Virus record (IMG/VR): IMGVR_UViG_3300050821_002697
Coordinates: 1 to 23,050 of that record
Source: a virus
Reading direction: 5' to 3' (one strand)
DNA length: 23,050 bases
A program made the position numbers and the translations under genes. The notes under the pieces are model-generated. The model saw only the letters and a program-made list of their open reading frames with translations. It had not been told where the DNA came from and did not search any database. Shown in pieces: positions 1-23,050 of the stretch (its first letter is position 1; the number at the start of each line of letters is the position of its first letter).

Positions 1-9
1 ATTCTCCAA
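1..9 (-). promoter_or_regulatory. Ribosome binding site for a gene beyond the left edge
   Basis: The minus strand ends at the window edge with TTGGAGAAT, about a dozen bases after the stop of the 22..273 gene. GGAG followed by AAT is the Shine-Dalgarno form used by many genes here, so another minus-strand gene probably starts just outside the window. Confidence 0.4.
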
Positions 10-21
10 TTAAATTGCATT

Positions 22-273
22 CTAGCCTCCGTTAAGGTCCGTCAGCAAGGCGACGTATTCGAGAACCATCCGTGAGTCGGTGCCAGTGATCAGGTCGCCT
101 GCATGCTCTGTTGGCGGGTCAACGGTGATGAACCAACCGCCCTCAACCCACGAGCGATCCTCGACGCTCGATCCGATTTGGTGGGGCTGCTCGAATGTCA
201 TGGACTTGACGGCGTAGCCCTTCGCTTCCAGTGCCATGCGCATCTGCTTGCGGGTCGGAGTCTCGTTTGTCAC
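22..273 (-). CDS. Small hypothetical protein (GTG start)
   Basis: Not recognised; 83 residues, soluble, with an acidic middle section and an aromatic stretch (WVEGGWFITVDPP). It begins with GTG directly after the TAG stop of the 274..465 gene, so it is probably translated by coupling. It is the last gene of the three-gene unit behind the promoter at 999-1027. Its DNA is about 60% GC with GC-rich third positions, clearly unlike the AT-rich genes that follow, and it shares this with 274..465. An internal ATG at MRMALEAKGY is an alternative start. Confidence 0.7.
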   Translation of the reverse strand: MTNETPTRKQMRMALEAKGYAVKSMTFEQPHQIGSSVEDRSWVEGGWFITVDPPTEHAGDLITGTDSRMVLEYVALLTDLNGG

Positions 274-465
274 CTAGCCCGCTTCTTCGAGAAGTCGCTT
301 CAAAGTGTCGAGAGATGCTTGCAGGGAACTGGTCAGAGGGGCATAGCGCACCGTCTCAGCTAGGTGCGTCTGCGCATTCATTTCATCACGACGGGCGTGG
401 AAATCAGCCGCCCTCTTGAGCGTGTCAAACACCTTCCCGACCTCTCGCTTTTCGTTGTCATTCAT
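274..465 (-). CDS. Small hypothetical protein, helical
   Basis: Not recognised; 63 residues, highly charged and predicted helical from composition (many A, E, R, L; no cysteine; no membrane segment). AGGAG stands ten bases before the ATG. Its stop TAG is immediately followed by the GTG of 22..273. It is GC-rich like that gene, whereas 492..980 upstream is AT-rich, so the composition border falls near position 480. Confidence 0.7.
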   Translation of the reverse strand: MNDNEKREVGKVFDTLKRAADFHARRDEMNAQTHLAETVRYAPLTSSLQASLDTLKRLLEEAG

Positions 466-491
466 CGCCTAATCGCTCCTATAATTCATTT

Positions 492-980
492 TCAAACCCC
501 TAATGGTAGTTGTTTGAGTTCAATAAAAGTTCCATCTGATTTATAGTGTCGAACAGTTTTTTCAGCTTTGAGAGATATATCGATCATATCTTTAGTTCCA
601 GAACTATTCTTAAGATTGTCGTGGAATGCCAAGACTAAATCAATGGGATTTTCTCGGAGCATTAAACGATTTCTGATAGGGCCAGCGGCTCGGCCATACT
701 CACTCCATAACGCAGGATAAGAGTGAATATTTAGTCCTAGTCTAAATGCTGCTTTATGAGAGGTTTTATCAATTCCATTGGCCCCGCCATGAATTACAAA
801 TATCTTGTCGGTTCCTAGTAGTTGGTCACGAATTTCCTTAAGAGCTACATAAATAATTGTATACCAAAGTTCACATAATTTCTCATGTTCAGCTTTTGTA
901 TCAGCTTTAAGACGATCGCCAGTAATTAGGATTGTATACATAACATTAGAGGCGTTAGTCTGTTGGATGTTCCGAACCAT
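492..980 (-). CDS. SLOG-fold protein, DUF2493-like (YspA/DprA-related)
   Basis: This 162-residue protein has the signature of the DUF2493 branch of the SLOG superfamily, related to DprA and LOG nucleotide-binding proteins. The signature is a first strand YTILITGDR, a glycine-rich HGGANGIDKTSHKAA loop, SYPALWSEYGRAAGPIRNRLM and then DLVLAFHDN with SSGTKDM. In this superfamily such residues bind a nucleotide or nucleotide-derived ligand; the phage role is not established. The start at 980 is supported by GGGGGAGGG about nine bases upstream. The internal MYTILITGDR (codon 14) fits the domain edge better but lacks a good ribosome site. It is the first gene after the consensus promoter at 999-1027. 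Confidence 0.85.
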   Translation of the reverse strand: MVRNIQQTNASNVMYTILITGDRLKADTKAEHEKLCELWYTIIYVALKEIRDQLLGTDKIFVIHGGANGIDKTSHKAAFRLGLNIHSYPALWSEYGRAAGPIRNRLMLRENPIDLVLAFHDNLKNSSGTKDMIDISLKAEKTVRHYKSDGTFIELKQLPLGV

Positions 981-998
981 AAACTAACGCCCTCCCCC

Positions 999-1027
999 AT
1001 TATAACAGATTTTGAATTTGTTGTCAA
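999..1027 (-). promoter_or_regulatory. Perfect consensus sigma70 promoter for the 980-22 unit
   Basis: On the minus strand TTGACA (1027-1022), a 17-base spacer (1021-1005) and TATAAT (1004-999) match the bacterial housekeeping consensus at all twelve positions with optimal spacing. Transcription would start near 992, leaving a very short leader that holds the Shine-Dalgarno of the SLOG gene. It lies in the only real gap in this part of the window, after the stop of the 1037..1399 gene. Confidence 0.9.
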
Positions 1028-1036
1028 GAAGTATTT

Positions 1037-1399
1037 TTAACTGAGCATATCAGCTTTACGTAATATTCCTGTTAGTCGTTTTACTTTCTCTTGTTCGATT
1101 GCTTTGATAAACATTACATCTCTAGTTACCACACAAGCTTGGAACCAATCAATGTCCGAGTTGCAGTACCCGAATCCTATCCAAGCATCCTCTCCATAAA
1201 TTTCAAGGTCAGAACATTGCATCAAAAATTGAATTCCATCTAATTTATCCATAGTCATGACAATGCGAGAAAATAAGGCTCCGACTCGATCATGACCATA
1301 AGCTAGTTTTTGGACAGCACTCAAAAGTGAATCGGTTACTTCAACTCGTAATTTTGGTTTAGCTTTTGATTTCGATTCTGATTTGGGTTTTCTGCTCAT
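1037..1399 (-). CDS. Hypothetical protein with basic N-terminus
   Basis: Not recognised. From the ATG at 1399 it is 120 residues, opening with a Lys/Ser-rich basic tract (SRKPKSESKSKAKPK) that could contact nucleic acid, followed by a compact domain with two Cys and many aromatic residues (AWIGFGYCNSDIDWFQAC). Starting at 1399 leaves a 41-base overlap with the end of rusA. A longer form from 1450 would overlap it by 92 bases, so I prefer 1399, although only a weak ACGAG stands before it. It is the last gene of the dnaB-rusA operon, just before the promoter at 999-1027. Confidence 0.65.
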   Translation of the reverse strand: MSRKPKSESKSKAKPKLRVEVTDSLLSAVQKLAYGHDRVGALFSRIVMTMDKLDGIQFLMQCSDLEIYGEDAWIGFGYCNSDIDWFQACVVTRDVMFIKAIEQEKVKRLTGILRKADMLS

Positions 1400-1778
1400 C
1401 TCGTACGCAACTACTCTGCGACGCCTCCCAATCAAGATGTTTTGGATCATCTCTATAAATTAGTCCAGCCCCCGGTACTGTAACCATTTTTCCATCTATT
1501 TTTCTCTTGAGAACTGTTTGGAGTCCATCGACAATAGGCTTGCAGGAGACATATAGGCCATCCTTATCCAAGAGCCTCTGTCTGTATTGGTGAATGTGTA
1601 ATATCCGTATTGGATGTCCTTTTTCTGCAATAGAAACACCTGCCTTAACACGGGCCACTCTTCCCAAAATCTCCGCTGCATCTAACCATTCCTTTTTCTT
1701 TGCATACATATAAAATCGATTACGAATCATGTTAGACCAGTTTGTAGGAACGCCTAACATTTCAAATTCAACTATCAT
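1359..1778 (-). CDS. rusA: RusA-like Holliday junction resolvase
   Basis: RusA-family endodeoxyribonucleases resolve four-way DNA junctions as dimers. The 139-residue protein has the family features in order: RQRLLDKDGLYVSCKPIVDGL at about 66-86 (acidic D71, D73 and D84, with K80) and IYRDDP near 107-112, the acidic residues expected to hold the catalytic metal. Length is usual for the family (about 120-140). The ATG overlaps the stop of 1775..2002 as ATGA, so it is translationally coupled. A resolvase in one operon with DnaB helicase and SSB suits a phage recombination-dependent replication module. Confidence 0.88.
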   Translation of the reverse strand: MIVEFEMLGVPTNWSNMIRNRFYMYAKKKEWLDAAEILGRVARVKAGVSIAEKGHPIRILHIHQYRQRLLDKDGLYVSCKPIVDGLQTVLKRKIDGKMVTVPGAGLIYRDDPKHLDWEASQSSCVRDEQKTQIRIEIKS

Positions 1779-2002
1779 CGTGCAATCCAGTCACTTGAGA
1801 AGTGAAAGAACACAAGCCAGAACAATAAGACTAACCCAACTATTAAAATAGTCCATCGTATGTATTTGTGTAAATGAGCCCACCATGAGATAGTGTGCCA
1901 TTTAGGAACTGTTTCACCTGCTAATTCGAAGAGAAATCCTAGATTAATTAAAGTCCAAATTATAAGGGTTAAAACTACATCACTCCATTTAATTAAGTTC
2001 AT
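1775..2002 (-). CDS. Small membrane protein, two TM segments
   Basis: This is a 75-residue protein with two hydrophobic segments, about residues 8-27 (VVLTLIIWTLINLGFLFELA) and 49-67 (WTILIVGLVLLFWLVFFHF), joined by a Trp/His-rich polar loop. No known family is recognised. It overlaps its upstream neighbour through TAATG and rusA through ATGA. Three more small membrane proteins occur in the same operon (2931..3128, 3539..3766) or further right (17367..17804). Their role is unknown. Confidence 0.75.
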   Translation of the reverse strand: MNLIKWSDVVLTLIIWTLINLGFLFELAGETVPKWHTISWWAHLHKYIRWTILIVGLVLLFWLVFFHFSSDWIAR

Positions 2003-2394
2003 TAAGAAGCTTCTCTTAGCACTACTGCATACTCTTCGTATAAACCAGACTCTTGTAGAAGTCCGATTACTAATTGTCCTGCTTTAGTTATTGTATAGTG
2101 TGGTTTAAGGCCCCCTTTTCCTAATTTATTAGCTTTTTCATCCCAATGATGAACAACTAAACCTCTTTCTATAAGACCGGAAGTGGCGGTTGCAAAATGG
2201 GCAAATGCTCGTCCCATACTTCGACTTATCTTATAACCAGCTAAATGCCATTGTTTGTTTTGTCTAATGGATTGATCTAAATAAACCAGCGCCGCGATAT
2301 GTGTTCTTCCAAGAGATAAATCGAAACCTACCCTAGTTAAATGTCCACGTAAGAGTTCATTCGGAGTTTTTTCTATTTTAAGAATCTTCGGCAT
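2002..2394 (-). CDS. Probable winged-helix protein
   Basis: This 130-residue protein ends in an arrangement typical of winged-helix regulators (MarR/PadR type): an alpha-rich part, then SGLIERGLVVHHWDE, a variable wing, HYTITKAGQLVIGLL. I infer DNA binding; the exact family and target are unknown. It overlaps the end of ssb by 17 bases. No clear independent ribosome site is needed if translation is coupled. An anti-repressor or other small phage protein with the same fold is possible. Confidence 0.7.
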   Translation of the reverse strand: MPKILKIEKTPNELLRGHLTRVGFDLSLGRTHIAALVYLDQSIRQNKQWHLAGYKISRSMGRAFAHFATATSGLIERGLVVHHWDEKANKLGKGGLKPHYTITKAGQLVIGLLQESGLYEEYAVVLREAS

Positions 2395-2737
2395 CTTGAC
2401 TTGAATCCTTTGGACTTAAAAATTCAACATTATCTGCGATAACTTCACAGGTTCGTCGCTTACTTCCGTCTTGAGCGTCCCATTCGCGTGTTTGATGACG
2501 GCCCCGCACACAAACTTTTGAACCTTTCTTTAAATACTGAGCGCAAAGACCGGCCAAGCCATCCTTTCCATTTGATCCATAAGCGACAATGTTATGAAAA
2601 TCAGCAGGGCGGTTTTTTCCTTCTTTATCTTTTCCGGCAGAGGTCGCCATAGAAAATTTAGTAACTGCTGTTCCTGTTTGTAGATAAGCCATTTCAGGAT
2701 CACGAGTCAAGTTTCCAATCAATATTGTCATATTCAT
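2378..2737 (-). CDS. ssb: Single-stranded DNA-binding protein
   Basis: An OB-fold SSB of 119 residues. It begins MNMTILIGNLTRDPEMAYLQ, has the usual TGTAVTKFSMATS strand and ADFHNIVAYG, and then LCAQYLKKGSKVCVRGRHQTREW, a standard bacterial SSB core. The C-terminal tail is short and acidic (DSSQDAEDS) and lacks the DDDIPF tip of host SSBs, so it may not recruit the host SSB interactome in the usual way. It protects ssDNA during phage replication. The start is supported by GAGGT upstream and overlaps the stop of 2734..2934 (ATGA). Confidence 0.93.
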   Translation of the reverse strand: MNMTILIGNLTRDPEMAYLQTGTAVTKFSMATSAGKDKEGKNRPADFHNIVAYGSNGKDGLAGLCAQYLKKGSKVCVRGRHQTREWDAQDGSKRRTCEVIADNVEFLSPKDSSQDAEDS

Positions 2738-2934
2738 AGCTTATTTTTTACCTCTACCATTTTCTCAATTCTTGATTTCTCTTTATCTTCGCCACAGTAA
2801 CAAACATGGTCATTATTATGACGTTCTTTACGAATACATTCATGTGGGATTTGTCCATTAGGGTCATTTTCACTCATTTCTAAATATGTTGGATCAATTG
2901 AAACCCATCGGAATCCACATCTATCTTCTCTCAT
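2734..2934 (-). CDS. Small His/Cys protein
   Basis: This 66-residue protein is not recognised. HECIRKERHNNDHVCYCGED in the middle could bind a zinc ion (C, H, C, C). The C-terminus is a short charged helix. It starts with an ATGA overlap with the stop of 2931..3128 and ends overlapping ssb. It is one of many small putative zinc proteins in this genome. Confidence 0.6.
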   Translation of the reverse strand: MREDRCGFRWVSIDPTYLEMSENDPNGQIPHECIRKERHNNDHVCYCGEDKEKSRIEKMVEVKNKL

Positions 2935-3128
2935 CTCTCACTCTTTAGTTTTATTTTTAACATTCTCTTTTCTTTATTTGTTCGCTTTTCCGCCCACCAA
3001 TCTATAACAGGACGGTTGTGCCACCACTCCATTTCGGGGGCCCGTGGAGAGCGATCTTTAAGTGCATCATATCCTGTCCACCCTAATCCACCTATTAACA
3101 CAACTAAAAGAAGTAGATTATTCCACAT
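2931..3128 (-). CDS. Small single-TM protein
   Basis: This 65-residue protein has an N-terminal hydrophobic segment (about residues 3-20, NNLLLLVVLIGGLGWTGY) followed by a Trp-rich polar part and a strongly basic tail (RTNKEKRMLKIKLKSER). It looks like an N-terminally anchored protein. It overlaps its upstream neighbour by 11 bases. No family is recognised. Confidence 0.6.
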   Translation of the reverse strand: MWNNLLLLVVLIGGLGWTGYDALKDRSPRAPEMEWWHNRPVIDWWAEKRTNKEKRMLKIKLKSER

Positions 3129-3570
3129 TGGGCTTTAACCCTTGTTCTTCTAACTCACTAATTACCAATCTAACTACATCAACTGGATCAGGAAGTTGAA
3201 CCCAGATATTATGAAACTCAATTCTAAATTTTTTCATTAATCTCTCGGTAGCATCTCTTTGTAAAATTCTTCTCATTTCTATGTCTTGATCTGCTCTTAT
3301 ATGAATACTGCGGCAAATCATCATTGTTAATGGAGCAAACGAAGCCCAAGGTTCACTAATAATGTGACTTCGACCAAAACAATGATGCCAATCAAAGGGG
3401 CCACAAACTGAACTATTGTGCCACTCACAGAGCCCTCTTGATCTATCAACTGCTATAGCTCTTTGTTTTCTACGCCATGCTTTCCAACGAAGAGTAGATG
3501 GCCCCTCAGTTTTGATTGGTTTAGTTGATCGTTTAAGTTCAGTTTTTTGTTTCAGTTCTGTTTTTTTCAT
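3118..3570 (-). CDS. HNH/NinG-like nuclease-type zinc protein
   Basis: This 150-residue protein has a basic N-terminus (many K and R) and a core reading LCEWHNSSVCGPFDWHHCFGR, then LTMMICRSIHIR. That resembles HNH or NinG-like recombination nucleases (Cys pairs, a WHH motif, then C..H). I infer a nuclease or structure-specific DNA-binding role in recombination; the usual third motif is not clean. The ATG at 3570 is preferred over a TTG two codons upstream. Either way it overlaps the 3' end of 3539..3766 by over 30 bases, longer than most overlaps here. Confidence 0.65.
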   Translation of the reverse strand: MKKTELKQKTELKRSTKPIKTEGPSTLRWKAWRRKQRAIAVDRSRGLCEWHNSSVCGPFDWHHCFGRSHIISEPWASFAPLTMMICRSIHIRADQDIEMRRILQRDATERLMKKFRIEFHNIWVQLPDPVDVVRLVISELEEQGLKPNVE

Positions 3571-3766
3571 ATTCAATCCATGCTTGTTTAGTAAATCCTT
3601 TCCATATTTCTTGAAGTAAAAATCCTAACACCCAAGATACAAACAAAGCAATCAAAGCTATAAATATATAGAAAAGTATCCAACCGATTATTGGAAACTT
3701 AAAAACTATCCACATTACAAACAATATAAATCCTACGAATGGCAATCCTATAAAAATCTGTTTCAC
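3539..3766 (-). CDS. Small membrane protein, two TM segments (GTG start)
   Basis: This 75-residue protein is nearly all hydrophobic to residue 56 and has two membrane segments (about 4-23 and 27-53), then a polar charged C-terminus. It starts with GTG that overlaps the TGA stop of the MazG-like gene (GTGA). Unknown function. It is one of three small membrane proteins embedded in the replication operon. Confidence 0.7.
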   Translation of the reverse strand: MKQIFIGLPFVGFILFVMWIVFKFPIIGWILFYIFIALIALFVSWVLGFLLQEIWKGFTKQAWIEYEKNRTETKN

Positions 3767-4101
3767 AATCTATGTCCACTATGAACACGTTCAGAAACTT
3801 CATTGAACTTACGACGAATACCATCCTCTAATGAGGCTCCCATTCGTGTACAAAGTAAATCAGCGTAAATAACTGCATCAGCTATTTCATCAACTACTTC
3901 TTCTACTGTAGGAACGAGATTGTTGTTGGTATCTCGATATCCACGGCGACGCTTTTTAATTTTATTCTGAGCCTCACCAGCTTCCCCACCAAAAGCACAG
4001 GCCCAATCGGTTTCTGACCATTCATCAATAGGATGAAATGCTTCTTCACAACGAGCTAAATTAGCAATTGCTAAATGGGTAAATGTCAAGCTTACTCTCA
4101 C
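3763..4101 (-). CDS. MazG-like nucleotide pyrophosphohydrolase
   Basis: All-alpha NTP pyrophosphohydrolases of the MazG/dUTPase-2 superfamily hydrolyse NTPs or dNTPs using Mg bound by EExxE and ExxD motifs. Here GGEAGEAQNKIKK (about 38-50) and VEEVVDEIADAVIYADLL (about 66-83) supply these helices, followed by the LEDGIRRKFNEVSERV tail typical of the family. Length (112 aa) is normal for a single-domain phage enzyme. It starts with GTG in a GTGA overlap. A second, different MazG-like gene lies at 6928..7329. A role in trimming the nucleotide pool or an alarmone during infection is inferred. Confidence 0.8.
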   Translation of the reverse strand: MRVSLTFTHLAIANLARCEEAFHPIDEWSETDWACAFGGEAGEAQNKIKKRRRGYRDTNNNLVPTVEEVVDEIADAVIYADLLCTRMGASLEDGIRRKFNEVSERVHSGHRL

Positions 4102-4388
4102 AGTTTCAGAATCTCCTTCGCTAATAATCTATTTAATCTTCCGCGTTCACGACTTTCGCGTTGTTTTAATATCCCTTCGTCAATAGGACGCATACGCAAT
4201 TTTCTCTCGTCCACAAATATGAAATCATGGCGCACCAACTTCCTATGGTCTTCACCGATTACTTGATATACAGCAGTACGCTCAAGTACAGCGTAAACGG
4301 TGATCGGGATACGTCCTAGTAAAGCTGGAAATGGTGTCGAGATTTCCCACTTGGGATTTAGGAATTCTGACAACATTGTGTGAACCAT
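4098..4388 (-). CDS. Hypothetical protein
   Basis: This 96-residue protein is not recognised. The N-terminal two thirds look beta-rich (WEISTPFPALLGRIPITVYAV) and the end is a basic helix (RESRERGRLNRLLAKEILKL). It is coupled on both sides: TAATG with 4388..4732 upstream, and a TGA/GTG overlap with the MazG-like gene downstream. Confidence 0.65.
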   Translation of the reverse strand: MVHTMLSEFLNPKWEISTPFPALLGRIPITVYAVLERTAVYQVIGEDHRKLVRHDFIFVDERKLRMRPIDEGILKQRESRERGRLNRLLAKEILKL

Positions 4389-4732
4389 TACGCATCAGTT
4401 ACTTCAACGTCAGGAAAAGCTTTCTCAAACGGAACTTCATGAAACGCCAAGGCTGCATGAAATTGCAGGGCTAATGGTTGTTCTATTGGAGTTAATTGAA
4501 CTGTTGCTCCAAAGAAACTCTGAATCAAGAAGAAGTTATTTTTGTTAGTTTGCATGAGCCATGTATAAAGAAATCCACTCATTCCTTGAGCGATACATTT
4601 AGCATCCAAACTTGAGTATCTTTTCCCATTAAGAATTTGAGTAATCTCAGGAACTTTTTGAGGCTTATTTTCTACCGTTGGTACGAGTTGAGTTTCGGGT
4701 TGCTTCTTTTTTAGCCGGTCGAACAGACCCAT
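4388..4732 (-). CDS. Hypothetical protein
   Basis: This 114-residue protein is not recognised. A basic N-terminus (GLFDRLKKKQP) precedes a central and C-terminal part with small-residue and aromatic patches. A strong AGGAGG sits six bases before the ATG, inside the coding end of 4665..4913. It therefore does not depend only on coupling. Confidence 0.7.
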   Translation of the reverse strand: MGLFDRLKKKQPETQLVPTVENKPQKVPEITQILNGKRYSSLDAKCIAQGMSGFLYTWLMQTNKNNFFLIQSFFGATVQLTPIEQPLALQFHAALAFHEVPFEKAFPDVEVTDA

Positions 4733-4913
4733 TGTATTCCTCCTTTATTCCATTAAGAGATCGGAGAAGTTCTTTATCATCTAAAGAAATAGGACGGAAA
4801 ATAGTAATTTCCTCAGACCAATTTTCACATTCACTACATAAAAATATGTGATGGTTTCTGACATAACCTCTATCTCTCATGTGTGTCTTTTTTAAACAAA
4901 CAGGGCAGTTCAT
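4665..4913 (-). CDS. Small zinc-ribbon protein
   Basis: This 82-residue protein has a clear zinc ribbon at the N-terminus: MNCPVCLKKTHM and then FLCSECENW (CxxC ... CxxC). Its C-terminal part is basic and low in hydrophobic residues (VRPAKKEATRNSTRTNGRK). The last 68 bases overlap the next gene (4388..4732) in another frame, far more than the usual 4-17 bases here, and hold its ribosome site. The start overlaps the stop of 4910..5116 (ATGA). Ligand and function unknown. Confidence 0.65.
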   Translation of the reverse strand: MNCPVCLKKTHMRDRGYVRNHHIFLCSECENWSEEITIFRPISLDDKELLRSLNGIKEEYNGSVRPAKKEATRNSTRTNGRK

Positions 4914-5116
4914 TGTTCATCCTTTAAAGCTTGAAGTTTTTCAATCAAAACAAGGGCCAACGTATCCAAATCAATATCACTTCCTGTGACTCCAAGAAAG
5001 ACTCCATAAGAAGTTTCAATCATAATCTCAGTTTCATCTCCATTTAGATGTATGTGAATGTCATGAAAATCAAATCCTGTTTCTTTGATTTTTGTAATAA
5101 ATTCTTGAACTGTCAA
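4910..5116 (-). CDS. Small acidic hypothetical protein (TTG start)
   Basis: This 68-residue protein is acidic, with an alternating pattern (IHIHLNGDETEIMIETSYGVFLGVTG) suggesting a small alpha/beta fold. It starts with TTG in a TTGA overlap with the dnaB stop, so it is translationally coupled to dnaB. The 52-residue gene at 16901..17059 has a loosely similar layout (MTVQEF.. against MRVKDL.., with an HLVVVLEL-type strand), but I cannot prove relatedness. Function unknown. Confidence 0.65.
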   Translation of the reverse strand: MTVQEFITKIKETGFDFHDIHIHLNGDETEIMIETSYGVFLGVTGSDIDLDTLALVLIEKLQALKDEQ

Positions 5117-6411
5117 TCCTTACTCCAAAATGTGGTTAGTTTTTTGTTAAATCCAAGGTGTACTGTTCCAGTTTCTCCATTACGATGTTTTAAGACAATA
5201 ACTTCTGCATCGCTGGCATTAGCACTCGGATTATAGTAATGATCCCGATACAAACCGAGAACCACATCAGCCTCTTGTTCCAGGGCCCCGCTTTCGCGTA
5301 AGTCTGAAAGAAGTGGTCTATGATCTTCACGAAATTCTGGCCCACGATTAAGTTGAGCCAAAACCACGATGGGAATTTCGAGTTCCCTCGCAACACGACG
5401 AGCCGTTTGACTGAATGAACTAACCTCTTGTTCACGATTCATCTTCCCTGATCCGCGCATTAATTGAATGTAGTCGAGAACGATGCATTGAATTTTTCCT
5501 TGCCATCTCATTTTTCTAGCTTTGATAACCAAGTTGGTTTCATCAAGTGAAGGATCATCGTCTATATAAAGTGGAGATTCTGCTAATGGAATGGAAACTT
5601 CAAGGACACGAGTAACTTCATCTGTATCTATATCGGCATCCCGTAGTCGAGAAGAATCTATTTTTGCTAATTGAGAAATCATTCTATTTACCAAGTTCTG
5701 TTTTGACATCTCAAGTGAGAAAATCCCGACGGCCACGTTGCATTCCATTGCTAAGTGCAGGGCGATGTTAACACCCATGGATGTCTTTGCCATACCGGGC
5801 CTACCACAAATTACGGTCATCTCTGAGGGGCGCAGGCCCCGCAGGAGCTTGTCTAGCGACGGCCACGGGTATGGGAGTCGCCCCGGTCGCTCTGTCGCTT
5901 GTAGGGCCTCAAGGAAGGTTCCAACTTCACGTTCACCAATTCTCTCAATATTCGAATTCGACGTGTCGAGTGCGAGATCGAATAATCCTTTGATAGTTTG
6001 GTCAATAAGTTCATCAGCAGTTGTTGCACTTCCTGTTCCTCTAAGAATGGCATTTCTAGCAATTTCAACTGCTCTCCTTTTTTTAGATGTCTCAATAATG
6101 ATGTTGGAATAAGCTTCTATATTTGAAGCCATTCCAGACCCTTGTTGAAGTATTGCCAAAAAAGTACGGCCCCCGTAATACTGAATATTTCCAGTCAAAT
6201 CTAGGGCCGCACCTACTGTAACTGTGTCTACAGGTTGATTTCTTGTATATAATTCAAGACACACTTGATATATATCTCGATGTATTGGGTGATAAAAATG
6301 TTGGGGTCTAAGAGTGAGTGCAATTTTATCCAACACTTTATCGTTAACTAAGATTGTTCCTAAAACTGAACGTTCAGCTTCTTGATCGTTGGGTGGGATG
6401 AAATCGTCCAG
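5113..6411 (-). CDS. dnaB: Replicative DNA helicase, DnaB family (CTG start proposed)
   Basis: DnaB is the hexameric 5'-3' helicase at the replication fork. Reading upstream of the first GTG (6336) stays in frame and completes the N-terminal domain (FIPPNDQEAERSVLGTILV), so the gene really begins earlier. No ATG, GTG or TTG is in frame there, but CTG at 6411 sits five bases after AAGGAGG, giving 432 residues. Motifs in that numbering: Walker A GRPGMAKTS 203-211, Walker B VLDYIQLM 311-318, LAQLNRGPE about 351-359, and SDLRESGALEQEADVV 369-384 with the arginine/glutamate hallmarks. It is the first gene of the operon running to rusA. A possible TACAAT -10 lies about 40 bases upstream. Confidence 0.92.
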   Translation of the reverse strand: MDDFIPPNDQEAERSVLGTILVNDKVLDKIALTLRPQHFYHPIHRDIYQVCLELYTRNQPVDTVTVGAALDLTGNIQYYGGRTFLAILQQGSGMASNIEAYSNIIIETSKKRRAVEIARNAILRGTGSATTADELIDQTIKGLFDLALDTSNSNIERIGEREVGTFLEALQATERPGRLPYPWPSLDKLLRGLRPSEMTVICGRPGMAKTSMGVNIALHLAMECNVAVGIFSLEMSKQNLVNRMISQLAKIDSSRLRDADIDTDEVTRVLEVSIPLAESPLYIDDDPSLDETNLVIKARKMRWQGKIQCIVLDYIQLMRGSGKMNREQEVSSFSQTARRVARELEIPIVVLAQLNRGPEFREDHRPLLSDLRESGALEQEADVVLGLYRDHYYNPSANASDAEVIVLKHRNGETGTVHLGFNKKLTTFWSKD

Positions 6412-6424
6412 AACTACCTCCTTC

Positions 6425-6455
6425 TTGACAGCCTTGGGGCCATCTATTGTATGCT
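6425..6455 (+). promoter_or_regulatory. Promoter for leaderless HTH gene
   Basis: TTGACA (6425-6430) and TATGCT (6450-6455) with a 19-base spacer. The ATG at 6462 lies six bases after the -10, exactly where transcription would begin, so the mRNA would be leaderless. The plus-strand HNH gene at 15394 shows the same six-base distance. The spacer is longer than ideal and the -10 is imperfect. Confidence 0.5.
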
Positions 6456-6461
6456 CTCTGT

Positions 6462-6704
6462 ATGGCTATAGGCGAACTTCCAATTATAGAAGAAGAATCA
6501 CCTGTTCGTGGAAAACTAGATTTAGACCTTTATAATGTTCCTGATTTATGTGAACGATTAAATCTTAATCGTATGACCATTCTGAAGGAAGTTAAAGAAG
6601 GTAAATTAGTAGGTATTGAATTAGGCGGGGCTACGGGATATCGATTCTTCAAAGAAGATGTAGTTGCTTGGTTAAGAACCAAGGCTACAAGTGGCAGAGT
6701 CTAA
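6462..6704 (+). CDS. HTH DNA-binding protein, excisionase/MerR-like
   Basis: This 80-residue protein carries an HTH_17/excisionase-type domain: LYNVPDLCERLNLNRMTILKEVKEGKL, then YRFFKEDVVAWLRT, the winged-helix pattern of phage excisionases and small regulators. It is the first plus-strand gene of a two-gene unit diverging from dnaB, well placed to act as a regulator of the divergent promoter; that is inference. No Shine-Dalgarno precedes the ATG at 6462. A TTG at 6447 in frame would lie within the -10, so I prefer the leaderless ATG. Confidence 0.75.
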   Translation: MAIGELPIIEEESPVRGKLDLDLYNVPDLCERLNLNRMTILKEVKEGKLVGIELGGATGYRFFKEDVVAWLRTKATSGRV

Positions 6705-6897
6705 AGAAGATTTAGTAACTCGACTTTCAAAAATGTCTTATCGAGAATTGATAAGATGGTCAGATTCTCAATGGGATCAATTGTTAGTTGAACCATTACC
6801 ATACAATGTTATTTCCCAACTAAGAGGTTTGGAATTGGATGATGTTTTGTATTTTAAGAAGAGGATGGTACGTCGCCGCCACCGGGGGACGAAGTAG
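6691..6897 (+). CDS. Small hypothetical protein (GTG start)
   Basis: This 68-residue protein is not recognised; charged, probably helical, ending in a very basic tail (KKRMVRRRHRGTK). GTG at 6691 overlaps the end of the HTH gene by 14 bases with AAGG six bases before it. An ATG at 6733 (MSYRELIRW) is an alternative. It ends 31 bases before the convergent MazG-like gene. No terminator hairpin is visible in between. Confidence 0.6.
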   Translation: MAESKEDLVTRLSKMSYRELIRWSDSQWDQLLVEPLPYNVISQLRGLELDDVLYFKKRMVRRRHRGTK

Positions 6898-6927
6898 ATT
6901 TCTTTAGTTTTTGGGTTTCTTCTTCCA

Positions 6928-7329
6928 TTATGCCCTCTTATTTCCGTGTTGATAGGGACGAGTTTTATTGAATTCGTACTTCAATTCGATCATCTTCTCA
7001 AGGTCTATATCTAAAGCTTCGCAAGTATCCTTAATTCTAATGGCACAATCAGCTAATTCAATTGGAATTCCACATGGTTTACCAAATTCTATAGTTGCTT
7101 TGTAATTAGCTGGAAGTGGTCTTGAGGGTTCAATACTAATGTGAGGTTCAGTTTTATATTCGTAGTAAATTTCTGTGGCCCCACGGCCATTACGATACTC
7201 TTCAAGACATTCAGCTAACTCTGAAACCATTAACATAAGAGTGGTAGGTAATCTATCTAATGGGTTTCCCCAACTCTCCCACCAACCCTTCTTTACTGCA
7301 AGATCATGTATCTGTTTTTGTGTAATCAT
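6928..7329 (-). CDS. MazG-like nucleotide pyrophosphohydrolase (second)
   Basis: This 133-residue all-alpha NTP pyrophosphohydrolase resembles the phage MazG family. LMVSELAECLEEYRNG (about 33-48) gives the ExxE(E) helix and GIPIELADCAIRIKDTCEAL (about 86-105) the ExxD helix, ending with KYEFNKTRPYQHGNKRA, a common MazG C-terminus. It differs in layout from the MazG-like protein at 3763..4101, with a long insertion between the two metal helices, so they are probably not recent duplicates. It is the last gene of the long operon that begins at 15103 and it converges on the plus-strand unit. Confidence 0.8.
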   Translation of the reverse strand: MITQKQIHDLAVKKGWWESWGNPLDRLPTTLMLMVSELAECLEEYRNGRGATEIYYEYKTEPHISIEPSRPLPANYKATIEFGKPCGIPIELADCAIRIKDTCEALDIDLEKMIELKYEFNKTRPYQHGNKRA

Positions 7330-7532
7330 TTTCTTTTCTTCAATTTAACTAATTCTTCTTCATATTCTTCAATTCGAAATGTGAAACTATCAATAACTGC
7401 TTGAAGTTCTGTAACTCGTTCATTCCAAATTTTCGTATTAGTAATTGCCTCTTGTAAGGGTTGAAAGGTACGATGTCTTAATATTTCAAGGTCTGAAATA
7501 TGTTTAGTTAATCGATCTTTTCTAGATACCAT
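7326..7532 (-). CDS. Small coiled-coil protein
   Basis: This 68-residue protein is almost wholly helical, with heptad-like spacing of I, L, V from residue 10 on and an acidic/basic end (IEEYEEELVKLKKRK), consistent with a coiled coil. It overlaps the following MazG-like gene by four bases and its upstream neighbour by eleven. Function unknown. Confidence 0.65.
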   Translation of the reverse strand: MVSRKDRLTKHISDLEILRHRTFQPLQEAITNTKIWNERVTELQAVIDSFTFRIEEYEEELVKLKKRK

Positions 7533-7812
7533 TAATTATATCTCTTATTTTTTCCATACTTCCTTCTTTTTGTTGTGGGCCCTTTTGATATGTAGTTTCA
7601 GCTTCTTGAAAGGTTTCCCGAAACCACATCAATGAGTAAATAGAACGATCTTGAATCATTGCAGATGTGAATTCTTTGTTAATAATTTCAAGTTTCTGTT
7701 CAAGTGGAAACGAAAATTTAGCTAAGAAATAGGCATCTCTAAACTTATAAGGTAATCCCGAGTGACTATTTGCTAATTTGACTATTTCAAACGCATCAGA
7801 AGCTACATTCAT
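7522..7812 (-). CDS. Hypothetical protein
   Basis: This 96-residue protein is not recognised. It is soluble, has mixed helices, contains one Trp and no Cys, and has a Gln/Lys-rich stretch near the end (YQKGPQQKEGSMEK). The ATG overlaps the TGA stop of the zinc protein 7809..8000. The coding frame is supported by coupling on both sides rather than by homology. Confidence 0.65.
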   Translation of the reverse strand: MNVASDAFEIVKLANSHSGLPYKFRDAYFLAKFSFPLEQKLEIINKEFTSAMIQDRSIYSLMWFRETFQEAETTYQKGPQQKEGSMEKIRDIINGI

Positions 7813-8000
7813 ATGTTATTTTTTCGTCTGTCAGGAACCTTAGCTTTTCTACGATCAGATTTGGGGGTTCGGCGCTCCCCAATAGTTTTTAGTCTACGAT
7901 CTTCAAACATTCCCGAACCACCACATTTGGGACAGTAAGACTCAACTCCGTTTATTTCAATTTTTCCAGCCTTACAGTTACCGCATGTATATGTATTCAT
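7809..8000 (-). CDS. Small zinc-finger protein
   Basis: This 63-residue protein has two CxxC pairs, YTCGNCKAGK and YCPKCGGSG, the DnaJ/rubredoxin-like zinc ribbon, followed by a strongly basic tail (ERRTPKSDRRKAKVPDRRK). AGGAGATAA precedes the ATG, which follows the TAA stop of the previous gene directly. Nucleic-acid binding is likely from composition; the target is unknown. Confidence 0.7.
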   Translation of the reverse strand: MNTYTCGNCKAGKIEINGVESYCPKCGGSGMFEDRRLKTIGERRTPKSDRRKAKVPDRRKNNI

Positions 8001-8180
8001 TTATCTCCTAACCGCGAATAAATCAAGAGCCATTCCAGACCCATTACATTTACGTCCAGTATTACCGGAAAACACTTGGTGTTTTTGAATGGTAATTCCA
8101 TCCTTTCTTAGACGTTGAGAAAATCCACATACATAACAAATGCCACGATTCATACTTGGAAGTTTTTCAATCTTCTTCAT
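8001..8180 (-). CDS. Small Cys/His protein
   Basis: From the ATG at 8180 it is 59 residues: a basic start (MKKIEKLPSMNRG), then CYVCGFSQRLRKDG, H and GRKCNGSG, which could form one zinc site. A longer frame reaches 8231 but overlaps the nuclease gene by 65 bases. The 8180 start leaves a 14-base overlap, which is normal here. The ribosome site (GAAG) is weak, so coupling is likely. Confidence 0.6.
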   Translation of the reverse strand: MKKIEKLPSMNRGICYVCGFSQRLRKDGITIQKHQVFSGNTGRKCNGSGMALDLFAVRR

Positions 8181-9330
8181 CTTCGGGGGCCGCGTATTCA
8201 AACTTACTCCATTGATCTTCATACATTGCATCCTTTAACTCTGGATGTTTTTTGAGTAATGTCTTCCCGGTCTGGTTGTTGTAGGAGATGACATTTGAGA
8301 GATCGATCTCATTTTCTTCAGCAATCCCCACCAACGTTTTGAGGTTCTCGATCTTCCATGTTTTGTGTTTGTGGAAGTCGTATGTTTTTTCGCCAAGTGT
8401 AACAGGGGTCCCAAATTCTCTAACAAATCCTTGTAGGCTTGCGCGATAGAGTTTAAGGATTGTTTCAAGGTGAATAACACCTGCTGCAACTTTTTGAGCA
8501 TCAGAGTCGTCTGAGATAATTGGAGGGAGTATTGTTCCATGAAACTCCACCAGTTTAGGTAACATTTTTTGGGCGGCATCACAACGTAACGCGAATGGGC
8601 ACCACATACATTGATTTCCAGGCTTAGGTGCAAACTCTGTGTCATTTACCATTTGCTCGGCCTTGGCCTCAATTTGCATTTTGTAATTATGCAATTCATC
8701 TATGGTAAATGATGTACTAACTAACCGGCCATATCTCCATTGAGCCTGCGTAAAAATAATCTTATGTAAGTCAAGGTCAGGTAGAGCCTCAATAACGGAG
8801 ACTCCATAGGCAAGTCCCTGGGGATTGTTTTCAATATTTTCAGTAACTTTTCGTCCTGACTTTCCATCAATAATTTCTCCGATTCCGTCATCGTAAAAGA
8901 CAAAGAATTGGTCAATCTTTGCTTCGAACTGGACAATTACAGATGTACCATCCTTTTTCTTGACTTCGAATTCCCATCGATATGGAGTTTCTGCCGAGTA
9001 AAGATGATCCTTTTTTAAGACAATTTTCTCGATGATTTTTTTCGCGTTTGCCCATTCCTCTGACGCTGAAAGCGGAACCATCGCCGTTGCGAGTTTATTA
9101 GCCTCTTCAATGCCATCGGAAAAGAGAATTTCTTGGAACTTGTGTAATGCATTACCAAGGTCTGCGGCCTCCCCACCTATACGTCCAAGTTTCTCAATGT
9201 TTTCATAGTGATACCAACGTGGACAATCTTCATATCGATCCATACGAGAGTATGACAAGGGAAAATAGCCTTCTTCTTCATTGTGTCTTATACGTGCTTG
9301 TTTTTCAGGATCATATATTTTAAGACTCAT
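8167..9330 (-). CDS. RecB/Cas4-like PD-(D/E)XK nuclease with Fe-S cysteines
   Basis: This 387-residue nuclease belongs to the RecB/AddB/Cas4 group of PD-(D/E)XK enzymes. Visible residues are H63 (GNALHKFQE), D140 (KIDQFF), D155 and K157 (IIDGKSGR), and NNPQGLAYG about 169-176 (QxxxY). Four cysteines, C36 (DRYEDCPRWY) and C241, C244, C250 (CMWCPFALRC), are arranged as in AddB and Cas4, where they hold a 4Fe-4S cluster. Beside an ERF-type annealing protein it should act as the exonuclease of a phage recombination pair, by analogy with lambda Exo/Bet. The ATG at 9330 gives an 11-base overlap; an upstream start to 9384 would overlap more. Confidence 0.88.
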   Translation of the reverse strand: MSLKIYDPEKQARIRHNEEEGYFPLSYSRMDRYEDCPRWYHYENIEKLGRIGGEAADLGNALHKFQEILFSDGIEEANKLATAMVPLSASEEWANAKKIIEKIVLKKDHLYSAETPYRWEFEVKKKDGTSVIVQFEAKIDQFFVFYDDGIGEIIDGKSGRKVTENIENNPQGLAYGVSVIEALPDLDLHKIIFTQAQWRYGRLVSTSFTIDELHNYKMQIEAKAEQMVNDTEFAPKPGNQCMWCPFALRCDAAQKMLPKLVEFHGTILPPIISDDSDAQKVAAGVIHLETILKLYRASLQGFVREFGTPVTLGEKTYDFHKHKTWKIENLKTLVGIAEENEIDLSNVISYNNQTGKTLLKKHPELKDAMYEDQWSKFEYAAPEDEED

Positions 9331-9697
9331 CTTCCATAACCTTAAGGATTCCAGGTTTACGTACAAATGTGGCCCGACGTGCAATTGAAGCTTGTACGTA
9401 ATTAACCTCTATTAATCCGGCTGCGGCCATCGCTGTGAGTACAGCCATGTATTGCGGCCAAGTACATTCTTTATACATGTAAAAATGGAAATGGCCTGCT
9501 GAACTTGATGGAATCAACTCACATGGAAAATCCAAATCAAGAATTGGCATGTGAACCCCTTCAACATCAACACCTTGAAGTTCCGAAGAAACTAAATTAG
9601 ATTCTTGTTCTGTACTTTCAACGCGGCCATCCTCTTTAACTGGCGTAATATCAGAAGGTGCAAGGGAATCTGCCTTATAAAATTTATGCTTTTTCAC
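9320..9697 (-). CDS. Hypothetical protein between ERF and nuclease
   Basis: This 125-residue protein has a variable acidic first third (VKEDGRVESTEQESN) and a conserved-looking core: ILDLDFPCELIPSSSAGHFHFYMY, then TWPQYMAVLTAMAAAGLIEVNYV and RRATFVRKPG. The SSSAGHFHFYM stretch resembles a motif seen in phage proteins next to recombination genes, but I cannot assign a function. It sits between the ERF and RecB-like genes with 14- and 11-base overlaps, suggesting a recombination or replication role. Confidence 0.75.
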   Translation of the reverse strand: MKKHKFYKADSLAPSDITPVKEDGRVESTEQESNLVSSELQGVDVEGVHMPILDLDFPCELIPSSSAGHFHFYMYKECTWPQYMAVLTAMAAAGLIEVNYVQASIARRATFVRKPGILKVMEDES

Positions 9698-10556
9698 TTA
9701 TTCTCCCATCCATAATTACTGCAAGTTGTGCAGCTTGCAGATGTGGACAATCTTCACCACAGACTTCGTGATGTGAAGCGGCAATTTGACCGAATACCCA
9801 ATTAACTGCGGAACCAGCTTCGGCCATTTCTGGCTTCAACTTTCCACTCTTATTCATATTGTCCCAAAGTCCCACTAATGGCACAATTTTTCCACGGAAC
9901 CACTTTGAAGATGGGGGCAATTGTTCACCAAACCAAACTAGGGCATCGACTTGGGCTTTTTGATCGTGGGCAGGCCCATCATCTTTTTTAGCCGCGACAG
10001 ACGAAACTGTTTCTTTTTCAGCCGGTTTCTGAACCTCTTGGGTTGCTGTTGGCGTTCCATTATTAGTCTCCGTTGGTTTATTTACTTGTGGCTTTGCGGG
10101 TTCGGTATCAATTGCATCAGGGTCATCTTTGTCGCCAACCTTGAAAAGTTTCATAAGAAAATATTTCTCAGCGGATGTTCCAGATTTTTGAACACCTTTA
10201 TCTCCGGTATCCTGACCCTCTCCAATCCAAGAAGCTTCAAAAAACTCCGCTGTATTATCGCCATTTACTACCATGAAATTAAATTTCAATACGGCATGGC
10301 GACCTTGTTTACCACTATTAGTTGTATAGGTTTCAAATCTCAGTAGTTCTTCCCCACTTGGAACAATAACTACATTTCGTGATGTTAATTCGTGACGTAG
10401 ATGCCCCAACATCATGCCATGAGAAATGAACCTATAGCCGCCCATTTCTTTTGGTGCTGTACTGTCTTTTTGAACGAGGCCCAACGCTTCGGTTATATCA
10501 GATATCTTCTGATATAAATTAGGGATAGTTGAACTACCCGGTTTTACGGCTGCCAT
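9684..10556 (-). CDS. ERF-family single-strand annealing protein
   Basis: ERF-superfamily proteins anneal complementary ssDNA in phage recombination. The N-terminal half (about 10-150) has the family order: LYQKISDITEALG, GGYRFISHGMMLGHLRHEL, FEASWIGEGQDTGDKGVQKSGTSAEKYFLMKLF. The last segment is the ERF hallmark. A Pro/Thr/Lys-rich linker (about 160-205) leads to a C-terminal domain with HHEVCGEDCPHL, a likely zinc site. The ATG at 10556 has AAGGAG nine bases upstream. A GTG at 10619 with GGAGG ten bases upstream would add 21 residues. The leader before it is unusually long and structured (10598-10784). Confidence 0.9.
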   Translation of the reverse strand: MAAVKPGSSTIPNLYQKISDITEALGLVQKDSTAPKEMGGYRFISHGMMLGHLRHELTSRNVVIVPSGEELLRFETYTTNSGKQGRHAVLKFNFMVVNGDNTAEFFEASWIGEGQDTGDKGVQKSGTSAEKYFLMKLFKVGDKDDPDAIDTEPAKPQVNKPTETNNGTPTATQEVQKPAEKETVSSVAAKKDDGPAHDQKAQVDALVWFGEQLPPSSKWFRGKIVPLVGLWDNMNKSGKLKPEMAEAGSAVNWVFGQIAASHHEVCGEDCPHLQAAQLAVIMDGRISEKA

Positions 10557-10597
10557 GTTAATTAACTCCTTCAGATTATATTTTTGCATTTTAGTGT

Positions 10598-10784
10598 GTG
10601 GCGCTAACCCCATTGCCACTCTCTACACCCCTCCATAAATAAAACTCACTATAGATAAACCACCATGAGTTTTCGCATTTGTGTAGATTCACGAAATTTA
10701 GTGGGGGCCACCTAAACGCTTTCGCGCTCCCAAGGCAGATGGCCCCCGAACGAAGGAGTCGGCAGCGCCGGATAGCCTGCCGAC
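10598..10784 (-). ncRNA. Structured leader RNA upstream of the ERF gene (candidate)
   Basis: This is the only long gap in the 6.9-15.1 kb operon. In the minus-strand RNA four elements follow one another. (1) Hairpin 10784-10777/10765-10758, eight GC-rich pairs. (2) Compound hairpin 10747-10740/10710-10703 (eight pairs, GGGGGCCA), then a four-base bulge, three pairs (10735-10733/10713-10711), a 6x3 internal loop and CGC-GAAA-GCG (10726-10717), a GNRA tetraloop. (3) Helix 10687-10681/10628-10622 enclosing AAAACTCA/TGAGTTTT (10673-10666/10648-10641). (4) Hairpin 10619-10615/10602-10598. The GAAA loop indicates minus-strand sense. It could be a riboswitch, protein-binding leader or processing site. 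It does not fit the twister pattern seen elsewhere, and no known class is recognised. Confidence 0.6.
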
Positions 10785-10794
10785 ATAGATGTTA

Positions 10795-11013
10795 TCAGAC
10801 TGGAAATTTATCCAACTCAGCTTTTGTATATTTCTTCAGGATTCCACGTTTTTCTAAACGTTTCAATAATTGAAACAGACCACATTGACATCTTGCCAAA
10901 TTTGGGGACCATGAATCCAAACTACAATTTCCATGATGTGTTGCATGTGTTGCAAGTCTACGAATATCTTCAACATCAACATTAAAGCCATCCTCTATGT
11001 TAAGAATAGTCAC
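10795..11013 (-). CDS. Small His/Cys protein
   Basis: This 72-residue protein is not recognised. HATHHGNCSLDSWSPNLARCQCGLFQLL contains H, C, C, C that could form a zinc site; the remainder is helical and basic (LLKRLEKRGILKKYTKAELDKF). It is coupled to 11010..11225 by an ATGA-type overlap and is the last gene before the structured ERF leader. Confidence 0.65.
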   Translation of the reverse strand: MTILNIEDGFNVDVEDIRRLATHATHHGNCSLDSWSPNLARCQCGLFQLLKRLEKRGILKKYTKAELDKFPV

Positions 11014-11225
11014 GGATGTTGTCTCATGGTAAATGTATTGTTATCTAGTGCATCTTGAGCCAACATAAACGTTGAATAATATTCTTGACTTAAACGACTA
11101 TATGGGCCATCAATCAAACACCATTGACCAATGTAATATCCTGCGGCTGAATGTTGAACTTCTACGGGAAGATCACGGCCACAATCTGCACATTTTTCAT
11201 CTGTCCATGATGGTAGTTTAACCAT
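11010..11225 (-). CDS. Small Cys-containing protein
   Basis: This 71-residue protein opens with a Cys pair (KCADCGRDLPVEVQ), then AGYYIGQWCLIDGPYSRLSQEYY, a layout familiar from small uncharacterised phage zinc-type proteins. Only three cysteines are visible, so zinc binding is uncertain. It overlaps both neighbours (8 bases upstream, 4 downstream). Confidence 0.65.
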   Translation of the reverse strand: MVKLPSWTDEKCADCGRDLPVEVQHSAAGYYIGQWCLIDGPYSRLSQEYYSTFMLAQDALDNNTFTMRQHP

Positions 11226-11427
11226 CTAATTCTCCTTTAAATTCATGTTCCATACTCATGATAATATCGTCTTCTAATGTGAGAACCCACGTTCCTACTG
11301 GAAGAGTTTTGGCAGTTCCATTAGGAAAATGAATAATCGTTTCTTCACTAACCTGCCAAATCTTACTACCAGGGAATTGTTTAGCTCTCTCATATAGAAC
11401 GTTTAGCAGTTTTGAATCATCTATCAT
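11218..11427 (-). CDS. Hypothetical protein
   Basis: From the ATG at 11427 it is 69 residues with a beta-rich pattern (KIWQVSEETIIHFPNGTAKTL then GTWVLTLEDDIIMSME). This start overlaps the LexA-like gene by 11 bases; a longer reading to 11505 would overlap it by 89. Function unknown. Confidence 0.65.
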   Translation of the reverse strand: MIDDSKLLNVLYERAKQFPGSKIWQVSEETIIHFPNGTAKTLPVGTWVLTLEDDIIMSMEHEFKGELDG

Positions 11428-11950
11428 CGTAGAGGATTGATTCGATAGTTTGTTTTTGAACGGGTTGGGCCCACCCTGTTCCCCCACAACACGAACATAT
11501 TTCACTCAACTCTTTTACTACTTCGATATTTCTATTCATTCCTTGTCGATCTTTCATTCGTATTTTGCCTTGTCTTAAAAGGGTAGTTATATGATTATGT
11601 ATAGTTGAAGTTGATCTAATTCCTGTAGCTTCCCCTATCTCTCTTAAAGAAGGATATATTCTTTTTTTGTCAGATTCCCGAAGATAGGACATTATCTTGT
11701 TGCGAGTTCTAACGCCTCTATCTTGTTCTGGAATTTGACTTGAGGTAGGTTCGTAGAATAGTCGAATAGTCCATACTTGAAGTGTGACGATCCAAGCTGC
11801 GCTTAGGCTACTATGACAGTTAGAACATCCAAGTAATAGTTTTTGTTTATATATTTTAGGGTTTTCGGGTGGTAAAATTAATATATAGTGTTTACAATTT
11901 GGACAGATATACTTATTATCCATCCCTCTCTGTCTTATTTGACTATCCAT
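11417..11950 (-). CDS. LexA-like winged-helix protein with zinc knuckles, no peptidase domain
   Basis: This 177-residue protein combines an N-terminal zinc ribbon (YICPNCKHY ... LGCSNCHSS) with a LexA-type N-terminal DNA-binding domain in its middle (about 85-150: IYPSLREIGEATGIRSTSTI, then LLRQGKIRM). It ends with SCCGGTGW. The LexA Ser/Lys autoprotease domain is absent, so it cannot be inactivated by RecA-stimulated self-cleavage. A phage transcription regulator is likely; its operators are unknown. The ATG at 11950 has GGAG about six bases upstream and overlaps 11943..12281 by eight bases. Confidence 0.78.
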   Translation of the reverse strand: MDSQIRQRGMDNKYICPNCKHYILILPPENPKIYKQKLLLGCSNCHSSLSAAWIVTLQVWTIRLFYEPTSSQIPEQDRGVRTRNKIMSYLRESDKKRIYPSLREIGEATGIRSTSTIHNHITTLLRQGKIRMKDRQGMNRNIEVVKELSEICSCCGGTGWAQPVQKQTIESILYDDR

Positions 11951-12281
11951 TTTTTCTCCAAACCATACACTCGGCAAAATCTTGAGCATCAGGAAACCAG
12001 ACTGGTTCTGATTTAAAGCCGCGTCGGGCCGATATATCTCGCATGATATTTGACGGTGTAGGTATTACTATCCGATCGTACTTTTGCATCCATCCATCGA
12101 TTAGACGACTTACGTGACCCTTACCGCGATCATTTGAAATAACAAGGCTGAGAATTACACTATTATCTTCTTTTTTCTCAGTATAGTAACCTTCAAGGGG
12201 CCACTCAAGTTTCAAAGCCCAATCTGGTAATGGGCCATCGATAAATTGATCGAAAAAATCAATTTCTCTATCATCAATCAT
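11943..12281 (-). CDS. GNAT-like protein
   Basis: This 112-residue protein contains SNDRGKGHVSRLIDGWMQKYD followed by IVIPTPSNIMRDISARRGFKSEP. This is like motif A (RGxGxxxxL) and the motif B end (..xRRGF) of GNAT N-acyltransferases, which use acyl-CoA. The protein is short for the fold (usually about 140 or more), so it may be a reduced or non-catalytic member. It lies between the SNF2 helicase and the LexA-like protein. Ribosome site GGTGAC is weak. Confidence 0.6.
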   Translation of the reverse strand: MIDDREIDFFDQFIDGPLPDWALKLEWPLEGYYTEKKEDNSVILSLVISNDRGKGHVSRLIDGWMQKYDRIVIPTPSNIMRDISARRGFKSEPVWFPDAQDFAECMVWRKNG

Positions 12282-12332
12282 TTAGTCACCCAATAAAGCA
12301 GTAATTTGATCTTATTGACGACCAGAGAGGGA

Positions 12333-14876
12333 TTACTCCCCCTCTGTATCGCCATTCTCGTCCTCATTCTTTTCTTTGATTTGCGCTTCGATTATTGCAG
12401 CGTCACGCAACATCTTTGCGGCCAGTTCTGTGATAAGTGCTGTCTCATCAACATCTGCACCTTGAGTTGCTGCGGTTACTCGTTCACGTTTCGAATCAAT
12501 TAATGCTGAGATGTATGTATCGATTGTTCTCTCTGCAATGAGATAGTAAATCGATGCACCATGTAGATCGTTTACGCGGCCCCAAATTCGATCCTCTGCT
12601 TGATCGTGAATGGCCGGGGTCCAACCTAGTTCAAGGAAAGCCATGTGATTCGCAGCGGTTAATGTGATTCCAATTCCACCCGCTGTAAGCATGGCGATCA
12701 TCAAACGAACTTGCGGATTGTTTTGGAATAGATCGACGTTGGCTTGTCGCTTATCTTCATCTTGACCGCCGATAATTCTTGCCGAGTCTGGAAACGCTTC
12801 GCAGAGATCAGCGTGAACATCTCGGTGATCGACATAGATAACAAGCTTTTGATCGTCGGTTTCATCCATGAAACGATTGATCCAGTTGATACATTCTTTG
12901 AGTTTTCCGCGAGCGCAGAGCCACTTTAGTTTGTTGATACGAACTAACGCTTCGGCTCGTGCCGCACGAGAAACTCTTCCATCGGGGTCATCCATATCCT
13001 TGACGTTTTCTCTCAACCATTGCAAGAAATTGTTGGTTGCGAAATTGTATTCTTTGCGGTTAGAGAGATCGAGAAATGTTGCGGTACGAATCTTTGGCGG
13101 TAGCTGTCCTAGAACACCTGGAATAAACTCATACTCTTTTTCTCGGAGTACCCTATCCCATTGTTCACGCGGAACCCATGTGGTATTTAGGATATCTTGA
13201 CTAACATTTTTGAGTGGAACAACACGCATTCCCGGCGTAAGAACCATGTCCTCTTTTTCGCGTCGCAGATAACCCTTTTCACGCAACTTAAGATTCAATT
13301 CTTTCAGTCTTTGTGAGCTACGTCCTGCGTACATATTCTCAAACCGGGCCATTCCACCAAACTGATCGAGAACTCCCAACGCTTCAAGTTGAGCCGTAAA
13401 CTCTTCCGGCCTATTAAGAACCGGAGAACCGGACATCATTATCCGCATTGGAACGGGGAATCGCCAATGTTCCATTGCCAACTTACGAACGTTATATCTG
13501 CGGCCCGAAAACAATTCAAGTGCAGCAGATGTTCTTTGTGCTTTCCAGTTTTTGTATTGATGAGATTCATCAGCAATTACTGAAAACCATTTCTTTGCTA
13601 GTAGCATTATATAGAGCGGAGCGGGTTCCCATTCGTAAGTCTCTTTGTTGTATTCCTTTCGGATCAACTGAGGATTACAGATTACGAAGTTTCCCCATAT
13701 TGGTTGAATCGAAAGACCGCGAAGAATCTGAACCTTGTAATCAAGTCCATCGAGCCAGTAATTAATTTCACGGGCCCAATTTATCTTGACTGCGGCAGGG
13801 CACATAATCAAACAATGCAAATCCCCTCTTTTAAGTTTGGGATTGCGAATCATCTCTTGTTCCCACGCTTCATTTACCGCCATTAAACCTTCAACTGTTT
13901 TGCCCATTCCCATTGGATCGGAAACCATAACTCCGGTTCCATATCGACCCGCAGAGATACGCGACTCTTCTGTAACGCTCAAAATGTATTCCACACCTGC
14001 AATCTGGAAAGGAAACGGTTGTTTTCCATTTCCATATTCGTAAGCGGGTTTCCATTCTGTTGAATGCGCTGCGCTCATTCTGACCATTGTTTCCGAACGA
14101 GTCATAATGAATTGAATTCTTTCGGCTACTCCATCCTTGATTGTCCACGGAGTTTTCTCTTCTTCTCCAAATGTCCATCTTGCAGGGTCATAACCGAAAC
14201 GCTTGCCATTGATCGCATCAACCAAATACTTCATTAGTGATTCGATTGAAGGAGCATCACCCGGTATGATCCAATGTGGTTCATCTAATCGAGAATCCAC
14301 ACGAGAACCATCGTGATACTGGCGACCGACTATGTTTGAAATTCCACGTCTTACTTGAACGAATTCATCTTTCAAAAGATATCGGAAACGAACGATAAAT
14401 CCCATTGATCGATCATCGCACCAAATTTCTTTTATAGGCTTGGGAGCCTCATGAACGATTTTTTCAAGTTCGGGCCGTGGAAGTTCTACCGCATCTATGC
14501 CCATTGCGGACAAAACATTTCTGTACTTTGTGGTACACATTAACCACATAGCCATTCTCTGTTTTTCTGTCCACTTTCTTTCACCTAAAGCTGCCATACC
14601 AATCAAAAACGGATCAGGTTCGTCAGCCTCAAGAGAATTTTGAGCAAGTTTACCGATTGCCGTAAATAGGGGCGATGGCCCCTCATAAGGCTTTTCAGGT
14701 TCAGGGTCGGGTTCCTGAATGTGATACGGATCGCGCCCGATTTCGAAATAAGCCTTAATTGCATCCTGTTCCTCAGCGATTGAGGAATTAACTTCTTGAT
14801 ATGCTTTCGCATATTCAGTTGTTATTCGAAGCAACTCAGCCATTTCTTTCTGCTCTTGGTTTAGTTCATCTGCCAT
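12333..14876 (-). CDS. SNF2-type DNA helicase/translocase
   Basis: This 847-residue superfamily 2 ATPase is of SNF2/SMARCAL1-like type. The first roughly 280 residues are phage-specific, acidic and Pro-rich near 55-70. The ATPase core then shows the Q motif PFPFQIAGVEYIL (287-299), Walker A DPMGMGKT (320-327), DESH (436-439), motif III MSGSP (481-485), TAGGIGITLTAAN (731-743) and motif VI DQAEDRIWGRV (758-768), where family members have QxxxRxxR. Such enzymes translocate on dsDNA, anneal or remodel forks. The preceding gene encodes a SWIM zinc protein and overlaps it by 16 bases. GGTGAGAG lies upstream of the ATG. Confidence 0.9.
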   Translation of the reverse strand: MADELNQEQKEMAELLRITTEYAKAYQEVNSSIAEEQDAIKAYFEIGRDPYHIQEPDPEPEKPYEGPSPLFTAIGKLAQNSLEADEPDPFLIGMAALGERKWTEKQRMAMWLMCTTKYRNVLSAMGIDAVELPRPELEKIVHEAPKPIKEIWCDDRSMGFIVRFRYLLKDEFVQVRRGISNIVGRQYHDGSRVDSRLDEPHWIIPGDAPSIESLMKYLVDAINGKRFGYDPARWTFGEEEKTPWTIKDGVAERIQFIMTRSETMVRMSAAHSTEWKPAYEYGNGKQPFPFQIAGVEYILSVTEESRISAGRYGTGVMVSDPMGMGKTVEGLMAVNEAWEQEMIRNPKLKRGDLHCLIMCPAAVKINWAREINYWLDGLDYKVQILRGLSIQPIWGNFVICNPQLIRKEYNKETYEWEPAPLYIMLLAKKWFSVIADESHQYKNWKAQRTSAALELFSGRRYNVRKLAMEHWRFPVPMRIMMSGSPVLNRPEEFTAQLEALGVLDQFGGMARFENMYAGRSSQRLKELNLKLREKGYLRREKEDMVLTPGMRVVPLKNVSQDILNTTWVPREQWDRVLREKEYEFIPGVLGQLPPKIRTATFLDLSNRKEYNFATNNFLQWLRENVKDMDDPDGRVSRAARAEALVRINKLKWLCARGKLKECINWINRFMDETDDQKLVIYVDHRDVHADLCEAFPDSARIIGGQDEDKRQANVDLFQNNPQVRLMIAMLTAGGIGITLTAANHMAFLELGWTPAIHDQAEDRIWGRVNDLHGASIYYLIAERTIDTYISALIDSKRERVTAATQGADVDETALITELAAKMLRDAAIIEAQIKEKNEDENGDTEGE

Positions 14877-15103
14877 CGCTTTTCTCTCACCAAACGAGCA
14901 GTTACTTTAAGCATGTGAAAACAAAGTTCATTGTATTTATATGCGCCCTCACAGGGACAAGACAATCCTTTATCAGTAACTCTTACTGAATACGGGGTGC
15001 CACGTCGCCCATAAACAACGAATACGTTTGGGTTTTCTGTTTTCCATGCACGGCGACGAGATAGCATTTCATATGGTGGAACGCTATCTGAATATTTAAC
15101 CAT
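14861..15103 (-). CDS. SWIM zinc-finger protein, partner of SNF2 helicase
   Basis: This 80-residue protein has SCPCEGAYKYNELCFHMLKV, which fits the SWIM motif CxCx(n)CxH exactly. SWIM domains are found fused to SWI2/SNF2 ATPases and bind DNA or protein; here the domain is a separate small gene directly before, and overlapping, the SNF2 gene. Start MVKYSDS at 15103 is chosen because AAGGAG lies nine bases upstream. The same frame continues to an ATG at 15151, but that would translate through the ribozyme hairpin. It is the first gene after the ribozyme 15121-15297. Confidence 0.82.
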   Translation of the reverse strand: MVKYSDSVPPYEMLSRRRAWKTENPNVFVVYGRRGTPYSVRVTDKGLSCPCEGAYKYNELCFHMLKVTARLVREKRWQMN

Positions 15104-15120
15104 GCGTTTATTCTCCTTTA

Positions 15121-15297
15121 TGCACTCAGACTTGGGACTGAGTAAGTGCATTAGATTAGGTAGATGCTCATGAGTTCATCTTTTTGAAGTATGTACACAC
15201 TTCTTATCTATTCGTGTAGCGAATAACAGTAAACGAGCCGCCTACTGGCGGAACATCGTTCTATTATTCACGCACTTAAAGACCTAATTCCCTCTGC
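15121..15297 (-). ncRNA. Twister-type ribozyme 1 (promoter-proximal, giant P1 loop)
   Basis: Minus-strand RNA: P2' GCA (15297-15295), GA, pseudoknot strand GGGA (15292-15289), P1 AUUAGGU/ACCUAAU (15288-15282/15161-15155), cleavage expected U15153/A15152, AA, P2 UGC, P4 CUCAG/CUGAG around loop UCCCAAGU (15137-15130). UCCC pairs with GGGA. The P1 loop is about 120 bases and holds further hairpins (CCGCC-TACT-GGCGG; ATTCG-TGTAG-CGAAT). After cleavage UGCAC can pair with GUGCA next to the ribosome site. It lies about 20 bases after the start predicted from the 15323-15351 promoter, so cleavage would release a leader RNA of about 165 bases. Confidence 0.85.
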
Positions 15298-15322
15298 GAA
15301 CAAACAATCTGTCAAAAAAATG

Positions 15323-15351
15323 ATTATATCATAGACAGAAATGTTTGTCAA
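15323..15351 (-). promoter_or_regulatory. Perfect consensus sigma70 promoter for the SWIM-SNF2-ERF operon
   Basis: TTGACA (15351-15346), 17-base spacer, TATAAT (15328-15323) on the minus strand: a full match with optimal spacing, like the one at 999-1027. Start of transcription is expected near 15316, before ribozyme 1. It overlaps, in the opposite direction, the control region of the plus-strand HNH gene. Confidence 0.92.
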
Positions 15352-15358
15352 GAGTCAA

Positions 15359-15387
15359 TTTAAATAGTGACTATTTTGTGGTATACT
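15359..15387 (+). promoter_or_regulatory. Promoter of leaderless HNH gene
   Basis: TTTAAA (15359-15364), 17-base spacer, TATACT (15382-15387), with TGG before the -10 as an extended -10 element. The ATG at 15394 follows after six bases, placing the predicted first transcribed base on the start codon. It is divergent from, and close to, the minus-strand promoter at 15323-15351, so the two may interfere. Confidence 0.6.
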
Positions 15388-15393
15388 TTCCCT

Positions 15394-15816
15394 ATGAAAA
15401 CCTGTACGGACTGTTTAGTTACGAAGGAACTTTCTGAATTCCATAAAAGTAGAAATACTTTAGATGGATATCATACGATTTGTAAAGCTTGTCGTCGAAC
15501 AATGAATGCAGCATATGGAGTTAATATTCGACGACAGGTTGTTTTAAAACTTGGGGTAAGATGTTCAAATCCAAATTGTGGTTGGATTAATGAAGATGGG
15601 ACGAGAGGATGTTCAGATATTCGTGCTTTACAAATTGACCACATAAACGGGGGAGGATATAAAGAATTTTACTTGGCTGGTGGATCAGGCAATTTTTATA
15701 GAGAACTTCTTAATCTTCCAATTGACCAATTAAAATCTAGATATCAAATGTTATGTGCCAATTGTAATTGGATTAAACGTCATGTTCGAGAACGAGAACA
15801 TCGATTAAATGTGTAG
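15394..15816 (+). CDS. HNH endonuclease, leaderless
   Basis: This 140-residue protein has two N-terminal CxxC pairs (KTCTDCLVTKEL and TICKACRR), then CSNPNCGWIN, and the HNH core: LQIDHINGGGYKEF followed by YQMLCANCNWIKRHVRE. HNH enzymes cut DNA with a single metal ion; free-standing phage members of this type are often homing endonucleases. It is the only plus-strand gene in the right half and sits between oppositely oriented units, as expected of an inserted mobile gene. No Shine-Dalgarno is present; see the promoter entry. Its 3' end overlaps the convergent DUF6011-like gene by 12 bases. Confidence 0.85.
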   Translation: MKTCTDCLVTKELSEFHKSRNTLDGYHTICKACRRTMNAAYGVNIRRQVVLKLGVRCSNPNCGWINEDGTRGCSDIRALQIDHINGGGYKEFYLAGGSGNFYRELLNLPIDQLKSRYQMLCANCNWIKRHVREREHRLNV

Positions 15817-16506
15817 TATTTGTCGCAATAACTCTTCGGTATCATCTTTGAATTGCTTTATGCAGATCGGGCCGATACCTTGTTCTATCGATTCAGGGTC
15901 GGTAAGTGTGCGGCCACAAATACCACAAACTCCAATCATCCTACCGTAAAGCATTGTTGCAGACAAAGGGTCTTGCATGATTTTAACTAATGCATCTTCA
16001 TGAGTGCCCTGATATTTCTGACCGGGCCGCTGAGTTCCAATTCTAAGTTTATTATCAGAACTCATAATGTTAGCAAATATCCAACCATTCCACTTTGACT
16101 TTTCATCTTTGATATTACTAACATCGTAAAAAGATGCATCATTGTTTGCATTCAATACTGCGTACTTACCGGATGGTAGTGGTCTAAGATCGAGTGCCAC
16201 TTTTCCGGTAGTTAGTTCATCAATTATTTGTTGCGCCGCTTTCTCAGCACTAAGAACTTCATTGCGAATAAAGTTCAATAGTCCACGTTTTTGTCCTACA
16301 CTCAGTCGGCCCCATGTTTTTCGTGCGGCCATAACCGATTGAACAAAATCGTTTGCTGTACCTGTTGAAATTTGTGCTTCAGCCCATGCAATTGCGTCTG
16401 CAACCCATTCAGGATGATCGTTTACATCACCGTCAGTAAACTTCTGATCCTGATATGCATTTTCAATTGCATGAATTAGATTAGACGAGATCATGTTATA
16501 TGCCAT
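15805..16506 (-). CDS. DUF6011-like zinc-knuckle protein
   Basis: This 233-residue protein's C-terminus reads GVCGICGRTLTDPESIEQGIGPICIKQF, the four-cysteine motif (CxxCgrxLtdpeS...GiGPxC) of DUF6011 proteins common in phages and actinobacteria. The N-terminal part is helical; the middle (LPSGKYAVLNANNDASFYDV) resembles a small beta domain often paired with this motif. Function unknown, with nucleic-acid association plausible. Start MAYNMISS at 16506 overlaps the previous gene by 11 bases. It is the last gene of the ribozyme-processed transcript and converges on the HNH gene. Confidence 0.78.
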   Translation of the reverse strand: MAYNMISSNLIHAIENAYQDQKFTDGDVNDHPEWVADAIAWAEAQISTGTANDFVQSVMAARKTWGRLSVGQKRGLLNFIRNEVLSAEKAAQQIIDELTTGKVALDLRPLPSGKYAVLNANNDASFYDVSNIKDEKSKWNGWIFANIMSSDNKLRIGTQRPGQKYQGTHEDALVKIMQDPLSATMLYGRMIGVCGICGRTLTDPESIEQGIGPICIKQFKDDTEELLRQILHI

Positions 16507-16738
16507 AGTTTGTTTCTTTGGCAAGTTTCGCTGTTGCCATAAGTTCTGCTCCAAAACTCTCAACGTCATTCGCCATATGATTTAAAACTCCATTGTTAAA
16601 AAACTCAGGAGCTAAATCCTTTAGTTTGTCAAAATTAAACAAAAGACTTTTACAGCTTTCATCAATTGCATTGACAAGAACTCGAATGTTTACTTTAAAG
16701 AGTTCAGGATCACCACGAATAAACTCTCTTTCGTTCAT
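16496..16738 (-). CDS. Hypothetical protein
   Basis: This 80-residue protein is not recognised; helical and moderately acidic, no cysteines apart from one near residue 29. AAAGGAGAAAT precedes the ATG, and the expected 5' end made by ribozyme 16752-16901 lies 48 bases upstream. It overlaps the DUF6011-like gene by 11 bases, so these two form one processed mRNA. Confidence 0.7.
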   Translation of the reverse strand: MNEREFIRGDPELFKVNIRVLVNAIDESCKSLLFNFDKLKDLAPEFFNNGVLNHMANDVESFGAELMATAKLAKETNYGI

Positions 16739-16751
16739 ATTTCTCCTTTAT

Positions 16752-16901
16752 ATGTGGGTCTGACTTGGGACAGACCATTGCACATTAATCGGCTGATGCA
16801 TTGAATACCACTACGTTTTTTTCTAGCGGTGTCTACACCGGGCAGTATCCCATCACATCATTTAACCGCACATTCCATTATTGCGGCACCGACCCCTCTG
16901 T
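16752..16901 (-). ncRNA. Twister-type ribozyme 2
   Basis: P2' ACA (16901-16899), GA, GGGG (16896-16893), P1 UCGG/CCGA (16892-16889/16792-16789) extended by UGC/GCA, cleavage U16787/A16786, AA, P2 UGU (16784-16782), P4 GGUCUG/CAGACC (16776-16771/16762-16757) with loop UCCCAAGU (16770-16763). P2 here is ACA/UGU where most copies have GCA/UGC, a compensatory change. The outer leader stem AUGUG/CACAU also changes with it. Pseudoknot GGGG/UCCC uses one G-U pair. The roughly 100-base P1 loop contains CGGTGT-AG-ACACCG. Its 5' edge is inside the TAA stop of 16901..17059. Confidence 0.85.
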
Positions 16902-17059
16902 TACGCAGGACTTATTACTACAGTTATTTCACCATCGACTATTTTGTCATCGACTATGATATCGGGATATTGATTTCCAGTATGGTCTTCAAGTTCTAGT
17001 ACTACAACTAGATGATCTCCGTAATCTTCTAGTGCTTCTTTTAGGTCTTTAACTCTCAT
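16901..17059 (-). CDS. Small acidic hypothetical protein
   Basis: This 52-residue protein is strongly acidic with alternating hydrophobic strands (HLVVVLELED, PDIIVDDKIVDGEITVVIS), probably a small beta-rich fold. The ATG overlaps the stop of 17056..17367 (ATGA). The TAA stop shares its last A with the 5' end of ribozyme 16752-16901. It resembles 4910..5116 only loosely. Function unknown. Confidence 0.7.
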   Translation of the reverse strand: MRVKDLKEALEDYGDHLVVVLELEDHTGNQYPDIIVDDKIVDGEITVVISPA

Positions 17060-17367
17060 TTTCTCACCGCCTTAAGCATTAATTGAAGTAACTTGGGATC
17101 AACTTGTTTTCCGGCTTCTTCTTCTTTCTGTTCACATTGACCACAAACTAATTTATGGCCGGGAGCCGCTAAGAGTCCGTAACAATTCGTGGCTTTCCAT
17201 TCTTTGTAGGTGTCAGATGTGTAGTCGAAATTGAAACACCATATTCCTTTCATTTCTCCACATTCAATACAGATTCGAACACAGTCTGAACAGTAGTGAA
17301 CATGAGAAAGATCGAAGTTTTCATATATGATGTCTTTGTGACAATAAAGACAATCGTTTTTCATCAT
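17056..17367 (-). CDS. Multi-cysteine zinc protein
   Basis: This 103-residue protein has at least four Cys pairs or near pairs: CLYCHKD, YCSDCVRICIECGE and VCGQCEQ, plus single Cys and His residues between, so two or three zinc sites are likely. The start MM follows the TAA stop of 17367..17804 with a TAATG overlap. No specific family is recognised; protein or nucleic-acid binding is plausible. Confidence 0.75.
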   Translation of the reverse strand: MMKNDCLYCHKDIIYENFDLSHVHYCSDCVRICIECGEMKGIWCFNFDYTSDTYKEWKATNCYGLLAAPGHKLVCGQCEQKEEEAGKQVDPKLLQLMLKAVRK

Positions 17368-17804
17368 TATGCTGTCATGTATCTCCTTTTACTTTGGCTA
17401 TATTGAATTACAATCAAAGTTATAATCCAAAAAATAAGCCACAAACAAGCGGATGCCACTACTGATCTTGAAGTCGCAGGATGGAATAGTATTAATGGAT
17501 GTAGATTATCTAGCCATGGAAGATTTTCTGGAATTGATTTGAAATCAAACCAATAGTAAAGAATATCTGCCAAGCCACTATTTGCCAATGTCCACGTAAC
17601 ACTTACAAACCATAGCGACCATAGAAACCTTAATTGCGAAGCTACAAGTGCAATTAATAGCAGAAAAAATGCTTGATGCCAATATTGGTATTGAGCATCG
17701 AACTGCCATAAATGTCTTGCTTCGAATAGGCGTTGCCAAATTAAAATATCTTGGATAATCCAAGCTGACAATGTTATGGCAACTGCCATAACAGGTTTTC
17801 GCAT
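17367..17804 (-). CDS. Membrane protein, about four TM segments
   Basis: This 145-residue protein has hydrophobic segments near 5-22, 46-68, 70-88 and 116-138. Polar, Trp-rich loops join them and the C-terminus is basic (SQSKRRYMTA). No family is recognised. The ATG at 17804 (MRKPVMAV) is chosen because GAAGGTGA lies before it and the predicted ribozyme-made 5' end is 42 bases upstream; a longer frame from 17837 would run into the ribozyme. Confidence 0.72.
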   Translation of the reverse strand: MRKPVMAVAITLSAWIIQDILIWQRLFEARHLWQFDAQYQYWHQAFFLLLIALVASQLRFLWSLWFVSVTWTLANSGLADILYYWFDFKSIPENLPWLDNLHPLILFHPATSRSVVASACLWLIFWIITLIVIQYSQSKRRYMTA

Positions 17805-17818
17805 TTTTATCACCTTCT

Positions 17819-17878
17819 TGCGGGATTGTGACCGCATATCCGCATTAACCGGGCTTTTTATGGCCCGGCCACTCTGCG
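17819..17878 (-). ncRNA. Twister-type ribozyme 3 (compact, variant pseudoknot)
   Basis: P2' CGCA (17878-17875), GA, GUGG (17872-17869), P1 CCGGGC/GCCCGG (17868-17863/17854-17849) with an eight-base loop, cleavage U17847/A17846, AA, P2 UGCG, P4 UGCGG/CCGCA (17836-17832/17823-17819) with loop UCACAAUC (17831-17824). Loop UCAC pairs with GUGG, where the common copies have UCCC and GGGA. The two positions change together, strong support for the pseudoknot. P2 and P1 are also intact. Here P4 itself can pair with P2's strand, so a separate outer leader stem is not visible. Confidence 0.82.
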
Positions 17879-17881
17879 ATT

Positions 17882-18151
17882 TTATTCTGCTATGTGTAAA
17901 TGTTTAGCGATTGCCTTAAGTCCAATGCGAATTGCATCTTCAGGCCCAAATCGGATTATGTAAGAGTCTTTTCCATCTCTAGATTTGATAACCAATCCAT
18001 TGTTTCTTATCACAAAAATATGACTATCTCGGAAATCAACTAAAGCATCCTCAATTGCTTTACGTCCAACTTCTAGAAGGTCATTATCATTTGCAATTTC
18101 CCTTAAAAAGGTGATATCTTTTCTAGATATAAGTGGATATTTTCTACCCAA
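17882..18151 (-). CDS. Hypothetical protein
   Basis: This 89-residue protein is not recognised. It is basic at the N-terminus, then helical (ITFLREIANDNDLLEVGRKAIEDAL), then a beta-like part (SHIFVIRNNGLVIKS). It overlaps 18144..18497 by eight bases. The stop TAA lies three bases before ribozyme 17819-17878. Confidence 0.7.
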   Translation of the reverse strand: MGRKYPLISRKDITFLREIANDNDLLEVGRKAIEDALVDFRDSHIFVIRNNGLVIKSRDGKDSYIIRFGPEDAIRIGLKAIAKHLHIAE

Positions 18152-18497
18152 TTTTTCTCCTTCGTGTGTATTGCGCGGCTTTGAATTGCCACGATGATTT
18201 TACATCGGGGGCCGACAAAGCCAACACATTTTGAATTGTTCGATTTTTTTCTATAACTGCAATTTCACGTTGCAATTTACAGTTTGGACACTTATCTTTG
18301 AGATAAAATTCAAATTGTCGAAGATCAGAACCTCTCATTCTAACGATTGAATCTCCGATTTTTACGAATGCGTATTGAAAGTGAACTTCAAGAACAGTCC
18401 ATTTCACACAATGTCCTGCCAACATTCCACCATGTAGAATGTCATCTTTACGCAATTCACGAGTAGTTAAGATTCGATTTGAATCATACACTTTCAT
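18144..18497 (-). CDS. Hypothetical protein with one CxxC
   Basis: This 117-residue protein's first two thirds look beta-rich (WTVLEVHFQYAFVKIGDSIVRMRG); a CPNC pair in KDKCPNCKLQREIAVIEKN starts a charged helical end. The CxxC is alone, so full zinc binding would need a dimer or other ligands. It overlaps its upstream neighbour by 14 bases. Function unknown. Confidence 0.7.
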   Translation of the reverse strand: MKVYDSNRILTTRELRKDDILHGGMLAGHCVKWTVLEVHFQYAFVKIGDSIVRMRGSDLRQFEFYLKDKCPNCKLQREIAVIEKNRTIQNVLALSAPDVKSSWQFKAAQYTRRRKIG

Positions 18498-18696
18498 GAG
18501 CGTCTTTCCAAAGTTGCTCGGATTGAATTTCTGTTGCGAGTTGTTCTAGAATATTTTCAATGAAAGGATTAGCGCGAATTCCATCTTCATCAACCCAAAA
18601 CCCTATCGGTTCTGAGTTTTGTTGTTTTTGTTCGATACGTTCGAATTCACACCAAACATCCTTAGGGTCAGATGTATTTCGAATTTGTATAACCAT
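18484..18696 (-). CDS. Hypothetical protein
   Basis: This 70-residue protein is acidic, with two halves: a Trp-containing strand region (VIQIRNTSDPKDVWCEFERI) and an acidic helix (FIENILEQLATEIQSEQLW). AAGGAG precedes the ATG. The ribozyme-made 5' end is expected 46 bases upstream. It is the first of three overlapping genes in one processed mRNA (18696-17882). Confidence 0.7.
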   Translation of the reverse strand: MVIQIRNTSDPKDVWCEFERIEQKQQNSEPIGFWVDEDGIRANPFIENILEQLATEIQSEQLWKDAHESV

Positions 18697-18708
18697 ATAT
18701 TCTCCTTA

Positions 18709-18778
18709 ATGCAATCTCGACTTGGAACGAGATTTGTGCATTAAAAAGGGCCCCACATTGGAGCCCTTTTTCCTCTGC
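18709..18778 (-). ncRNA. Twister-type ribozyme 4 (P1 doubles as terminator-like hairpin)
   Basis: P2' GCA (18778-18776), GA, GGAA (18773-18770), P1 AAAGGGC/GCCCUUU (18769-18763/18751-18745), cleavage U18743/A18742, AA, P2 UGC, P4 AAUCUCG/CGAGAUU (18734-18728/18719-18713), loop UUCCAAGU (18727-18720). The loop base change (UUCC) is matched by GGAA in the partner strand: direct covariation. P1 followed by five U residues also looks like an intrinsic terminator, so termination and cleavage may compete. UGCAU near the ribosome site can pair with AUGCA after cleavage. Confidence 0.86.
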
Positions 18779-18791
18779 AAATCAGAGTTTG

Positions 18792-19220
18792 TTACTTAGC
18801 GGTAAGTCCGACCAACTGTGAAAGTTCACCGGAAACATCCTTACCCTCAGCCGATGCCGCCAAAAGTGCGGTAATCTGCGGGGCCTTGGTCGGGTCTTTC
18901 ATCGCTGCGCGCAGCAACTTAATTGCGGCCTGCTCGGTTTCCTTCGAAACCAACTTGCGCGGCCTACCGCGACCAGAAACCTTCGAAGATTCCGCAGTAT
19001 CAACCTGCAAAGTAACCTTTCCTGATTTCTTAGCGGTGCGCGACTTAACGACATGGCCCTGCGATTCACCAAGTGCTGTAAGGGCACTCTCGGGATCAAA
19101 ATCCGCTGACTTGTGCCATCGAACTACGATGGAATTGTAAGCGGATTCCTTTGGAGTTTTTGCCTCACCGTTTACACTTGCAGTTTCCGACTTGGCCGCT
19201 GTCTCTGACTTCTTTGCCAT
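18792..19220 (-). CDS. AT-hook-like basic protein
   Basis: This 142-residue protein is rich in Lys, Ala, Ser and Thr, with a GRGRPRK core (about residues 82-88) identical to the AT-hook that binds the minor groove of AT-rich DNA. It is preceded by KSRTAKKSGKVTLQV and followed by helices. In an AT-rich phage it could be a DNA-organising or regulatory protein; this is inferred. Its GC content is higher than its neighbours. It is a monocistronic unit, flanked by ribozymes 18709-18778 and 19241-19316. GAAGGAGCCC precedes the ATG. Confidence 0.75.
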   Translation of the reverse strand: MAKKSETAAKSETASVNGEAKTPKESAYNSIVVRWHKSADFDPESALTALGESQGHVVKSRTAKKSGKVTLQVDTAESSKVSGRGRPRKLVSKETEQAAIKLLRAAMKDPTKAPQITALLAASAEGKDVSGELSQLVGLTAK

Positions 19221-19240
19221 TTTCGGGCTCCTTCGTTTTC

Positions 19241-19316
19241 TGCGGATAGTCTATGGATTGGCTTTAGACAATCTCATGCCGCATTAACGGGTCTACTTTA
19301 GACCCGCCTATCTGCG
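19241..19316 (-). ncRNA. Twister-type ribozyme 5 (variant loop UCUAAAGC)
   Basis: P2' CGCA (19316-19313), GA, UAGG (19310-19307), P1 CGGGUCUA/UAGACCCG (19306-19299/19295-19288) with a three-base loop, cleavage U19286/A19285, AA, P2 UGCG, P4 GAUUG/CAAUC (19273-19269/19260-19256), loop UCUAAAGC (19268-19261). UCUA pairs with UAGG (one G-U), replacing UCCC/GGGA. A leader stem TGCGG/CCGCA (19241-19245/19279-19283) can form after cleavage. The distance from cleavage to the ATG is 65 bases, the only one outside 42-49. Confidence 0.8.
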
Positions 19317-19342
19317 TTGTCAAGTACTTTGCGAAAATAGTT

Positions 19343-19630
19343 TTAGAGTCTAGGATGCCTTTTATATGCCGCAGGTACGCGGCCACCTAGACGCCTAACA
19401 GATTTTCGCCATTGGTCATCATGTCCGGTATCTGCGGCCAAATGACCGATTTCGTGAACTAGTAACTCCCTAAGATTAGTCAGCGTTTTGGCACATACGA
19501 AACCAAGAAACTCTCGGCCCGTGCCCGTTATATGTGCGTGTGCATCGACATTGATTCCATACTCGGAACCGTCGATACACTTTGGGCCGATGTGAATTCC
19601 GCGAAGCGGAGTTTTAAATCTCACATTCAT
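19343..19630 (-). CDS. SprT-like zinc metallopeptidase-type protein
   Basis: This 95-residue protein contains LLVHEIGHLAADTGHDDQWRKSVRRLGGR: HEIGH with H59, E60 and H63, then H70 and W74, the HExxH plus downstream His and Trp pattern of small SprT-like and related metallopeptidases. The domain is minimal in size. Substrate unknown; phage members may act on DNA-protein crosslinks or host proteins, but that is inference. It lies 12 bases after the stop of 19645..19848, and its ribosome site (AGTAGTAAG) is weak. Confidence 0.78.
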   Translation of the reverse strand: MNVRFKTPLRGIHIGPKCIDGSEYGINVDAHAHITGTGREFLGFVCAKTLTNLRELLVHEIGHLAADTGHDDQWRKSVRRLGGRVPAAYKRHPRL

Positions 19631-19644
19631 AGCTTACTACTACT

Positions 19645-19848
19645 TTATGAAACTCGATTAATACAAATAACTGATCCTGGTGCAATTTCAATTAAATCGT
19701 ATCCTAAATCAGACGCTAAAGCTTCCATTAACGCTTCTTTAGCATGATTCTTAGAATCACAGGAAATTGCATGATTGTTTTTTGTATTAACGAGTGTCCA
19801 ATGTCCATATTCATTCTTTTTAATGATGTATGGGCAAGTTGATATCAT
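19645..19848 (-). CDS. Hypothetical protein
   Basis: This 67-residue protein is not recognised; possible small alpha/beta fold with three Cys (TCPYIIKK, ISCDSKN, VICINRVS). AAAGGAGAAAAT precedes the ATG. The ribozyme-made 5' end is expected 44 bases upstream. It shares its mRNA with the SprT-like gene. Confidence 0.7.
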   Translation of the reverse strand: MISTCPYIIKKNEYGHWTLVNTKNNHAISCDSKNHAKEALMEALASDLGYDLIEIAPGSVICINRVS

Positions 19849-19863
19849 TTATTTTCTCCTTTT

Positions 19864-20002
19864 ATCACGACTTGGGACGTGATTTGCACATTAAATCCGG
19901 CTGGTGCGCTTTTAACGTAGTGTTTTATGAACTAGTATTTACACTAATCGTGACTGTCACACCATTTTTCCAATTCCGCTATTGGCACCGGATTCCCTCT
20001 GT
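19864..20002 (-). ncRNA. Twister-type ribozyme 6
   Basis: P2' ACA (20002-20000), GA, GGGA (19997-19994), P1 AUCCGG/CCGGAU (19993-19988/19901-19896 region), cleavage U19893/A19892, AA, P2 UGU (19890-19888), P4 AUCACG/CGUGAU (19883-19878/19869-19864), loop UCCCAAGU (19877-19870). It shares the compensated ACA/UGU P2 with ribozyme 16752-16901. The P1 loop is about 85 bases. This is the one copy with no UGCAU-like strand before the ribosome site, so the post-cleavage leader stem is only P4. The stop codon of 20003..20188 ends directly at its 5' edge. Confidence 0.84.
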
Positions 20003-20188
20003 TTAGGTTTTTAGATTTGCTGGATTACATGCATCCAAAAATCTTTGACGCTTAAACTTGGGATTGTCAATTTGCAATACATCAGCTATATTTTCAACGA
20101 CAATCCAAAAAGTACGCGTTGAAAGAGTGGGATTTTCTCCTGTTTCTGCTAATCTCTGGGCCAATGCCACGTAATCTTTTCGTGTCAT
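20003..20188 (-). CDS. Small hypothetical protein
   Basis: This 61-residue protein is helical; LAQRLAETGENPT ... TFWIVVENIADVLQIDNPKFKRQRFLDAC. This layout recurs in small phage and plasmid proteins of unknown function whose genes sit beside ssDNA or recombination genes. The ATG overlaps the TGA of 20185..20391. Its TAA stop directly precedes ribozyme 19864-20002. Confidence 0.7.
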   Translation of the reverse strand: MTRKDYVALAQRLAETGENPTLSTRTFWIVVENIADVLQIDNPKFKRQRFLDACNPANLKT

Positions 20189-20391
20189 GTTGAAATTTCA
20201 CCCTCTGGCGAAATTCCGCCATAAACCGGATGGCCGTTAGGGTCAAGCGTAATTGACAAATAACCCGCAGGTAATCCGTACGCACCATGATAGACCCAAA
20301 TTCCATGCCATTTTTCGGCATCCTCTTGTAGTCTTTCACGTTGCTTATTTGTGATGATATCTTCGATACCACCTTGCTTAAAAACAACCAT
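20185..20391 (-). CDS. Small hypothetical protein
   Basis: This 68-residue protein is helical at first (IEDIITNKQRERLQEDAEKW), then a small beta part (GIWVYHGAYGLPAGYLSITLDPNG). No family recognised. AAAGGAGAAAAACC precedes the ATG, and ribozyme 20406-20484 should cut 48 bases upstream. Confidence 0.7.
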   Translation of the reverse strand: MVVFKQGGIEDIITNKQRERLQEDAEKWHGIWVYHGAYGLPAGYLSITLDPNGHPVYGGISPEGEIST

Positions 20392-20405
20392 GGTTTTTCT
20401 CCTTT

Positions 20406-20484
20406 ATGCAATCGAGACTTGGGACTCGATATGTGCATTAAATCGGAGAGATAATGAATTATCTAACTCTCCGATTCCCTCTGC
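20406..20484 (-). ncRNA. Twister-type ribozyme 7
   Basis: P2' GCA (20484-20482), GA, GGGA (20479-20476), P1 AUCGGAGAG/CUCUCCGAU (20475-20467/20450-20442), nine perfect pairs, cleavage U20440/A20439, AA, P2 UGC (20437-20435), P4 AUCGAG/CUCGAU (20430-20425/20416-20411), loop UCCCAAGU (20424-20417). AUGCA (20438-20434) can instead pair with UGCAU (20410-20406), which lies just before AAAGGAG. This is a clear, regular example of the family. Confidence 0.88.
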
Positions 20485-20487
20485 TAT

Positions 20488-20787
20488 CTATGCATCCTTG
20501 AGATAAGGAGACATATAAGTTTTAGTATCGTCAATTCGCAATGGACAATCTTCAGTAGTATGAAAATCTTGTGCTTCTTTTTCAGTAATGTACGAATAAT
20601 CGTACAATCCATATTTGACAGGAATTCTAAACAATTCTGGACGAGTTTTCCACGTTTTAGTCTTACCATTTCGCCGCCATACTTCGATACGTGGCATAGT
20701 TTGACCACCACGCGGCCCCACTATAATTTTCGAAGAATGAGCAAAATGGAATTCATTTGCTGTTAGTGCTTGCTCTTTTGTAATCAT
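20488..20787 (-). CDS. Hypothetical protein, conserved-looking
   Basis: This 99-residue protein begins MITKEQALTANEFHF, has VWRRNGKTKTWKTRPELFRI and PVKYGLYDYSYITEKEAQ. The basic, Trp-rich centre suggests a small nucleic-acid or nucleotide-binding fold, but I know no function. The ATG overlaps the LAGLIDADG gene's TGA. The TAG stop lies three bases before ribozyme 20406-20484. Confidence 0.75.
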   Translation of the reverse strand: MITKEQALTANEFHFAHSSKIIVGPRGGQTMPRIEVWRRNGKTKTWKTRPELFRIPVKYGLYDYSYITEKEAQDFHTTEDCPLRIDDTKTYMSPYLKDA

Positions 20788-21197
20788 ACATTCTTATTCC
20801 TTTTATAGACCAATATTTGCCGTGCCTGTTCTATCTCAAGATTTTCAGCAATAGCTTTCATTGCTTGAATCTTCTTGACAATTGACAAATAAGGCCACAT
20901 TTTTAATAGGGCTGTCTTAGCCTGTTTTCCGCTGGCAGCAAATCTGTACACTTGCTGTCGTTCTAGAGATCGCTTTTCAGCGCGCACCCATCCACAACCT
21001 AATGCAACCCTGAATCTTTCAAGAATTTCTGGCGCATACTCTCCAGATTGCGAAGCTTCGATTTGAATTTGGAAATACCCTCCATATTTCAGAGTATTAC
21101 GAGTATGCCCTTCACCATCAAAAAAGCCTGCGGCCCACGCTATTTCCGTAATTTCAGAGGCTTCCATATAACGCCCCATTTTTGGGCCAAAAGCCAT
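20784..21197 (-). CDS. LAGLIDADG homing endonuclease-like protein (5' end unclear)
   Basis: The frame from 21197 codes for 137 residues with one LAGLIDADG-type motif, ITEIAWAAGFFDGEGHTRN, followed by YFQIQIEASQ and LERFRVALGCGWV, as in single-motif family members that dimerise to cut DNA or act as maturases. No convincing ribosome site precedes 21197. The distance from ribozyme 21252-21355 (cleavage 21286) to 21197 would be 89 bases, while all other spacings point to the ATG at 21238, which is in another frame. A -1 shift at the AAAAA run near 21175-21179 would join the two. Either a frameshift exists, or the gene inserted behind an older start. Confidence 0.75.
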   Translation of the reverse strand: MAFGPKMGRYMEASEITEIAWAAGFFDGEGHTRNTLKYGGYFQIQIEASQSGEYAPEILERFRVALGCGWVRAEKRSLERQQVYRFAASGKQAKTALLKMWPYLSIVKKIQAMKAIAENLEIEQARQILVYKRNKNV

Positions 21198-21238
21198 CCC
21201 AAAGAACGCACACTAACCGGGCCTGGAATACTTGCCAT
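21140..21238 (-). CDS. Short ORF at the ribozyme-defined start
   Basis: The ATG at 21238 has AAGGAG before it and lies 48 bases after the predicted cleavage, exactly as for other genes here, but its frame (MASIPGPVSVRSLG...) stops after 32 codons, inside the LAGLIDADG gene. It may be the true N-terminus of that protein in a frameshifted gene, a remnant of a gene disrupted by the endonuclease, or a short leader peptide giving coupled translation. Confidence 0.5.
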   Translation of the reverse strand: MASIPGPVSVRSLGWLLAQKWGVIWKPLKLRK

Positions 21239-21251
21239 ATTTAATCTCCTT

Positions 21252-21355
21252 ATGCATTGCAGACTTGGGACTGCAAATTGTGCATTAAATTCTGGCGCAA
21301 ACTGTCATGTTTGCATTAAATCCGCTGAAATTACGGATACCAGAATTCCCTCTGC
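21252..21355 (-). ncRNA. Twister-type ribozyme 8 with an internal decayed copy
   Basis: P2' GCA (21355-21353), GA, GGGA (21350-21347), P1 AUUCUGG/CCAGAAU (21346-21340/21295-21289), cleavage U21287/A21286, AA, P2 UGC, P4 UUGCAG/CUGCAA (21276-21271/21262-21257), loop UCCCAAGU (21270-21263). AUGCA/UGCAU can form the leader stem. Inside the P1 loop a second CGGAU-UUAAUGC segment (about 21336-21312) follows its own hairpin AUCCG/CGGAU and leads to GCAAAC/GUUUGC with the wrong loop, as if a duplicated 3' half had decayed. The 5' edge shares a base with the TAG stop of 21355..21591. Confidence 0.86.
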
Positions 21356-21591
21356 TAACTACTCCAATAAGTCTCAGACAATGGTGAAGTATTGTATGCA
21401 ATCATTCGCATTGTGCGGTGATTCTTGCACATTACATTGCGCCATTCTGGATCATTATTTGCTTTGGCTTTTTGACGAGAATGTGTGCAAGTAACACAGA
21501 GTAATGAGGAATCGTAAATTTCCTTATAACTCTCGTGCAATTCTTTCTCTGCACGTTCCCGCGCTTCACCTTCGATTCTACCGTATGGCAT
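21355..21591 (-). CDS. Small Cys/His protein
   Basis: This 78-residue protein starts with a helical, acidic region (RIEGEARERAEKELHESYKE), then LLCVTCTHSRQKAK and VMCKNHRTMRM, giving C, C, C, H suitable for one zinc ion. The ribosome site GGATGGTGA is weak. It follows the 43-residue ORF at 21597..21728 after five bases. Function unknown. Confidence 0.7.
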   Translation of the reverse strand: MPYGRIEGEARERAEKELHESYKEIYDSSLLCVTCTHSRQKAKANNDPEWRNVMCKNHRTMRMIAYNTSPLSETYWSS

Positions 21592-21596
21592 TTATT

Positions 21597-21728
21597 TCAC
21601 CATCCCATCGCTGCACGATACTGCTCATTAGCAATTTTCCATGCAAGCGGATTTGAATTGTAATCGATGGAGTATCTTTTATTCCACCAAAACCATCTAG
21701 TTTCATAAAGTCCGTTAAGAAACTTCAT
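21597..21728 (-). CDS. Tiny hypothetical protein (43 residues)
   Basis: The ATG at 21728 has GGAG eight bases upstream and reads MKFLNGLYETRWFWW ... RAAMGW, then TGA. It is rich in aromatic residues and basic. It overlaps the end of 21715..21882 by 14 bases, the usual pattern here, and is followed by 21355..21591. Short, but the ribosome site and coupling on both sides support it. Confidence 0.6.
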   Translation of the reverse strand: MKFLNGLYETRWFWWNKRYSIDYNSNPLAWKIANEQYRAAMGW

Positions 21729-21882
21729 GATTTATTCTCCAAATTGTAGAGACTCCCAAATCTCGTGCATTGTGAATTTGTCTCATTCTACGATTAGCAC
21801 TCGATTTGTAAGTGTAGGTTCGTGTGGGCCATCGCTTTCTAGCTTGCGGTGAACCGCCAACTATCACGCGAAATTTCACCAT
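21715..21882 (-). CDS. Tiny basic protein (55 residues)
   Basis: The ATG at 21882, with AAGGAGAAAATA before it, reads MVKFRVIVGGSPQARKRWP ... TIWRINHEVS. It is strongly basic with few acidic residues, consistent with nucleic-acid binding. The predicted cleavage of ribozyme 21896-22005 lies 49 bases upstream. It is the first gene of a three-gene processed mRNA (21882-21355). Confidence 0.65.
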   Translation of the reverse strand: MVKFRVIVGGSPQARKRWPTRTYTYKSSANRRMRQIHNARDLGVSTIWRINHEVS

Positions 21883-21895
21883 TATTTTCTCCTTA

Positions 21896-22005
21896 ATGTG
21901 CGCTCAAACTTGGGATTGAGCATCGCGCATTAAAATTAGGGCTGTGGTTGGGTTTCCATCCACATTTAATTTCGTTCTCTTAACGAAAACCCTAATTCCC
22001 TCTGC
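21896..22005 (-). ncRNA. Twister-type ribozyme 9
   Basis: P2' GCA (22005-22003), GA, GGGA (22000-21997), P1 AUUAGGG/CCCUAAU (21996-21990/21941-21935), cleavage U21932/A21931, AA, P2 UGC, P4 GCUCAA/UUGAGC (21921-21916/21907-21902), loop UCCCAAGU (21915-21908). The leader stem is AUGCGCG against CGCACAU with one mismatch. The roughly 48-base P1 loop holds a CGTT-CTCTT-AACG hairpin. The 5' edge is the G of the TAG stop of 22005..22193. Confidence 0.86.
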
Positions 22006-22193
22006 TAGAGATATTTGTTTTCGAATTCTTCCAATCGAGAGACTTGATCCTTAACGTATCTCTCGTCATTTTCGCGCAATGGCCCAGAGAGTAAATCCTT
22101 AAGCCACATTCTGCGCGTAATTAGCGACATTCGCAAGACTTCCATTTCAGTCTCACTTAGAGATTTCGTAAAAATGTCAGATTTTGTAATCAT
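22005..22193 (-). CDS. Small helical hypothetical protein
   Basis: This 62-residue protein is charged and helical throughout (ETEMEVLRMSLITRRMWLKDLL, VKDQVSRLEEFENKYL), without cysteine. The ATG overlaps the TGA of 22190..22411. No family recognised. Its TAG stop shares its final G with ribozyme 21896-22005. Confidence 0.7.
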   Translation of the reverse strand: MITKSDIFTKSLSETEMEVLRMSLITRRMWLKDLLSGPLRENDERYVKDQVSRLEEFENKYL

Positions 22194-22411
22194 GACAGTC
22201 TCTCGATTTCACTAGCAACGTAATCTCTCACGAGTTTATATGCGTTGGCTTGCGCGGCCATCTCGTGATACATGAGATTTGCATTGCGATTCTTGGGTTC
22301 GTTCCAAGAGATTGTAAATAGACGATTCGCTTCACCCTGAGCATGCGCTCGCATAGATTCTGCAAAATCGCCAACATTTCGCAAACCCTTCAATTGCATT
22401 TCTTCTACCAT
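22190..22411 (-). CDS. Small helical hypothetical protein
   Basis: This 73-residue protein is Ala-rich and helical (VGDFAESMRAHAQGEANRLF, YHEMAAQANAYKLVRDYV). The ATG at 22411 is preferred because GGAG lies six bases upstream and the ribozyme-made 5' end is 46 bases away; the frame is open further upstream but through the ribozyme. It is co-transcribed with 22005..22193. Confidence 0.7.
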   Translation of the reverse strand: MVEEMQLKGLRNVGDFAESMRAHAQGEANRLFTISWNEPKNRNANLMYHEMAAQANAYKLVRDYVASEIERLS

Positions 22412-22424
22412 TTTTTTCTCCATT

Positions 22425-22490
22425 ATGCTGTACAGACTTGGGACTGTACTGTGCATTAAATTGCGCCACATTAGCGCAATTCCCTCTGCG
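22425..22490 (-). ncRNA. Twister-type ribozyme 10 (smallest complete copy)
   Basis: P2' CGCA (22490-22487), GA, GGGA (22484-22481), P1 AUUGCGC/GCGCAAU (22480-22474/22466-22460) with a seven-base loop, cleavage U22458/A22457, AA, P2 UGC (22455-22453), P4 GUACAG/CUGUAC (22449-22444/22435-22430), loop UCCCAAGU (22443-22436). AUGC/GCAU gives the leader stem. With only 66 bases it is the clearest minimal copy. It begins right after the TAA stop of 22491..22877. Confidence 0.88.
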
Positions 22491-22877
22491 TTAGGGTTTA
22501 GTACAAATTACCATACAGGTAATATTGTCGTTTAGATTGTTTAATGTTGGTGGAGTAGGATTTGGTGATGTTGCAGGAATTGTGGGCCAAATCAAATCGG
22601 GCGCGGCCATGATCGCGGCAATATTTGGTGAGTTTGCGCTCTTACTAGAAGCTTTTTTCGCTTTCTTGGGGCGCTTTACTCCCGCAGTCTTGCAGACGTT
22701 TGTTTGTGATGCTACTTCCACATTTGCACATGCAATTGAAAGCGACAAACCGACCACTACTTTGTGAGTAATTTTAGTAGGTGGCTTAGGCTTAGTGGCA
22801 GCATCAACGTTTGAGACTGCGCCAATCATTAGCAATCCACAAATTCCTGTGACTGCCAATATCCGAGATATTCGCAT
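22491..22877 (-). CDS. Secreted protein with signal peptide
   Basis: This 128-residue protein has a classic Sec signal: MRISRILAVTG, hydrophobic core GICGLLMIGAVS, probable cleavage after NVDA (about residue 26). The mature part is basic (RPKKAKKASSKSAN), then Pro/Asn-rich (TSPNPTPPTLNNLNDN), with four cysteines in two pairs (ACANVEVASQTNVC and TCMVIC) that could form disulfides. An exported protein among early phage genes might alter the host surface or block superinfection; this is speculation. AAGGGAG precedes the ATG. Confidence 0.78.
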   Translation of the reverse strand: MRISRILAVTGICGLLMIGAVSNVDAATKPKPPTKITHKVVVGLSLSIACANVEVASQTNVCKTAGVKRPKKAKKASSKSANSPNIAAIMAAPDLIWPTIPATSPNPTPPTLNNLNDNITCMVICTKP

Positions 22878-22887
22878 GTTTTTCTCC

Positions 22888-22961
22888 CTTACTAATGGTC
22901 AGACTTTGGACTGACCTAGTGAGTTAAAATGGCCCGAAAATTTGGGCCATTTCCATCCTCA
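22888..22961 (-). ncRNA. Twister-type ribozyme 11 (most divergent, fully compensated)
   Basis: P2' UGAG (22961-22958), GA, UGGA (22955-22952), P1 AUGGCCC/GGGCCAU (22950-22944/22935-22929), cleavage U22926/A22925, AA, P2 CUCA (22923-22920), P4 GGUCAG/CUGACC (22916-22911/22902-22897), loop UCCAAAGU (22910-22903). Both the P2 helix (UGAG/CUCA) and the pseudoknot (UGGA/UCCA) differ from the common sequence and still pair perfectly, the best single test of the model. P1 followed by UUUU also resembles an intrinsic terminator. Cleavage is 48 bases before the ATG of 22491..22877. Confidence 0.86.
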
Positions 22962-23050
22962 TTAATTCCAGAAAAAACGAATTTCGCCGTAGGTGTAAAA
23001 ATTCTGAATTAGGGCGATTGGAAGTAGGTGTGGAATTTCTACTGACCAAT
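22962..23050 (-). CDS. C-terminal end of a hypothetical protein (cut by window edge)
   Basis: One minus-strand frame is open from the window edge to a TAA at 22964-22962, ending ...IPHLLPIALIQNFYTYGEIRFFWN. The TAA sits exactly at the 5' edge of ribozyme 22888-22961, as stops do at the other copies, which is the main reason to believe it. Another frame is also open here but runs into the ribozyme. Function unknown. Confidence 0.55.
   Translation of the reverse strand, partial: WSVEIPHLLPIALIQNFYTYGEIRFFWN

What the first reader, a model, noticed from the sequence alone, without database searches (positions are those of the whole stretch)
15121..22961. Array of eleven twister-type self-cleaving ribozymes, one between nearly every gene cluster
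Seen directly: eleven minus-strand elements with the order P2'-GA-T1-P1-loop-P1'-U/AA-P2-P4-loop(T1' + AAGY)-P4'. Most copies keep GCAGAGGGA, UUUAAUGCAC and UCCCAAGU, but P1 and P4 sequences are all different and all paired. P2 and the loop-to-strand pseudoknot T1 show compensatory changes: GCA/UGC, ACA/UGU, UGAG/CUCA; GGGA/UCCC, GGAA/UUCC, UGGA/UCCA, UAGG/UCUA, GUGG/UCAC. Established: the twister ribozyme has UAA after P1, a GA-GGG strand, and a UCCCAAGC-type P4 loop pairing with it (the rice twister has these very strings), cleaves at the U/A step, and exists in permuted forms P1, P3, P5. Inference: these are type P5 twisters that process a long early phage transcript into short mRNAs. A dense intergenic array serving as the genome's mRNA-processing system appears unusual.
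Basis: partly seen in the sequence, partly recalled or inferred. Interest (0 to 1): 0.96.

Follow-up and report, generated by a model that had tools for sequence, protein, structure and literature searches.

The report
Twister ribozyme array cutting phage mRNAs
A stretch of phage genome carries eleven self-cutting RNAs (type-P5 twister ribozymes), one after nearly every small group of genes and placed to cut one long transcript into separate mRNAs; similar arrays turn up in many unrelated uncultured phages, which offers a testable answer to what phage ribozymes are for.

Summary
All eleven minus-strand elements exist at the stated place. Seven pass the Rfam cut-off for Twister-P5 (RF02684). 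The other four have 44-120 nt inserted in P1 but meet a strict descriptor that finds exactly these eleven in the window and none in 60 shuffles. Eighteen of 19 pairs, including both pseudoknots T1 and T2, change on both sides. A 69.9-kb relative (G022, about 55% protein identity) carries eleven more, five or six at orthologous intergenic positions. Same-strand arrays of 3-20 copies occur in at least 24 IMG/VR phage contigs. In 22 regions, 131 copies share one placement: the upstream stop codon ends at -5 to +1 nt of P2' (90/131), and a Shine-Dalgarno (SD) site and start codon follow P4' (125/131). Cutting would leave a nearly constant leader (median 50 nt). Best explanation: self-processing of a polycistronic phage transcript into units with a 3' P1 hairpin and a 5'-OH leader. 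In the window and at least two other phages the P2 strand can re-pair with a segment just before the SD site, sealing the new 5' end. Cleavage itself is untested. The ribozyme class is known; I found no paper describing the arrays, the re-pairing strand or the P1 insert.

The parts
22897..22960 (-). Type-P5 twister copy 1 (P2 GAG/CUC, T1 UGGA/UCCA); predicted cut U22926^A22925; 48-nt leader to the ATG at 22877
   Evidence: Rfam 43.4 bits with lax filters; descriptor; cut site and leader
22430..22489 (-). Type-P5 twister copy 2; cut U22458^A22457; P2' abuts the stop codon of gene 22491-22877
   Evidence: Rfam 48.3 bits
21901..22005 (-). Type-P5 twister copy 3 with a three-way-junction insert in P1 (21932-21999); cut U21932^A21931; lacks the near-invariant G before L4
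   Evidence: Descriptor; P1 insert; G in 130/131 copies
21257..21355 (-). Type-P5 twister copy 4, P1 with a 42-nt branched insert; cut U21287^A21286; orthologous to G022:18345-18435
   Evidence: Rfam 40.2 bits; orthologous position
20411..20484 (-). Type-P5 twister copy 5; cut U20440^A20439; orthologous to G022:18702-18760
   Evidence: Rfam 48.6 bits
19864..20002 (-). Type-P5 twister copy 6, P1 with a three-way-junction insert of 85 nt; cut U19893^A19892; probably orthologous to G022:19200-19347
   Evidence: Descriptor
19256..19315 (-). Type-P5 twister copy 7 (T1 UAGG/UCUA); cut U19286^A19285; 65-nt leader; orthologous to G022:15173-15233, upstream of the same gene
   Evidence: Rfam 46.8 bits
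18713..18778 (-). Type-P5 twister copy 8; cut U18743^A18742; its P1 plus the following U-run also looks like an intrinsic terminator
   Evidence: Rfam 48.2 bits
17819..17877 (-). Type-P5 twister copy 9 (T1 GUGG/UCAC, T2 GA/UC); cut U17847^A17846
   Evidence: Rfam 55.1 bits
16757..16901 (-). Type-P5 twister copy 10, P1 with a three-way-junction insert of 94 nt; cut U16787^A16786; counterpart of G022:22669-22779
   Evidence: Descriptor
15123..15297 (-). Type-P5 twister copy 11, 120-nt P1 insert; cut U15153^A15152; counterpart of G022:23731-23867; precedes the gene before the SNF2-type helicase gene
   Evidence: Descriptor
15323..15351 (-). Perfect sigma-70-type promoter (TTGACA-17-TATAAT, TG before -10) 26 nt upstream of copy 11; the G022 counterpart has TTGACA-16-TATCAT 51 nt before its ribozyme
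20403..20439 (-). Example of the post-cleavage 5'-terminal hairpin: 5'-A-AUGCA-CAU-P4-L4-P4'-UGCAU, ending just before AAAGGAG; similar pairing at 8 other copies
   Evidence: sum of helix scores z = 7.8 against shuffled downstream strands, 0/1000; own against swapped p = 0.027

Best explanation
The array is a set of eleven bona fide type-P5 twister ribozymes acting as the built-in mRNA-processing system of a phage operon region. RNA polymerase reads 8 kb of small genes as one minus-strand transcript, with almost no terminators between genes. As each intercistronic gap is transcribed the ribozyme folds (P2, P1, P4, pseudoknots T1 and T2) and cuts at U^A between P1 and P2. The upstream mRNA then ends a few nt past its stop codon in the P1 hairpin with a 2',3'-cyclic phosphate. 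The downstream mRNA starts with 5'-OH-AAUGC, the P4 hairpin and a nearly constant leader of about 48 nt before its start codon. In this phage the freed P2 strand re-pairs with a segment right after P4' (AUGCA/UGCAU and covarying versions). That would favour product release, discourage religation and close the new 5' end, leaving the SD site free. The likely benefit is many short mRNAs with uniform, RNase-resistant ends and independent decay, without extra promoters, terminators or RNase III/E sites. SHOWN: structure, covariation, placement, conservation in a relative, recurrence in many phages. INFERRED: cleavage, the long transcript, end chemistry (from established twister chemistry), stabilisation and the re-pairing switch.
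For: Rfam hits to RF02684. 99.5% paired cells and 18/19 pairs with two-sided changes over P1, P2, P4, T1 and T2. T2, not used to find the copies, is paired in 121/131. Sequence columns U, AA, GA and L4 U...AA are kept. Five or six orthologous positions kept in a relative at about 55% amino-acid identity while P1 and P4 sequences differ. Stop codon at -5..+1 of P2' in 90/131 and SD plus start after P4' in 125/131. Predicted leader median 50 nt, IQR 45-56, over 125 copies in 22 regions; 9 of 11 within 44-49 nt in the window. All copies within each array contig on one strand. One intrinsic-terminator-like site in the window array, and it lies inside a ribozyme. Re-pairing strand: window z = 7.8; G053 z = 8.8 and G065 z = 10.3 with copy-specific matching.
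Against: No cleavage, transcript or 5'-OH data. Host unknown and no cultured relative found. One copy lacks the near-invariant G before L4. Copy 11 lies behind its own promoter, so processing of one long transcript is not the whole story. The re-pairing strand is missing from several other array phages, so it is not a general part. Seventeen of 131 copies overlap a long same-strand reading frame.
Confidence: 0.76

Rival explanations
1. The elements fold like twisters and cut, but their role is to trim 5' ends or control translation of the downstream gene (a self-cleaving 5' UTR) rather than to separate cistrons; several have their own promoters.
For: A perfect promoter lies 26 nt upstream of copy 11, and the G022 counterpart also has one. 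Leader length to the start codon is nearly constant. Copy 7 overlaps a promoter-like sequence.
Against: Most copies abut the upstream stop codon, and few strong promoters per array are seen. The window has 11 units but only one strong promoter upstream of a ribozyme.
Confidence: 0.15
2. They are hairpin-type intrinsic terminators or attenuators (P1 followed by U-rich sequence) that resemble twisters.
For: Copy 8 has GGGCUCC..GGGGCCC-UUUUU and scores as a terminator.
Against: Only 1 of 11 has a U-run; P2, T1 and T2 covary; terminator-like sites in the region are no more frequent than in shuffles.
Confidence: 0.02
3. They are copies of a mobile RNA or repeat element (twister-bearing circular RNA or retrozyme-like) that spread through the genome and are tolerated in gaps.
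For: Many copies per genome; ribozymes are used by mobile RNA elements elsewhere (PMC7761336).
Against: P1, P4 and inserts differ completely between copies; positions are conserved with orthologous genes; one strand only; no flanking repeats or reverse transcriptase seen.
Confidence: 0.03
4. They are catalytically dead twister relics that serve only as structured leaders.
For: Copy 3 has lost the near-invariant G before L4.
Against: The other ten keep the bases conserved across 131 copies; U^AA is kept in all; covariation of the active-site pseudoknots is hard to explain without catalysis.
Confidence: 0.04

Closest known systems
Type-P5 twister ribozyme (Rfam RF02684; class described by Roth et al. 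2014, known to me from citations; review PMC5408937)
   Same: Strand order, UAA cleavage step, GA plus T1 strand, L4 U-CCC-AA-GY, double pseudoknot T1/T2, P1/P2/P4.
   Different: No P5 stem; six of eleven have P1 inserts of 16-120 nt, four of which defeat the Rfam model; organised as a dense intercistronic array; downstream strand that can re-pair with P2.
[quoted passage not shown]
   Same: Phage association and clustering with other ribozymes, with function stated as unknown.
   Different: Here a fixed place between stop codon and SD site in almost every gap of one region, with near-constant leader length, in many phages.
Theta (HDV-like) ribozymes of gut phages (PMC10879173)
   Same: Phage-encoded self-cleaving RNAs proposed to process phage transcripts.
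   Different: They are proposed to process tRNA 3' trailers; here mRNAs are the target and the ribozyme class differs.
RNase-based intercistronic processing (T7 RNase III sites, from memory; plastid intercistronic expression element, PMC2230500)
   Same: A polycistronic RNA cut between genes into short stable mRNAs with hairpin ends.
   Different: Those need a protein nuclease; here the RNA cuts itself.

Membership tests
Twister ribozyme, type P5 (RF02684) | Match to the family covariance model | tested here: met
   7 of 11 above the gathering score; four copies missed because of long P1 inserts
Twister ribozyme, type P5 (RF02684) | Stems P1, P2, P4 with covariation | tested here: met
   13 pairs of P1, P2 and P4, all with two-sided changes
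Twister ribozyme, type P5 (RF02684) | Pseudoknots T1 (L1-L4) and T2 (L2-L4) | tested here: met
   T1 3 of 4 pairs and T2 2 of 2 pairs change on both sides; T2 paired in 121/131
Twister ribozyme, type P5 (RF02684) | Conserved U^A cleavage step, GA in L1, AA in L4 | tested here: met
   Invariant in all 11 copies. GA and AA are also fixed by the descriptor; in the Rfam hits they are seen independently
Twister ribozyme, type P5 (RF02684) | Termini in the P5 position (order P2'-L1-P1-P2-P4) | tested here: met
   Strand order in all 11; a paired P5 stem itself is absent (p = 0.41)
Twister ribozyme, type P5 (RF02684) | Mg2+-dependent self-cleavage giving 2',3'-cyclic phosphate and 5'-OH | not testable with these tools
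   Needs in-vitro transcription
Pistol ribozyme (RF02679), considered for the P1 insert (hairpin-UUAAAU-hairpin) | Match to the Pistol covariance model | tested here: not met
   No match above the cut-off in 14 records holding the insert motif or twister arrays
Intrinsic terminator | GC-rich stem followed by a run of U | tested here: not met
   Only copy 8 qualifies; others have UUAAU or less

The most novel reading that the evidence does not exclude
Many phage lineages have replaced promoters, terminators and nuclease sites in part of their genome by a dense ribozyme array that self-processes the transcript into standardised mRNAs. Each ribozyme is coupled to the upstream stop codon, in some phages has a re-pairing strand that seals the new mRNA 5' end, and in some copies carries a conserved three-way-junction domain in P1 that also occurs on its own in phage RNAs and could be a sensor or protein-binding domain controlling cleavage.
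Probability: 0.4. Interest if true: 0.9.

Novelty: new variant of a known kind. Interest (0 to 1): 0.78.

Why it matters
The purpose of twister and hammerhead ribozymes near phage genes has been described as unknown (PMC10085705, PMC5408937). The fixed geometry found here (stop codon, ribozyme, about 50-nt leader, start codon) in many phage groups gives a concrete and testable answer: self-processing of polycistronic phage RNA into uniform mRNAs without any protein. It predicts exact 5'-OH ends that can be looked for in existing metatranscriptomes. It also supplies ready-made parts for cutting operons into independent mRNAs.

Tried and rejected
P5-stem pairing between sequences upstream of P2' and downstream of P4': no support. 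Close relatives by DNA or by the helicase protein in phage records and viral contigs: none; the relative G022 came through the ribozyme pattern. First patterns mostly returned chance matches: 2 of 49 contigs had Rfam hits. Cultured phages with the array: five of the nearest phage records by protein carry none. Bacterial genomes: the pattern occurs in only three contigs of 84,980 genomes, two confirmed by Rfam, so this is mainly a trait of uncultured phages. Pistol identity of the P1 insert: rejected. Rfam identity of the stand-alone version of that insert: none. The AUG inside UAAUGC as a start codon: reads through in a few copies only, treated as chance. Hairpin-ribozyme match at 16501-16536 (24.9 bits against a cut-off of 65, E 0.61): chance.
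Full report
WHAT WAS CHECKED. The window is a whole IMG/VR virus record of 23,050 bases. Rfam finds Twister-P5 (RF02684) at seven minus-strand places, all over the curated cut-off, one of them only with laxer filters; no other family reaches its cut-off. A descriptor written from the twister secondary structure finds exactly eleven copies, all minus strand, from 15123 to 22960, none elsewhere in the window, and none in 60 dinucleotide-preserving shuffles. The four copies that Rfam misses carry P1 insertions of 44-120 nt.

STRUCTURE. On the eleven window copies, 99.5% of 209 pair cells are standard pairs, and 18 of 19 pairs change on both sides at least once, over P1, P2, P4 and both pseudoknots. 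Shuffled partners never reach this, and slid partners give at most 39%. Twister T2 and the near-invariant G-C pair that extends P4 are described in PMC5408937. That G is kept in 130 of 131 copies; the exception is window copy 3 (21901-22005), which has A-U.

RELATIVES. The record IMGVR_UViG_3300005458_000001 (G022, 69,908 bp) is a syntenic relative: SNF2-type helicase 57% identity over 818 aa, DnaB-like helicase 55%, ERF-like protein 53%. It has eleven twisters between 15,173 and 23,867 and none found in the rest of the genome. Five lie at orthologous positions (window 21257, 20411, 19256, 16757, 15123 against G022 18345, 18702, 15173, 22669, 23731), and a sixth probably does (19864 against 19200), although P1 and P4 sequences are different. 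In both phages the array covers a region of small genes and stops before the helicase and replication genes.

A GENERAL PHAGE FEATURE. A gapped twister-P5 pattern hits 79 stretches of viral contigs. Nearly all contigs behind them have Rfam hits, and at least 24 have three or more: 20 in a 90.6-kb contig, 15 in an 82.9-kb contig, 14 in a 46-kb contig. In the regions read in full the descriptor (with T1 relaxed to 3 bp) gives 131 copies in 22 regions, always on one strand within a contig and none in shuffled sequence. By shared proteins these regions fall into about fourteen groups, which speaks for many lineages, although only the array regions were compared. The pattern is nearly absent from 84,980 bacterial and archaeal genomes (three stretches, two confirmed).

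PLACEMENT. The upstream stop codon ends between -5 and +1 nt of the first base of P2' in 90 of 131 copies; in 29 the stop codon shares its last base with P2'. An SD-like site and start codon follow P4' within 80 nt in 125. The distance from the predicted cut to the start codon has median 50 nt and quartiles 45 and 56. In the window nine of eleven are 44-49 nt, the others 42 and 65. Fragments between successive cuts would be 468-1634 nt. Only one intrinsic-terminator-like site lies in the window array, inside copy 8.

A RE-PAIRING STRAND. After P4' most window copies have a short segment complementary to the P2 5' strand and its neighbours: AUGCA/UGCAU, AUGUG/CACAU, UGCGG/CCGCA, AAUG/CAUU and others. 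The sum of helix scores is 102 against 61.8 (sd 5.2) for shuffled segments, and own segments fit better than swapped ones (p = 0.027). G053 (z 8.8, p 0.031) and G065 (z 10.3, p 0.0002) have it too. G022 and G084 exceed shuffles (z about 4) but show no copy-specific matching, and several array phages lack it. The pairing needs the strand that P2 uses before cleavage, so it most likely forms afterwards and makes a hairpin that starts one or a few bases from the new 5' end and ends just before the SD site. This is inference from sequence.

PROMOTERS. A perfect sigma-70-type promoter (TTGACA-17-TATAAT) lies 26 nt before copy 11, and the G022 counterpart has TTGACA-16-TATCAT 51 nt before its ribozyme. 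There the ribozyme would remove a triphosphate leader, so setting the 5' end may be as important as separating genes.

P1 INSERTS. Several copies in the window and G022, and one in the unrelated phage G058 (L241:13715-13774), carry the same three-way junction in P1: GGU - hairpin A - UUAAAU - hairpin B - A - GCC, with both hairpins free to vary. It also stands alone: in G022 (L151:935-998), followed by a terminator-like hairpin, and between two tRNA genes in another contig (L235:290-356). A scan of 2.57 Mb gave 20 matches (with duplicates among overlapping loci) against 1 in shuffled sequence; the loci were partly chosen by this motif. No Rfam family fits, and Pistol, which from memory shares a hairpin-UUAAAU element, does not match.

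MECHANISM AND STATUS. Shown: the RNAs are type-P5 twisters by model, covariation and sequence; they are conserved by position; they sit between stop codon and SD site with near-constant leader length; arrays recur in many phages. Inferred: cleavage in vivo, one long transcript, end chemistry, stabilising effect, the switch. The class is known, and its clustering near phage genes is reported without explanation (PMC10085705). I found no paper in the held library that describes dense intercistronic twister arrays; the 2014 paper that defined the class is not held and might mention tandem copies.

Noticed in passing
window 21932-21999, 19893-19995, 16787-16894 (minus); L150:17002-17060 and 17473-17530; L151:2676-2750; L241:13715-13774: A conserved three-way-junction domain (GGU-hairpin A-UUAAAU-hairpin B-A-GCC) inserted in P1 of twisters of at least two unrelated phages; possible sensor, protein-binding or stabilising domain.
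   Followed up: partly
L151:935-998 (= L029:4883-4946); L235:290-356; L271:9918-9967; L274:7243-7294: The same three-way-junction motif as a stand-alone RNA: before a terminator-like hairpin in G022, filling the gap between two tRNA genes in a 203-kb contig, and in other contigs. In some (L274, L267, L275, L266) the loop of hairpin A is complementary to the loop of hairpin B (read by eye). No Rfam family.
   Followed up: partly
window 15323-15351 (minus): Perfect extended sigma-70-type promoter directly upstream of ribozyme copy 11; a similar promoter precedes the orthologous ribozyme in G022 (position 23653).
   Followed up: partly
window 19295-19323 (minus) and G022:15173-15233: Promoter-like TTGACA-17-TAAAGT overlaps ribozyme copy 7, and the orthologous G022 ribozyme has GGTATAAT in its P1 loop; both precede the same gene (18792-19220).
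   Followed up: no
window 20784-21197 (minus): Homing-endonuclease-like gene (phrog_5046, E 2.6e-13) sits between ribozyme copy 4 and the next conserved gene; G022 lacks it at that place.
   Followed up: no
window 15367-15816 (plus): Lone opposite-strand ORF of 149 aa (weak zinc-finger match, E 0.004) upstream of the copy-11 promoter; the corresponding gap in G022 is only about 130 nt.
   Followed up: no
window 19343-19630 (minus): Small protein whose translation contains an HEIGH zinc-protease-like motif, read by eye; no Pfam match.
   Followed up: no
G022:22290-22446 (L029:6238-6394): Two tRNA genes lie just upstream of the twister at G022:22669 in the relative; the window has no tRNA gene.
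   Followed up: no
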